NCBI GenBank assembly: GCA_030055235.1
Contig: JASGUW010000087.1
Coordinates: forward strand, 1-50,447
Direction of reading: 5' to 3'
From: Bacillota bacterium
GTDB lineage: Bacteria; Bacillota; Clostridia; Saccharofermentanales; Fastidiosipilaceae
DNA length: 50,447 nt
Shown: positions 1 through 50,447 of the stretch, in pieces
Position numbering within the stretch: the first letter of the stretch is position 1
Layout: each line of letters opens with the position of its first letter
The notes under the pieces: generated by a model
Told to the model about the DNA's origin: nothing
Database searches by the model: none
The model's input: only the letters and a program-made list of their open reading frames with translations
Position numbers and translations under genes: made by a program

Positions 1-246
1 GACGAGCTCGACGAGCTCATCATGGAAGCCCGCACGAGCGATGATCAGGAATTCCGGAAGACCACCTATAAGGCCGCTCTGGACCGCATCATCGACTGGG
101 CAGTTGAGATTCCGACCTACCAGCGCCAGAACGCAGTTATCTTCAGCGCCGAGCGGGTCAACCTCGATACCCTGACCCCGGATATCACGACCTTCTGGGG
201 CTGGTCGAACGACATCGAGCTGCTCGAAATGCAGCCGGTCGACTAA
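1..246 (+). CDS. Peptide ABC transporter substrate-binding protein, C-terminal fragment
   Basis: The open frame runs in from the left edge and ends at TAA 244-246, so only the last ~81 residues are visible. The tail contains KAALDRIIDWAVEIPTYQRQ and ends around TTFWGWSNDIELLEM. This resembles the C-terminus of family-5 solute-binding proteins (OppA/DppA type), where the last helices are followed by a short strand with a W-G/W pair. It lies directly upstream of OppB/C/D/F-type genes in the same orientation, which is the normal order of an oligopeptide uptake operon. It would be the extracytoplasmic ligand-binding lipoprotein, but the N-terminus needed to confirm this is outside the window. Confidence 0.75.
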   Translation, partial: DELDELIMEARTSDDQEFRKTTYKAALDRIIDWAVEIPTYQRQNAVIFSAERVNLDTLTPDITTFWGWSNDIELLEMQPVD

Positions 247-271
247 AGACTCAAAGCTTAAGGAACCGTGT

Positions 272-302
272 GGGATCCGCAGCCCTGGCGGAAGCGGATC
301 CC
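272..302 (+). promoter_or_regulatory. Intergenic stem-loop between binding protein and permease genes
   Basis: GGGATCCGC at 272-280 is the exact reverse complement of GCGGATCCC at 294-302, with a 13-nt loop. No U-run follows, so it is unlikely to be a strong terminator. Stem-loops in this position commonly protect the abundant binding-protein mRNA from 3' decay or partially attenuate transcription into the permease genes; that role is inferred here. Confidence 0.55.
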
Positions 303-417
303 GCATCTCCAGTGACGTGAATGAGTCCCAGTTCGGAAGCATGCATGGGCCCGCGCTCTGCGGGCTCATGTTCTGCCCCGGATCCTCTCACTCCCCAAGT
401 TACGTGAAGGAAGACAC

Positions 418-1404
418 ATGAGACAATTCATTATCAAGCGGCTGCTGTGGGCAGTCATGATTCTGTTTTTGGTTGCGTTCGTGATATACCTCCTGATGCG
501 CGCGCTGCCGACATCCTATGTCGAAGCGATCGCCAGAGAACGCGCGGCCGCCCAAACCGGCATGAGCTACAAGCAGTGGCTTGATCAGCTCACGGCACTC
601 TACCGCCTTGATGTCCATCCCGTCATCGGCTTCTTTCACTGGGTGGGCAACGCCATCCGCGGCCAGTTTGGCACCAGCTGGCACTGGGGCGTCGATGTGG
701 TTCAGAAATTCCGGGATGTTGTGCCGGCCTCCATTATTCTGGGCGCCGCCGCCTTCGTGCTTGAGATCGTTATCGCGATCCCGCTCGGTATTCTGGCCGC
801 ACGCAAACAGTACTCGCTCACCGATTACACGGTGACCTTCATGGCCCTGATTGGCATCTCGCTGCCAACCTTCTTCGTTGCGACGATCCTCAAAATGGTC
901 TTTGCAGTGAATCTGGGCTGGCTCGATCTCTATGGCATGGTCAGCCGCGATCACCGCCGGATGACCGATATCCAGAAAGTTCTGGACATCGCCAGCCACA
1001 TGATCATGCCGGTTCTGACCATTGTCGTCATCAGCGTCGGATCGCTGATGCGCTATACCCGCACCAACATGCTTGAGGTGCTTAACGCTGACTATATTCG
1101 CACGGCTCGGGCGAAGGGACTGTCCGAGCGGCGCGTGATTAATTACCATGCCTTCCGCAACACGCTGATTCCGATTGTGACCATCGTGGGCGGCACCCTG
1201 CCGAGTCTCTTCTCCGGTGCTCTGATCACCGAGCAGCTCTTCCAGATACCCGGCATAGGCTGGATTTCCTATATCTCCATGACGCGTGGCGACATTCCCT
1301 TTACAATGTTCTACCTCTCGTTCATGGCCATACTGACGATGCTCGGCAACCTGATCTCGGACATTTTGTACGCCGTTGTCGACCCTCGGGTTCGCGTGAG
1401 TTAA
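418..1404 (+). CDS. Oligopeptide ABC transporter permease (OppB/DppB type)
   Basis: A 328-residue inner-membrane permease subunit for peptide import. The first TM segment lies at about residues 8-28 and five more follow. The C-terminal part carries the EAA loop around DYIRTARAKGLSERRVI, which docks on the ATPases, followed by the family-typical region FSGALITEQLFQIPGIGW. The length fits OppB/DppB (about 310-335). The ATG at 418 follows a GGAAG ribosome-binding site. It is the first of four co-directional genes (418-5604) and pairs with the next permease to form the channel. Between TM1 and TM2 is the usual periplasmic loop with RERAAAQTGMSYKQWL. The substrate could be peptides, nickel or another small solute; sequence alone does not decide this. 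Confidence 0.9.
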   Translation: MRQFIIKRLLWAVMILFLVAFVIYLLMRALPTSYVEAIARERAAAQTGMSYKQWLDQLTALYRLDVHPVIGFFHWVGNAIRGQFGTSWHWGVDVVQKFRDVVPASIILGAAAFVLEIVIAIPLGILAARKQYSLTDYTVTFMALIGISLPTFFVATILKMVFAVNLGWLDLYGMVSRDHRRMTDIQKVLDIASHMIMPVLTIVVISVGSLMRYTRTNMLEVLNADYIRTARAKGLSERRVINYHAFRNTLIPIVTIVGGTLPSLFSGALITEQLFQIPGIGWISYISMTRGDIPFTMFYLSFMAILTMLGNLISDILYAVVDPRVRVS

Positions 1405-1420
1405 GGGGAGGACGACTGAC

Positions 1421-3202
1421 TTGGCACAGGACACGCTGGATCGCGACCAGACAAACGCGACGCCCATCCCCAATCCGCCGCAGCAGGAAACGATTGCCCT
1501 CGACGACGAACGCCGTGTCAAGGTGCTGTCGCCGTCCATGCTGGTCTTCCGCCGCTTTATCCGCAACCGCCTGGCCATCCTCGGCGTTGCCATTCTGACG
1601 GTCATGACCTTTTTCTCGGTTGTCGGCCCCTTTATCTCACCCTATCGTCAGGATCAGGTCTTTACCCACGACGATATGGTCTATGCGGATTTCGCCGGCA
1701 TCATGATCAACGACACCTTCCGCTACACCATTAAGGAAGGTTCCAGCCTGAGCCCGGGCGCCCGCGCCCAGCTGACGCAGGCGGTCAACCGCGGCCAGGA
1801 TCGTTTTGAATACCGCGGCACCTCCTATGATCTCACCCGCATTCACGATGAAGCCTACGCCGTCACCCAGAATGCCGTCTACGGCTACGCCCTGCTCTTT
1901 GCCGGCCGCGTCATCCCCAGCTACGAAGAGGGTGTCGAGCCGGCCGAAGGCTTTGAGGCCGCGCTGAAGGAAGCCGCCGGAGACAAGGCCGAAAGCTTTA
2001 CCTTCGAGGGTGCGGTCTACGACCTCACCTACGAAGACCGTGAGGTAGCCATCACCGTGGCGGCGCCGGTCGCCCTCGCCTCCTACAATGTCGTGAACTT
2101 TGCGACGGCGGGGCAGAAAACCAGCTTCGCGTTCTCCCTGGCCGCCGAACAGACGCTCGCCGCCGCCCGGGAGGCAGGAGCGGCAGAAGGCAGCTTCACG
2201 GTCGACGGCAAAGATTACCGCATGGAAGTCGACGAAGCCGAAGCGATGATCTATGACGCCGCCAGTCCGGACGAGGCCTTTGCGTCGCTGTCCAAGTACA
2301 TTGTCCAGCCGGTCATGCCCGATGTCTTCATTGAGCCTGAGTTCAAGGAAGCTCTGCTGACGGCGGTCGAAGAAGGCGCCAAAGAGGTCGTCTGGGGTGA
2401 GGAAGACCCGGTCACCTACCGCATCCGCCGCGAAAACCTGCGCTGGAATGTCCGCGGACCGCGCAAGAGCCAGCTGGTTTCCTATTACCTCTCGCCCTCC
2501 TGGGAGCACTGGGTGGGGACCGACGGCAATGGCATGGACCTCCTGACCCGCCTGATGTACGGCGGCCGCATCTCACTGTCGATCGGCTTTGTCGTCGTCC
2601 TGATCTCGCTCCTGATCGGCGTCACCATGGGCGGCATCTCCGGCTACTTCGGCGGCTGGGTTGACATGCTGATCATGCGTGCGGTCGACGTCTTCTACTG
2701 CATCCCGACCTGGCCGATCCTGATCATCTTCGGCTCGGTCATGGATACCTACCGCGTCAACCCCTATGTCCGCCTGGTCTACCTGATGATGATCCTGGGC
2801 TTCCTGAGCTGGGCCGGCATCGCCCGCCTGGTGCGCGGCCAGATCCTTTCGCTGCGCGAACAGGAGTTCATGGTGGCGGCAGAGGCCAGCGGCCTTTCAG
2901 TCTACCGCCGTATCTTCAAGCACCTGGTGCCCAACGTCATCCCGCAGCTGATCATCATCGCGACGGGCACGCTCGGCAGCACCATCCTGACCGAATCGAC
3001 GCTCTCCTTCCTCGGCCTCGGCGTCAAGTATCCGATTGCCTCCTGGGGCAACATCATCACCGCCGTCAGCGATGTCAACGTCATGACGAACTATCTCTTC
3101 GTCTGGGTACCGGCTTCGCTTTGCATCGTCATCACCGTTCTCGGCTTCAACTTCGTCGGCGACGGCCTGCGCGATGCCTTCGATCCGAAGATGAAGCGCT
3201 GA
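1421..3202 (+). CDS. Oligopeptide ABC transporter permease (OppC/DppC type) with a large repeat-built insertion
   Basis: A 593-residue permease starting at TTG 1421 behind GGGGAGG. OppC/DppC proteins are usually about 280-310 residues. TM1 is at about 50-72. The normal permease core resumes at about residue 358 with the typical SPSWEHWVGTDGNGMDLLTRL, and the EAA loop is EASGLSVYRRIFKHLVPN (488-505). Between them sits a ~280-residue extracytoplasmic insertion. It contains four recurring units, each a short helix followed by a strand motif: DRFEYRGTSYDL (127-138), ESFTFEGAVYDL (191-202), GSFTVDGKDYRM (257-268) and KEVVWGEEDPVTYRI (321-335). The spacing is about 64-66 residues. The insertion lies where the binding protein docks, so it may add a ligand-capture or docking surface; this is inference. 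Confidence 0.88.
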   Translation: MAQDTLDRDQTNATPIPNPPQQETIALDDERRVKVLSPSMLVFRRFIRNRLAILGVAILTVMTFFSVVGPFISPYRQDQVFTHDDMVYADFAGIMINDTFRYTIKEGSSLSPGARAQLTQAVNRGQDRFEYRGTSYDLTRIHDEAYAVTQNAVYGYALLFAGRVIPSYEEGVEPAEGFEAALKEAAGDKAESFTFEGAVYDLTYEDREVAITVAAPVALASYNVVNFATAGQKTSFAFSLAAEQTLAAAREAGAAEGSFTVDGKDYRMEVDEAEAMIYDAASPDEAFASLSKYIVQPVMPDVFIEPEFKEALLTAVEEGAKEVVWGEEDPVTYRIRRENLRWNVRGPRKSQLVSYYLSPSWEHWVGTDGNGMDLLTRLMYGGRISLSIGFVVVLISLLIGVTMGGISGYFGGWVDMLIMRAVDVFYCIPTWPILIIFGSVMDTYRVNPYVRLVYLMMILGFLSWAGIARLVRGQILSLREQEFMVAAEASGLSVYRRIFKHLVPNVIPQLIIIATGTLGSTILTESTLSFLGLGVKYPIASWGNIITAVSDVNVMTNYLFVWVPASLCIVITVLGFNFVGDGLRDAFDPKMKR

Positions 3203-3220
3203 GAGGGGAGAGATTAAGAA

Positions 3221-4435
3221 ATGTTTGGCAAACGTAAGCGCAATGCAAACTATGTCTCAGGCCGTCAGATACGGCAGACTTCGCGGCACAACCGCCGCAT
3301 CACGCGCCAGCTGGAAGCCCAGAAAAAGCGCCGCAATGTGCCTGAGAGCGAATATCTGACCAAGATGCACGATCCCGACAACATTCTGGAGATCGACGAT
3401 CTGCACACCTATTTCTTCACGGACGCCGGTACGGTGAAGGCCGTCGACGGCGTGACCTTCAGTGTCCCGCGCGGCAAGACCGTCGGCGTCGTCGGTGAGT
3501 CCGGCTGCGGCAAGTCGGTGACCAGTCTTTCGGTCATGCAGCTGCTGCAGCGGCCCCAGGGTCAGGTGGTCTCAGGCGAAATTCGTCTGGCCGTAGGTGA
3601 CAAAGTCGTCGATATCGCCAAAATGCCGCTGTCGCGCATGGAGGAAATCCGCGGCAACGAGGTCTCCATGATCTTCCAGGAGCCGATGACCAGCCTGAAT
3701 CCGGTCTTCCGCATCGGCGACCAGATCGATGAGGTCATCGCCCTGCACAACCCGGAGATGTCCGCCGATGATGTCAGGCAGCGCACCATCGACATGCTCG
3801 ACCTGGTCAGTATCGCCAACTCCGAAGCGGTCTATAAAATGTACCCGCACCAGCTGTCGGGCGGCATGCGCCAGCGCGTCTGCATCGCCATCGCCCTGGC
3901 CTGCAACCCCTCGCTGATCATCGCCGACGAGCCGACGACGGCCCTCGACGTCACCATTCAAGCCCAGATCCTGGACATCCTGCGCCGCCTGAAGGACCAG
4001 ATCAATTCCTCCATCATGCTGATCACCCACGACCTGGGCGTCATCGCCGAGATGGCGGACCTGGTCGTCGTCATGTACGCCGGCCGCATCGTCGAGCTGG
4101 GCACGGCGCGTGAGGTCTTCAAGAACCCCAAACATCCCTACACCATCGGCCTGATGGCCTCCAAACCCGTGGTCTCACGGCGGGTGGAGCGCCTCTACTC
4201 GATCCCCGGCAATGTTCCGAACCCCATCAGCATGCCGGACTACTGCTATTTCCGCGACCGCTGCGACCGCGCCTATGAGCGCTGCTACGGCCCCTATCCG
4301 GGCATGTACCAGCTGACGGATACGCATAAAGTCGCCTGTTATCACTGCGAGGCCGCCGCCCAGCGCGTGGAGCACGTCCACTCGGTCGCCGGACTCGACG
4401 CTGAGCTCGTGGATGAGCTAGCTGCCGCCCGTTGA
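3221..4435 (+). CDS. Oligopeptide ABC transporter ATP-binding protein (OppD/DppD type)
   Basis: A 404-residue cytoplasmic ATPase that powers import through the two permeases upstream. Walker A is GESGCGKS (92-99), the ABC signature is LSGGMRQR (212-219), Walker B is SLIIADEP (231-238), and the switch His is in LITHDLG. The C-terminal oligopeptide-transporter domain has a cysteine group (C342, C348, C355, C373) of the type that binds an Fe-S cluster in some DppD proteins. The first ~48 residues form an unusual strongly basic extension (many Arg/Lys) before the ABC fold, longer than in standard OppD. The ATG at 3221 follows GAGGGGAGA. The gene begins 18 nt after the permease stop. Confidence 0.9.
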
Positions 4436-4458
4436 GCCGGCGTCAGGGAGGAAGCCAG

Positions 4459-5604
4459 ATGGTGTCAAAAACGAGCACCCCAAACACCACGCCAGAAACC
4501 CGTGAAGAGCTGCGTCCCAGGCAGCCAAAGTCGATCACCGGTGAGCCGGTCATCGAAGTTCGTCACCTGAAAACCCATTTCCCGATCAAGGACGGCGTCC
4601 TGCAGCGCGTCGTCGGCCACGTCCGCGCGGTCGACGGGGTCTCCTTCAGTCTCTACCGCGGCATGACCATGGGCCTGGTCGGTGAGTCCGGCTGCGGGAA
4701 GACCACGGCCGGCCGCAGCATACTTCGCCTGACGCCTAAGACAGAGGGAGAAGTCCTCTTCAAGGGCCAGGATGTCTATGCCCTGAACCGCTCGGAGCTG
4801 CGCTCCCTGCGCCCCAAGATGCAGATCATCTTCCAGGACCCTTACTCCAGCCTGTCGCCGCGTCTGCCGGTAGGTGAAATTATAGGCGAAGCTGCGCGCG
4901 AGCACCGCATTGTCCCTCCTGAGGAATTTGACGACTACATCGATCGCATCATGCAGAACTGCGGCCTGCAGAGCTACCACCGCGACCGCTACCCGCACGA
5001 GTTCTCCGGCGGCCAGCGCCAGCGCATCTGCATCGCCCGCGCGCTTGCCCTGAACCCGGAATTCGTCGTCTGCGACGAGCCGGTGTCGGCGCTCGACGTG
5101 TCGATCCAGGCCCAGATCATCAATCTGCTGATGGATCTGCAGGACCAGTACGAGCTGACCTACCTCTTCATCTCCCACGACCTCTCGGTCGTCGAGCATA
5201 TCTCCGACACCGTCGGCGTCATGTATCTGGGCGACATCGTCGAGTTCGCGTCGAAGGAAGACATCTTCGCCTACCCGCTCCACCCCTACACAGAGGCCCT
5301 CTTCAGCGCCATCCCGATTCCGGATCCGGATATCAGCCGCGATCGCATCCTGCTCGAAGGCACGGTGCCGTCGCCGGCGAATCCGCCGCCGGGCTGCAAG
5401 TTCCACACCCGCTGCCCGCGTGTCAAGGACATCTGCCGCAGCCAGGTGCCGCCGGTCTATGAAGCCGCGGCGGGCCACCGCGTCGCCTGCCACCTCTATG
5501 CCGGCTGTCCGGTGGTGGAGGACGAGGCCGCGGCGCCGGTACTCCTCGGCGAGCACGAGCACAATGTGAAGGGGCCGGGCAGCAGCGCGGACGCAGAAAC
5601 CTGA
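4459..5604 (+). CDS. Oligopeptide ABC transporter ATP-binding protein (OppF/DppF type)
   Basis: The second ATPase of the importer, 381 residues from ATG 4459. That start is preferred over the upstream TTG (4432) because GGGAGG at 4446-4451 sits 7 nt before it. Motifs are GESGCGKT (Walker A, about residues 75-82), FSGGQRQR (signature), [13 protein letters not shown] (Walker B) and a switch His in FISHDLS. The family C-terminal region with GCKFHTRCP follows, again Cys-rich. It lies 23 nt downstream of the OppD stop, so the two ATPases are cotranscribed. OppF proteins form a heterodimer with OppD; both sites look intact. Confidence 0.9.
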
Positions 5605-5607
5605 CGA

Positions 5608-5976
5608 ATGACAGGCGGGCGGAAGAAACGCCGTCTCTTCGCGGACTATGAGGACGACGGCCGGACGATCGCTCCGATGGATCTCGACGGCATGCCGGAA
5701 CGGGCGGGCGGGAGCCGGCTCTTCGACATGCCGTTTCGTCTGCCCCACGGCGCCGCCCGCGTGCGCCGCGAAGAGGCAGAAGCCCGCCGCCTGGCCGAGC
5801 GTGAGGCAGCTGCCCGCAACGAGCTCGATCGCCTCCAGCAGCCGCCGCTCACCCGGCGCGAAAGCCTCAGCCTCTTCCTGAACGCCATGCTCGCAGGCCT
5901 GGCGATCGCTTCCGTCTACCTGATCGTCTTCGCCCTCTTCTTTCTCTTTGTCTGGTTTGTCTGGCTGCGCCGCTAA
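5608..5976 (+). CDS. Small membrane protein of unknown function
   Basis: A 122-residue protein starting 3 nt after the OppF stop and ending 4 nt before the next ATG, so it is probably translationally coupled to both. The N-terminal ~85 residues are charged, with a basic start (GGRKKRRLF) and a predicted helical stretch rich in Arg/Glu (VRREEAEARRLAEREAAARNELDRL). Residues ~92-118 form one hydrophobic TM segment (LAGLAIASVYLIVFALFFLFVW), followed by WLRR. This suggests a tail-anchored protein with a cytosolic domain. I do not recognise a family. Position alone links it to the transporter or to the transglutaminase-like protein downstream. Confidence 0.65.
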   Translation: MTGGRKKRRLFADYEDDGRTIAPMDLDGMPERAGGSRLFDMPFRLPHGAARVRREEAEARRLAEREAAARNELDRLQQPPLTRRESLSLFLNAMLAGLAIASVYLIVFALFFLFVWFVWLRR

Positions 5977-5980
5977 TAGC

Positions 5981-8032
5981 ATGATTTCTGCGAAGTTCCT
6001 CGACGCCCTCTGGCAGACCGCCCGGGCGTCGGGTCGACCGCTGCCTGCGGCGCCGTGCCTGCGCGCCGTCTTCACCGCCGGCCTGTCGCTCACCGATGCC
6101 GCCTGGCTCGACGAGGCAGCCGTGACCGAGCTCTTCAACGCGACCGCGGCCGCACTGGCCGCCGCCCCCTGGCGCGACGAACTCACCGACGCCGATATCT
6201 GGCACTACATCCTGCAGCCGCGCGTCAATGAGGAGGCGCTGCTGCCGCACCGTTCGGAGCTGCAGCGCCAGCTGCAGCCCCTGCTCACTTCGTCCGCCAC
6301 CCGTACCGAGGCCGCCCTGGCCATCAACCGCTGGTGTGCCGAGCGTGTCCACTACGAGGCGAGTGACAGCCGCTGCCTGGACCCGCTGTCCGTGCTGCGG
6401 CGCGGCCGCGGCCGCTGCGGCGAGGAATCGACACTGCTGGTCGCCTGCCTGCGGGCCGCCGGAATTCCCGCGCGCCAGGTCTATGCGCCGCGCTGGCTAC
6501 ATGTCAACGATAACCACGCCTGGGTGGAAGTGCGGACGGATGAATTCTGGCACTATCTGGGCGCCTGTGAGCCGGAACCCTGGCTCGATCACGCCTGGTT
6601 TGACCAGGCGGCCCGGCTGGCACCGCTGGTGGTGGCGCGGCGCTTTGGCTTTGCGGCCGCGCCGGACCCGGAGGCGGAGCTGCGTCTGCCCGTGCGCGGG
6701 CTGGCGGCTGACCTGCTCGGGGTGACCGAGCGCTACGCCGAAACCCGGCCCGTGTCCCTGCGCCTGACCCTGCCGCCCGACACCCTGCACGTAGCCGTCG
6801 AGCCGCTGCTGCCGAACTGGGGGCAGCTGGCCCCGCTGGCCCAGTTCGATGTCGATCCGGCTGCGGCGCGGCTCGACCTGCGCCTGGGCGGCTGCGGGCT
6901 CCTGCTGCGCGTGGTCTGTACGCGCGCGTCAGGGCGGGAGGTGCGTGAGCTGTCACTGGCGGCGGGCCTGGAGCCAGTGGAGCTGGCAGTCGATTTCACG
7001 CAGGCAGTGTCCGCGCCAGAGGGCTGGCGCCGCTGGGACTTCGAGCTGCCGCTGCTGGCCCCGGCTACCCCCTGGCCGCCCGTCGTGCCGGACGCGCAGC
7101 CCGATTCCAGCCAGAATGCCGAGCAGCCGCCGACGGCGAATGACGCCTGCGATTATCCGCTGGCCCAGGAGGGGGAAGAGGCACTGGTCACCCTGATTCG
7201 TCGCGAGGCCGGCGACCGGACCCCGGACTGGCTGGCCTTGCTCGAGCAGGACGAGAGCGGCCTCTACGCCCGCATGCTGCGCCAGCTGCGCGCCAAGGAC
7301 CTGGTCGACACCGATCCTCTCTGCCTGGTGGAGCGGGCCGCTCTCTGGCGGGAGGACAGTCGGCTGGTCGGGCTCGAGCCCAGGGAGGTCGACGCATATG
7401 CGCTCGGCCTGCGGGTAGCCGACGAGATGCTGCTGCCCTTCGGTGCGTTGCTGCCGATCCCGCTGGAGTCGTATGTCGATGCCGAGCGAGAATGGGCCGA
7501 AGGGCGGGAGGCAGCGGCGCGCTGGCTGCCGCCGGCCCTGCTGCTGGCGGCGGGGCGAGGCAACCGCCGTTCGGTGGACCTGCTGGCGGTGGCGCTGGCG
7601 CGGCGCTCGGGATGGGCGGCGCGGCTTGGCCCGAGCGACGGGCGCCCGGAGTTCTGGGTCGACGGGGCCTGGTGCCGGCTGGACGCGCTCCCGGTCGGGG
7701 CGCCGGGAGAGCTCACGATCGGCTTCCGGAGCGCAGATCCGGGGCTGCGGGAGCTGGTGGCGGACTTCGCATGCCATCTTGTTCAGCATGAAAACTTTGG
7801 GATCGCCAGGCTCGGCGCGGACGGATTCTATGAGGCCGTCGATCTGGAGTTCCGGCACTTGGACGGCCGGCTCGTCGCAGCATTTGCGGCGGGCAGCTAC
7901 CGGCTGACGCTGGTGCAGCGGACAGTGGCGGTGGTCACGGGCGTGTGGCTGGATTTCGCAATAAAAAATGGAGAAAGAAAAGAGATCGCCATCGAAGTCG
8001 ATGACGATCTCCTGCGGCTCTTTGCCGGTTGA
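5981..8032 (+). CDS. Transglutaminase-like domain protein
   Basis: A 683-residue protein from ATG 5981, 4 nt after the preceding stop; an in-frame TTG at 5948 would overlap the upstream gene and is less likely. The transglutaminase core lies at about residues 110-205. The nucleophile is Cys146 in RGRCGEES and the catalytic His is His179 in NDNHAWVEV. The third site is LGACEPEP in place of the usual Asp motif, as in the bacterial subgroup with this signature. Middle residues (~240-400) look like beta-sandwich domains. The C-terminal third has a degenerate echo of the core (GRGNRRSVDLLAVALARR, then EFWVDGAWCRLDAL) without the Cys and His. No signal peptide is visible, so a cytosolic role in peptide or amide cleavage fits its place after a peptide importer. 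Confidence 0.8.
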   Translation: MISAKFLDALWQTARASGRPLPAAPCLRAVFTAGLSLTDAAWLDEAAVTELFNATAAALAAAPWRDELTDADIWHYILQPRVNEEALLPHRSELQRQLQPLLTSSATRTEAALAINRWCAERVHYEASDSRCLDPLSVLRRGRGRCGEESTLLVACLRAAGIPARQVYAPRWLHVNDNHAWVEVRTDEFWHYLGACEPEPWLDHAWFDQAARLAPLVVARRFGFAAAPDPEAELRLPVRGLAADLLGVTERYAETRPVSLRLTLPPDTLHVAVEPLLPNWGQLAPLAQFDVDPAAARLDLRLGGCGLLLRVVCTRASGREVRELSLAAGLEPVELAVDFTQAVSAPEGWRRWDFELPLLAPATPWPPVVPDAQPDSSQNAEQPPTANDACDYPLAQEGEEALVTLIRREAGDRTPDWLALLEQDESGLYARMLRQLRAKDLVDTDPLCLVERAALWREDSRLVGLEPREVDAYALGLRVADEMLLPFGALLPIPLESYVDAEREWAEGREAAARWLPPALLLAAGRGNRRSVDLLAVALARRSGWAARLGPSDGRPEFWVDGAWCRLDALPVGAPGELTIGFRSADPGLRELVADFACHLVQHENFGIARLGADGFYEAVDLEFRHLDGRLVAAFAAGSYRLTLVQRTVAVVTGVWLDFAIKNGERKEIAIEVDDDLLRLFAG

Positions 8033-8034
8033 GC

Positions 8035-8970
8035 TCAGCTCATGGGGCGTTCGTCGATGACGACGCCGTCACACATGTAGTCGTGGATGCCCTGACGTTT
8101 GTCGTTGACGAGAATCATGATGGCGGAGACGATGGTGGTGATGCCGCCCGAGAGCGAGGAGAGCAACCCGAGGCCGACGAACTGGCGCAGGAAGATGCTG
8201 CCGCGCGAGAGTGTGTAGCCACTGGTGCTGACGGGGCGGAGCTTGAGGACCATCTTGCCCGGGGTGCGGCCGCCGGTGAAGAGCGGCACGATGGACATGT
8301 AGAGCATGCTGATGATGAACAGGACCACGGACAGAACGAAGAAATTTCCGATCATGCTGAAGGTGAGCTCAAATATGGGCTCGGAGAAAGGGTTTTCTGT
8401 GTAGCCGCGGTAGCGTTCGAAGGCGCTCCAGTCGGTCTCTCTGAGCTTGTTGATGGTGCTCATCGAGTAGATGGTGGCGATGATGACGGACGGGATGGAG
8501 AGGAAGAGCCCGTCCAGCAGGTAGGCGCCGAAGCGGCGGCCCTTGGAGGCGAGCCTGACATAGCGGCGGGTCTGGTCGGGATACTCGAGCAGCATGACGG
8601 GGTCGGCGGCGGGTGTGTAGGGCGGTGGATAGCCGCCGGGCTGTCCGGTGTACGGCTGCTGGGTGTACTGGGGCTGCTGCTGGTAGCCGCCCGGCTGCCC
8701 GGTGTACTGCGGCTGCTGATAGCCGCCCGGCTGCTGGGTGTACTGCTGCTGCTGGTAGCCACCGGGCTGCTGGGTGTACTGGGGCTGCTGCGGGTAACCG
8801 CCCGGCTGCTGGGTGTACTGTGGCTGCTGCTCATAGCCGCCCGGCTGCCCGGAGTACTGAGGCTGCTGATAGCTGTTTGGCTGTCCCTGATCCGCCGGCA
8901 TGGGGCTGCCGTTTGACGGACTTGCTTGTGTCTCCGAAGCGTCGGGATTGGGTTGCTGATCGTAATTCAT
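8035..8970 (-). CDS. RDD family membrane protein with Gln/Pro/Tyr-rich N-terminal repeats
   Basis: 311 residues from ATG 8970 (MNYDQQPNP), preceded on the minus strand by AAAGG; an upstream in-frame ATG at 9012 has no better site. Residues ~35-120 are imperfect repeats of QPQYTQQPGGY type. The C-terminal ~170 residues form an RDD domain with an R-R-F-G-A-YLLDG start, TM segments around FLSIPSVIIATIYSM and FFVLSVVLFIISMLYMSIV, then RTPGKMVLKL and the closing segments. RDD proteins are polytopic membrane proteins of mixed or unknown function, some linked to ion transport. The low-complexity N-terminus should be cytosolic and flexible. It converges on the transglutaminase gene with 2 nt between the stops. 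Confidence 0.82.
   Translation of the reverse strand: MNYDQQPNPDASETQASPSNGSPMPADQGQPNSYQQPQYSGQPGGYEQQPQYTQQPGGYPQQPQYTQQPGGYQQQQYTQQPGGYQQPQYTGQPGGYQQQPQYTQQPYTGQPGGYPPPYTPAADPVMLLEYPDQTRRYVRLASKGRRFGAYLLDGLFLSIPSVIIATIYSMSTINKLRETDWSAFERYRGYTENPFSEPIFELTFSMIGNFFVLSVVLFIISMLYMSIVPLFTGGRTPGKMVLKLRPVSTSGYTLSRGSIFLRQFVGLGLLSSLSGGITTIVSAIMILVNDKRQGIHDYMCDGVVIDERPMS
8610..8870 (-). repeat. Coding tandem repeats in the RDD gene
   Basis: Imperfect 30-36 bp units encode Q-Q-P-Q-Y-T-Q/G-Q-P-G-G-Y repeats. Unit lengths vary in multiples of three, so the frame is kept. Such arrays change copy number readily. Confidence 0.8.
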
Positions 8971-9043
8971 CTGTGTAGCCTTTCCGTGAATGACACCTTC
9001 TGGGCGCTTCACTCATAACTGTTAAATGGATAAGCGTCCTCTA

Positions 9044-9049
9044 ATTATA
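9044..9049 (-). promoter_or_regulatory. Possible -10 element for the RDD gene
   Basis: The minus strand reads TATAAT here, 74 nt upstream of the RDD start. A matching -35 is not convincing (GAGACA at 9065-9070, 15-nt spacer). Confidence 0.35.
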
Positions 9050-9273
9050 CTCCATGTCCTCGTTGTCTCTCGGATCCTGGCAGATGGGTGCCATTTTCAT
9101 GCAGAAGAGTAACGCTTTCAGATTACAGATTAAAGAGAATAACATGAAAATATGGGAAGCCTGGATGCAGGCAGTCGGAAATGCGGTGAACGACTCTGCT
9201 CCATCAAGCTATAGGAAACGTCTGGCGTAATGTGACCATACAAACAATGATACGCAAACGAGCGGCTTGCAGT

Positions 9274-9304
9274 TTCGAAGATGCATGAGACTGTCATCTT
9301 CGAA
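9274..9304. repeat. 10-bp perfect inverted repeat
   Basis: TTCGAAGATG (9274-9283) and CATCTTCGAA (9295-9304) flank an 11-nt loop. It lies in the gene-free region between the RDD gene and the first 71-bp array. No U-run follows. Its function is unknown. Confidence 0.6.
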
Positions 9305-9318
9305 TATTCATTACCTAT

Positions 9319-9500
9319 TAACTCCAACTGGCGGTGCAGTACCGCCGCTTTTTCTTTTTCTTTTTCTTTATCGCAAAGCGGCGGCAAACGAATCGATAGG
9401 AAGCAGTCGTGCGGGCGACACTTGCTGTGCTGCTTTGAAATGGGAACGTGAATACCGACAAAGGGAGCTCAAAGAAGCGTTTGTGCACGCAAAATAGGAC
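9319..9500 (+). repeat. Dispersed ~180-bp element, copy 1, with terminator-like hairpin
   Basis: This stretch aligns with the reverse complement of 20830-21011. The strongest part is 9319-9450, including CCAACTGGCGGTGCA, TTATCGCAAAGCGGCGGCAA and GCAGTCGTGCG; similarity then fades but continues to about 9500. The first part holds GGCGGTgcagtACCGCC followed by a T/C-rich run, which looks like an intrinsic terminator. Both copies lie next to a tandem hairpin array. No ORF is shared, so a non-coding mobile or structural element is likely. Confidence 0.65.
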
Positions 9501-9557
9501 AGGGGCTCCGAGTTTTATCCATGAATGTCCTGAAAGTTCCTTTTGTGCCAGCTGACT

Positions 9558-10399
9558 AATTTTGGATTACGTACTGTTTTACCCTGTGCGGCGTGCGCGG
9601 CTCTTCGTGGTCAAGTTAGCGTGATATCCAAATTGGTTTTTGGATTACACGCTATTTTGGCCCTGCGCGCCGTGCAGCGGCGCGCGCGGCCTCTTCGTGG
9701 TCAAAGTAGCCTGGTATCCAAATGGTTTTTTGGATTAGACGCTATTTTGACCAGAAACAGCTCCTTCGTGGTCAAAGTAGCCTGATATCCAAATGATTTT
9801 TTGGATTACACGCTATTTTGACCAGAATCGGGCCTTTCGTGGTCAAAGTAGCCTGCTATCCAAATGGTTTTTTGGATTACACGCTGTTTTGACCAGAAAC
9901 AGGCCTTCCGTGGTCAAAGTAGCCTGAAATCCAAATGGTTTTTTGGATTAGACGCTGTTTTGACCAGAAACAGCTCCTTCGTGGTCAAAGTAGCCTGCTA
10001 TCCAAATGATTTTTTGGATTACACGCTATTTTGACCAGAATCGGGCCTTCTGTGGTCAAAGTAGCCTGCTATCCAAATGGTTTTTTGGATTAGACGCTGT
10101 TTTGACCAGAATCAGGCTCTCCGTGGTCAAAGTAGCCTGCTATCCAAATCGTTTTTTGGATTACACGCTATTTTGTCCAGAATCGAGCCCTTCATGGTCA
10201 AAGTAGCCTGGTATCCAAATCGTTTTTTGGATTAGACGCTGTTTTGACCAGAATCGGGCCCTTCGTGGTCAAAGTAGCCTGAAATCCAAATGTTTTTTTG
10301 GATTACGCGCTATTTTGGCCAAAAACAGGCCTTCGTGGTCAAAGTAGCCTGATATCCAAATAATTTTTTGGATTTCTCTTCATTTTGACCACGAGGAGT
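9558..10399 (+). repeat. Tandem array 1 of a 71-bp hairpin repeat (about 12 units)
   Basis: The marker GGATTA/GGATT recurs at 9564, 9642, 9732, 9803, 9874, 9945, 10016, 10087, 10158, 10229, 10300 and 10370, giving an exact 71-bp period after the first units (78 and 90 bp). Each unit has a left arm like TTTGGATTAcACGCT then TTTTGACCA, a short loop, and a right arm TGGTCAAAgTAGCC then ATCCAAA. The arms are imperfectly complementary, so each unit can fold as one ~25-bp hairpin. Adjacent units also form ATCCAAA-6nt-TTTGGAT. The stem sequence is well kept; the loop varies and is GC-rich in the first two units. 71 is not a multiple of 3, so short ORFs across it are not genes. Confidence 0.92.
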
Positions 10400-10817
10400 C
10401 ACGAAGGGTCTGATTCCGGTGAAAGCAAACGCTCCAAAGTACCTGGTTTTTAGAAGGCCTTGTTTCTTCAAAAGGCTAATTCCTGAAGAGACGGTAAAAC
10501 CTGAGACAGGAGGTAATCTCCATGAATCATTTGCATAGATCCAAATGCCTTCCGCATCTATCCAGAGTTCTAAATATATGTAATGTATATCAGATATCTG
10601 GGTAGCCTGGGATGTATATCCGATCATGTTTGGGAGTGGTCCCTGGTCAGGGTGAGCGGTATAAACAAAAAACGCAGCGACCTGGTGAAACCCGCAGATG
10701 CCCGGAGGTGACACCATACTGCTGCCGCGATCCTGGAATATACCGGTACACTTGTGTTGTCGGTCGGCGGACTGGGCTTCGCAGAGAAAAAAGCCTTTGT
10801 GAATGATCACGTTTCGC
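10400..10817. other. Gene-free stretch, no feature recognised
   Basis: Between the first array and the TIM-barrel gene promoter. No ORF with a plausible start and no recognisable RNA or repeat was seen. A minus-strand open frame here runs into the array and has no family resemblance. Confidence 0.5.
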
Positions 10818-10847
10818 TTGTGCACTCTGCGAACGTCGAACTATAAT
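10818..10847 (+). promoter_or_regulatory. Promoter for the TIM-barrel gene
   Basis: TTGTGC (10818-10823), an 18-nt spacer and a consensus TATAAT (10842-10847) lie 36 nt before the start codon at 10884. Confidence 0.55.
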
Positions 10848-10883
10848 AAACAAAGTATCCAAACTTACCAGGAGGTTTCCGCC

Positions 10884-11708
10884 ATGAACAAACTGCCCGT
10901 ACTGCTTGCTGTCTACTCGGTCCGCGAAGAAGCGACCGCCGACTTCCGTGCTGCCATGACGAAGGTCAAGGAGCTCGGCTATGATGGCGTCGAACTTGCC
11001 GGCCTCTATGGCCTCGATGCCGCCGCCATCCGCGCTGTTCTCGACGAGCTCGAGCTGCCAGCCGTCTCCGCCCACATTCCCTTCGCCGACATGGTGGCCG
11101 ATATTGACACGGTCGTCGCCAATGCGAAGACTCTCGGCCTCAGCTATGCCGCGATCCCCTACCTGCCCGCGGAGGAGCGCCCCGGCTCCGACGGCTTCCA
11201 GGCCGTGCTCGACGCCATTCCGGCCATCTCCGCCCGCTTCCAGGAGGCCGGCATTCAGCTGCTCTACCACAACCACGACTTCGAGTTCCGGCCGATGCCC
11301 GACGGCCGCACCGGCCTGGACACCATCTACGACACCTTCAGCCCCGAGCAGCTGGCGGCTGAGCCCGACACCTGCTGGGTCCGGGTTGCCGGCTATGACC
11401 CCGCCGAGTGGATCGACCGCTATGCCGGCCGCGTCCCGGTCGTCCATCTGAAGGATTTCGTCATGACCGGCCGCCCCGCGAACCTCTATCAGCTCATCGG
11501 CACCACGGTGGATGAGGAAGAAGAAGGCGAAGGCAGCTTCGATTTCCGTCCTCTGGGCGAAGGCCAGCAGGACTTCCCCGCGATCCTGGCCGCCTCCCTC
11601 CGCGCCGGCGCCAAATACGTCGTCGTCGAGCAGGACCGCTCCAGCGACCGCAGCCCCTTTGAGGCCGCCGCCGCGAGCCGCAAGTATCTGGCCTCGCTCG
11701 GCTGGTAA
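10884..11708 (+). CDS. Sugar phosphate isomerase/epimerase family protein (xylose-isomerase-like TIM barrel)
   Basis: 274 residues from ATG 10884, preceded by AGGAGG at an 8-nt spacing. The fold signals are typical of this cytosolic AP-endonuclease-2/IolE-like superfamily: LGYDGVELAGLYG early, LYHNHDFEF mid-protein, WVRVAGYDPAEWIDRYAGRVPVVHLKDF with the metal-site His/Asp region, and VVVEQD with the final acidic ligand. It probably isomerises or epimerises a sugar or keto-sugar using a divalent metal. A consensus promoter lies upstream, so it starts the 10884-16969 locus together with a transporter and sugar-acid enzymes. The exact substrate cannot be read from the sequence. Confidence 0.85.
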   Translation: MNKLPVLLAVYSVREEATADFRAAMTKVKELGYDGVELAGLYGLDAAAIRAVLDELELPAVSAHIPFADMVADIDTVVANAKTLGLSYAAIPYLPAEERPGSDGFQAVLDAIPAISARFQEAGIQLLYHNHDFEFRPMPDGRTGLDTIYDTFSPEQLAAEPDTCWVRVAGYDPAEWIDRYAGRVPVVHLKDFVMTGRPANLYQLIGTTVDEEEEGEGSFDFRPLGEGQQDFPAILAASLRAGAKYVVVEQDRSSDRSPFEAAAASRKYLASLGW

Positions 11709-11865
11709 ATCCGGCCAGGCCCGGCCAGGCCGGAGCCGGCCCGCCAGACCACCCCCCCTGCGTGCCGCCCCGCCCGCCCGGCGGCGCGCGAAGCAGCTGC
11801 GTCGTGACACCCGCCCCACCACCCGGGAGGTCGCGGCGCAGCCGCCTGTTAGCGAAGGAGCCCCC

Positions 11866-12813
11866 ATGCCCGGCGTCATCCTGCAGATCCTGACCCAGAA
11901 CATCCTGCCGCTTTTCATCCTGATTGCGCTCGGCTACCTCCTCGGCCGCCTCTTCCCGCTCGACATCCAGACCCTGACGCGCCTCAACCTGGTGGTCTTC
12001 GTCCCCGCCTTCACCTTCCGCAACCTCTACCTGACGCCGCTCGGCTCCGACACCCTCGCCGCCCTGGCCTTCGCCGCCTGCTACCTGGCCGCCAATCTCC
12101 TGGCGAGCGACCTTACAGCCCGCCTGCTGGGCTTTCCGCTCGCCCGCCGCAAGGCCTTCCAGAACGCCATCTCCTTCTACAACTCCGGCAATGTCGGCAT
12201 CCCCCTCATCGCCCTGACCTTCGCGGCCGCCCCGCCCGCCGCCCAGGCCATCGCCACCGCCAGCCAGGTCATGGTCCTTTCGCTGCAGAACGTCGCCACC
12301 AACACCATCGGCTACTACAACGCCTCCTGCGCCAATCTCCCCTGGCGCGCCGCGGTCCGCCAGGCCTTCCGCATGCCCACGGTCTATGCGATTCCCTTTG
12401 CCTTTTTATGCAAAGCCATCCCCGCCGACCTCACCACCCTGCCCGGATGGCCGGCGATTGATATCCTCTCCGGCGGCCTGGTCCCCATCGCCCTGCTGAC
12501 GCTCGGCATCCAGCTCTCCCGCACGCGCTTTGACGCCGGTGACCGCACGGTCCCGCTGGCTTCTGTCCTGCGCCTGCTCGGCGGCCCCGCCCTGGCCTTC
12601 CTCCTGATCCGCCTGCTCGGGCTGGACGGCGTCACGGCCCAGGCCCTCTTCATCTCGTCGAGCGTGCCGACGGGCGTCAACACGGCCTTGATCGCGGTGG
12701 ATTGCGGGAATGAGCCGGACTTCGCATCACAGACCGTACTTGTCACAACACTCAGCTGCAGTGTCAGCCTGCTGCTGGTGATTTACCTGGCCCGGCTGCT
12801 CTTTCCCCTCTGA
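11866..12813 (+). CDS. AEC family transporter (auxin efflux carrier/malate permease type)
   Basis: 315 residues starting at ATG 11866 (MPGVILQILTQNILP) with GAAGGAG 5 nt upstream. The longer in-frame extension to 11512 overlaps the preceding gene and is rejected. About ten hydrophobic segments are visible in a 5+5 arrangement. Conserved features are FILIALGYLLGRLF in the first helix, FYNSGNVGIPLIAL in the first half and SSSVPTGVNTALIA in the second, the two cross-over loops of the BART/AEC fold. Members carry organic acids (malate, malonate) or similar anions across the inner membrane. Its place among sugar-acid enzymes suggests an aldonate, uronate or carboxylate substrate (inference). Confidence 0.88.
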   Translation: MPGVILQILTQNILPLFILIALGYLLGRLFPLDIQTLTRLNLVVFVPAFTFRNLYLTPLGSDTLAALAFAACYLAANLLASDLTARLLGFPLARRKAFQNAISFYNSGNVGIPLIALTFAAAPPAAQAIATASQVMVLSLQNVATNTIGYYNASCANLPWRAAVRQAFRMPTVYAIPFAFLCKAIPADLTTLPGWPAIDILSGGLVPIALLTLGIQLSRTRFDAGDRTVPLASVLRLLGGPALAFLLIRLLGLDGVTAQALFISSSVPTGVNTALIAVDCGNEPDFASQTVLVTTLSCSVSLLLVIYLARLLFPL

Positions 12814-12830
12814 AACATTGGCTGTTTTCC

Positions 12831-12839
12831 TGCTATTAT
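12831..12839 (+). promoter_or_regulatory. Possible extended -10 promoter
   Basis: TGCTATTAT matches the extended -10 pattern TGnTATAAT and lies 41 nt before the start at 12880, in the 66-nt gap after the AEC gene. A good -35 is absent, which extended -10 promoters tolerate. Confidence 0.4.
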
Positions 12840-12879
12840 GGATAGAAGCTGAATTCTAGCCAGAGGAGGAAAACAGAGC

Positions 12880-14571
12880 ATGCTAACACTGACTCACGCC
12901 GGTCTAGCCGACCGCAGCGTCTGGGAAAAGGCGGGAATCCGCCTGCCTGCCTTCGACCCGGCGGAACTTGCCCGCCGGACGGACACCAGGCCCGCCTGGA
13001 TTCATTTCGGGCCCGGCAACCTCTTTCGTGGCTATGTGGCCGACCTGGCCCAGTCCCTGATTGAGAGCGGCGACCTGGACACCGCCATGGTCACGGTAAA
13101 GACCACGCCGAGCGAAATTGTTTCGATCTACCGCGCTCACGACAACCTGGCCCTGCAGGTGAAGATCCATGTCGACGGGAAGATGGATCGGAAGGTCATC
13201 GGCTCGGTTTCCGAATGCCTGGCCTCCTATGAGGCCGCGGAGTGGGCCCGTCTGCTGGAGATGGCCACCGCGCCGAATCTCCGCTACATCAGCCTGACCA
13301 TCACAGAGAAGGGCTACCAGCTGCGCGACCTTGACGGTTCGTGGAAGGCCACGACCGCCGCCGACCTGGCCACCGGCCCCGACGGCGACCGGCCCCTGAC
13401 AGAGACGCCTGCCATTCTGGCGGCGATGCTCGTCCGGCGCAGCCGGGCTGATGGGGGGCCCGTGACCTTCATCAGCATGGACAATTTTTCCCATAATGGC
13501 GAAAAACTGCGGGAGGCCGTGCTCGATGTCGCCCGCGTCTGGGCTGCTGACGGCCAGATCACGCCGGAGACGCTGGCGCGGATTGAGGATCCCGCCTGGG
13601 CGGCCTTCCCGAACGCCGTCATCGACAAGATCACGCCCGGCCCCGACCAGCGCGTCGCCGACGGCCTGGCCGAACTGGGCCTTCAGGATCTCGGCATCCA
13701 CGTGAACAAACGCGGCCAGAAGCTCGCGGCCTTCGTCAACACGGAGGTGCCGGAGTACCTGGTGATTGAGGACGATTTCCCGGGCGGGCGGATCGATTTT
13801 GGCAAAGTCGGCATCTACCTGACCGACCGCCAGACCGTGGACCGCTTCGAGCGTATGAAGGTCTGCACCTGCCTGAATCCGCTGCACACCGCGCTCGCCG
13901 TGCTGGGCTGCCTGCTCGATATCCCGAGCATCGCCGAAACCATGCAGAACCCGCACCTGGTCGAGCTCGTCCGCCGCATCGGCTACACCGAAGGTCTGCC
14001 GGTCGTCACCGATCCCGGCATCATCGAGCCGCGCGATTTCCTGGACACCGTCGTCAACGAGCGCTTCCCGAACCCCTATGTGCCCGACGTGCCGCAGCGC
14101 ATCGCGACCGACACCTCCCAGAAGCTCGGCATCCGCTTTGGCGAGACCATGAAGGTCTACGCCGCCCAGGGACGCCTGGACGAGCTCGTCGCCATCCCCT
14201 TTGTCATCGCCGCCTGGGTCCGCTATCTGACCGGTACCAATGATTCAGGCGAAGCCATGACCCCGTCGCCCGACCCCCTGCTGGATGAGCTTGTGCCGCT
14301 GGCTAAGGCCGCGGCGGCTGACCCGGTCGACGGTTCGCTGGATGCGATTTTGTCGAATGAGACGATCTTCCGTCTGGATCTGGTGAAGGAGGGCCTCGAG
14401 CCCAGGATCACCGGGCTCTTCCGCCAGATGCTGGCCGGGCCGGGGGCGGTTTCACGCACATTGCAGGAAGTGCTGGCCGCGGGCCGCGCGGCCGATCGCC
14501 TGGCCGGGAGAGAGGCGCCAAGTGGCGCCACAGAGGGCGGCGGCACACCTGTCGCCGGGGGAGGTGCCTGA
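12880..14571 (+). CDS. Mannitol dehydrogenase family oxidoreductase (fructuronate/mannonate type)
   Basis: 563 residues, ATG 12880 behind AGAGGAGG. The N-terminal Rossmann start is AWIHFGPGNLFRGYVADL (about 38-55). The C-terminal catalytic part has KVCTCLNPLHTALAVLG, matching the family K-x4-N-x2-H active-site pattern. Polyol/uronate dehydrogenases of this family (UxuB, MtlD long chain) interconvert D-mannonate and D-fructuronate, or polyols and ketoses, with NAD(H). The proline/glycine-rich tail after about 540 looks disordered. It sits directly before a LarA-like epimerase (stop and start overlap by 1 nt) and a KDG-kinase-like enzyme. That context favours a hexonate/hexuronate substrate over mannitol. 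Confidence 0.82.
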   Translation: MLTLTHAGLADRSVWEKAGIRLPAFDPAELARRTDTRPAWIHFGPGNLFRGYVADLAQSLIESGDLDTAMVTVKTTPSEIVSIYRAHDNLALQVKIHVDGKMDRKVIGSVSECLASYEAAEWARLLEMATAPNLRYISLTITEKGYQLRDLDGSWKATTAADLATGPDGDRPLTETPAILAAMLVRRSRADGGPVTFISMDNFSHNGEKLREAVLDVARVWAADGQITPETLARIEDPAWAAFPNAVIDKITPGPDQRVADGLAELGLQDLGIHVNKRGQKLAAFVNTEVPEYLVIEDDFPGGRIDFGKVGIYLTDRQTVDRFERMKVCTCLNPLHTALAVLGCLLDIPSIAETMQNPHLVELVRRIGYTEGLPVVTDPGIIEPRDFLDTVVNERFPNPYVPDVPQRIATDTSQKLGIRFGETMKVYAAQGRLDELVAIPFVIAAWVRYLTGTNDSGEAMTPSPDPLLDELVPLAKAAAADPVDGSLDAILSNETIFRLDLVKEGLEPRITGLFRQMLAGPGAVSRTLQEVLAAGRAADRLAGREAPSGATEGGGTPVAGGGA

Positions 14572-15896
14572 TGAACACATCATTTTGGCGGGCCGAGGAG
14601 CGTTTCCTGACAGCCGCGGACGGTGCCCCCGCGATCCCGGATGATGAGATCCGCCAGACGCTGGCGGCGGTGCTGGCCGAGCGGGCGGCGGCGGTCGAGG
14701 GCGGGAAGCTGCGCCGGGTTTTGCTTGTACCACCCGACATCACGCGGCTCAACGCCTATGCCGGCCCGATCGTCACCATGCTCTGGGAACTGCTGCCGGA
14801 GGCGGAGGTCGATGTCCTGCCGGCCCTGGGCACCCATGTCCCGATGACGGACGCCGAGCGCGAGTTCATGTACCCGACCGTGCCGGCCGAGCGCATGCTC
14901 GTCCATGACTGGCGCACGGGCACGCGGAACCTGGGTACCGTGCCGGCCGAGCTGATTCTGGAATGGTCAGAGGGGCGGATGAACTCCTCCGTCGAGGTCG
15001 AGCTCTCGAATTATGTGCTCGATCCAAAATACGACCTCGTCATCTCGATCGGCCAGATTGTGCCGCACGAAGTCGTCGGCATGGCGAACTATTCGAAGAA
15101 CCTCTTCGTCGGCTGCGGCGGGCGGCAGATGATCAACGTTTCGCATTATCTCGGCGCCCTCTACGGCATGGAGCGCATGATGGGCCGCGGCGATACGCCG
15201 GTGCGCCGTCTGCTGGACTATGCCGAGGAGAACTGCATCGCCGAACTGCCGCTGGTCTACGTGCTGACCGTGACGACGACCGATCCGGATGAGACTGTGC
15301 GCGTGCGAAGTCTCGGCGTCGGGCGCAGCCGGGCGCTCTTTGACAAACTGGTGGTGGAGAGCCAGCGCTGGAATCTGGATCTGCTTGACGAGCCGATCGA
15401 TACCTGCGTGGTCTACCTGAAGCCCGAGGAATTCCGCACGACCTGGGTCGGCAACAAGTCCATCTACCGCACCCGCATGGCCATGGCCGACGACGGCGAT
15501 CTGATCATCATCGCGCCGGGTGTCGCTCTCTTTGGCGAGGACGAGGGCAACGACGTCCTGATCGACCGCTACGGCTATGTCGGGGCGGACCGGGTGGCCG
15601 AGCTGGTGGCGACGAAGCCGGATCTGGCCGATGCCCTGGGCGTTGCCGCGCACCTGGTGCACGGTTCCTCCGAGGGGCGCTTCCGGATCACCTATGTGCC
15701 GGGCGGCCTGAGCCGCGAACAGGTGGAGGGCGTCGGCTTCAACTATATGTCGCCGGCGGAGGCACAGGAGCTCTATCCGATCGATCGGTTCCAGGATGGC
15801 TGGAATGACTGGAACGGTCGGCGGATCTTTTATATCAGCAATCCGGCACTCGGCCTGTGGGCTTTGCGTGCCAAATTTGAGGAGGTGTCCGAATGA
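14571..15896 (+). CDS. LarA-like (DUF2088) nickel-pincer racemase/epimerase family protein
   Basis: 441 residues. LarA proteins are cytosolic 2-hydroxyacid racemases or epimerases that use a nickel-pincer nucleotide. Matching motifs: DITR (56-59; D-x-T-R of LarA), GTHVPMT with His89, and PHEVVGMANYSKNLFVGCGG followed by NVSHYLGA. His166, Lys176 and His192 are spaced 10 and 16 residues apart, the spacing of His174/Lys184/His200 in lactate racemase. The gene overlaps its neighbours on both sides (1 nt and 4 nt), so it is tightly coupled to the mannonate-type dehydrogenase and kinase. A sugar-acid C2 epimerase (gluconate/mannonate-like) is the best inference. The cofactor genes LarB/C/E are not in the window. 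Confidence 0.8.
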   Translation: MNTSFWRAEERFLTAADGAPAIPDDEIRQTLAAVLAERAAAVEGGKLRRVLLVPPDITRLNAYAGPIVTMLWELLPEAEVDVLPALGTHVPMTDAEREFMYPTVPAERMLVHDWRTGTRNLGTVPAELILEWSEGRMNSSVEVELSNYVLDPKYDLVISIGQIVPHEVVGMANYSKNLFVGCGGRQMINVSHYLGALYGMERMMGRGDTPVRRLLDYAEENCIAELPLVYVLTVTTTDPDETVRVRSLGVGRSRALFDKLVVESQRWNLDLLDEPIDTCVVYLKPEEFRTTWVGNKSIYRTRMAMADDGDLIIIAPGVALFGEDEGNDVLIDRYGYVGADRVAELVATKPDLADALGVAAHLVHGSSEGRFRITYVPGGLSREQVEGVGFNYMSPAEAQELYPIDRFQDGWNDWNGRRIFYISNPALGLWALRAKFEEVSE

Positions 15897-16969
15897 AACG
15901 CCGCGAGAATGCCAGGTATCAGCTGGTGATCCCCACGTCGATGGGTATCCGTATCACGCCGGTGAACCGGCAGCCGGTTCACGTCAGCCGCGAGTATCGC
16001 ATGCATGCGACGAGTGCCGAGTCGAATGTCGGTCAGATTTCGGCGTCGCTTGGCAAGCGCGTCAAGGTGCTGACGAACTTCGTCGCCGGCAGCCCGATTG
16101 CCCAGTTTATCAAGAGTGAGCTCGGCTTCCGCGGCATTGAGTTCGAGGGGCCGGAGATCCCGCAGGGCGGGCCCTGGGGCTATCGCCATCAGTTCAACAT
16201 CGCCGATGCCGGCTTCGGGCTGCGCGGGCCGCGTGTGCACAACGACCGTGCCGGTGAAGTCGGGCGCATGCTGAATGTGAAGGACTTTGACCTGGAGCGC
16301 ATTTTTGGCGAAGAGGGCGCGGAGATCGTCCACATGTCCGGCCTGATCGCGGCGCTGAGCCCGGAGGCGGGGCAGTTCTGCCTGGATATCGCCCGGGTGG
16401 CGAAGAAGTACGGGACGCTGGTGTCGTTTGACCTCAATCACCGTGCCTCGTTCTGGGAGGGCCGGGAGGAGGAGCTCGGGAAGATTTTCCACGAGATCGC
16501 CGACAGCGCCGACATCCTGATCGGGAACGAGGAGGACTACCAGCTGGCGCTCGGCATCCAGGGTCCGGAGGCGGAGCTCGTCGAGGGTCTGGCCGAGAAG
16601 ATGGGCGGTTTCCGGGAGATGGTCGAGCGTGTGCATCAGGCCTATCCGAACGCTTCCGTCTTCGCGAACACGCTGCGTGAGGTCGTCAACGCGAACACGC
16701 ACATGTGGGGGGCGCTGGTGCGCGTCGGCGACGACTGGTTCGTCGAGGAGCCGCGCGAGATCCAGGTGCTCGACCGCATCGGTGGCGGCGACAGCTTCGT
16801 GGGCGGGCTGCTCTACTCGATCCTGAGCGACAAGGACCCGGCCGACTGGGTCAAGTTCGCCTGGGCGACGGGCGCCATGGCCGTGACGATGGAGAACGAC
16901 TACGCTTCGCCGGCCGACGAGGAGCAGGTCTGGAGCTTCTACGAGGGCAACGCGCGCGTCCGCCGCTAG
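15893..16969 (+). CDS. PfkB family carbohydrate kinase (2-keto-3-deoxygluconate kinase-like)
   Basis: 358 residues, with start ATG overlapping the LarA stop (ATGA at 15893). The ribokinase fold is shown by SFDLNHRASFW (178-188), GNEEDY (211-216) and the catalytic glycine loop IGGGDSFVGGLL (296-307), where Asp300 is the general base. DLNHR plus NEED is typical of KDG kinases. It would phosphorylate 2-keto-3-deoxygluconate or a related keto acid with ATP in the cytosol, the step after mannonate dehydration in hexuronate breakdown. The N-terminus (about 30 residues before the usual substrate region) is somewhat longer than in E. coli KdgK. It is the last gene before a terminator. Confidence 0.85.
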   Translation: MKRRENARYQLVIPTSMGIRITPVNRQPVHVSREYRMHATSAESNVGQISASLGKRVKVLTNFVAGSPIAQFIKSELGFRGIEFEGPEIPQGGPWGYRHQFNIADAGFGLRGPRVHNDRAGEVGRMLNVKDFDLERIFGEEGAEIVHMSGLIAALSPEAGQFCLDIARVAKKYGTLVSFDLNHRASFWEGREEELGKIFHEIADSADILIGNEEDYQLALGIQGPEAELVEGLAEKMGGFREMVERVHQAYPNASVFANTLREVVNANTHMWGALVRVGDDWFVEEPREIQVLDRIGGGDSFVGGLLYSILSDKDPADWVKFAWATGAMAVTMENDYASPADEEQVWSFYEGNARVRR

Positions 16970-17013
16970 GCGCGCCGGACGACGGCCCTGAGCTGGCCTG
17001 AACTGAGCCGCAA

Positions 17014-17057
17014 CAGCCTGAAATTCCTGCTGACCGCAGGGGTTTCGGGCTGTTTTT
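17014..17057 (+). terminator. Rho-independent terminator
   Basis: CAGCCtGAAAttCCTGC pairs with GCAGGggTTTCgGGCTG across a short loop and is followed by TTTTT. It closes the 10884-16969 locus, 45 nt after the kinase stop. Confidence 0.85.
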
Positions 17058-17101
17058 CGTGTGCCGAGTGATCTCGAGCGTACGGAGTGGCGGTGGGGTG
17101 T

Positions 17102-17232
17102 GCAAAATTTCAACCTTTCGCAGTTTTTGGGTGTTTCTGGTGCATATTTATTTGTGAAGTTGCATAAATCCTTATAATATGCGAGTTTGTGAATATTTAT
17201 GCAGTCGAATGTGCGAAAGGTTGAAATTTTGC
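17102..17232. repeat. 21-bp perfect inverted repeat flanking an AT-rich core
   Basis: Positions 17102-17122 and 17212-17232 are exact reverse complements (21 of 21). Inside, TGCATAAAT (17161-17169) and ATTTATGCA (17195-17203) form a second nested repeat. The core is AT-rich and contains TATAAT-like sequence. It resembles a small non-autonomous element or cruciform. The right arm plus flank (AAATTTTGCTCGAGA, 17224-17238) recurs at 40325-40339. It could belong to the IS downstream, but no matching right end was found there. Confidence 0.75.
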
Positions 17233-17424
17233 TCGAGATGAAAAGCGGGAGAAGGAGAATTCACACACTGGACAGCTGTTGGCGTCTTAGAATCCTGTTT
17301 TAGGACTCTATCTCCATCCTGTCTGCTTCATCTGACATACGATTTGCTTTTATGAAAAGCATTGACAGAACAGAAGATCTATCGTTTTGTTATCAAAAGT
17401 TTGCATTGCTTTGAGGAGGCATCC

Positions 17425-18996
17425 ATGGGTGTTCCAGAGGAGATCAGGAAGGTGCCGCGGCCAACCAATACTGTCGTGCTGGACAATGGCGGGGATGGCC
17501 CCAAGCGCTATGCGGTGCGGGAGCGCAGCAGCACCAAATACGTGCCGGGCGGTAACCCGCAGCCACGAAATGGACGGGTCATTGGGCATATCATTGATGG
17601 TGTGTTCGTTCCTGTGAAGGAAGAGCCCCAAGCGGAAGAGCTGCAAATGCTCTCCTATGGTGCAGCTGCCCTGGTGAATTCAGTCTCGCAGGACCTGTTG
17701 GCTGATCTGCGGGATGTCTTTCCCATTCAGGAGGCCCATAGCATCATGGCCATCGCTGCACTTCGTGTCATCAAGCCTGGCATTTCATTATCACGCCTGG
17801 CTTCTGCCTGTCAGCGCAGCTTTGTTCGTGTCTTTTATCCCGGTGCCGTATTATCGTCAGACTCGGTCAGCGAGCTGCTCGAAAATATCGGAATGGACGA
17901 AGAAAAGCGCAGGGAGTTCTTCCAGAAGCGCATGCGGGCAGCAGCTAAAGCGCATCACATCTTCATTGACAGTACGCTCAAGCGGAATAACAGTCAGGTG
18001 AACGACTTAATGGATTTCTCCTGCAGGGAGCGTGTGGAAGACAGCAGGGACATCTCCATTTTGTATGCGTATAGCTTTGAGACGATGGAGCCGCTTTGTG
18101 TCGGGGTTTTCCCCGGCGACAGTATTGATGCCACATCCTGCTCCACCTTTATCCGTGACAATGACATTTGCCGCGGCACGGTCATCCTCGATAAGGGCTT
18201 CGGGCCAGGCAGCATCGCCAATGAACTCAAAGAAAGACCGCAGCTGCACTATCTGACCCCTGTCAAGCCCGGCGACACACGGATCCGCACGTATGACATG
18301 CTCAACTATGAGGGCGTATTTAAGGATCAAGAGAATCTTGTTCTCTATAAGAAGGGCACACTGGAAAACGGGCATTTCCTGTATGCGCTTAAAGATGCCG
18401 AACAGGCAATTGTGGAGGAGTCCCGCTATCTGGCGAGCGTGGAAGATGGGGAGGAGTTTGACAAAGAAGCATACGCAAAGAAGCGCAACACCTTTGGTGT
18501 CGCCGTGTTTGAATCGGATCAGGATCTGCCACCGGCTGTCCTGTACCGCTCGTATAAAGATCGCTGGCGGCTCGAACATGTTTTCCAGCAGCATACAAAC
18601 GATCTGGAGCTTACGAAAACGAATGCAAAGGGCGTCTTCACCATCATCGGCTCTGAATTTATCAATTTCATCGCCACGATCGCAAGCGCTCGGATTTTGA
18701 AGAAAGCCGGCGGGCTGGGTCTTCTGAAAAAGCTCAGTTATGGCGACCTGATGGACGATCTTGCCTCTGCCTGGAGACGGGCTGACGCTCCGATAGAAGC
18801 CAAAAGCGATGACGAATACTGGGTGCATACTGACGATCTTGTGATGGAGGAGCTGGAGCTTCTTGGACTGTCTGTGCCCGTACTCAGGCCGGAGCCAAAG
18901 AAACGGGGCAGACCGAGAAAGAATTCTGACGTAAGTGAACCCAGGCGCCCAAGGGGGAGGCCGCGCAAGAACCCCGAATCAAACGATGCGCCCTAA
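17425..18996 (+). mobile_element. IS4-like transposase with C-terminal AT-hooks
   Basis: 523 residues from ATG 17425, preceded by GAGGAGG; an upstream TTG at 17362 has no such site. The DDE fold is visible: Asp182 in FIDSTLKRNN, Asp256 in VILDKGF, and the IS4/IS1634-type Y-x2-R-x3-E (Tyr377, Arg380, Glu384) in YKDRWRLEHVF. The C-terminus has two AT-hook-like motifs, KKRGRPRKN and RPRGRPRKN, which bind the DNA minor groove. The N-terminus starts GVPEEIRKVPRPTNT, as in a transposase group common in gut Clostridia (recalled). The frame is intact. The IS ends could not be defined: no inverted repeat pairs the two flanks. It lies just beyond the truncated end of the ATPase pseudogene, so its insertion may have caused that truncation. 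Confidence 0.85.
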
Positions 18997-19075
18997 CAAG
19001 GCGATCTGCAGAAAACTCCATGCAAAAGCGATGCGATAGATGGCGCCAATCAAGCCAGTTGCATTCTGGACGATG

Positions 19076-20128
19076 CAGCCTTGCATTTCGCAGGCCGACA
19101 TCTTCAGCATAATATTTTGCGGGAGAGTCAAAGTATGCTTTCCCTTTCACGTCATAGCGTCTGGCTTTGGTAAAGAGAAACGCATCCTCCAGGGCATCCA
19201 GGTACTTCTTTACAGTTTTGTACCCCATGCCTCTCGCTTCGCTCGAGACACAAAACGGCATGAATCGCCGGCACTGAATGTTAGCGACGTCTAATCGATT
19301 TGTAGCCCGTTTTTGATTCAGTTTTGTTTGTTGTCCCTGCATGGCGAACAGAGTTTAACGTGTTGGCAAGCTTTGAAGGGTTAGTCAGACCACCGATATT
19401 GGAAGCCAGAACATCCAGCAGGTCATCCACATAGGACTCCGTTACACGGTATCGTTCCACAGTATCGGCCACGAATACCCGTTCAAACAGACTGGTCAAG
19501 TACGCCTCTTTCTCTCTCGTGTCCTTCTCCAGTACTGCAAGCGGCATACCGCCATATATCAGATATTCTTCCCAGGCATCCGTCTTATCCAACTCAGAGA
19601 CGGAATAGAATTCTGCAAAGCTGAAGGGATGCAGGCGTATCTCAATACCTCTGTCCCGGAAGTTGGTGGCGATATCCTTGGAAAGCAGTCTGGAATTACT
19701 CCCGGTTACATAGATATCCAGATTGCGTCGGGTCATTAAATCACTGAGGACATCATAAAAAGTAGTGTATAGAAGCTCCTGATCTTCCTCAGGCACCTGC
19801 TTTTCGTCTACATCCGGACGCTTGACCCTGTAAGAGAGCTGAATTTCATCAATGAATAAATAGAATTGCTGGCTATGACCTTCTATCTTTTCAAGAACAT
19901 ACTGATACAGGGTGTTAGGGTTGCGCATGACTTCATGCTGTTTCCTGTCCAGAGCGATCTCAATGATCTGGTTGTCATCTATACCCTGCTGATGCAGATG
20001 TTCTTTGAAAAGGCGGAACAGCAAAAACGACTTTCCACAGCGGCGTATCCGGTAATAATCTTAATTCGGCCGTTGTGCATCATGCTTATGAGACGATTCA
20101 GGTGCCGCTCCCGTTCAATGATTGCCAT
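19076..20128 (-). pseudogene. AAA ATPase (DUF4143 type), frameshifted and truncated
   Basis: The start MAIIERERHLNRL (ATG 20128, behind GAGGAG) reads to KIITGY. It then shifts frame in the middle of Walker A near 20040: restoring one C gives YRRCGKSFLLFRLF. The next frame (to about 19290) has LFIDEIQLS (Walker B), YVTGSNSRLLS, FSFAEFY and YLIYGGMP, all typical of these ATPases. Near 19300-19340 a second break and about 90 nt of foreign-looking sequence interrupt it. A third frame continues with KTVKKYLDALEDAFLFTKARRYDVKGK...GLRNARL and stops matching at about 19076, near the IS. Family function is poorly known, possibly defence or toxin-antitoxin linked. This copy cannot make an intact protein. 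Confidence 0.82.
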
Positions 20129-20143
20129 AAAAGCTCCTCGCGA

Positions 20144-20172
20144 CGGATTTCGTCGATAGTCGACGAAATCCG
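20144..20172. promoter_or_regulatory. Perfect 13-bp palindrome upstream of the ATPase pseudogene
   Basis: CGGATTTCGTCGA and TCGACGAAATCCG are exact reverse complements separated by 3 nt (TAG). The site begins 15 nt upstream of the ATPase start codon, overlapping the expected leader. This is operator-like and may bind a dimeric regulator. It could also be a cruciform target. Confidence 0.6.
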
Positions 20173-20829
20173 GTTTGATAACAAGATGAAATCTGGAAGT
20201 AAAGGTGATGAAGCAGCTGCGCTGGTCAGATTCTGTCCGCCATAACGAGTAAACGCCCATTCCTCTGCTGAATGGCACTGAAAGGAATGGTCATGTTTCT
20301 TTGCTGCCCACTGCCTCTGATATGCTGCAAAATGAAGCCGTTAACAAGACTTTCTCAGAGAATAAAATGCCTTACTCGTTGACTTAGCAGCCATTGAAAC
20401 TCGACTTGATATAGTTCGTACAGGACCGCTAACAAAGGACTTGAGAGGAACAATGGTTTTAGATCACTCAATGGATTTCATCCAATTCACAGATTTCAAT
20501 GGCTTCATATGTTGAAGACTCGTCTTCCCATAGAGCGAACAATCAATTTACGCTCGGCTCTCCGTTACTCCCATGTGAGCGCCGAAAACAACTGCCGCCG
20601 CCCGCTTCTCCTGTTATATTCATTCTTACATCTGTAAAGGGAAACGATAGATGATGCGCGGCAAAGGCTGCGAATGGACTTTGTGCTCAAAAAAGAGGGT
20701 ATGCCAAAATCGGGGTTCTTAAGTAAACAGTTTGAACACGCTTGTTGCGGACATGGCCTGTCGCTTACATGGAGGTACTGGGAATGATCGAGCTTTCCTT
20801 CTGATCCGTAAGCAAAACAGGAGTTGTGC
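20173..20829. other. Gene-free stretch, no feature recognised
   Basis: Lower-GC sequence upstream of the ATPase remnant. No credible ORF, RNA gene or repeat was seen. Confidence 0.5.
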
Positions 20830-21011
20830 CTGCTTTTGTGGGCGCAAATGCATTTTTTTGATCAGGTGAGGAGAACTTATCCATTCATGCCGCATTTCAG
20901 AGCACCGCAGCAAGTGCCGCTCGCACGACTGCATCCTATCAATTCATTTGCCGCCGCTTTGCGATAAAGAATAGAAAGAAAGCGGCGGTTTTGCACCGCC
21001 AGTTGGAGTCA
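20830..21011 (-). repeat. Dispersed ~180-bp element, copy 2
   Basis: The reverse complement aligns with 9319-9500, best over 20886-21011. It carries the same GGCGGTgcaaaACCGCC hairpin with a T/C-rich tail (minus-strand sense) and the AAAGCGGCGG repeat. It abuts the 21024-21240 hairpin array, as copy 1 lies beside the 71-bp array. Confidence 0.65.
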
Positions 21012-21023
21012 AAGAGAGTGGTC

Positions 21024-21240
21024 AAATTTTTCGCTCCTGCCCTGATTTCGGGGCACCAGCGCAATTTTTCCACCCCTGGACAATTTTTTCGTTCCTGCCC
21101 CGATTCGGGGGCACAAACGCCCTTTTTTGGCCAGCTGTGGCCAATTTTTTCGTTCCTGCCCCGATTCGGGGGCACCAGCGCAATTTTTGTCCACCCTTGG
21201 ACAATTTTTCGCTCCTGCCCCGATTCCGTGGCAGCAGCGA
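21024..21240 (+). repeat. Second hairpin tandem array, ~58-61-bp unit, four copies
   Basis: The marker TCGYTCCTGCCC starts at 21031, 21089, 21150 and 21209. Each unit holds a TGCCCC...GGGGCA hairpin and, between units, a second small hairpin flanked by T-runs. The second hairpin differs between units but stays paired: TCCA/TGGA, TTGGCCA/TGGCCAA and GTCCA/TGGAC. These compensatory differences suggest selection on the structure. The sequence is unrelated to the 71-bp repeat. Confidence 0.82.
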
Positions 21241-21579
21241 TGGCATGAGCTTTCGGATCAAAAGGGAAAGCAGTCAAATCATCCTCGATTGATATACAAA
21301 CAAAGAAGTAGATGCGATAACAGTCCCTTCAGGTGTCGCGATTACCGTTTATGACGGTACAGCAGGCAAGAATGAAAGAAAGAAGAATGGATCGCGAACC
21401 AGCTCGCGGAAGACAAGCTCCAGAATCAAAAAAGCGAAAAGAATATGTTGATCCGTTTGCAGGTAACCGCGTGATACAAATGCAAACGACAGGCTGCTTT
21501 TGCAGCAGCTGAAAAGACAGGGCGCGTAACAGGTTTCTAAGGACGTTAGTCAAGTCGGTAACAAGCCCTTATAGGGATT
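21241..21579. other. Gene-free stretch, no feature recognised
   Basis: Between the second hairpin array and the terminator of the esterase gene. No supported ORF or structure was seen. Confidence 0.5.
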
Positions 21580-21607
21580 GAGAAAACCACCGGCTTAGCC
21601 GGCGGTT
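21580..21607 (-). terminator. Rho-independent terminator for the minus-strand esterase operon
   Basis: On the minus strand AACCGCCGGC-taa-GCCGGTGGTT is followed by TTCTC after the TT of the stem. It lies about 200 nt beyond the esterase stop, past the heptamer array. Confidence 0.7.
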
Positions 21608-21623
21608 CTGATTCTTCCCCTTC

Positions 21624-21805
21624 CGTCGCCTGCCGCCCGTCGCCTGTCGCCCGTCGCCTGCCGCCCGTCGCCTGCCACCCGTCGCCCGTCGCCTGCCGCC
21701 CGTCGCCTGCCACCCGTCGCCTGCCGCCCGCCGCCTGCCACCCGTCGCCTGCCGCCCGCCGCCCGTCGCCTGCCGCCCGTCGCCCGCCACCCGTCGCCCG
21801 TCGCC
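21624..21805. repeat. Heptamer minisatellite, 26 units
   Basis: Exactly 182 bp made of 26 copies of YGYCRCC (CGTCGCC, TGCCGCC, TGCCACC, CGCCGCC and variants), often alternating as 14-mers. It ends on the first base of the minus-strand stop codon of the esterase gene, so it fills the start of the 3' UTR. Seven is not a multiple of three, so it is unsuited to coding. Confidence 0.9.
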
Positions 21806-23313
21806 TAGCGCTTTGTCGTCGCGTTGAAAACCAGGTTTGCCGTACCCCAGCTCGCCGTGTAGGCCTGCTCGCCAAAGCCGATGGGGTAGGGTTCCACATC
21901 GGCCCGGTCGGTCAGGATCAGGTCGATAAGATGGATGAGATCCCGCACCTTCTCGGGGCTGTTTGCGACGTAGTCCTCGCCGTGGAGCAGGGTCGCGCCC
22001 TCCTGATAGCGGTGTCCGCCAAGGAAAACCAGATCCTGATAGCCCGGCCGCTCCAGAAGGCGGACGAAGCGCTCGAGATTCGCGCGAAACTCCGAAAGTG
22101 GCCTGGCATCCGGCACCTGCAGCCAGCCGCCCAGGGCATCGCCGGTGAACAGGACGCCGTGTGCCCGGTCGATGAAAACCAGAGAGCCCGGCGTATGGCC
22201 GGCGAGCTCCACCACCTCGATCACCACACCGCCGCCCAGGTCGATCGTGTCGCCGTCGCCGATATCGCGGCAGTCCGCAAGCTGCAGCCTAAGATCAGGC
22301 AGCATGTCTTCTCCCCGTGACCAGTCAAGCACCGGCGCCTCCGCATGCGACATATAGACAAGCTCGAAGCGATCCGCATGCCGCAGGTGATCGAGATGGG
22401 CGTGGGTCAGCGCCAGCTCCAGCGGCAGCTGCGGCTGCCCGATCAGCTCGCGGACGCAGGCGATGAGGTCGCCGTCACCCATGCCGGTGTCGATCACAAG
22501 TGCCTTGTCCCCACCCACGACGACGTAGCAGGTGTCGCCCTCGGCGTCGTCGATCTGCCACAGGCCCGGCCGGAGCCAGTCGACCTCGTAGCGCGCCGCC
22601 CGGGACTGGGCGAAGAGCCAGTCGAGCGCCTCGGCGTCGGCGTAGGCCGGCACCCAGGACGCGTGCGCCCCGACACCGCACTCCGCCTCCACGTAGCCGG
22701 CGGGATACTCGGTGTAGCGCACGTCGCGGTTGCCGGCGCCGCGCAGCGCGGTCACCATCGTCCTGGTCCCGGCCAGCCGCTCGCCCGTCAGCCCGAAAAA
22801 GCTCCCGGTCACCGGCACCACCGGATCGTCCTTCGCATGAAACGCCCAGACCGGCACATGGCGCGCCGCCCGCACCAGCTGCGGCTCCCCGCCGCCGCAG
22901 ATCGGCAGCGCCGCCGCGAAAAGCTGCGGATAACGGCAGATCAGGGCCCAGGTACCCATGCCGCCCATCGACAGGCCCGTCACGTAGACGCGCGCCGGGT
23001 CCACAGGCTCGGTCTCGAGCAGGCGCCGGATCTCGGCGACCAGCAGGCGCTGGAAACGATCGATATTCCAGGACTCACCCTCCGGGCACAAAGGCGCCAG
23101 CACATAGCAGGGCTGCCGTTCCGGCGTCGTAAACACCAGCCACTCGTCATTTCTCAGCAGCTGCCAGACGTCGGAGCCGCGCTCGCCGGCCCCATGCAGG
23201 AACAGGACCAGCGGATGGCGCACACCCTCCGCGGCCTGGGGCTCAAACCAGAGATAGTCAAGACAGCTGCCGTTGCTGTGCATCAGGCGGGCGGTGAAGG
23301 GAGATTGGGACAT
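21805..23313 (-). CDS. Fusion of alpha/beta-hydrolase (esterase) and metallo-beta-lactamase-fold domains
   Basis: 502 residues, ATG 23313 behind GGAGG. Residues ~1-235 form an esterase of the PHB-depolymerase/predicted peptidase type: oxyanion region FLHGAGERG (38-46), nucleophile Ser115 in GLSMGG, acid Asp162/163 in HAKDDPVVP and His217 in GAHASW. Residues ~243-500 form a metallo-beta-lactamase fold with HAHLDH (304-309), AGHTPGS (His373), FTGDALG (Asp392) and GGHRYQEG, all the usual metal ligands. There is no signal peptide, so it should be cytosolic. Both active sites look complete, so two hydrolytic steps on one ester- or lactone-bearing substrate are plausible. It lies 11 nt downstream of the propeller gene, forming an operon. 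Confidence 0.85.
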   Translation of the reverse strand: MSQSPFTARLMHSNGSCLDYLWFEPQAAEGVRHPLVLFLHGAGERGSDVWQLLRNDEWLVFTTPERQPCYVLAPLCPEGESWNIDRFQRLLVAEIRRLLETEPVDPARVYVTGLSMGGMGTWALICRYPQLFAAALPICGGGEPQLVRAARHVPVWAFHAKDDPVVPVTGSFFGLTGERLAGTRTMVTALRGAGNRDVRYTEYPAGYVEAECGVGAHASWVPAYADAEALDWLFAQSRAARYEVDWLRPGLWQIDDAEGDTCYVVVGGDKALVIDTGMGDGDLIACVRELIGQPQLPLELALTHAHLDHLRHADRFELVYMSHAEAPVLDWSRGEDMLPDLRLQLADCRDIGDGDTIDLGGGVVIEVVELAGHTPGSLVFIDRAHGVLFTGDALGGWLQVPDARPLSEFRANLERFVRLLERPGYQDLVFLGGHRYQEGATLLHGEDYVANSPEKVRDLIHLIDLILTDRADVEPYPIGFGEQAYTASWGTANLVFNATTKR

Positions 23314-23324
23314 GGGTGGCCTCC

Positions 23325-24695
23325 TTAGTGGGTAGTGTCTCCGTCAAATTGAAAGGCATAAAGATCGGCAAGTTCAAGTTCCATGCGAAGCTCGACAGGT
23401 CGACCGCCAAAGCCCGTGAGCCGGCCGCCGCCAAAGTCCACGGCGCGTCCGGTTGCGTCGCCGCGCCAGTCAGTGGCATCCTCCGGCGCGAAGCCCGGCA
23501 CAAAACAGCCGGCCGCGACATCCCAGATGCCGACCCGGATGCGGCCCGTCGCCGCCGTCCGGGCATTCAGCAGCAGGCGGCCGCCCGCGGAGAGGAGTGG
23601 CAGGCTTCGCAAAGATCCTCTCCCGTTGGCATGGAGAGAGGCAAAGCCATGGCGCCGCAGCTCATAGCGCACGATCCGGGCATCCGGCCAGCAGTAGTGT
23701 TCCAGCACATAGACGCTGAAGTGGTCGGGGTCCGTCGCCAGGATGCCGCGCGCCGGCATCATTGAGCGCTGTGTCCAGTTCCGCCGGTCCAGGCCGCCGC
23801 CGATCCAGCTGTCCATGAAGCGCCGGTCCCAGAGCCGGCCGTCGCGGCTGGACATGAAGACGGCGTCGGAGATGCCGGGGCTGCGTCGCGGCTCGACGAC
23901 GTTGACGTTGGGCACGAAGCGCATCGGAAAGGCCAGGAGCTGGTGCTCCGCGCCGGGGCAGGTCACCGTGGCATTGGTGTAGAGCTCGTCCGGCTGCGGC
24001 CCCTGGACGTAGCGGTTCGGCACGGGCCGGCTCCAGTGCTCCAGGTCGGCCGACTCAGCGTTCAGGATGGTACGCAGACAGGGGCCGCCCGGCACGGCCG
24101 GCTGGTAGATGCGCGAATAGATGCGGTAGCGGTTGGCTGCGGGATCGTAGAGCAGGACATTCTGGGAATCGAGCAGGCCGACCGTGATTGCCGGCGTGTC
24201 GAAGAGGCGGCGGAAACTGAGCCCGTCGGCCGAGACATAGATGAAGAGCCCCTCTGGCTGGTAGCCGGCGGTGGCCTTGATGCGTTCGGAGGGGGGACAG
24301 GCGGGGTTCAGATCGACCACCGGTGTGAAGTTGTGGCACTCAAAGCCCCGCAGCAGGATGTTGTTCGCCCGGCTGCCGCCAAATGCCACGCGCCCCAACT
24401 CCGGCTTCTCCCAGTGCACGCCGTCGTGGCTTGTGGCGTAGCAGAGGCACTGCCCCGTGTCGCGGTCGTCGCCGCTGGTGTTGATGCCGGCGCGGTAATA
24501 GAGGTGGAAGCGCCCGCCAAATTCCAGCACGCTGGCATAGGCCCCCGCCCCTTCGCCCTCCCAGGGGCGGTCCAGCACGATCGCGGTTTCGCGGCGGACG
24601 GGCGGCGTCAGGCGGAAATCAAGTCCCTGCCGCCAGGCAATCAGGCTGTCGTCGACCAGCATCTCCACCCGCGATCCGATATCCACAGCTGCCAT
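23325..24695 (-). CDS. Glycosidase-like five-bladed beta-propeller protein
   Basis: 456 residues from ATG 24695 (MAAVDIGSRVEML), chosen because GGGGAGG lies just upstream. Recurrent blade motifs include DRPWEGEGAGAYASVLEFGGRFHLYYRAG, CYATSHDGVHWEKPELG, LLYDPAANRYRIYSRI and LEHWSRPVP. These match the large uncharacterised protein group that begins VDIGSR-E-L-VDD-LI and is often annotated as a GH32/GH43-related glycoside hydrolase. Asp and Glu residues in DDSLI and DRPWEGEG could be catalytic but cannot be assigned. There is no signal peptide. It shares a divergent control region with an alpha-mannosidase and precedes an esterase fusion, suggesting joint glycan processing. Confidence 0.72.
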   Translation of the reverse strand: MAAVDIGSRVEMLVDDSLIAWRQGLDFRLTPPVRRETAIVLDRPWEGEGAGAYASVLEFGGRFHLYYRAGINTSGDDRDTGQCLCYATSHDGVHWEKPELGRVAFGGSRANNILLRGFECHNFTPVVDLNPACPPSERIKATAGYQPEGLFIYVSADGLSFRRLFDTPAITVGLLDSQNVLLYDPAANRYRIYSRIYQPAVPGGPCLRTILNAESADLEHWSRPVPNRYVQGPQPDELYTNATVTCPGAEHQLLAFPMRFVPNVNVVEPRRSPGISDAVFMSSRDGRLWDRRFMDSWIGGGLDRRNWTQRSMMPARGILATDPDHFSVYVLEHYCWPDARIVRYELRRHGFASLHANGRGSLRSLPLLSAGGRLLLNARTAATGRIRVGIWDVAAGCFVPGFAPEDATDWRGDATGRAVDFGGGRLTGFGGRPVELRMELELADLYAFQFDGDTTH

Positions 24696-24734
24696 TCGCC
24701 ACCTCCCCATGTGAGCCGGTCTTCTGCTGGGATT

Positions 24735-24773
24735 TTCGCATAAAACATGCAGGGCAGGGAGCATTTATGCGAA
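24735..24773. promoter_or_regulatory. Inverted repeat in the divergent propeller/mannosidase control region
   Basis: TTCGCATAAA (24735-24744) and TTTATGCGAA (24764-24773) are perfect inverted repeats with 19 nt between. The site lies between the two divergent starts, upstream of the -10 at 24798-24806, so one regulator could control both genes. TTTATGCGAA also occurs once upstream of the MsrAB gene (31259-31268). Confidence 0.55.
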
Positions 24774-24797
24774 GTCCGCGCCGCCCACCGCCATGGC

Positions 24798-24806
24798 TGG
24801 TAGAAT
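24798..24806 (+). promoter_or_regulatory. Extended -10 promoter for the alpha-mannosidase gene
   Basis: TGGTAGAAT matches TGnTATAAT with one change and lies 42 nt before the start at 24849. Confidence 0.45.
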
Positions 24807-24848
24807 CAGCGACAGGATCAGCGGACCACAGCTGTGGAGGATTTTACG

Positions 24849-27494
24849 ATGAAGAAGACCCTCACCATGATCGGCAACGCCCACATCGATCCCGTCTGGC
24901 TCTGGGACTGGCGAGACGGCTTCCGCACCACGCTGGCGACTTTCCGCGCCGCCGTGGAGATTCTGGAGGAGTTCCCGGAAACCGTTTTCACGACGAGTTC
25001 GCCGCAGCTCGTTCTCTGGGTGGAGACGGTGGATCCCGAGCTCTTCGCCCGCATCACGGACTATGTTGCTGCGGGGCGCTGGGTTATCGCGGGTGGCATG
25101 TGGATTGAGCCCGACTGCAATCTGCCGGGAGCCGAGTCTTTCGCCCGCCATATTTACTACTCGCAGCGCTACATGCTGACGCGCTTCGGCCGTCTTATCG
25201 GTTCCGGCTATAACGTCGACAGCTTCGGCCACACCGCCACGCTGCCCAAGATCCTCCGCGCCGGCGGGCTCCGGAACTATTGTTTTTCGCGCCCCGGGAC
25301 GCATGAGAAGGAGTTGCCTGCCCAGACGTTTTTGTGGGAGGCCGACGATGGTTCGCAGGTGCTGAGCTATAGGATTCCCTTCAGCTATGGCACGTTTGGC
25401 GGCCTGGGCGCGCATATCGACCGGGTCCGCGAACTGCTCGATGAGCGGCATCCCGAGCTGATGTGTTTCTACGGCGTCGGCAATCACGGTGGTGGTCCTA
25501 CGCGCGAAAACATCCTGGAGATCCGGGCGCGCATGGCCGACCGCAGCGACCCGGTGCGCTACTGTTTCGGCGATCCGGAGAGCTGGTTTGCCGCCGAGCG
25601 GCGTCGCCGCGGCTGCGGCCGGGGTGACTGGGGGGACTGGCCGGTCGTGCGCGGGGATTGGCCGGTCGTGCGCGGGGATCTGCAGTACCATGCCATCGGC
25701 TGCTATTCGGTGCACCGTGGGATCAAGCTGGATGTCCGCCGCGCCGAAGCCGCCCTGCTCGACGCCGAGGCCTTCGCCGTCATGGCCCGCGAGCTCTGCC
25801 CCGGGCTCGAGGCGCCGCAGCTGGACGCCGCCTGGATGTGGCTGCTCTTCAACCAGTTCCATGACACGCTTGCCGGCACCAGCATCGCCGCAGCCTACCG
25901 CGACGCCCGCGACCAGCTCGGCGCGGCCATTGCGGCGGCGGATGAGGCAGCGACCATCGCCCTGGCCCATATCGCGGCGGCCGTTGATACCACTTCTGCG
26001 CGAGGTTCGGACACGGCCGGCTCGGCCGGAGCGGCTGGCGCCCCCGGTGCATCCGGCGCTTCCGGTGCATCCGGCGCCCCCGGTGCATCCGGCGCCCCCG
26101 TCCATGTCAGTGATGCCCCCGTCCATGTCAGCGGCCAGAGCGCCGTTCCTTTGCTGGTCTTTAACCCGACGGCACATGAGCGCAGGGAACTTGTCCGCTG
26201 CGAGATCGCCCCGGGCGAGCACGTCGATCGTCCCGCTGCCTGGGAGGTTCAGGGGCCGGATGGTCGGCGCCTGCCCGTGCAGCTTGAACCGCCGGCGGCC
26301 TATGTCGACAACCGCGTGACGCTCTGTTTCCCGGCCCGCCTGCCGGCTCTGGGCTATGCCCGCTACCTGCTCTATCCGGTGCCGCCCGTTTCTGAGGAGC
26401 TGGGTTGCTCTGTGGAACCGGGTCGCTCCGCCGCCCCGGCCGCCGTGAGCTACCCGCTCCCGGACGGCTATCTGCTGACGCTGGACCCGGAGCATCCGGA
26501 GCGTTCGACGCTCCTGTATCAGGGGGAGCTGCTGCTGGGGTTGCCGCCGCAGCTCTACGCGCTGCCGGACAGCAGCGATACCTGGAGCCACGGCATTGAT
26601 CGTTTCGCGGAGGATTTCGCGGCGGAGGCGGAGCGTTTTCGGCTGCTCGGCCTGCGCCGGCGTCTGAGTGGCGTCCACTGCGACACCTGGTGCTGGACCT
26701 TCGAGCTTGGTGCCAGCCGTGCCTGGATCTACCTTGCTGTCGACCTAGTTCACGGACGGCTTGACTGGCGTGTTGTTGTCAACTGGCAGGAGCGTCGAGC
26801 GATTCTGAAGCTGGGCCTCGAGGGTTCGGAGCTGCCCCAGCTGCGGGTCGCTGTACCTTTCGGCAGCCGTGAAGTCGCCTGTGACGGTCGCGAGTTCCCG
26901 TTCGGACCCTGGTGCACGCTGGAGACGGGCGGACGACATACGCTCGTGCTTGCGAACCGGGCGATCGGCGGCGCCAGCCACGATGGCTGCCGTCTGCTGT
27001 TGACGCTGCTGCGCTCGCCGGCTTTCGCACATCACGACCCTTATGTGATTACAGAGGAGCTCGATGACTCGGCCTATATCGATCTGGGTGTCCATAGCTT
27101 CCACCTGGCCATGCGGGCGGTCCCGGGCCCGGCCCGGGCTCTGGACGGTGCCCGCCTGGCTGATTCGCTGGCGCGTCCGCTGCGGGCCGAGCTGGCGACG
27201 GTCCATCAGGGCCGCTTGACGGAGGCAGCCGGTGGCTGGCTCACGGTCGAGCCCGAAAACATCCAGGTCACCGCGGTCAAGCCGAGCGAGGAGGGCTATG
27301 TGGCGGCCGTGCGTTTCTATGAGAGCGAGGGGCAGGCGACTGTGGCGCGTATTCGCTGGGGTGACTGTATTGCGCAGGAACTGGAGGTTGGGCCGCATGC
27401 CCTCGTCACCTGTCTGATTGACGCTGCAGGCGGGCTGACCCCGGTCGACCTGATCGAAGATCCTGATCTGGCGGAACTGGAAGACTTTTGCTGA
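24849..27494 (+). CDS. Alpha-mannosidase, glycoside hydrolase family 38
   Basis: 881 residues from ATG 24849; GGAGG of the upstream GTG codon region serves as its ribosome-binding site. GH38 motifs are clear: IGNAHIDPVWLWDW with zinc ligands His12 and Asp14, the nucleophile Asp124 in YNVDSFGHTATLPK, and FNQFHDTLAGTS with another ligand. It releases alpha-linked mannose from oligosaccharides, apparently in the cytosol as there is no signal peptide. Oddities: GDWPVVRGDWPVVRGD is a short tandem duplication, and a collagen-like stretch rich in GAS/GAP (about residues 397-425) replaces a linker. Both look like recent repeat expansions. It is divergent from the propeller/esterase operon and probably co-regulated. 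Confidence 0.9.
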   Translation: MKKTLTMIGNAHIDPVWLWDWRDGFRTTLATFRAAVEILEEFPETVFTTSSPQLVLWVETVDPELFARITDYVAAGRWVIAGGMWIEPDCNLPGAESFARHIYYSQRYMLTRFGRLIGSGYNVDSFGHTATLPKILRAGGLRNYCFSRPGTHEKELPAQTFLWEADDGSQVLSYRIPFSYGTFGGLGAHIDRVRELLDERHPELMCFYGVGNHGGGPTRENILEIRARMADRSDPVRYCFGDPESWFAAERRRRGCGRGDWGDWPVVRGDWPVVRGDLQYHAIGCYSVHRGIKLDVRRAEAALLDAEAFAVMARELCPGLEAPQLDAAWMWLLFNQFHDTLAGTSIAAAYRDARDQLGAAIAAADEAATIALAHIAAAVDTTSARGSDTAGSAGAAGAPGASGASGASGAPGASGAPVHVSDAPVHVSGQSAVPLLVFNPTAHERRELVRCEIAPGEHVDRPAAWEVQGPDGRRLPVQLEPPAAYVDNRVTLCFPARLPALGYARYLLYPVPPVSEELGCSVEPGRSAAPAAVSYPLPDGYLLTLDPEHPERSTLLYQGELLLGLPPQLYALPDSSDTWSHGIDRFAEDFAAEAERFRLLGLRRRLSGVHCDTWCWTFELGASRAWIYLAVDLVHGRLDWRVVVNWQERRAILKLGLEGSELPQLRVAVPFGSREVACDGREFPFGPWCTLETGGRHTLVLANRAIGGASHDGCRLLLTLLRSPAFAHHDPYVITEELDDSAYIDLGVHSFHLAMRAVPGPARALDGARLADSLARPLRAELATVHQGRLTEAAGGWLTVEPENIQVTAVKPSEEGYVAAVRFYESEGQATVARIRWGDCIAQELEVGPHALVTCLIDAAGGLTPVDLIEDPDLAELEDFC
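25622..25680 (+). repeat. Short in-frame tandem duplication inside the mannosidase gene
   Basis: GACTGGCCGGTCGTGCGCGG occurs twice nearly identically (24-bp unit), encoding DWPVVRG twice. It appears to be a recent slippage event. Confidence 0.75.
26035..26100 (+). repeat. GAS/GAP codon repeat inside the mannosidase gene
   Basis: Repeated GGTGCATCCGGCGCC/TTCC 9- and 15-bp units encode a collagen-like Gly-Ala-Ser/Pro linker. Confidence 0.75.
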
Positions 27495-27627
27495 AGAGGC
27501 AGACATCGGAGCGGGATGGTGTTCCCGACCTGAGCCAGGGCAGGGTGGAGGAGACGGCAGCTGGAACTTTTTTGAGCAGGGTGGCTCTTTGTTATTCTGT
27601 AATATATTGGGGTGAGGTGGCAGAAAT

Positions 27628-28668
27628 ATGACAAAAAGCCAGCCGGCATCTGCTGCGGTGCCGTCGAAAACCATCGTCCGAAGTGCGCGGCGGCAGAAGC
27701 TCTACCTTATCGTCGCTCTGCTGCTGATCGCCATTGCTGTCGTGCTGGTGCCGGTCGGCCAGATGCTGCGTGGCAGGGACGTGGAGAGCCCGCAGAAGCC
27801 GCCCTATAGAGGCAATCTTTTGCTGCAGAAGGATGAAGAGGTCGAGGTCCAGCTGGTCTGGTTCGAGCAGGCTATGGGTTCGATCGGCGACGAGTTCTAC
27901 CATCTGGCCAGGGACCAGAGGCACAACTTTTTTGTGCTCGTGGTGAATGGGGCGGACAGCAAGGATCTGGAGGCTCGGCTTGAGTCCGATCCCCAGCTCG
28001 CCGCGCTCGAACGCGAACCTTTATCCCTGATCGGGACAATCAAAGAGCTTGATCCGGATCCCGGTTACGCTGCTATCGTTCGTTTCACGCACTACGGCAT
28101 TGGTGACGGCGAACCAATGTCGCCGCTTGATGTTCGGGTCAACTACGGCATCTTCAAGGTTTACACGTCCGAGACGTCCGAGACGTCTGAGCGGATCTGG
28201 ATCACGGCCGTGGTCGTCGGCTTCTTCGGGTTGATCTGCCTGCTCGTGGCCTGGGGTGAGCGGCGCGGACACAAGAAGGCCCTGGCCCTGCTCAATGCCA
28301 GGCGGCCCGGCTGGGCCGAGCGCGGACTGCTCGATGTGGAGGCGGACTTCGCAAGCAAGGATCTTGGCCTGCGTGTGGTTGACGATCTCCTGATCGCAGA
28401 GAGCGGCAGCTTCAATGTCGCCGATCTGCGCGAAGTCCGCTGGATCTACCTGAACAGCACGCGCATTCGTCAGACAACGAGCTATGCGCTGCTGTTGCAC
28501 AATGAGGCAGGGGAGAAGACAGTACTCAGTCTGCCGTCGAAAAAACGCGTAATCGAGCGCGAAATGCCGCGGTTCTGGGCCTATATCGAACAGACCTACC
28601 CGGAGCTCCGTATAGGCAATACGATGGAAAACCGCCAGCCCGAGAGCGGACAGCGTCTGGGCGGCTAG
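27628..28668 (+). CDS. Two-TM membrane protein of unknown function
   Basis: 346 residues, ATG 27628 behind GAGGTG. A basic N-terminus (SKTIVRSARRQK) is followed by TM1 at about residues 25-44. About 140 extracytoplasmic residues come next, ending at repeated TSETSETSE before TM2 (about 191-210, WITAVVVGFFGLICLLVAW). The C-terminal ~130 residues are cytosolic and rich in alternating strands (VVDDLLIAESGSFNVADLREVRWIYLN). The layout resembles Bacillota proteins of unknown function in which a PH-like cytosolic domain follows the last TM; this is only a resemblance. It lies downstream of the mannosidase by 133 nt and may have its own promoter. Confidence 0.7.
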   Translation: MTKSQPASAAVPSKTIVRSARRQKLYLIVALLLIAIAVVLVPVGQMLRGRDVESPQKPPYRGNLLLQKDEEVEVQLVWFEQAMGSIGDEFYHLARDQRHNFFVLVVNGADSKDLEARLESDPQLAALEREPLSLIGTIKELDPDPGYAAIVRFTHYGIGDGEPMSPLDVRVNYGIFKVYTSETSETSERIWITAVVVGFFGLICLLVAWGERRGHKKALALLNARRPGWAERGLLDVEADFASKDLGLRVVDDLLIAESGSFNVADLREVRWIYLNSTRIRQTTSYALLLHNEAGEKTVLSLPSKKRVIEREMPRFWAYIEQTYPELRIGNTMENRQPESGQRLGG

Positions 28669-28782
28669 CGGGGGCACGGCAGATAGGCGGGGCTTGGGCG
28701 GCTAGGCAGGGCTGGAGAGCAAGCAGGGGCTGACAGAAGACGCCTTTCGGGGGCCTGTGAACTTCTTATGGTCTTTTCATGG

Positions 28783-29051
28783 TGGTCAAAACAGCGTGTA
28801 ATCCAAAAAACGATTTGGATACGAGGCTACTTTGACCACAAAGGGCCTGTTTCTGGTCAAAACAGCGTGTAATCCAAAAAACGATTTGGATACGAGGCTA
28901 CTTTGACCACAAAGGACCTGTTTCTGGTCAAAACAGCGTGTAATCCAAAAAACGATTTGGATACGAGGCTACTTTGACCACAAAGGGCCTGTTTCTGGTC
29001 AAAACAGCATGAAATCCAAAAAAAGATTTGGATACGAGGCTGCTTTGACCA
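28783..29051 (-). repeat. Tandem array 2 of the 71-bp hairpin repeat (four units, minus orientation)
   Basis: ATCCAAAAAA recurs at 28801, 28872, 28943 and 29014, an exact 71-bp period. The unit is the same as in array 1, read on the opposite strand, with nearly identical loops between copies. A GC-rich end (GGCCGCGCGCC) follows at 29056 onward, similar to the GC-rich variant units in arrays 1 and 3. The array sits between two convergent genes. Confidence 0.92.
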
Positions 29052-29099
29052 CAAAGGCCGCGCGCCCCACCAGCCCGTGCCCCGCCGGCCCGCCGGCCA

Positions 29100-30038
29100 T
29101 CAGCCGCCGTTGCCGCCCTGAACGTCGATGTTCGGGTCGCGGAGGGTGACCTTGGCCTCGCTGTCCACTGAGGTCGTGATAAAGACGTTGCCGCCCACCA
29201 CCACATCACTGCCGATGACGGTGTCGCCGCCCAGGATCGTAGCGTTACCGTAAATGGTGACACGATCCTCGATCCGCGGATGGCGGCGCAGGCCACGCAG
29301 CCTCTGCCCACCACGCGTCGAAAGAGCCCCCAGCGTGACACCCTGATAGATCTTGACGTGCTCGCCGATGACGGTGGTCTCGCCGATGACGACGCCGGTG
29401 CCATGGTCAATGAAAAAATACGGGCCGATCCGGGCACCGGGATGGATATCGATGCCGGTCGTCGAGTGGGCGTACTCGCTCAAAATGCGTGGAATCAGGG
29501 GCACCTTGAGGCAGTGAAGCTCATGGGCAATACGGTGGACGGTGACAGCGAGGAAGCCGGGATAGGCCAGGATGATCTCAGAGTAGCCGGTGGCGGCGGG
29601 GTCGCCGGCATAGGCGGCCTCGGCGTCGGTGGCCAGGAGAGCGCGGATGTGAGGGAGTCTTTGCAAAAATTGTTCCGCCACCAACTCCCCCTCCGTTGCC
29701 CGGAAGTTGCAGTCGTCACAGCGGTGGCGGCGCTCATCGGCACTGAGATCCGCCCGCTCCTGGTGGCAGAGCGCCAGTGCGATCTGCTCGGCCAGACGGG
29801 CCCGGACGGCGGCCAGGCGCTCGATGATCTGGGCCGGGGTCGGCAGGCTCGCGTTCCGGTAGACCGTGCGGACGGGATAGCAGCCGGGGAAGAGGAGGGC
29901 GCGCAGCTGTTCCAGGATGTCGATGATGGCGGCGCGGTCGGGGAGGAAGGCGGGGTCGTCGTCGAGGAGTTCGGGGCGCCGGGCATAGTCATCGAGCAGG
30001 GCGGCGCTGAGCTGCTGCAGATCGAAGTTGTCCGTCAT
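29100..30038 (-). CDS. Serine O-acetyltransferase (EpsC/CysE family)
   Basis: 312 residues. It makes O-acetylserine from serine and acetyl-CoA, the first step of cysteine synthesis. After a helical N-terminal half comes the left-handed hexapeptide-repeat domain: [35 protein letters not shown], with catalytic Asp/His pairs in this block (His191, Asp211, His212), then GVTLGALS and [15 protein letters not shown]. An extra segment in the helical half has CHQE (C91) and HRCDDCNF (C107, C110), a possible metal or redox cluster not found in E. coli CysE. The start ATG overlaps the upstream MsrAB stop (ATGA), so sulfur assimilation and methionine sulfoxide repair share an operon. Confidence 0.85.
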
Positions 30039-31126
30039 GCGTCGTCCTCCGTGTCCTCCGGAGCGGGCCGGCCGCAGTCGGGCGTGACGGCCCCGCGCCA
30101 GGCGCCGTAGCCTTCAGCGTCGAGCTCCTCGTAGGGGATGAAACGCAGGGCGGCGGAGTTGATGCAGTAGCGCCGGCCGCCGCTTTCCACAGGCCCGTCG
30201 TCAAAGACATGGCCCAGATGGCTGTCGCCGAGGCGGGAGCGGACCTCCGTGCGGCTGCGGTCGAAGCGCATGTCCTCGTACTCGTCGAGCAGCTCATCAT
30301 GCAGGGGATGGGTAAAGCTCGGCCAGCCGGAGCCGCTGTCGAACTTCGCATCCGAACTGAAGAGGGGCTCGCCCGTCGTGATATCGACGTAGAGGCCGGG
30401 GCGGCAGTTGTCGTGGTAGGCGTTGCGGAAGGGGGCCTCCGTGGCGGCCTCCTGGGTGACCTTGAACTGCTGCGGCGTTAGCAGTTCGCGCAGAGTCTCC
30501 GTGTCCGGGCGGCGGAAGGAGGCCTGGCGGCTGCGGCGCTGCAGGTCGAGGGTCTCGGGGCGGGCAAGCGGGCCCGGTGGCAGCAGGCTGAGGTCGACGG
30601 AGCAGTAGGCCTCCGGGTGTTTCTCGAGATGCTGCTGGTGGAACTGCTCTGCGGGGACCCAGGTTTCCAGAGGGCGGAACTCCGTGGCGATGCGCTCGCT
30701 GCTGCGGTGCCGGACGCGCTCGAAGGCGCTGGTGATGGTCGGGATGTCGTCGTGTTCGATGTAGTAGATCCCACTGCGGAAGCAGCGGCCCCAGTCGTGG
30801 CCCTGATGGTTGCTGCTCGTCGGATCGATGATGCGGAAGAACTGCTCGAGCAGGGCATCGAGCGAAAGCAGGGTCTCGTCGTAGCGGACGCGCACGGCCA
30901 GGGCATGGTCGCCCTGTTCGTAGACCGTGGCGGCGTAGCTGGTGCTGTCGCCGGAGCCGTTGGCATAGCCAGCCTGGGTCGCAGCGACGCCGTAGATGCG
31001 CGACAGGAAGGCTTCGACGCCCCAGAAGTGGCCGCCCGCCAGGACGATTTCGCGCAGATGTTCGGGGCGGTGTTCGACGGCGCGGTTGGGGTTCGCGGGC
31101 AGGTGGCGCTGACTCGTGGGGGACAT
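30035..31126 (-). CDS. MsrA-MsrB fusion with a degenerate MsrA active site
   Basis: 363 residues from ATG 31126, with AAGGAG just upstream. The N-terminal MsrA domain keeps the fold ([23 protein letters not shown]), but the motif that should read GCFWG is GGHFWG. His33 replaces the catalytic Cys (codon CAC). Counting from that site with E. coli MsrA spacing, the Glu94 position is Leu (DHALAV) and Tyr134 is Phe (CFRSG), while Asp129 and Tyr82 are kept. The C-terminal MsrB domain is normal: GSGWPSFT and the catalytic Cys321 in [12 protein letters not shown]. It should reduce methionine-R-sulfoxide. The MsrA half is probably inactive as a reductase or altered in chemistry. There is no signal peptide. 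Confidence 0.88.
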
Positions 31127-31155
31127 GGCTCTCCTTCCGGGCTTTGGGGTTTTGG

Positions 31156-31171
31156 GGCGACAGCTGTCGCC
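31156..31171. promoter_or_regulatory. 16-bp perfect palindrome in the MsrAB leader
   Basis: GGCGACAGCTGTCGCC is a perfect palindrome placed about 10-25 nt downstream of the predicted transcription start on the minus strand, a typical repressor position. Confidence 0.5.
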
Positions 31172-31187
31172 GCGGCATTTTAGCGCC

Positions 31188-31196
31188 ATTCTAGCA
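31188..31196 (-). promoter_or_regulatory. Extended -10 promoter for msrAB-serine acetyltransferase operon
   Basis: The minus strand reads TGCTAGAAT, an extended -10, 62 nt upstream of the MsrAB start. Confidence 0.45.
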
Positions 31197-31213
31197 TCCG
31201 GAAGAGACGGGCG

Positions 31214-31229
31214 TGTCACTGCTGTGACA
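31214..31229. promoter_or_regulatory. Inverted repeat over the -35 region of the MsrAB promoter
   Basis: TGTCAC-tgct-GTGACA is a perfect inverted repeat overlapping the expected -35 region. Its size and spacing recall CRP/FNR-family half-sites (TGTCA-N6-TGACA), but the factor is unknown. Confidence 0.45.
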
Positions 31230-31363
31230 GATAGCTGTTTTCCCTGCCAGTATCAAGCTTTATGCGAAAGACATGCCGCAGACCGGGCAGCATGCTGCCA
31301 GCAGCAGCCGGCAGGAGTCCTGGGTACCCGTTCGCCAGCGCCTGCCCGCCAGCGCCCGCCCGC

Positions 31364-33883
31364 CTAATCCCCTCCGGCAAGCGGCAGCGGCATTTCATAA
31401 TAAACGCTCTGTGTCGAGCACGAAGCGAAGTTCTCACCTTCAGGACCGGTCACGCCGGTTCTGCCGTAGATGTACTGGTACCAGCCTTCCAGAATGATCC
31501 TGCTGCCACAGGGACTGATGCTGGCCTGGATGAAATATTTCCCCATCACCATATCCCTGGCGTTTATCGGCCTGTCCAGGATATGTTCGCTAATAGAGAC
31601 AATCTGGCCATCCTCAGCCGAGTATTCGAAATCGTAGGTTCCAGGTAACAGGCGAGTCGAAATCCTGCCATGCGTGTCATCAATTTTGCTGATTTCAAAA
31701 GAACCATCATAAGACGTCTTCCCCTTGCTGACGCGATTCCAGTCCGCGGTTTCCTGTGCGGCCAGGTCCGCCTTGTCCTCAAACCAGTCAGGGAAATTCA
31801 GCTCGGTAATGACAATGCTGTGATTGATCGTCTCTCCCTCATAGGAACCCACCAGCTGATCCAGTGTCGGAAAGCCGCCGCCGATTTGGACTTTGGTCCT
31901 TGGAATCATCAATGCAAAGTCCACCGTGAATTCCGGCTTGTCCTTGTCGGGATCCGCATCGGGTGGGAAGAACTGCAGCTTCTTGGGACTGCCGGCGCAG
32001 ATATAGGCGATCAGGGAGAAGTACACGTTGGTGAGTCCGCTGTCGTCCAGCGTAACGGTCCAGCTCTCCTTGTCGGCCCTGCTCATAAGGTCGGCAAAGC
32101 GGACGGTGTAGCCTCCATACTTTGCTTCTTCGCCCTCCGCTATCGTCTCTTCAATATCCAGGGTAAGCAGCTGATTCAGGTAGTCCTGCGTGGCGACAAG
32201 TCCGTCCCGGTAAAGCTCCTCCGTCCTCCTGATCATTTCGATTTCTGCAGACCGTATCACCGCCTGCAGACGCCTGTTCAGGTACTCCTTATACTCACGG
32301 GTCAGCTCGCCCTTTTCGCGCTCGGTCAGTTCAGTGAGCTGGACATCGCCCCTGATGCCGGCTCGCGACGGCATGTCATCAGCGACAAAGGCCCAGTCCC
32401 TCTGATCCAGCCTCCAGAAGAAATTGCAGAACCAGTCGACTTCCGCCTCCAGCTCCGCCAGGATTGCCTCCTCATCACCGGCATGTTCTTCCAGAATTCC
32501 GATCATCACATCGCGCCACTCTTTATTGCTGCGGCCGCTCCAGCAGCCGTCGAGCTTCGCGTCCCTCTCATGGGCAGGACCCGCAGGTGTGGCGGACAGT
32601 CTGCCTCCCTGGTAATAATCGTTGAAATGCAGGTAGACCTGGTTCACATCCTCCTTCTTCCGCGCAATACTCACTTCAAAGAGCTTGCTGACACTGTAGT
32701 CGAGTATGGAGACGGCAAAACAGGCGATGCCCAGAGCCTTGGACGTGGACTGCCGGATCAGGAATTTGGCAACTTCCTTATACAACTCCAGAATATCCTC
32801 ATCCTTCCGGTCACGATTCATGATGACGGCACCTATCTTGACGCCGGACGCAAATCTGCCCAGGAAGGCGAGCTGGCGGAAAATACCATAGGCCGCCGAA
32901 GTGGCAGCTGAATCGGCACTGTCAGCCAGATCGCCCAGAGTACTGACATTGATGGCATCTTCCAGAGCGCCCAGGATCGTTTCGACCGTAGTGGCATCGG
33001 ATGTTGTTCTGGTCAGCATGTCTCGATGTGGCTCTTTGAATTCGAGATTTGCGATCGTAGAGATGTTCTGGACAAAAAGACCGGCACCCAGCCGAGCGGT
33101 TTCTCTCCAGTAGGCACCATTCCTTTCCACCTGTTCGCGGAGTGCGGCGATCGCCTGCAGCTCATCAATCATGTACGTAGACACACTGATGCCATAGACG
33201 TGTGCATACCTCGAGCCCTCGTCGCGCACCATGAACGCCCCATATGTCGACAGGTGATCGGTGAAGATCACGAGTTCCCCCGCCCCGGCATCCACGTCAA
33301 ACATGACGCTCTCCCATTCGCCGGTCTCTTCGTTTTTATATACGGCTCTGACGCAGTTCGCCGGATCCTCCCCCTCATCACAGAAGGAAGCATCATAGGG
33401 AATGCGAATCGTTATGTAGAGTCCTATTTCTGTCAGATCGCCGAGAGAGATGTCATAGGCATCAATTTTCCATTCCCCATTTTCATCCCGCTCTTCCGGC
33501 AGTTTCTCAACTTTAAGTTCCGTTTCATCATCAATAATAAATTCTGCGAAGTCACCAATGTCGACCGTTACCCCATTCATTTTGGCACTTGGGCTATCGG
33601 GGCTTAGAGCAACTGTTTCCCGGGGTTCGTCAGCAGTCGGTTCGTGATCCCTGGTGCTTGTCTGCACAGTTGCCGTCGTATCTGTTTTTTGGGGCTCACC
33701 AACCGTCACTTCATGTACTCTGCTGCCTGTCCTCACAGGAACGGTTGTCATCGTATCCGTTTTCCCCGTTTGATCGGCTGTGTTTCCGCTCCTTCCAATC
33801 CTTATCAGATCACATCCTGACAGTGGAAGAATCATTGTGAACACCAGAATCAGCGCCAGAATCCTCTTCAAATCTCTCTGCAT
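31364..33883 (-). CDS. Large lipoprotein of unknown function, paralogue A
   Basis: 839 residues, ATG 33883 behind GAGGAGG. A lipoprotein signal peptide (RILALILVFTMILPLSGC) with lipobox LSGC gives Cys24 as the anchor. A Thr/Pro/Glu-rich linker (to about residue 95) repeats DHEPT/VHEVT-like blocks. Next is a beta-rich region (KMNGVTVDIGDFAEFIID..., ending LVIFTDHLSTYGAFMV), then ~400 helical residues with aromatic-rich segments, and a C-terminal domain containing SPCGSR...GRTGVTGPEGENFASC with two Cys that could form a disulfide. I do not recognise the family. A close paralogue lies 312 nt upstream on the same strand with the same architecture, so this is a recent tandem duplication. It should sit on the outer face of the membrane. 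Confidence 0.78.
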   Translation of the reverse strand: MQRDLKRILALILVFTMILPLSGCDLIRIGRSGNTADQTGKTDTMTTVPVRTGSRVHEVTVGEPQKTDTTATVQTSTRDHEPTADEPRETVALSPDSPSAKMNGVTVDIGDFAEFIIDDETELKVEKLPEERDENGEWKIDAYDISLGDLTEIGLYITIRIPYDASFCDEGEDPANCVRAVYKNEETGEWESVMFDVDAGAGELVIFTDHLSTYGAFMVRDEGSRYAHVYGISVSTYMIDELQAIAALREQVERNGAYWRETARLGAGLFVQNISTIANLEFKEPHRDMLTRTTSDATTVETILGALEDAINVSTLGDLADSADSAATSAAYGIFRQLAFLGRFASGVKIGAVIMNRDRKDEDILELYKEVAKFLIRQSTSKALGIACFAVSILDYSVSKLFEVSIARKKEDVNQVYLHFNDYYQGGRLSATPAGPAHERDAKLDGCWSGRSNKEWRDVMIGILEEHAGDEEAILAELEAEVDWFCNFFWRLDQRDWAFVADDMPSRAGIRGDVQLTELTEREKGELTREYKEYLNRRLQAVIRSAEIEMIRRTEELYRDGLVATQDYLNQLLTLDIEETIAEGEEAKYGGYTVRFADLMSRADKESWTVTLDDSGLTNVYFSLIAYICAGSPKKLQFFPPDADPDKDKPEFTVDFALMIPRTKVQIGGGFPTLDQLVGSYEGETINHSIVITELNFPDWFEDKADLAAQETADWNRVSKGKTSYDGSFEISKIDDTHGRISTRLLPGTYDFEYSAEDGQIVSISEHILDRPINARDMVMGKYFIQASISPCGSRIILEGWYQYIYGRTGVTGPEGENFASCSTQSVYYEMPLPLAGGD

Positions 33884-33935
33884 GCCATCGCCTCCTCATA
33901 AACAATCCATTCAAAAGGCAAGTGATAACTCAAAA

Positions 33936-33980
33936 CGCGAGCGGTGGCTTATCAAAAGTAAATCTGCACAACAATATAGG
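33936..33980 (-). promoter_or_regulatory. Conserved upstream block of lipoprotein A
   Basis: Minus-strand sequence with TTGTGCAGA-TTAC and, further on, GCTCGCG matches a block at 36760-36804 upstream of paralogue B. Shared non-coding sequence suggests the control region was duplicated with the gene. The exact -10/-35 could not be fixed. Nothing else was seen between 33884 and 34195. Confidence 0.45.
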
Positions 33981-34195
33981 CGGCGGTAAAGGTATAGTTA
34001 GGTAAACCGTAGCATAAAAGACAGAGAAAGTGAAATGTCTTATCCGAGCGCTGTGCTGCCAGCTCCGAGCCGGCCAGGAGCAGGACGCTGCGTCTGGATT
34101 TCGCGAGGCCGCTGGGAGGGAGCCAGGGACCGATGAATCAGGACGGTCAGTAGAACGCTCCTCTCAGCTTCACCTGTGCCTTTGATCGCCCGGGC

Positions 34196-36709
34196 CTAAT
34201 TCGGTCCGTCAAGTGGCTTTTCGTAATAAAGGCTTTGTGTATTACAAGAGGCGAAGTTCTCTCCTTCAGGGCCGGTGACACCGGTTCTGCCATAGATGTA
34301 CTGATACCAGCCTTCCAGGATGACCTTGCTGCCGCAGGGACTGATCGATGCCTGGATGAAATACTTCCCCATAACCATGTCTCTGCCGTTTATCGGCCTG
34401 TCCAGAATATGTTCGCCAATAGAGACAATCTGGCCAGTCTCCGGGGAGTATTCGAAGTCATAGGTTCCTGGCAGGAGGCGGGTCGAAATTCTGCCGTGTG
34501 TGTCATCAATTTTGCTGATCTCAAAAGAACCTTCGTAAAACGGCTTTCCCTGGCGCAGGCGATTCCATTCTGCGGTTTCCTGTGCGGCGAGGTCCGCCTT
34601 GTCCTCAAACCAGTCGGGGAAATTGAGCTCGGTAATGACAATGCTGTGATTGATCGTCTGTCCCTCGTAGGCTCCTGCCAGCTGGTCCAGAGTGGGAGCC
34701 CCAAACCCTATGTTGACATCCGTCTGTGGGATCAGCAGTTCAAAATCTCTGGTGAATTCGGGTTCGGCCGTATCGGGATCGGCATCCGGCGGGAAGAACT
34801 GCAGCTGTGTCGGTCGGCCGGCGAAGGCATAGCCGATCAGGGAGAAATAGATGGTTGTCTGTCCGCTGCCCTCGATCCTGCTGGACCAGCTCGTTTTGTC
34901 CGCATTCTTTGAGAGATCGGCAAAACGCACCGTGTAGCCCTCATACTCGGATGCGGCACCCGCCGCGATCTCCTCGTTGATGTTGATTTTCACCATCTGA
35001 TTCAGGAAATCCTGCATTTCTATGAGTTCCTGACGGTACATCTCTTCCGTTCTTCTCTGCATTTCGGTTTCCGCGGATTTGACCACCGCCCTCAGGCGTC
35101 TGTACAGGTAGTCCTTATACTCTTGGGTCATCTCGGCTCTCTCTGCCTCTGTTGAAACGGAGAGCTGATTTTCACCTCTGGTGCCGCCCCTCGTCGGCAT
35201 GGCACTCATGACCTGGCCCCAGTCCTGATGGTCCAGTCTCCAGAAAAAGCCGCAGTACCAGTCGACTTCGGCCTCGAGTTCCGCCAGAACCGCCTCTTCA
35301 TCGCCGGCGTGTTCCTCCAGAATCCCTATCACCACATCGCGCCAGTCCCTGGTGCTGCGCGCGTTCCAGATGCCGTTGAGCTTCAGGTCCCTCTCGGTGA
35401 TGGGAGGGTCAGGCGTGCCGTCGAGCGGTCCCCCCTGATAATAGTCGTTGAAATAGAGATAGACTTCATTGATATCCGCCTTTTTTCGCGCCATGCTCGT
35501 TTCAAAAAGCTGACTGACGCTGTAATCGAGGATGGAAACCGCGAAACAGGCAAGTCCAAGAGCCTTGGACGAAATTCTCCGGAGCAGGAGCTTGCCCAAT
35601 TCCTTATACAGTTCCAGGATCTGGGCATCGGTCCTCTCGGTATTAAGAATGATGGTACCGACTTTGGCAGCGGAGGCCAGCCTGCCCAGGACGGCGAGCT
35701 GCTGATAAACAGAATAGGCCGCTGTCGTCCCCAGTGAGCTGGCACTGTCGGCAAGATCTCCCAGAGTACTGACATTGATGGCGTCTTCCAGGGCGCCCAG
35801 AATCGTTTCGGCCGTCGTGGCCATGGATGTCCCTTCGCTTAAACGCTCATGGTTCGGCCACAGCTCAAGGTCCAGACCGGCCAGGGTAGAGATATTATGG
35901 GCGAAAAGGCTGGCACCGAGCTCGGCCGTGATTCGTCCTTCGTTCAGCTCGTTGTCGATCTGCTCATTGAGCGCGGCGATGGCCCTCGTCTCGTCCAGCA
36001 TATAGAGAGACGTATCGTAGCCAAAGATGAAGGCATATCTCGTGTTCTCGTTCTTCACCATGAACGCCCCGTATGTCGACAGGTGATCGGTGAGGATCAC
36101 GAGTTCCCCCGCCTCGGCGTCCACCTCGTAGGGGACGCCCTCCCATTCGCCGGTCTCCTCGTTTTTGTACAGGGCCTCGACACAGTTTGCCGGATCCTCT
36201 CCCTCGTCACAGAAGGAAGCATCGTAGGGAATGCGAATCGTGATATAAAGTCCGAGGTCGCTCTGATCTCCGAGGGTGATATCATAGGCTTCGATTTTCC
36301 ATTCGTCGTTTTCATCGCGTTCATCCGGCAGCTTCTCGACAGCCAGCTCCGTCTCTTCATCGATAATGAATTCGGCAAATTCCCCGAGATCGACTGTCAC
36401 CCCATTCATTTTGGCGCATGGCCTGTCGGGACTGAGTGTGGGCGTATCCGGCTTTTCAGGTTCGCCGATCGCCGTTTCTGGAGTTTCGGGGGAAGGTGTC
36501 ACAGGACCTGCTTTTTCGGGTTCAGAACCCGTCGTTCCATGATCCCTGGAGCTCGTCGTCCTGCGAACGGGTGCAGCAGTGTCTGTTACCCGGGGCCGCT
36601 CGGGAAGGGTTCCGCCTCTGCCGCCCCTTATCAAATCACATCCTGCAAGTGGAAGAATCATGGCGAAAACCAGAATAAACGCCAATATCCTCTGCAACTC
36701 TCTCTTCAC
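34196..36709 (-). CDS. Large lipoprotein of unknown function, paralogue B
   Basis: 837 residues from GTG 36709, chosen because AGGAGG sits 8 nt upstream and matches the start of paralogue A; in-frame ATGs upstream (36739) lack such a site. The signal peptide is RILAFILVFAMILPLAGC with lipobox LAGC. The order of domains equals paralogue A: a longer Pro/Thr/Glu linker (repeats of EPEKPxTP type), the beta region with LVILTDHLSTYGAFMV, a long helical region and the C-terminal GRTGVTGPEGENFASC block. By eye the two are about two-thirds identical, with the linker most divergent. The function is unknown. A surface-exposed or wall-spanning role is inferred from the lipoprotein anchor and linker. Confidence 0.78.
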   Translation of the reverse strand: MKRELQRILAFILVFAMILPLAGCDLIRGGRGGTLPERPRVTDTAAPVRRTTSSRDHGTTGSEPEKAGPVTPSPETPETAIGEPEKPDTPTLSPDRPCAKMNGVTVDLGEFAEFIIDEETELAVEKLPDERDENDEWKIEAYDITLGDQSDLGLYITIRIPYDASFCDEGEDPANCVEALYKNEETGEWEGVPYEVDAEAGELVILTDHLSTYGAFMVKNENTRYAFIFGYDTSLYMLDETRAIAALNEQIDNELNEGRITAELGASLFAHNISTLAGLDLELWPNHERLSEGTSMATTAETILGALEDAINVSTLGDLADSASSLGTTAAYSVYQQLAVLGRLASAAKVGTIILNTERTDAQILELYKELGKLLLRRISSKALGLACFAVSILDYSVSQLFETSMARKKADINEVYLYFNDYYQGGPLDGTPDPPITERDLKLNGIWNARSTRDWRDVVIGILEEHAGDEEAVLAELEAEVDWYCGFFWRLDHQDWGQVMSAMPTRGGTRGENQLSVSTEAERAEMTQEYKDYLYRRLRAVVKSAETEMQRRTEEMYRQELIEMQDFLNQMVKININEEIAAGAASEYEGYTVRFADLSKNADKTSWSSRIEGSGQTTIYFSLIGYAFAGRPTQLQFFPPDADPDTAEPEFTRDFELLIPQTDVNIGFGAPTLDQLAGAYEGQTINHSIVITELNFPDWFEDKADLAAQETAEWNRLRQGKPFYEGSFEISKIDDTHGRISTRLLPGTYDFEYSPETGQIVSIGEHILDRPINGRDMVMGKYFIQASISPCGSKVILEGWYQYIYGRTGVTGPEGENFASCNTQSLYYEKPLDGPN

Positions 36710-37306
36710 GTCTACGCCTCCTCCTGACATCTTCATCAAACAGCAACTTCACTTTATAACGCGAGTCGTAGCCATATATGGTAATTCTGCACAATAGCAT
36801 AGAGGGCAGTGCAGATGAAATTTGAATGAGTATACTACATATACTTATGAATACGAAAAAGTGCATGTAAACACTGGGTAATAAGGAAGCTTGGTCCTGT
36901 TTGCCAGGCGTAGCCGGATGCTGATGCCCATGATGGTCAAGTGCCTTATCCCGCTCCGGATCCTGTGTGGACAAGAGGAGCACAGAGGCAGTATTGGGCT
37001 CCAATACCTCTTGTAAAACGATATATGGCGACCCGCTTCAGAGCCCTGTATCTAATTCATATACCTGTCTGGAAGGTGAACAACTGTCAGAAGCACTTGT
37101 GAGAGTTACCGTATGATGTACAATCAAGTTAACAGGACTCCCCGCACCTCTCAACGATGTGGCCCAGGGGAGACATTTTTTATTTGGGAGAATTAGTGCA
37201 GTTAAGTGCATGCCGGCGATCAGAGCGGTCACGGGATTGACAGGATGACGGGCAATCCGCGAAACTCGTTTCCGGGAGAGCAGATCGAACGAACGGGGTG
37301 AACGGC
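36710..37306. other. Intergenic region with duplicated control block
   Basis: 36760-36804 repeats the block found at 33936-33980 (minus sense, control region of lipoprotein B). The rest, between divergent lipoprotein B and the URO-D gene, shows no ORF or clear promoter; a TTGACA at 37237-37242 lacks a matching -10. Confidence 0.45.
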
Positions 37307-38554
37307 ATGGATAGACTTCAAGACCACGATCGGAAGATACTGAGGGAGCTCGCGCGCCGACAGCTGGAGCTCGCGGCTGATGAACGAAACCGCGAGCGTC
37401 GGCAGCGGATTCAGGCGATGCACAGCCTCAAGCCCGTGCGCCCGCCCGTCTGGATTGACGAAATTCCCTGGCATGAGATGGACATCGACGGCGAACTCGA
37501 GCTCCACTGCGAGAGCGCAACAGCGCGGGAGATCGAGTGCCAGATCCGGAGGACACTCTTTCGCTGGAAGCATTTTCCTGTCGACATGGTCGTCGAGGAC
37601 GCCCTCTATGTGACGAAGGCTTATGAGGATTCTGGCATTGGCGTCCAGGTCCAGGAGACCATTCTGCAGACGGATGCTGCGAATCCCATCGTTTCGCATC
37701 GGTATGAGGATCAGCTCGACAGCTGGGAAAAGCTCGAGAAACTCCAGATTCCCATCATCCGGGCGTGCCCGGATCTGGATGCCGCGCGACTTGAGTGGAT
37801 GCGGGAGATTTTCGACGGCGTGATCCCCGTCCGTCTGCGCGGTCGTGCCATCTATCACGCGCCATGGGATGTGATTCCGAGGCTGCGTGGCGTCGAGGCC
37901 TGTCTGATCGACATGCTGGAGCGGCCGGACTTCACCCACGCCATGATCGGCCGCTTCACCGACATCGCCGTAGCCCGCTACGAGCAGATGGAAGCCCAGG
38001 GTCTTTTGGAGATCCATCTCCCGTCCCTGCACTGCACGCCGCCTTACACCACGGACCTGCCTGCGCCCGACTATGACGGCGGCCCGGCGCGGTTCCGGGA
38101 CATCTGGTTCCGCGGGATGGCGCAGCTGCTGTCGTCGGTGTCACCGACTTTGCATAATGAATATGATATCGCCTACATGCGCCGCCTGAGCGATCGCTGC
38201 GGGCTCGCCTACTACGGCTGCTGTGAACCGCTCGACCGCATGATTCCCTATCTGAAGAAGCTGCCCAATCTGCGCAAAATCGGCGTCAGCCCCTGGGCGG
38301 ACAAGCGCTCCTCGGCCGAACAGATCGGCGGCGACTATGTCTATGCCTGTAAACCCAACCCCGCCGCCGTGGCCACCCGCCTGGACGCCGCCGCCGTGCG
38401 TGCGGAAATCCGCGAGGTCATCGAGCTCTGTCTTGAACACGGCTGTCCCTATGAGTTCGTGCTGAAGGACATCAGCACGGTCGGCAGGCGCCCCGGGAAC
38501 CTGATCGAGTGGGCCCGCGTGGTGATGGAAACGATTGACAGCTACTACGGCTGA
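37307..38554 (+). CDS. Uroporphyrinogen decarboxylase (URO-D) family protein
   Basis: 415 residues from ATG 37307, with GGGGTG 6 nt upstream; GTG 37298 is a weaker alternative. Features of the URO-D/MtaA-like TIM barrel include PVWIDEIPWHEM near the N-terminus, IPVRLRGRAIYHAPWDVIPRLRGVEACLIDML mid-protein, GLAYYGCCEPLDRMIPYLKKLPNLRKIGVSPWAD, and YVYACKPNPAAV near the end. The group is not the heme enzyme; members near sugar or corrinoid genes are often methyltransferases or unknown. GCCEP supplies Cys/His-type ligands that could bind zinc as in MtaA-type methyltransferases. No corrinoid protein lies nearby, so its partner is unknown. It stands alone and overlaps the next gene tail-to-tail by 10 nt. 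Confidence 0.75.
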   Translation: MDRLQDHDRKILRELARRQLELAADERNRERRQRIQAMHSLKPVRPPVWIDEIPWHEMDIDGELELHCESATAREIECQIRRTLFRWKHFPVDMVVEDALYVTKAYEDSGIGVQVQETILQTDAANPIVSHRYEDQLDSWEKLEKLQIPIIRACPDLDAARLEWMREIFDGVIPVRLRGRAIYHAPWDVIPRLRGVEACLIDMLERPDFTHAMIGRFTDIAVARYEQMEAQGLLEIHLPSLHCTPPYTTDLPAPDYDGGPARFRDIWFRGMAQLLSSVSPTLHNEYDIAYMRRLSDRCGLAYYGCCEPLDRMIPYLKKLPNLRKIGVSPWADKRSSAEQIGGDYVYACKPNPAAVATRLDAAAVRAEIREVIELCLEHGCPYEFVLKDISTVGRRPGNLIEWARVVMETIDSYYG

Positions 38555-38880
38555 GCGGGCGGGGCCGCGAGCCGCTCGATGAGCCGCAGACGCAGAGGAC
38601 GCCGGGTGAGGAATTCGACATTTTCGTCCATGGTCGTTCGGGGGTGGGGGTAGATATCGCGTCCGATGACGATCTCCTCGGCGATGACATAAAGATAGCC
38701 TGGTTCTGTGCCGTTGTGCCAGATAGCGCCATCATCGTCATAGGACAGCAGGTCCGGCTGGTGGGAGAAGGCCGCGGCGAGTTTGCGCCATGGTGTGACG
38801 GTACTGCCGCTGACGAGTTCGTCAAAGAGCCGATTCGAGCCGTGATACCAGGGTCCGTTGCTGTCGCTGCCATTTCTCAT
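38545..38880 (-). CDS. Small Arr-like ADP-ribosyltransferase-fold protein
   Basis: 111 residues from ATG 38880 (MRNGSDSNGPWYHGS), preceded by GGGAG; an earlier ATG at 38988 is possible. The core reads WYHGSNRLFDELVSGSTVTPW, then AAFSHQPDLLSYDDDG, then GYLYVIAEEI, YPHPRTTMDENVEFLTRRPLRLRLIER. This resembles the rifampin ADP-ribosyltransferase (Arr) layout: an initial YHGT/S, an L-x-P/G-G loop, a central Y-strand, and a closing T-x-E-P-L-R-like strand. If active, it would transfer ADP-ribose from NAD. The target is unknown, and small Arr-like proteins also appear as toxins or modification enzymes. It is isolated and convergent with the URO-D gene. Confidence 0.55.
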   Translation of the reverse strand: MRNGSDSNGPWYHGSNRLFDELVSGSTVTPWRKLAAAFSHQPDLLSYDDDGAIWHNGTEPGYLYVIAEEIVIGRDIYPHPRTTMDENVEFLTRRPLRLRLIERLAAPPAQP

Positions 38881-39025
38881 GGATCGGCTCCCGTATGGGT
38901 TTCCCCCAAATGGGGGCCAATCAGGTGGGGGTGGGAGCCGCAGTTTATGGCGGTTTAGGCGGATCAGGGCAGAAAAAGAGTGGCGCATGGCGTGTTCTTC
39001 ACCTGTATCATGAATTTCCCACGAG

Positions 39026-39123
39026 CATGGACCTCTCACAGCACAGCACCCCCTGCTCCTCTTATGTAACGGTACTACGCTACCGAGATCAAGGAGGCAG
39101 GACAAAAACGATATGGTACTCAT
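39026..39123 (+). pseudogene. Degenerate duplicate of the 5' end of the DUF559-like gene
   Basis: CTCTCACAGCACAGCACCCC at 39030 onward, then GGTACTACGCTACCGAGATC and AAGGAGGCAGGACAAAA, parallels CTCTCACACCACAGCGCCCT, then CAATACTACAGTGCCGAAAT and AGGGAGGCCGGACAGAA within the gene (39135-39225). In frame with the gene it would read RYYATEIKEAGQKRYGTHM, closely matching QYYSAEIREAGQNQFTVF. A TAA directly before RYY stops this frame upstream. It is a broken tandem duplication. Confidence 0.65.
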
Positions 39124-39960
39124 ATGAAAAGATATCTCTCACACCACAGCGCCCTCGGCTTCTGGGCCTTCCCGCTTGCCCACCAATACTACAGTGCCGA
39201 AATCAGGGAGGCCGGACAGAACCAGTTCACAGTATTCGATCGCAGTGATCGAGTGATGGTGGATGGCGTGTCCTCCTATTTGTGTTCACAGCCTATGCCT
39301 CGTAATGCTGTGTGCACGGTAGAGGGTAAACACGTTGTTTCACCACAATTGATGTATCTTCAACTCGTGCAAAAGCTCGGGCTGCATGAGGCGATTTTGC
39401 TGGGCGATCTTCTATGTGCCTGTCCTGAAAGTTCCTGGATGAAACCGATCATGACGCGAGCCGAGCTGCTTGCCTTTGCACAGGCGGCGGAAGATGTGAA
39501 AGGGCGACCGCTGGCACTTAGGGCGCTTAAGTATGTGAAGGAAGATGCTCGCTCCATCATGGAGTGCTTTGTCGACATGCTGCTTGCTCTTCCCAATCGA
39601 CATGGTGGGCTCGGATTGAGTGGAGGTGTCTTCAACTACCGGATAGAACTCGATCGCGAGGGGCAGCTGGCGCTGAGGCAGAGAGTCTGCTTTGTCGATT
39701 ACTGTTTTCCTGAGCGGAGAATCATCTATGAATACAACGGCGGACATCACGCCACGACGATCGATGAAGATTCGCGGCGTACGTTGGCGCTCCAGCGTCA
39801 GGGCTATACGGTGATTACTGTCACGAAAACACAGCTCTATAACCGCGACGCCCTGCACCAGCTGCTGCAGCATGTGGCAGAAGTTCATCAGTTACGTATT
39901 CGTATTCGCACGAAACACTATGAAGAAGGTATCAGAGCAATCCAAGCCCTTCTACCATAG
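39124..39960 (+). CDS. DUF559-like PD-(D/E)XK-fold protein with AbiEi-like N-terminus
   Basis: 278 residues from ATG 39124. The C-terminal part shows the very-short-patch/DUF559 layout: VDYCFPERRIIYEYNGGHHA, then RRTLALQRQGYTVITVTKTQLYNRDALHQLL. The catalytic set is Asp (VDYCF) and Glu (IYEYNG), with no obvious Lys at the usual spot. The N-terminal ~100 residues resemble the AbiEi/winged-helix type often fused to DUF559. Such proteins are common orphan genes in Bacillota and Actinobacteria, of unproven nuclease function. The ribosome-binding site is poor: AAGGAGG (39089-39095) is ~28 nt away. A partial copy of the 5' end lies immediately upstream, so the original start may have been lost. Confidence 0.65.
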   Translation: MKRYLSHHSALGFWAFPLAHQYYSAEIREAGQNQFTVFDRSDRVMVDGVSSYLCSQPMPRNAVCTVEGKHVVSPQLMYLQLVQKLGLHEAILLGDLLCACPESSWMKPIMTRAELLAFAQAAEDVKGRPLALRALKYVKEDARSIMECFVDMLLALPNRHGGLGLSGGVFNYRIELDREGQLALRQRVCFVDYCFPERRIIYEYNGGHHATTIDEDSRRTLALQRQGYTVITVTKTQLYNRDALHQLLQHVAEVHQLRIRIRTKHYEEGIRAIQALLP

Positions 39961-39977
39961 GCTTTTACGTTGGTTGG

Positions 39978-40193
39978 TGGTCAAGTTAGCCTGGTATCCA
40001 AATGGTTTTTTGGATTAGACGCTATTTTGACCAGAAACAGGCTCTTCGTGGTCAAAGTAGCCTGGTATCCAAATGGTTTTTTGGATTACGCGCTGTTTTG
40101 ACCAGAAACAGGCCCTTCGTGGTCAAAGTAGGCTGAAATCCAAATCGTTTTTGCCATTACACGCTGTTTTGACCCTGCGCGCCGTGCGCGCGA
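39978..40193 (+). repeat. Tandem array 3 of the 71-bp hairpin repeat (three units)
   Basis: GGATTA at 40012 and 40083 and the variant CCATTA at 40154 keep the 71-bp period. The stem arms match array 1 in the same orientation. The last unit is degenerate and ends in CTGCGCGCCGTGCGCGCG, the same GC-rich variant loop found in the second unit of array 1. It sits between two co-directional genes. Confidence 0.92.
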
Positions 40194-40367
40194 CCCCTGC
40201 CAGCCGCGCCCTCTTGACATGTACACCCGCCTCCCGGCATTCCTGCCGTGCAGCTGAAGTGGAATTCTGCGCCTCCGAAGGGGCTGTGGCTGTCTTTTTG
40301 CACAGCGTAACTGTACAAAGGCGTAAATTTTGCTCGAGAAACGGCTTTAGTAAGCAATCTTCAACTT

Positions 40368-40405
40368 GAACCGCAAAGCTCTCCACTTTGGACAGTTTGC
40401 GGTTC
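40368..40405. repeat. Strong intergenic hairpin
   Basis: GAACCGCAAA (40368-40377) pairs perfectly with TTTGCGGTTC (40396-40405). The interior CTCTCC...GGACAG adds further pairs with one mismatch. No T-run follows. Confidence 0.65.
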
Positions 40406-40732
40406 GAGATGACGGATTCAGGTGTTTTCGAACGGGCTGCGACTGTTCTGAGCGCTTGCGTCTGCACTACAGAGAACCTCGAATGTGAAGAAGTCCTCTT
40501 ATTTGAAACACCGCTGCTTTAGCGTGCTCTTCGAATGACGGCGGACTTCTCCTCACTGTGTTCTTCCGCGTCTTCCATACAAGGCGACTAAAGTACTCCA
40601 AAATTTTGTCACACCCCTGCCATCTTCCAGCCATAATTGATGAAAAATGATATATTATCCCGGAATTTGACGAAAACGCGTTTTGTTCAAAAACTATTCT
40701 GGACCGTGCAGCATATGGCGCAGTTAGATCGC

Positions 40733-40738
40733 TATAAT
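40733..40738 (+). promoter_or_regulatory. Possible -10 element for the 40882 locus
   Basis: A consensus TATAAT about 145 nt before the first TIM-barrel gene. No convincing -35. Confidence 0.35.
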
Positions 40739-40881
40739 GAGATAACGCAATAAGAAAGAACCTTTATTAATATAGTTGTGATGCACTTAAGAGGAGCAGG
40801 CGCTCTTTATTCGTGCAGGCAATTCGTGCAAACAGGATGGCAGCAGCATTGGGCTGACGGGATTTGAGGAGGGTTGGATCG

Positions 40882-41721
40882 ATGGCGGCACCCAAACTGG
40901 ACATTGGGATCGTGACGCGCAGCTTTCCGGGACTGGACAATGCAGCGACGGCCCGCTTTCTGGCAGATAACGGCTTCGCCACCACGGAACTGTGCCTGGT
41001 TCAGACCGACTCCAATCGCTGGCACTACAACAATCAGGTGGACCTTGAAGGGCTGGATGGCGTCGGACTTCGCCGCATCGCTGACATCTACCGTGCTGCC
41101 GGCATTACGGTTTCAGCTTTTGGCATCTTTACCAACCTTATTGAAAAGGACGATGCGAAGCGCCGCGCCAATCTGGAGAATTTTATCCGCTGCATGGAAT
41201 ATGCTTCAGAGGCCGGCATCGACATTGTCGCGACCGAATGCGGCTTCGATCCCGAATCGCGCGGTGTGATTGCCTCGGAGTATGAGACACGCTATGGCCG
41301 CCTCATCGAATCGCTTAGCTGCCTGACCGCGGAGGCCGAACGCATCGGCATCAGCATTGCGCTTGAACCCTGTGTCCTCGATGTCGTTCCTTCCGCCAAA
41401 CGCATGGCTGACACCATCCGTCAGGTCGGCTCCGAGCGCCTGGGTGTCCTGCTCGACCCCGCCAATCTCATCGCAAACTCCTCGGAACGCGACATGTTCC
41501 ATTATCTTGCCGATCATATTCTGTATTTCCATGGCAAGGACCGCCGCGTCAACGACAGCTACGGCCGTGTTGTCGGTGACGGCGACATTGATTGGCCGCT
41601 TTTCCTTAAGCTCTACCATGAACTCACTCCCGGACGTCCCTTCATTCTGGAGTACGTCAATATCGATAACTGCCTCGAAATCCGCGACCGCCTTCTGGCC
41701 TATAACGCCCGGCTCCCCTGA
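40882..41721 (+). CDS. Sugar phosphate isomerase/epimerase family protein (TIM barrel), first of the 40.9-48.7 kb locus
   Basis: 279 residues from ATG 40882, with GAGGAGGG upstream; a TTG at 40864 is inside that site. The fold has SFPGLDNAATARFLADNGFATTELCL at the N-terminus, VATECGFD mid-barrel, ISIALEPCVLDVVPSAKR with Glu, LGVLLDPANLIA with Asp, YFHGKDRRVND with His/Asp and FILEYVNIDN with Glu. These are the four metal-site positions of tagatose-3-epimerase-like enzymes. It probably epimerises or isomerises a keto-sugar with a divalent metal in the cytosol. It opens a locus with a second TIM barrel and two Gfo/Idh/MocA dehydrogenases, the usual partners in 3-keto-sugar chemistry. Confidence 0.82.
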   Translation: MAAPKLDIGIVTRSFPGLDNAATARFLADNGFATTELCLVQTDSNRWHYNNQVDLEGLDGVGLRRIADIYRAAGITVSAFGIFTNLIEKDDAKRRANLENFIRCMEYASEAGIDIVATECGFDPESRGVIASEYETRYGRLIESLSCLTAEAERIGISIALEPCVLDVVPSAKRMADTIRQVGSERLGVLLDPANLIANSSERDMFHYLADHILYFHGKDRRVNDSYGRVVGDGDIDWPLFLKLYHELTPGRPFILEYVNIDNCLEIRDRLLAYNARLP

Positions 41722-41830
41722 GCCGCACCCGCCTGAGCCGCACCTGCCGGCAGCACCAAACCCGCCCCCTGAGGCCTGCCCCGACTGACCAGATAAACCC
41801 GACTGACAGAAATATGAGGAGACAATTAAC

Positions 41831-42631
41831 ATGATCAAACTGGGTGTTAACTCCGTACTGTTCAAAACCCTGCCCTTCTCCGAAGCCGCACGTCTTATCT
41901 CGCTCTGTGGCTACGATGGCCTGGAGATTTCGGCTATCCGCGGCATGTGCGAGCATCTGAATCTCGACAGCTGGGAGCGACAGAAAGACGAACTGCTCGC
42001 CATCATGGCCGACAATGAGCTCGCATTCCTGGCCACGGAGGTAGCCGCCCTCGATCCCGAGCGCCTGCTGCCGGCCTTTGCCGCCTGTCAGGGCCTGGGC
42101 ATCCCGGTCGTCAACGTCGGTTCGGGCGGGAGGCAGGATGACCAGGCCTCGCTCGACGCCGCCATCGACCTGCTCGCGCAAATGGCTGACGCCGCCGCCC
42201 TTCACGGTGTCACCCTCTGTGTGAAAGCCCACGTCGGCGCCGCCATCCACGACACGGCCACCACCCTCTACGCCATCGACAAACTCAAGGGTGTCCAGGG
42301 CTTCGGCATCGACATGGATCCCTCCCATGTTTACCGCGCCAGTGAACTGCCCGAAGAGGCTCTTCCGCATGTCCTCCCGGCGACGCGCCATGTGCATATT
42401 CGCGATTGCAAAGGACGCGGCCCTTCGCCCGGAGTCCCGCAGCTGCAGACCTGCGGCCGTGGCGATATCAACCTGGATGCCTACCTCAAAACCATGGTTG
42501 CGGGAAATTACCAGGGGCCGGTCAACCTCGAAATCATCGGTCCCGAGCTCACGATGGAAGAGGCCGTGACCATCGCCGCCGAAAGCTACGGTTACATGAA
42601 TGCGATCCTCCGACGCTACAATGCCCGCTGA
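41831..42631 (+). CDS. Sugar phosphate isomerase/epimerase family protein (TIM barrel), second copy in the locus
   Basis: 266 residues, ATG 41831 behind GAGGAG. The barrel motifs are LISLCGYDGLEISAIRG, TEVAALDPERL, TLCVKAHVGAAIHDTATTL, GFGIDMDPSHVYRA, HVHIRDCKGRG and PVNLEIIGPE. The position usually held by Glu in ALEPH-type motifs is Lys (VKAHVG), a variation I recall in one branch of the family. The last ligands (Asp, His, Glu) are present. It follows the first barrel by 109 nt and is only weakly similar to it, so the two are likely different steps of one pathway rather than duplicates. Confidence 0.8.
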   Translation: MIKLGVNSVLFKTLPFSEAARLISLCGYDGLEISAIRGMCEHLNLDSWERQKDELLAIMADNELAFLATEVAALDPERLLPAFAACQGLGIPVVNVGSGGRQDDQASLDAAIDLLAQMADAAALHGVTLCVKAHVGAAIHDTATTLYAIDKLKGVQGFGIDMDPSHVYRASELPEEALPHVLPATRHVHIRDCKGRGPSPGVPQLQTCGRGDINLDAYLKTMVAGNYQGPVNLEIIGPELTMEEAVTIAAESYGYMNAILRRYNAR

Positions 42632-42669
42632 AACCGCTGCCGCTGCCGCCCCGAACAGGAGAAAATGAA

Positions 42670-44049
42670 ATGAAGAAACCCAATCTGCTTTTCTTCGGCA
42701 TTGACAGTCTGCGCCGCGACCACATGAGTCTCTATGGCTACCGGCGCCTGACGACCCCGCACATCGACCGCTATCTGGAAAAAGACGGTGTGGTCTTCGA
42801 GCAGTGCTTCAGTCCCAGCATCCCGACGACGCCGGGGTATGCATCCATGCTGACCGGCATGGACTGCTTTACGACCTCAGTCGTCGCCCTGCGCCATGAG
42901 GGTGAGATCCGCCCGGGCATCCGCACGCTGCCGGAGATTCTCCGCGCGGAGGGCTATGACAGCAGCTGCGTCGGCTTCACCGGCAATGCCGGCGGCCGCG
43001 GCTTCGACGTCTATCTTGACTACGAGGGCTGGGGCGCCGCCGCCGATGGCTTTGCGCACAAGGCGGAAAACCTCCATAAAGTGGCTGCCAAAGAGCTCGA
43101 CCGCCTGGCCGCTTCCGACCGCCCCTGGTTTTTATTCCTGCGCCATATGGATCCGCACTCACCCTATCTGCCGCCCGAACCCTTTCACCGCATGTTCCAT
43201 CAGACGGATCCCTGTGATCCCGCCAACAAATCCCTGGACCCGGTCTATGAATTCAAGCCCTTCTGTGACTACTTCAGGAGCTGGTTCCCGCCCGGCATCA
43301 CCGACAAGGACTATGTCATCGCCCAGTATGACGCCGCCGTCGCCTACATGGACACCACGATCCAGCTCCTGCTCGAAAAGCTCCGCGCCATGGGCCTGGA
43401 GGAGGATACTCTGGTCGTCTTCACCTCCGACCATGGCGAAACACTCTACGATCACGACTGCTACTTCGACCACCACGGCCTTTACGATCCGACACTTGTG
43501 GTGCCCTTCGCCTATCGCCGGGCCGGCCACACCAGCGCCATCCGCATCGGCGACATCTGCGAGCACAAGGATATCGTGCCAACCCTGCTCGCCGAGCTCG
43601 GCATAAAGGTGCCGGACCCCTTCGAAGGCCGCGACCTCAGCGTTCTGCGCCACGGTGGCACGGTCGAGCAGCGCCCTGAGCACTACATTACGGAGGCCAC
43701 CTGGATGCGCAAGCACGGCTGGCGCACCCCGCAGTGGAAGCTCATCGTCGCCCTGGAGCCGGACTTTCACTTCAAGCCCGAAGTCGAGCTCTACGACCTC
43801 ATTCGCGATCCCGGAGAGAACTGCAACGTCGCCGAAAAGTACCCGGAGGTCACAAGCTGCCTGCGGGCCCGGATGGAACGCCATATTGCTCAGCGGGAGG
43901 CGGCCACCGGTGACCCCAATCCGATGTACACCAATCTCAACTGGGCCGGCGGCGGCATGAGTCCGTTCGCCAGTTCGCAGGAAGCCTACGACAGCCTTCA
44001 TATCGGCGACGCCGCGGCTGCCCGCAGGCTGCAGGAGGACGATGAATAA
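42670..44049 (+). CDS. Sulfatase-like alkaline-phosphatase-superfamily hydrolase with Thr at the nucleophile site
   Basis: 459 residues from ATG 42670, AGGAG 8 nt upstream. The N-terminal metal motif is FGIDSLRRDHMSLYGY. Where sulfatases have C/S-x-P-x-R, this protein has PTTPGYASMLTG: aligning CTPSRASLLTG puts Thr53 at the formylglycine position and Tyr57 at the Arg. It therefore cannot form formylglycine. Thr is the nucleophile in related phosphodiesterases and phospho-transferases. Metal ligands SDHGETLYDHD and a following HHGLYDP are present. It may hydrolyse a phospho- or sulfo-ester or act as a transferase. There is no signal peptide. It lies between a TIM-barrel gene and a dehydrogenase. 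Confidence 0.8.
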   Translation: MKKPNLLFFGIDSLRRDHMSLYGYRRLTTPHIDRYLEKDGVVFEQCFSPSIPTTPGYASMLTGMDCFTTSVVALRHEGEIRPGIRTLPEILRAEGYDSSCVGFTGNAGGRGFDVYLDYEGWGAAADGFAHKAENLHKVAAKELDRLAASDRPWFLFLRHMDPHSPYLPPEPFHRMFHQTDPCDPANKSLDPVYEFKPFCDYFRSWFPPGITDKDYVIAQYDAAVAYMDTTIQLLLEKLRAMGLEEDTLVVFTSDHGETLYDHDCYFDHHGLYDPTLVVPFAYRRAGHTSAIRIGDICEHKDIVPTLLAELGIKVPDPFEGRDLSVLRHGGTVEQRPEHYITEATWMRKHGWRTPQWKLIVALEPDFHFKPEVELYDLIRDPGENCNVAEKYPEVTSCLRARMERHIAQREAATGDPNPMYTNLNWAGGGMSPFASSQEAYDSLHIGDAAAARRLQEDDE

Positions 44050-44101
44050 AAGTCAGGCGAAGGCCGCGGCTGAGGACCGTCAGCCGCAGGGAGGAGGAGC
44101 C

Positions 44102-45118
44102 ATGCAGAGGGTAGCGGTTATTGGGATGGGTCCCATTGGGAATACCCATGCGAAAGTCTACCGGGAGACAGAAGAAGCCCGGCTCGTGGGCGTCTGCGAC
44201 CGCATTCCGGAGCGCGCCCAGCAGGCGGCCAAAGCCCATGGCGTGGCGTCATGGACCGATGCCGCCCGGATGCTGGCTGAGCTGAAACCGGATATCGTCA
44301 GTGTGGCGACGGGGGGCTATGAATACTCGAGCGACCACTACGAACCGACCGTCCAGGCGCTGCGGGCGGGATGTCACGTGCTTTGCGAAAAACCTATCTC
44401 AAATGATATTGGGCTGGCGACCCGGATGGTGCAGGTGGCCCGGGAAGAGGGACGCTGCTTTGGCATTGATTTCAACCATCGATTCACTCCCGCCGCACGT
44501 CAGGCGAAGGCCTGGCAGGAAGCCGGCCGCATCGGCGAGCTGCTCTTTGTCAACATGGCGCTGTGGATCGGCAAGTTCGGCGACTTCGAAACGCCCTTCT
44601 ACCATCTGAAAGCTCTAAATCCGCACAGTGTTGATTTTGTCCGCCACTTCGCCGGGGACATTGAGCGCGTGCAGTGTTTCGCCATGAAGCAGGGGACGCG
44701 CAATATCTGGTCGACACAGTCGATGAACCTGAAGTTCGCCTGCGGGGCGGTCGGCCACATCACGAGCTCCTATGACATCGCCCGCGGCCATCCGATGGAG
44801 CGCTGCGAAGTCGCCGGCGTCAACGGCCGCCTGGTGGTCGAGGACATGTGGCACCGGGCGACGCTCTATCCGGCGGAGACCTGGCTCAAGGAAGAGTACA
44901 GTAACCCGATTTTTGGCGGCTACGGCCAGTTCTATGACACCTTTAAAGATCGCATTCAGACCTTTGTCCGTCAGGTGAACGCCGGGGTCAGCCCGGAAGA
45001 GATTGACGGCTCGGGGCTGGACGGTCTGGAGGCCAGCCGCGTGATCCACGCCGCCATTGAGTCGCTCCGGCGCGATGGCGAGCCGGTATATGTCAAGGAG
45101 GTGATTGACGGATGTTGA
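44102..45118 (+). CDS. Gfo/Idh/MocA family oxidoreductase, copy 1
   Basis: 338 residues from ATG 44102, behind GGAGGAGG; the in-frame ATG at 44042 overlaps the previous stop and is less likely. The Rossmann motif is VIGMGPIGNTHAKVY, and the family CEKPISNDIG (E-K-P with the catalytic Lys) follows at about 95-104. A middle helix contains FNHRFTPAARQAK. It should oxidise or reduce a cyclic sugar or inositol-type substrate with NAD(P). It is a paralogue of the 46128 gene: both have GYE-x7-Y-PT-ALxAGxHVL-EKPISND. Two dehydrogenases plus two TIM barrels suggest oxidation, epimerisation and re-reduction of one sugar. Confidence 0.85.
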   Translation: MQRVAVIGMGPIGNTHAKVYRETEEARLVGVCDRIPERAQQAAKAHGVASWTDAARMLAELKPDIVSVATGGYEYSSDHYEPTVQALRAGCHVLCEKPISNDIGLATRMVQVAREEGRCFGIDFNHRFTPAARQAKAWQEAGRIGELLFVNMALWIGKFGDFETPFYHLKALNPHSVDFVRHFAGDIERVQCFAMKQGTRNIWSTQSMNLKFACGAVGHITSSYDIARGHPMERCEVAGVNGRLVVEDMWHRATLYPAETWLKEEYSNPIFGGYGQFYDTFKDRIQTFVRQVNAGVSPEEIDGSGLDGLEASRVIHAAIESLRRDGEPVYVKEVIDGC

Positions 45119-46023
45119 ACGATCCTCACAGTGAGCTGCTGCCGGCTTCACGTTATTTCACACCGGAACAGGGTCCGATCCGGGTCCTCTGCCTGCAGGA
45201 CCACGGCCGTGTGGGCATGCATGCCCATGAGTTCATGGAACTCGTGCTGATCGCGGAAGGGGCGACGCTGCACAGCTTCGGCGGCCAGACGCAGATCATG
45301 ACCGCCGGCGATTTCTTTGTCATTCTGCCGGGAGACCAGCACAGCTACATTGATACCAAGCGCACCGCCCTCTATAACTGCCTCTTCATGCCCGAGCTCC
45401 TGGAACAGCATCGTGAGCGGCTGGGCCGGATTCCCACGCTGGACTTTCTCTATGCCGCTGACGACAAGCGCCAGGAACTGCATAAGGTCCGCCTGGATGT
45501 GATTTCGCGGCAGCGGGTGACGCGCCTGCTCGACGAGATGATCCGCGAAAGTCAGGAGCGGCGGACGGGCTGGCAGACGGAGATGGAGGCTCTCTTCCTT
45601 TCTCTGCTGGTCATCTATGCCCGCATGGCGGATGAGTCGCGGGTGGAACTTGAGGAAAACAGTGCTCATTACCGCCAGGTGATGCAGGCGGTCGAGTTTA
45701 TCGAAAACAACTACCAGAACAACTGTCAGATGGAGGATGTGGCGGCAGCCGCCGGTCTTTCGCCCTCCTATCTGACCCGCCAGTTCAGGGCCTATCTTGG
45801 CAGTACCCCCATCGCCTACGCCCGCCAGTACCGCGTCAACCGTGCGGCCGAGCTCCTGCTGGAAACGGATGCGCCGCTCAGTGCGATTGCGAGCGCCACC
45901 GGCTACCGCTCGCTCAGCGTCTTTTCCCGCCAGTTCCGCCAGCTGACGGGGCAGTCGCCGTCCGTGTTCCGCCGGGTGGGGAAGGCGGCCCGCCTCAACG
46001 ATCCCCATATCACACCCGGCTGA
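45112..46023 (+). CDS. AraC family transcriptional regulator
   Basis: 303 residues, ATG 45112 overlapping the previous gene by 7 nt; AAGGAGGTGA upstream is a near-perfect ribosome-binding site. The N-terminal cupin sensor has HAHEFMELVLIAEG and FFVILPGDQHSY. The C-terminal region has two helix-turn-helix units: MEDVAAAAGLSPSYLTRQFRAYLGSTPIAYARQYRV and SAIASATGYRSLSVFSRQFRQLTGQSP. It likely senses a sugar derivative and controls the 40882-48682 genes. It lies inside the operon rather than beside it. Confidence 0.88.
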   Translation: MLNDPHSELLPASRYFTPEQGPIRVLCLQDHGRVGMHAHEFMELVLIAEGATLHSFGGQTQIMTAGDFFVILPGDQHSYIDTKRTALYNCLFMPELLEQHRERLGRIPTLDFLYAADDKRQELHKVRLDVISRQRVTRLLDEMIRESQERRTGWQTEMEALFLSLLVIYARMADESRVELEENSAHYRQVMQAVEFIENNYQNNCQMEDVAAAAGLSPSYLTRQFRAYLGSTPIAYARQYRVNRAAELLLETDAPLSAIASATGYRSLSVFSRQFRQLTGQSPSVFRRVGKAARLNDPHITPG

Positions 46024-46127
46024 GCGGGTGGCAGCGCCTGTGGAGCACGTCCGCCGCAGACAACTGACAACAAAAAAGCGCCGGCATTTTGAGCCCTTAT
46101 ATTTAAGCCCTTATAAAGGAGACAGCT

Positions 46128-47231
46128 ATGGCACTTAAGATCGCAATCGTAGGCATGGGCGGTATCGGCCACACCCACGCCGCCTGCTATCAGGCAAACC
46201 CGCTCGCCGAACTTGTCGCCGTCTGTGATGTCCGTCAGGATCGCCGTGAAGAGGCGGCCCGGCGCTTCGGGGTTCCCGGTCTGGCGAGCCTGGCCGAAGT
46301 CCTTGAGCGCTTCCCTGAGGTCGACATCATCGACATCACCACCTCCGGCTATGAGAACGGCTCCTGGCACTATGTGCCGACGATGGAGGCTCTCGCCGCC
46401 GGCAAGCATGTCCTGGTCGAGAAGCCGATTTCAAACGATGTTCGCGAGGCCCGGGAGATGGTGCGCTTCGCCGCCGAAAAGAAGGTCTACCTGGGCTGCA
46501 ATCTGAACCACTACTTCACGGACACGGCCGCCCGCGGCACCGAACTCATCGCCCAGGGCCGCATCGGCGAGCCCGTCTATCTGCTGCACAAGATGGGCTT
46601 CAACGGCGGCGAGACCTCCTACCGCGGTGCCGGCCCCGAGCGCTGGCACCGTCCCTACTCCCATCTGAAGGCATTTCTGGCACATCCCTTCTCCGTCATG
46701 CGCCACTTCGGCGGCGACATCACCCATGTCCAGGCCCACCTGGCCAAGCCCGGCGTGCGGAAAACCGCCGACGACCTGATGTACTCGATCAACTCCATCC
46801 ACCTGCGCTTTGAGAACGGCTCGACGGGTTATCTGCTCTCACAGCGCGGCGATGCGATGTTCGGCCTGGGCGGCTGGTGGAGCTTCGAGATGGCCGGTAC
46901 CCGCGGCACCTTCGTCATCGAAAACTGCGTTGAGCGCCTGACCTTCTGGGATGCCACGACAGAGAAGGACTCGATGTCTTCGCCGACTCCGGACGAGGTC
47001 CTGGATACCGGCATCACCGACTTCGGCGCCACCTTCCCCAATCGCCTGAATGCCTTCCTGGAGGACGTCACGAACGGCGTCCCGCGAGAGTTCCTGCGTG
47101 CCTCCGGCCGCGATGCCCTGGCGACACTCGAATACACCTTCGCCGCCATCCGCTCCTTTGAAGAGGGCGGTGCGGTGATCCGCCCCGAGCCGCTGCCGAA
47201 TCTTCACGGCGACATCACCCGCCCGATTTAG
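46128..47231 (+). CDS. Gfo/Idh/MocA family oxidoreductase, copy 2
   Basis: 367 residues, ATG 46128 behind AAGGAG. The Rossmann motif is IVGMGGIGHTHAACY, then GYENGSWHYVPTMEALAAG and VEKPISNDVREAR with the catalytic Lys, and LNHYFTDTAARGTEL. A C-terminal segment with SQRGDAMFGLGGWWSFEM fits the family's beta-sheet domain. The substrate is presumably the same sugar type as for the 44102 protein. A 104-nt gap after the AraC gene could hold a promoter; none is convincing. Confidence 0.85.
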   Translation: MALKIAIVGMGGIGHTHAACYQANPLAELVAVCDVRQDRREEAARRFGVPGLASLAEVLERFPEVDIIDITTSGYENGSWHYVPTMEALAAGKHVLVEKPISNDVREAREMVRFAAEKKVYLGCNLNHYFTDTAARGTELIAQGRIGEPVYLLHKMGFNGGETSYRGAGPERWHRPYSHLKAFLAHPFSVMRHFGGDITHVQAHLAKPGVRKTADDLMYSINSIHLRFENGSTGYLLSQRGDAMFGLGGWWSFEMAGTRGTFVIENCVERLTFWDATTEKDSMSSPTPDEVLDTGITDFGATFPNRLNAFLEDVTNGVPREFLRASGRDALATLEYTFAAIRSFEEGGAVIRPEPLPNLHGDITRPI

Positions 47232-47245
47232 CGGGATGATGATGC

Positions 47246-48682
47246 ATGCGAAGCTCCCTCTGCCGGCCGAACGTCCTGCTGATCCTGGGCGACCAGCACC
47301 ATGCCGACTGTGTCGGCCTGGCGAATCTCCATGCGCCGCCGGACGTCTCCGTCCAACAGGCCGCCTCCACGCCCCGCCTGGACCGCCTCGGTCGGGAGGG
47401 CGCCGTCTTCACCCGCGCCTACACACCTGCGCCTGTCTGTGCCCCGGCACGTCAGGCGCTCCTGGCCGGCCGGCCGCCGGAGAGCTTCGGCGCCCTCTGG
47501 AATCCGAACTTCATCCCGACGCCGACGCTCGAGCCCGAGCCGGGGCAGCACGTCGCCGCTCTGCGTCGGGCGGGCTACCGCAGCTGCCTTATCGGCAAGT
47601 GGAACAGCTCACTGGAGCACAGCCCGGCCGACTTTGGCTTCGACCAGCATATCGATCCCGCCCTCTATCAGCGGGAACTCGCTAAGGCGCATCCCGACCT
47701 TGAGTGGACCGGCGGCTGGCTGGGCGAAAGCAGCCCGCTGGCGCCGGAGGAGACAGCGGTCGGCTGGGGCGCCAGGCAGGTGGAGGGGCGCCTAAGGGAC
47801 TTCGCAAAAACAAAAACTCCCTGGTTCATTCGCTGGGACCTGGCTGAGCCGCATCTGCCCTGCCGTCCGCCCGCCCGCTTTATGGAGCTCTTCAAAAACA
47901 AGGACGTGCCGCCCTGGGCAGGCTTTGACGACCCGCTTGAGATGAAACCCTATATTCAGCGCCAGCAGCTGCTGAACTGGGGACTGGAGCGCCATGCGCA
48001 TGACTGGGACTGGTGGCAGCCGGTCGTCCGCCGCTACCTGGCCGTGATCGCGGAGATTGACGCGGCCGTGGGTCAGGTGCTGGATGTGCTTGAAGAGCTT
48101 GGGCAGGAGCGGGACACCCTTGTCATCTACAGCTCGGACCACGGTGATCTCTGCGGCGCCCATGGCATGCTCGACAAGCACTATGTCCTTTATGACGATG
48201 TGACGCGGGTGCCGCTGCTGCTGCGCTGGCCTGCCGCTATTCCGGGGGCTGTGGTGTCGGCGGAGCTCGTCTACAACATGTTTGATATTGCTGCCAGCAT
48301 CATTGATGCCTGCGGGCTTGATGATGCCGATCCCGGTTACGGGCAGTCCCTGCTGCCGCTGGCATCTGGGGAGGGGAGAGGCGGCCGCAGTGCGGTCGTC
48401 ATGGCGGCGCATGGCCAGCAGTTTGGCCTTTATACCCAGCGTGCGCTGCGCACGGTTGACTGGCTCTATGTCTGGAATCTGACGGATATCGACGAACTCT
48501 ATGACTGCCGCCGTGATCCGGGGCAGCGCGTCAACCGTATCGCCGACCCCGGCTGTGCGACAATTCTGGCGGACCTGCGCCGGCGGCTGCATGAGGAGCT
48601 CCGGCAGCGCGGCGATCCCTTTGTCGGATGGACTGACAGGCAGCTGCTCGAGGGGCGGCAGGTGGACCTGAGTTTGCGTTAG
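47246..48682 (+). CDS. Sulfatase with canonical C-x-P-x-R site
   Basis: 478 residues, ATG 47246, 14 nt after the dehydrogenase stop, with a weak GGGAT ribosome site. The metal motif is LLILGDQHHADCVG. The sulfatase signature PVCAPARQALLAG contains Cys65 in C-A-P-A-R, suited for conversion to formylglycine. Later motifs are YSSDHGDLCGAHGMLDKHYVLYDDVTRVPL with Asp/His ligands and the Lys. It removes sulfate from a carbohydrate or other ester. The maturase (anSME or FGE) is not in the window. No signal peptide is visible, so it would act in the cytosol on imported material. It pairs with the Thr-type relative at 42670. Confidence 0.85.
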   Translation: MRSSLCRPNVLLILGDQHHADCVGLANLHAPPDVSVQQAASTPRLDRLGREGAVFTRAYTPAPVCAPARQALLAGRPPESFGALWNPNFIPTPTLEPEPGQHVAALRRAGYRSCLIGKWNSSLEHSPADFGFDQHIDPALYQRELAKAHPDLEWTGGWLGESSPLAPEETAVGWGARQVEGRLRDFAKTKTPWFIRWDLAEPHLPCRPPARFMELFKNKDVPPWAGFDDPLEMKPYIQRQQLLNWGLERHAHDWDWWQPVVRRYLAVIAEIDAAVGQVLDVLEELGQERDTLVIYSSDHGDLCGAHGMLDKHYVLYDDVTRVPLLLRWPAAIPGAVVSAELVYNMFDIAASIIDACGLDDADPGYGQSLLPLASGEGRGGRSAVVMAAHGQQFGLYTQRALRTVDWLYVWNLTDIDELYDCRRDPGQRVNRIADPGCATILADLRRRLHEELRQRGDPFVGWTDRQLLEGRQVDLSLR

Positions 48683-48752
48683 ACAGGGGTCTGGCAGAGA
48701 AGTTGGTGGAAACCGCCTCAGATTCCGCTGTGTTTTTCGGGGAGGAGCAGGC

Positions 48753-50102
48753 TTGACACGATTTCATGACATGACAAAGGGATCTGTCTGGCGCAGTCTG
48801 CTGATGTTCTCCATTCCCATCATGATTTCCAATCTGCTGCAGTCTACGTATCACGCAGTGAATATCTTCTTTGTCGGCCGCTTTACCGGTACAGAGAGTC
48901 TGGCCGCAGTGTCCGTATGCGGGCCTGTTGTGAATGTGATGATCATCACACTGTCCGGCATGTCAACAGGTGTACTGGTGGTGGTGAGCGGTCTGCTGGG
49001 TGCCGGAGACAGAAAACAGGCACAGGAGGCGGCACATACCAGCGTGGCCCTGTACCTGCTGATGGCGCTGCTGACAAGCGGAATGGGGCTTATGTTGGTT
49101 CCGTGGATATTGAAGCTGGTGCAGACGCCGCCTGCAGCCATGCCGGAAGCCAAACGCTACTTGTATACGCTGTTTGCCGGTACCGTTTTTCTGTTCGGAC
49201 ACAACCTGGTGGGTGCGCTGCAGCGCGGCCTGGGGAACGCCAGGGCATCCATGTCTTTGGTAATCATCTCATCCCTGACAAACATCCTTCTGGATGCCGT
49301 CTTCATTGCATGGCTCGGCATGGGGGCCTTTGGTGCCGCGCTGGGCACAGTGCTTGCCCAGATGCTGGCCTTTCTGATAGGCGCAGTGCTGTTCACCAGA
49401 GCGGGAGGTACACTCAGCTTTTCGTTCGCCAAGTTTGGCTTTCATCGGAAACATCTTAAAAACATACTGCTGTTTGGCATACCCACGGCAATTAATGAGG
49501 TCATGGTCAACATGGCCATGCTCACCGTCAGTGGTGTGGCGAACAGCTTTGGACTGGCATCCAGTGCAGCGTACGGCGTGGGGTCACGTATTAACAGCCT
49601 GGCCTGCTTCCCTGATGAAACGATGAGCCAGACCATGTCGGCTTTTGCGTCTCAGAATGCCAGCGCTGGCAGGAGGGAGCGCACACTGGAAGGACTGCGG
49701 AAGGCCATTCTCCTTTCAGTGAGCGTCGCCCTGGTCATGGCTGTGCTGGTCTTTGTGTTTGCATACGACTTTTCAGCCGTTTTTGATTCGAATCCAGAGG
49801 TTATTGCGCAGGCTGTGGCGTTTCTGCGGGTGACGGTCTGGTCCTACCCGTTGTTTGCCGCAGTGGGTCCGCTTATTGGATTTATCCGCGGCACGGCAAA
49901 TGTGGAGGCCAGCCTGCTGGTGGGTGTAGTTGCGCAGCTGTGCTGCCGCATCCCGGCGGCGTTTGTCTTTACCCGCTTCATGGGTTTCCCCGGCGTGGGG
50001 ATGGCGGTTCTTGTGGGGCCGCTGGTCAGTGTCGCCATCTATCTCTGGTATATCTTCACACGACGCTGGCACAGGGGGCTTCTGCGTGTCGAGAAGATGT
50101 AA
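48753..50102 (+). CDS. MATE family efflux transporter
   Basis: 449 residues starting at TTG 48753, 6 nt after GGGGAGGAG; an internal ATG at 48771 is less favoured. Twelve TM segments are visible, in two matching halves: MTKGSVWRSLLMFSIPIMISNLLQSTYHAVNIFFVGRFTG at the start, and HLKNILLFGIPTAINEVMVNMAMLTVSGVANSFG in the second half. It exports organic cations, drugs or metabolites with a Na+ or H+ gradient. The gene has lower GC and more AT-ending codons than its neighbours, suggesting more recent acquisition. It is probably not part of the sulfatase locus. Confidence 0.88.
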   Translation: MTRFHDMTKGSVWRSLLMFSIPIMISNLLQSTYHAVNIFFVGRFTGTESLAAVSVCGPVVNVMIITLSGMSTGVLVVVSGLLGAGDRKQAQEAAHTSVALYLLMALLTSGMGLMLVPWILKLVQTPPAAMPEAKRYLYTLFAGTVFLFGHNLVGALQRGLGNARASMSLVIISSLTNILLDAVFIAWLGMGAFGAALGTVLAQMLAFLIGAVLFTRAGGTLSFSFAKFGFHRKHLKNILLFGIPTAINEVMVNMAMLTVSGVANSFGLASSAAYGVGSRINSLACFPDETMSQTMSAFASQNASAGRRERTLEGLRKAILLSVSVALVMAVLVFVFAYDFSAVFDSNPEVIAQAVAFLRVTVWSYPLFAAVGPLIGFIRGTANVEASLLVGVVAQLCCRIPAAFVFTRFMGFPGVGMAVLVGPLVSVAIYLWYIFTRRWHRGLLRVEKM

Positions 50103-50447
50103 GGGAAGCGTCTGGGTTGCACGTCAAGAATGACGGGAAGCGTGTGAGCATGCCAGGAAGACGGCTGGCAAGGGGAGAAAAGCAGCTTGTAGGTTTTTGG
50201 TGCTAAAACGAAGAAAAATACAACTGAATCAAAAACGGGCTGGATACTGGAGTCGTTCTTCGAGTTAAAAAGCTGACGGTGTTGTCCTGCAGATCGGGCA
50301 ATATCGGAAACTTTGGCCAGAGGTGGACAGCATCCTGTATTGTAGGTATAGGCAGATCCACTCAAGAGAGCGTGAATAGAGCAAACGTGAATAGAGTGAA
50401 GAAGAAGGATGATACCTCTTGTTGAGTGGATTTGCTTGGAACGAAGA
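50103..50447. other. Terminal gene-free region with a shared 20-mer
   Basis: After the MATE stop no gene is supported. AACTGAATCAAAAACGGGCT at 50222-50241 is identical to the reverse complement of 19304-19323 inside the ATPase pseudogene insertion. It may mark an element end. Confidence 0.5.

Follow-up and report, generated by a model that had tools for sequence, protein, structure and literature searches.

The closest described systems are the BOX elements of Streptococcus pneumoniae, with BOX-type elements also in S. suis. They are built as boxA-(boxB)n-boxC, with a variable tandem middle, terminal inverted repeats, and target-site duplications, and are presumed to be non-autonomous and mobilized in trans, with transcripts that are predicted to fold (PMC3049150). 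BOX elements also nest with other small repeats (PMC10969869). The arrays described here, made of a 71-bp hairpin repeat, most probably form the expandable middle of a mobile element that is MITE-like, non-autonomous, and organized like pneumococcal BOX. The modular A-(B)n-C layout with variable n is found in both, here as a left module, 1-13 units, and a right module, and the 71-bp element also has terminal inverted repeats, target-site duplications, and nesting. The end modules are larger, about 320 and 86 nt compared to about 50 nt in BOX (115- and 133-nt types also occur in S. suis), the middle unit is 71 nt long with a 56-nt hairpin and is repeated up to 13 times, and the duplication is about 9 bp. 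The unit subtypes with compensatory changes and the GC-rich, uncultured Bacillota host also set it apart. By layout and behavior, we class the element as a BOX-like MITE and not as a member of the BOX family; the two are likened by layout, with no sequence relation known.

To our knowledge, most MITEs lack an expandable tandem hairpin core, which the 71-bp element has. In other respects it resembles them, being non-coding, intergenic, and folded, with terminal inverted repeats and target duplications (PMC10969869). REP/BIME repeats with RAYT (GTAG/CGTC-tagged REPs, PMC3733652) are likewise imperfect palindromes that are dispersed in intergenic DNA, with several occurring in succession. The units here are 56 nt instead of 20-40 nt and almost always have one orientation per array; terminal repeats and target duplications are present, and no intact RAYT-type Y1 transposase was detected in the two genomes searched with PF01797. 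In the parts of the study considered here, stem-loop sequence families are genome-wide families of folding intergenic repeats, as in this case, and those parts do not show a tandem-array element of such structure (PMC2267715).

The window, the whole stretch of 50,447 nt that was analyzed, belongs to a 3.42-Mb MAG of 242 contigs (the host genome, G000). It was compared with a sister genome of the same genus, the GenBank MAG "Bacillota bacterium MAG114_KBP" (JASGUU01). An ungapped scan counted 18 complete hairpin units in the window, split over three arrays that lie where a sequence-only reading had placed them. Array 1 (9608..10391, plus strand) contains 11 complete 56-nt hairpins, with a first spacing of 90, a last spacing of 70, and 71 for the others. 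About 12 units had been claimed for it; these are 11 complete palindromes and one half unit, with just the 3' arm in its sequence, at the left end of the array (9560..9584, plus strand), with a GC-rich block in between (9585-9607). Neither a left nor a right module was recognized at array 1 in a module search of the window. Array 2 (28783..29051, minus strand) has four hairpins and no recognized modules, and in the sister genome it is missing behind the ortholog of its upstream gene. Array 3 (39978..40175, plus strand) has three hairpins and begins 17 bp past the stop codon of an ORF (39124-39960). Behind it lie a degenerate right module and right terminal repeat (TCCCGGCATTCCTGCCGTGCAGC; 40195..40252, plus strand; nhmmer E 1.5e-7 in the window). 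The right module and terminal repeat of a fourth, truncated element were found at the window end (50117..50198, minus strand; nhmmer E 7.6e-20), with a match to the terminal-repeat pattern at 50116-50138 and a partial hairpin unit after the right module. We infer that the window arrays are mostly decayed or orphaned copies of the element.

Array 1 is the exact point at which synteny with the sister genome is lost (window 9608-10812; L105 5647-7955; L057 4069-6490), by recombination between arrays or through a chimeric assembly. The host ortholog of the sister gene to the left of the element sits beside a different 71-bp array. The two MAGs are incomplete, with G000 fragmented partly at these arrays, and assembly may have influenced array lengths and the array 1 junction.

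In all, over 60 arrays were retrieved from the two species. The true unit is TGGTCAA-N42-TTGACCA, a 56-nt imperfect hairpin with arms TGGTCAAAGTAGCCTG..TATCCAAA-loop-TTTGGATTACACGCTGTTTTGACCA and a loop of about 6 nt, plus a linker of 15 nt. The sequence-only reading had set the hairpin half a period off, and its 15-nt "loop" is the linker between hairpins. What looked like a variable apical loop is this spacer, because the single-unit elements L153 and L165 contain exactly the 56-nt hairpin. The period of 71 bp was borne out: 232 of the 256 neighboring pairs in the fetched arrays were spaced 71, and the remaining 24 were mostly spaced 88-90, 70, or 72. The linker is conserved and, therefore, is not a CRISPR-like spacer: its copies share a consensus (GAAACAGGCCTTTCG) and are pairwise 0.73-0.84 identical, with means of 0.73-0.78 for the host genome. 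The outer heptamer, TGGTCAA/TTGACCA, is the most constant part of the unit. Units within one array were 0.917 identical, compared to 0.893 between arrays.

Copies of the unit occur well outside the window, throughout the host genome and in the sister species. With one unit as the BLAST query, the host genome gave at least 219 matches, and the gapped unit pattern had 127 exact matches there as opposed to 0 for the reversed pattern; thus, chance is excluded. The sister genome holds 114 diverged copies, most with 72-88% identity, and keeps the 71-bp period. When a covariance model of the unit was run on 188 genomes of the order, many copies were found only in the host and sister genomes. Two single weak matches came from another family of the order (G026 and G016), and these are tandem hairpins of 56 and 54 nt with other outer sequence. 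Exact-pattern scans of genome and viral contig collections gave no matches and, thus, neither a viral link nor any named relative besides MAG114_KBP, which had been reached through a protein of the window. With Rfam 15, the window had no match at the gathering score and an element had only sub-threshold, chance-type matches.

Four unit subtypes were distinguished, A, B, and C in the host genome and D in the sister genome, and they differ by paired changes. Among the inner pairs, 21-36 is CG, AU, or GC, 22-35 is CG or GC, and 23-34 is AU or CG. The middle pair 15-42 is AU or UA, and pair 8-49 forms a graded series of AU, GU, and GC. Covariation between paired positions is, therefore, present, with a score of 0.258 that exceeds both the shuffled controls (0.148 ± 0.009) and slid pairings (0.04-0.13). 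The compensatory changes represent few independent events because the unit subtypes are inherited. Evolution has kept the pairing of the hairpin rather than its exact sequence.

The two strands of the unit are not equivalent. Transition mismatches on the unit strand gave a G-U:A-C ratio of 618:119 (350:75, 122:24, and 146:20), counts that are inflated by shared descent. In 82-94% of units, the fold of the unit strand is better than that of its complement, with z about -6 to -7 against dinucleotide shuffles. The excess of G-U over A-C on one strand suggests that selection acts on the unit strand in its folded form, with RNA as the simplest case. A function in duplex DNA would not produce this asymmetry; RNA would, and single-stranded DNA might too. 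G-T pairs are also tolerated in single-stranded DNA, so the G-U asymmetry alone is no proof of RNA. Of the structured RNA proposed by the sequence-only reading, the structure gains support from base-pair covariation and strand asymmetry, and the RNA species itself is a prediction.

Next to the arrays, flanks of about 350 bp on the left and 90 bp on the right are conserved between copies and end sharply. They contain the left module of about 320 nt and the right module of about 86 nt. The ends are 24-bp imperfect terminal inverted repeats (TIRs), GGGTGCACGTCA-N4-TGTCGGGA. This pattern matched 50 times in one genome and 57 times in the other, as opposed to 0 for the reversed control, and it had four single matches among the other 186 genomes. 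Complete elements measure 362-949 bp. In those checked, of 525-857 bp, the longest ORF was 64-119 aa, and none is long enough for a transposase. Folding of the module consensus sequences was unconvincing (for the left module, z of -2.7 with the unit strand and -4.5 with its complement; none for the right module). Target-site duplications of about 9 bp were detected, with a mean 9-mer match of 0.73 compared to 0.52 for mispaired flanks (z 7.5; 0/300 permutations). Two were perfect 9/9 duplications, TTCTGGATG and CGTGCGCGT. When the joined flanks of six sister-genome elements were looked up in the host genome, two empty orthologous sites were found as continuous matches without the element (L090, 743 bp, and L103, 599 bp, vs G000:C6 and C193). 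One lies between a tRNA gene and a gene that, by our own reading, resembles rapZ, and one ahead of a small ORF. The duplications and the two empty sites show that the element inserts. The earlier suggestion of a replicating element that left the arrays as its tracks is therefore supported, in the form of a transposing element.

Among the host-genome arrays that are not at contig ends, 18 had both modules, 14 the left only, 3 the right only, and 10 neither. In the sister genome, both modules were present in 12 arrays and the right module in 3. Since 10 of the 45 host arrays lack modules, arrays may also spread or survive without ends. Several sister-genome copies are nested in an outer element that has TIR TACACGTCCGGCACCC and shows a duplication of the CCATTTTGG type. 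A MITE-like outer element with ends TACACGTCCGGCACCCTGTAGTTCA carries the 71-bp element at L092, L095, L097, L100, L102, L153, and L170 of the sister genome. At L059/L101, L083/L097, and L069/L094, the same intergenic region is occupied in the two species by oppositely oriented elements, which suggests insertion hot spots or inversion.

The dispersed copies are intergenic and occur in both orientations, and their orientation relative to genes is random (18/14/12/12). A fixed link to neighboring genes was rejected on this basis. No promoter-like site was found inside the one complete element scanned. Both results agree with the view that the arrays are not simple terminators or promoters.

The arrays could instead be multi-copy structured non-coding RNA genes with a cellular role, a gene family and not a parasite. 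Covariation and fold stability would be expected of such genes, and related-looking 56-nt tandem hairpins with other outer sequences exist in another family of the order. We consider this explanation unlikely, given the terminal repeats, target duplications, empty sites, and nesting, along with the missing promoter in the scanned element, the lack of an Rfam family at the gathering score, and the absence of the unit from most relatives.

For the mobile element, a partner transposase was searched in three families (PF01609, PF00872, and PF01797) across the two incomplete MAGs. None of the 19 DDE_Tnp_1 matches was bounded by the TIR pair, there were no matches to Transposase_mut, and Y1_Tnp (PF01797) gave one broken match in G000 and none in G001. 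Since no transposase with matching ends was found, the element behaves as a non-autonomous MITE; a living partner transposon is usual for a MITE and is not required. A DDE_Tnp_1 ORF lies in the window at 17362-18996, in surroundings without the terminal repeats of the 71-bp element, and the sister genome lacks the overlapping part 17168-18381 at the syntenic position. A cut-and-paste transposase of the DDE type that worked in trans, and that is no longer present or was not recognized, probably moved the elements, because the ends and the duplications of about 9 bp fit such an enzyme. Unit number would shift through unequal recombination or slippage, in keeping with the higher unit identity within arrays than between them. 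Folding of the unit strand as RNA, in transcripts that read through from neighboring genes, may be why the hairpins are kept; with no promoter-like site in the scanned element and random gene orientation, any RNA would come from read-through. The folded string would present RNase III-type stems and could protect, cleave, or attenuate the host transcript. Such effects of folded repeats have been reported for other folded MITEs, and the string of hairpins is expected to act on its host transcript.

Another explanation is that the hairpins work as single-stranded DNA in the movement or copying of the element, as sites for an HUH/Y1 (RAYT-like) enzyme or a structure-reading recombinase, as in REP or attC. 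The imperfect hairpins, conserved internal mismatches, and strand asymmetry are all compatible with this, and so is a hairpin length (56 or 62 nt) that is steadier than the sequence across families of the order. The ends and duplications, however, fit a DDE transposase and not Y1/HUH, and the only Y1_Tnp copy in the two genomes is broken, which makes this role decidedly unlikely. That the arrays are DNA-binding or chromosome-organizing sites, as the sequence-only reading had also offered, is highly improbable. A protein could read the constant outer heptamer, but the half sites are 42 nt apart within the hairpin and the inner arms covary. A duplex-reading protein would also not prefer G-U over A-C pairs on one strand, and the random gene orientation lends no support. 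A local slippage product or a CRISPR-like array would share the tandem layout and fixed period, but with over 60 arrays from two species, conserved rather than unique linkers, and a TIR-bounded carrier, its probability is negligible; the shared linker consensus and the copy number rule out both forms. Paired-position covariation and copies beyond the window, whose absence the sequence-only reading had named as arguments for slippage, are both present.

Tandem arrays of other hairpin families are also common in the host genome. A second family in the window (21019-21239) has a 60-61 bp unit with a 56-nt hairpin, TGGACAATTTTTTCG..TTTTTGTCCA, and an array is present at the orthologous place in the sister genome (L105 17583-17784). 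The window also has a GC-rich 14-bp tandem repeat (CCGTCGCCTGCCGC) of about 13.6 copies at 21623-21806. Two dispersed families with other sequences have units of 92 bp (L075, L086, L175, L182, and L275) and 70 bp (L060, L073, L080, and L276), with hairpins TGTCCAGAGCG..CGCTCTGGACA and TGACACAACTC..GAGTTGTGTCA. At L175, the 92-bp array adjoins a terminal repeat that is the same as that of the 71-bp element. The hairpins of these families (F60, F92, and F70) are 56 or 62 nt long, and F60 has the TGGNCAA/TTGNCCA ends and the 56-nt length in common with the 71-bp family. G026 has its own dispersed 92-bp arrays, TGCACACTTT..AAAGTGTGCA (L251, L255, L262, L263, and L249). Counting all families, palindromic arrays numbered 11 in 113 kb of arbitrarily chosen contigs of the host genome, 1 in 160 kb of the sister genome, 0 in 240 kb of two genomes of the same family, and 0 in 567 kb of other loci, mostly Clostridia. 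It is conceivable, though doubtful, that the 56-nt hairpin represents a structural class with deep roots. Compensatory change would then have turned a single ancestral RNA of tandem hairpins into many lineage-specific families (TGGTCAA, TGGACAA, TGCTCA, and TGCACAC types) across the order, with mobile elements of several kinds as carriers. The function of the hairpin would depend on shape and count and not on sequence, for example as a tag on host transcripts read by RNase III or a protein.

No published description of the 71-bp hairpin element was found in the literature searched, which does not prove that there is none. The arrays seem to fragment assemblies and mark synteny breaks, and this matters for reading MAGs of the group. 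The BOX-type plan of mobile ends and an expandable hairpin core, described in the cited literature for streptococci only, is extended to uncultured GC-rich Bacillota. The middle unit separates pairing from sequence: entire base pairs are exchanged between its subtypes, and length, period, and G-U polarity are unchanged. The old question of whether folded repeats matter at all, and if so as RNA or as single-stranded DNA, becomes directly testable.

Follow-up and report, generated by a model that had tools for sequence, protein, structure and literature searches.

Two of the closest described systems to the gene array considered here are metabolic pathways. The inositol pathway (IolG, IolI, IolE) combines a Gfo dehydrogenase with a xylose-isomerase-like TIM barrel, and the 3-keto-glycoside pathways (the BT_2158 and BT_2159 families, DgpA) likewise join Gfo dehydrogenases to TIM-barrel partners. 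To our knowledge, the iol pathway contains no sulfatase or sulfotransferase, and we know of no sulfate genes in 3-keto-glycoside operons. In the window (i.e., the whole stretch of 50,447 nucleotides that was analysed), paired Gfo/Idh/MocA genes (PF01408) and two TIM barrels (PF01261) formed one gene set, as a preliminary description of the locus had proposed, along with two sulfatase-fold genes. The TIM-barrel genes lay just upstream of the 42670–48682 range to which that description applied (Table 1).

Table 1. Genes of the array and its downstream neighbour, with positions in the window and supporting matches.
Feature	Position	Strand	Match or remark
TIM1, xylose-isomerase-like TIM barrel	40882..41721	+	PF01261
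TIM2, IolI-like TIM barrel	41831..42631	+	PF01261
SulfThr (P0001), sulfatase-fold protein with Thr	42670..44049	+	PF00884, 148 bits
GfoA, Gfo/Idh/MocA NAD(P)-dependent dehydrogenase	44102..45118	+	PF01408, E 3e-28
AraC-family regulator	45112..46023	+	PF12833 and PF02311
GfoB, second Gfo/Idh/MocA dehydrogenase	46128..47231	+	PF01408, E 1e-25
SulfCys (P0004), formylglycine-type sulfatase (very probable)	47246..48682	+	PF00884 (131 bits) and PF16347
MATE-family transporter	48753..50102	+	PF01554; 70 bases downstream of SulfCys

All genes from TIM1 to SulfCys were on the + strand, with intergenic gaps of -7 to 109 bases; the gene for the AraC regulator was placed between GfoA and GfoB and overlapped the end of the former, while the GfoA ATG was preceded by GGGAGGAGGAGCC. 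An Rfam scan of the window returned no matches, and no importer was seen at its locus. The array was compared with the loci of the best 80 P0001 relatives listed, which were 60–90% identical and came from many phyla. Co-location in other genomes, on which the preliminary description had staked its proposal, held: TIM2 was present in 72 of these 80 loci and a GfoA-type gene in 73, and where more than 4 kb was available on both flanks (n = 49), each was found in 47. GfoB occurred in 53 and TIM1 in 20 of the loci of the best 80 relatives listed. The genes are clustered beyond chance, and array order and content were kept across phyla among the best 80 relatives listed; the window array is one copy of a conserved, intracellular enzyme set common to many bacterial phyla.

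Membership of the MATE transporter in the operon is uncertain; in L016, a near relative, SulfCys was followed not by a MATE gene but by genes for an FGGY kinase and a rhamnose isomerase. Among 20 large neighbour genes from 12 related loci there were two FGGY sugar kinases (L016 and L075), one rhamnosidase and one other glycoside hydrolase; no gene recurred in most of the 12 loci to provide a clue to the substrate. The 10 neighbours of off-locus SulfCys and sulfotransferase genes were mostly housekeeping genes. GH18-like genes (CL16, assigned by eye from sequence) were seen in five gut loci.

The redox and isomerase components resembled known enzymes at the level of fold. The closest solved relative of TIM2 was IolI (1i60; best match in a profile search, E = 1.4e-11). 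However, Lys132 of TIM2, found in 72 of 72 aligned rows, was opposite a Glu of IolI that we take to be a metal ligand; with one Glu of the IolI metal site replaced, TIM2 may have a function other than that of IolI. In TIM1, the epimerase-type metal ligands E162, D192, H217 and E257 did not vary across the 21 aligned rows. The best NCBIfam score of GfoA was to inositol 2-dehydrogenase, although at 117 bits (90.5 for GfoB) it fell far below the cut-off of 355 bits. The inositol direction of the preliminary description thus drew weak support from the nearest relatives of TIM2 and GfoA and none from the cut-off. Its 3-keto-glycoside pathway was not upheld, since the cut-offs of the BT_2158 and BT_2159 families (glycoside/disaccharide 3-dehydrogenases; 750 and 650 bits) were missed by far, with scores of 28.7 and 41.5 bits for GfoA and 38 and 37 bits for GfoB. 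P0001 to P0006 all fell below every NCBIfam cut-off; as the array enzymes are without a characterised close relative, the class of substrate has to be judged from similarity of fold.

The two sulfatase-fold proteins differed at the catalytic position, as the preliminary description had observed, SulfThr having T53-T-P-G-Y57 and SulfCys C65-A-P-A-R69. That SulfThr adopts the sulfatase fold was indicated both by its PF00884 match and by an AF2 model (pLDDT 91.4), for which the best VIA-align match was a sulfatase (6hr5; Z = 35.2, rmsd 3.0, 349 residues). Its motif, P52-T53-T54-P55-G56-Y57, places Thr53 at the position of the catalytic Cys and departs from the C/S-x-P-x-R signature, Tyr57 being present in 80 of 80 orthologs (best listed). 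The first metal motif, D12-S13, departs from the [DE]-[DQ] pattern given in the available text of PMC5066984, with Ser in 79 and Thr in one of 80 orthologs (best listed). T53 was invariant in 80 of 80 orthologs (best listed) and in 21 of 21 near-full-length paralogs, and so were D12, H163, D254, H255 and H268. The Thr family retains D12, T53, H163, D254, H255, H262 and H268, but has other residues in place of the catalytic Cys, the CxPxR Arg and the DQ-motif Gln. The sulfatase Lys is, on the aligned residues, also lost from SulfThr, and two alignments differ on what replaces it: MAFFT set Asp267 opposite Lys311 of SulfCys, while the HMMER alignment to phosphonate monoester hydrolase set His268 opposite the Lys of that enzyme. 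According to the available text of the SulfAtlas paper (PMC5066984), Thr at the catalytic position would yield a ketone, not formylglycine, and Thr proteins are not counted as sulfatases. The invariant Thr53 and the loss of the sulfatase Gln and Arg mark SulfThr as not a formylglycine sulfatase. A Thr in the position of the nucleophile and conserved Asp and His metal residues are what is expected of those members of the alkaline phosphatase superfamily that use Thr to act as phosphodiesterases, phosphatases or transferases, and this is the kind of function that we infer for it.

SulfCys, by comparison, is very probably a formylglycine sulfatase, to judge from its residues. It has both the C/S-x-P-x-R signature (V-C65-A-P-A-R69) and the DQ metal motif (D16-Q17); all 31 aligned rows had D16, Q17, R69, H203, D298 and H299, and 30 had C65, with Ser in the other. 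PF03781 was not found in the window genome, which does encode an anaerobic sulfatase maturase (TIGR03942, 366.7 bits against a cut-off of 349.45); in a related genome (G045), a maturase above the same cut-off adjoined SulfCys. SulfCys was present in 30 of the loci of the best 80 P0001 relatives listed and in 28 of 50 array-bearing genomes searched, so some versions of the array lack a desulfation step.

Genes for sulfate activation and transfer accompanied the array in relatives, a feature absent from the preliminary description. Among the loci of the best 80 P0001 relatives listed, 23 had an APS kinase (TIGR00455, 202.3 bits against a cut-off of 138.7) and 17 a dedicated sulfotransferase (PF13469, 56 and 58 bits against a cut-off of 27), and some related loci also had CysD, CysN and an APS kinase-CysQ fusion. 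The best fold match of the sulfotransferase was to 5wrj (VIA-align; Z = 15.4, rmsd 3.8, 206 residues). With kinship ignored, 25 of the 50 array-bearing genomes that were tested had its subfamily, compared with 0 of 398 from the window's phylum, and APS kinase was found in 19 of 25 genomes with the sulfotransferase as against 6 of 25 without it. The wider array family, having PAPS synthesis and a dedicated sulfotransferase in these relatives, appears both to attach sulfate and to remove it. Sulfation by the window organism itself was rejected, because PF13469, PF01583 and PF01507 had no match in its genome (94% completeness); lacking genes for sulfate activation and transfer, the window version should only remove sulfate. 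Strict exclusion between sulfotransferase and SulfCys was hinted at by the full sulfotransferase loci, only 2 of 10 of which had SulfCys, but was refuted at genome level, where 10 of 50 genomes had both (Fisher p = 0.045, uncorrected).

From the gene content, conservation, motifs, folds and co-occurrence described above, we infer the reactions, their substrate and their direction as follows. The array would encode a cytoplasmic oxidise-isomerise-reduce pathway acting on a sulfated ring, either cyclitol or sugar, with a phospho(di)esterase-like Thr enzyme, a proposal to which we give an even chance. GfoA and GfoB would form a ketone and reduce it, while the IolI-like TIM2 and the epimerase-like TIM1 would shift or invert the centre beside it. 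SulfCys, with formylglycine installed by the anaerobic maturase, would hydrolyse the sulfate. In SulfThr, Thr53 would be a metal-activated nucleophile, as in phosphodiesterases of the alkaline phosphatase superfamily, acting perhaps on an ester of the same ring compound, whether phospho-type or not; the phospho-type ester and the doubly substituted substrate of the preliminary description are conjectural. The window organism would have a desulfating, catabolic version, and in relatives the same core would be coupled to PAPS synthesis and the dedicated sulfotransferase, such that sulfate is also added.

Sulfate might instead be a transient handle, taking the role usually played by phosphorylation, which we consider unlikely. 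A PAPS-dependent step, through the sulfotransferase or otherwise, would mark or activate a ring hydroxyl within the cell; the Gfo and TIM enzymes would act on the sulfated ring; the sulfate would leave through SulfCys or an elimination; the Thr enzymes would transfer or hydrolyse a sulfo or phospho group; and organisms without PAPS synthesis would start from ready-made sulfate esters. Several arrangements are consistent with this: sulfotransferase, SulfCys and TIM2 were side by side on one fragment (G068, L120); CysN, CysD, APS kinase and sulfotransferase shared one region with TIM2, SulfThr, GfoA, GfoB and SulfCys in L068 and L076; and in G046 the sulfotransferase was divergent from APS kinase-CysQ, CysD and CysN. 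After tyrosylprotein sulfotransferases, the sulfotransferase came closest in fold to those domains of the curacin and olefin synthases (Z = 13.7 and 13.4, respectively) that transfer sulfate and so activate a hydroxyl group to be eliminated. However, fold ranking does not tell the acceptor, and 15 of 25 sulfotransferase-bearing genomes had no SulfCys match. If sulfate did serve in this way, the Thr-type proteins would be a new kind of enzyme, derived from sulfatases and transferring sulfo or phospho groups.

A division of labour between organisms is distinctly unlikely: bacteria with the sulfotransferase version would make the sulfated cyclitol or sugar, those with the SulfCys version would import and desulfate it, and a reversible redox-isomerase core would serve both. 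Of 26 loci with SulfCys, 14 had importer permease pairs, as did 2 of 23 without it and 0 of 10 with the sulfotransferase, and the window genome, with SulfCys and without PAPS genes, is what this predicts for a user; yet these associations ignore phylogeny, both genes co-occurred in the 10 genomes noted above, and in G068 they adjoin. Plain sulfur scavenging, in which the sulfatase frees sulfate, CysC, CysD and CysN route it to cysteine synthesis and the other genes degrade the carbon skeleton, would suit these ordinary sulfate-assimilation genes (APS kinase, CysD, CysN) and the importers that accompany SulfCys, but is decidedly improbable, as it leaves the dedicated sulfotransferase unexplained and the window genome, without a PF01583 or PF01507 match, cannot assimilate sulfate by that route.

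Under the oxidise-isomerise-reduce proposal, bacteria from soil, gut and sediment, belonging to many phyla, would have in common an unnamed route for handling a sulfated ring compound. Neither the pathway nor its substrate seems to have been described; none of the open-access titles listed covers this combination of genes, although such absence is weak evidence. Sulfatase annotations of the array are half wrong, in that the most conserved 'sulfatase' cannot be a formylglycine enzyme. The compound might be traced through the dedicated sulfotransferase, and the pathway is testable now because the array is present in cultured strains of Paenibacillus (P. castaneae and P. rhizosphaerae, for instance) and Cohnella.

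Compared with known enzymes, SulfThr shares its fold and C-terminal domain with S1 formylglycine sulfatases and phosphonate monoester hydrolases, and differs in having Thr in place of their Cys/Ser, Tyr in place of Arg and Ser in place of Gln/Asp; in SulfCys, the tested catalytic positions of S1 formylglycine sulfatases were all present. The sulfotransferase of relatives has the fold of the curacin and olefin synthase domains, with a slightly better match to tyrosylprotein sulfotransferases (Z = 15.4); but where the curacin and olefin enzymes are domains of a polyketide synthase, it is a stand-alone protein encoded beside sugar-type enzymes.

The gene array consisted of seven consecutive genes on the forward strand, from TIM1 to SulfCys, with intergenic gaps of -7 to 109 bases. 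Pfam assignments bore out the preliminary description of one locus combining Thr-type and Cys-type sulfatase-fold genes with two dehydrogenases and two TIM barrels; both barrels were present, but they lay immediately upstream of the range 42670-48682 to which the locus had been assigned. Obvious signal peptides were absent from the array translations when their N-termini were inspected by eye, and on this basis the enzymes were treated as presumptively cytoplasmic. Approximately three imperfect tandem copies of a unit of about 70 bases (ggtcaaagtagcctggtatccaaatggttttttggatta...) were seen by eye at 39975-40180, between the DUF559 gene and TIM1.

Features of the window, with positions, strand and family matches
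Feature	Position	Strand	Family
Open frame, 479 residues	23325-24764	-	no Pfam match
Open frame, 637 residues	24765-26678	-	no Pfam match
Fused peptide methionine sulfoxide reductase domains	30035-31219	-	PF01625 + PF01641
Open frame, 839 residues	31364-33883	-	no Pfam match
TIM1 (xylose-isomerase-like TIM barrel)	40882-41721	+	PF01261 (Pfam)
TIM2 (xylose-isomerase-like TIM barrel)	41831-42631	+	PF01261 (Pfam)
SulfThr (P0001)	42670-44049	+	PF00884 (Pfam)
GfoA (Gfo/Idh/MocA dehydrogenase)	44102-45118	+	PF01408 (Pfam)
AraC regulator	45112-46023	+	
GfoB (Gfo/Idh/MocA dehydrogenase)	46128-47231	+	PF01408 (Pfam)
SulfCys (P0004)	47246-48682	+	PF00884 (Pfam)
MATE transporter	downstream of SulfCys, 70 bases after it		

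Relatives of P0001 were sought in bacterial and archaeal genomes; at least 587 were found, and the best 80 (60 to 90% identity) were analysed. These came from Clostridia, Paenibacillus, Cohnella, Planctomycetota, Lentisphaerae, Verrucomicrobia, Armatimonadetes, Chloroflexi and Spirochaetes. The co-location claimed for the window recurred elsewhere, and the preliminary refutation test, that homologous genes would lie apart in other genomes, did not overturn it: in this set, which was picked by closeness to P0001 and includes many incomplete loci, tblastn placed TIM2 in 72/80 loci, a GfoA-type gene in 73/80, GfoB in 53/80, SulfCys in 30/80 and TIM1 in 20/80. Among the 49 full loci (more than 4 kb either side), TIM2 and the GfoA-type gene each occurred in 47. 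Among the window's kin, 2 of 38 genomes carried P0001, as did 2 of 398 sampled from its phylum, the window genome included in both counts. Such patchy presence, combined with 60% identity across phyla, points to horizontal spread of the array. A 418-residue protein (window 37298-38554), without Pfam or NCBIfam match, had a 43% identical gene near the array in one related locus (L034), and another (L030) had a Pfam URO-D gene near the array.

The active site of P0001 read P-T53-T-P-G-Y, where formylglycine sulfatases carry C/S-x-P-x-R. When aligned with the formylglycine-type P0004, T53 fell opposite the catalytic C65, Y57 opposite R69 and S13 opposite Q17. Passages of the SulfAtlas paper (PMC5066984) state that Thr oxidation would yield a ketone, and that evidence is needed before the Thr proteins of the PF00884 seed can count as sulfatases. 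Given these statements and the Thr at the Cys position, P0001 uses a nucleophile other than formylglycine. A dead enzyme is unlikely, since loss of function is hard to square with the retention of T53, D12, H163, D254, H255, H262 and H268, all invariant in 80/80 orthologs and 21/21 near-full-length paralogs. The AF2 model (pLDDT 91.4) most resembled genuine sulfatases and phosphonate monoester hydrolases; in the best VIA-align match (Z 35.2), 349 residues superposed with an rmsd of 3.0. The same superfamily contains Thr enzymes acting on phosphate esters, from which we infer that P0001 may do likewise.

In the alignment of P0004 and its relatives, D16, Q17, R69, H203, D298 and H299 were unchanged in 31/31 rows, while C65 occurred in 30 and was Ser in the remaining one. 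The window genome encoded one protein above the anaerobic sulfatase maturase threshold (366.7 bits, cut-off 349.45); a profile search of it returned no member of the aerobic FGE family. Elsewhere, such a maturase adjoined SulfCys (L125:5541-8026, genome G045). Together, the kept positions and both maturase observations indicate that SulfCys is very probably a working sulfatase.

The tie of the array to PAPS and a dedicated sulfotransferase is a new point of this analysis. APS kinase occurred in 23/80 of the best loci, mostly Paenibacillus and Cohnella, adjoining a second Thr-type paralog; both were found in 20/49 full loci, and APS kinase without the paralog in 3/49. This kinase exceeded the curated family cut-off, and a Paenibacillus cellulositrophicus plasmid record of identical gene order annotated it as cysC. 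A small sulfotransferase passing PF13469 was present in 17/80 loci; human tyrosylprotein sulfotransferases with PAP matched its model best (Z 15.4; 206 residues at rmsd 3.8), and the sulfotransferase domains of the curacin and olefin synthases came next (Z 13.7 and Z 13.4). Some loci had as extra genes CysD, CysN, or a fusion of APS kinase with an inositol-monophosphatase-family (CysQ-like) domain. The fusion at L038:197-1588 (PF01583 + PF00459) could combine PAPS synthesis and PAP clearance in a single protein; L074 carried a CysQ-like gene belonging to the same cluster. At L089:12765-14761, and at comparable places in Paenibacillus loci, APS kinase was followed by the second paralog (active site P-T-E-V-A-H), which might, as a guess, replace a PAP phosphatase. 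Along the P0001 tree, state changes numbered at least four for the sulfotransferase, three for APS kinase and seven for SulfCys.

For 50 of the 80 best loci, the whole genome was searched. The sulfotransferase subfamily was found in 25 (24 at E<=1e-60, the other a fragment), and in 13 of these it sat outside the fetched P0001 locus. None of the 398 phylum genomes had it at E<=1e-60, although the 50 array-bearing genomes span more phyla; the query works, since it recovered the 25 positives. APS kinase accompanied 19/25 genomes with the sulfotransferase against 6/25 without (Fisher p 0.0005, kinship ignored). Mutual exclusion of SulfCys and sulfotransferase was ruled out: SulfCys occurred in 28/50 genomes and both in 10/50. 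In one genome (G068) sulfotransferase, SulfCys and TIM2 adjoined one another; in another (G046) the sulfotransferase was divergent from APS kinase-CysQ, CysD and CysN.

Sugar-importer permease pairs occurred in 14/26 full loci with SulfCys, 2/23 without it and 0/10 with the sulfotransferase (statistics uncorrected). The window genome, 94% complete, gave no match to PF13469, PF01583 (APS kinase) or PF01507 (CysD/CysH type). This pairing of importers with SulfCys and these absences suggest that the window version removes sulfate from an externally acquired compound. No importer gene was seen beside the array in the window; sulfatase-domain matches in the genome numbered 15, of which 14 were above cut-off.

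The simplest reading of the gene content is that the array would oxidise, isomerise and reduce a cyclitol or sugar, and we put this general pathway reading at even chances. A bolder one, in which sulfate would be a transient handle inside the cell, is rather unlikely. TIM1 retained four residues that we take to be epimerase-type ligands, and the top curated score of GfoA was to inositol 2-dehydrogenase, far below that family's cut-off. By profile comparison, the best solved relative of TIM2 was IolI (E 1.4e-11), from which it differs in having Lys132 where IolI has an aligned Glu.
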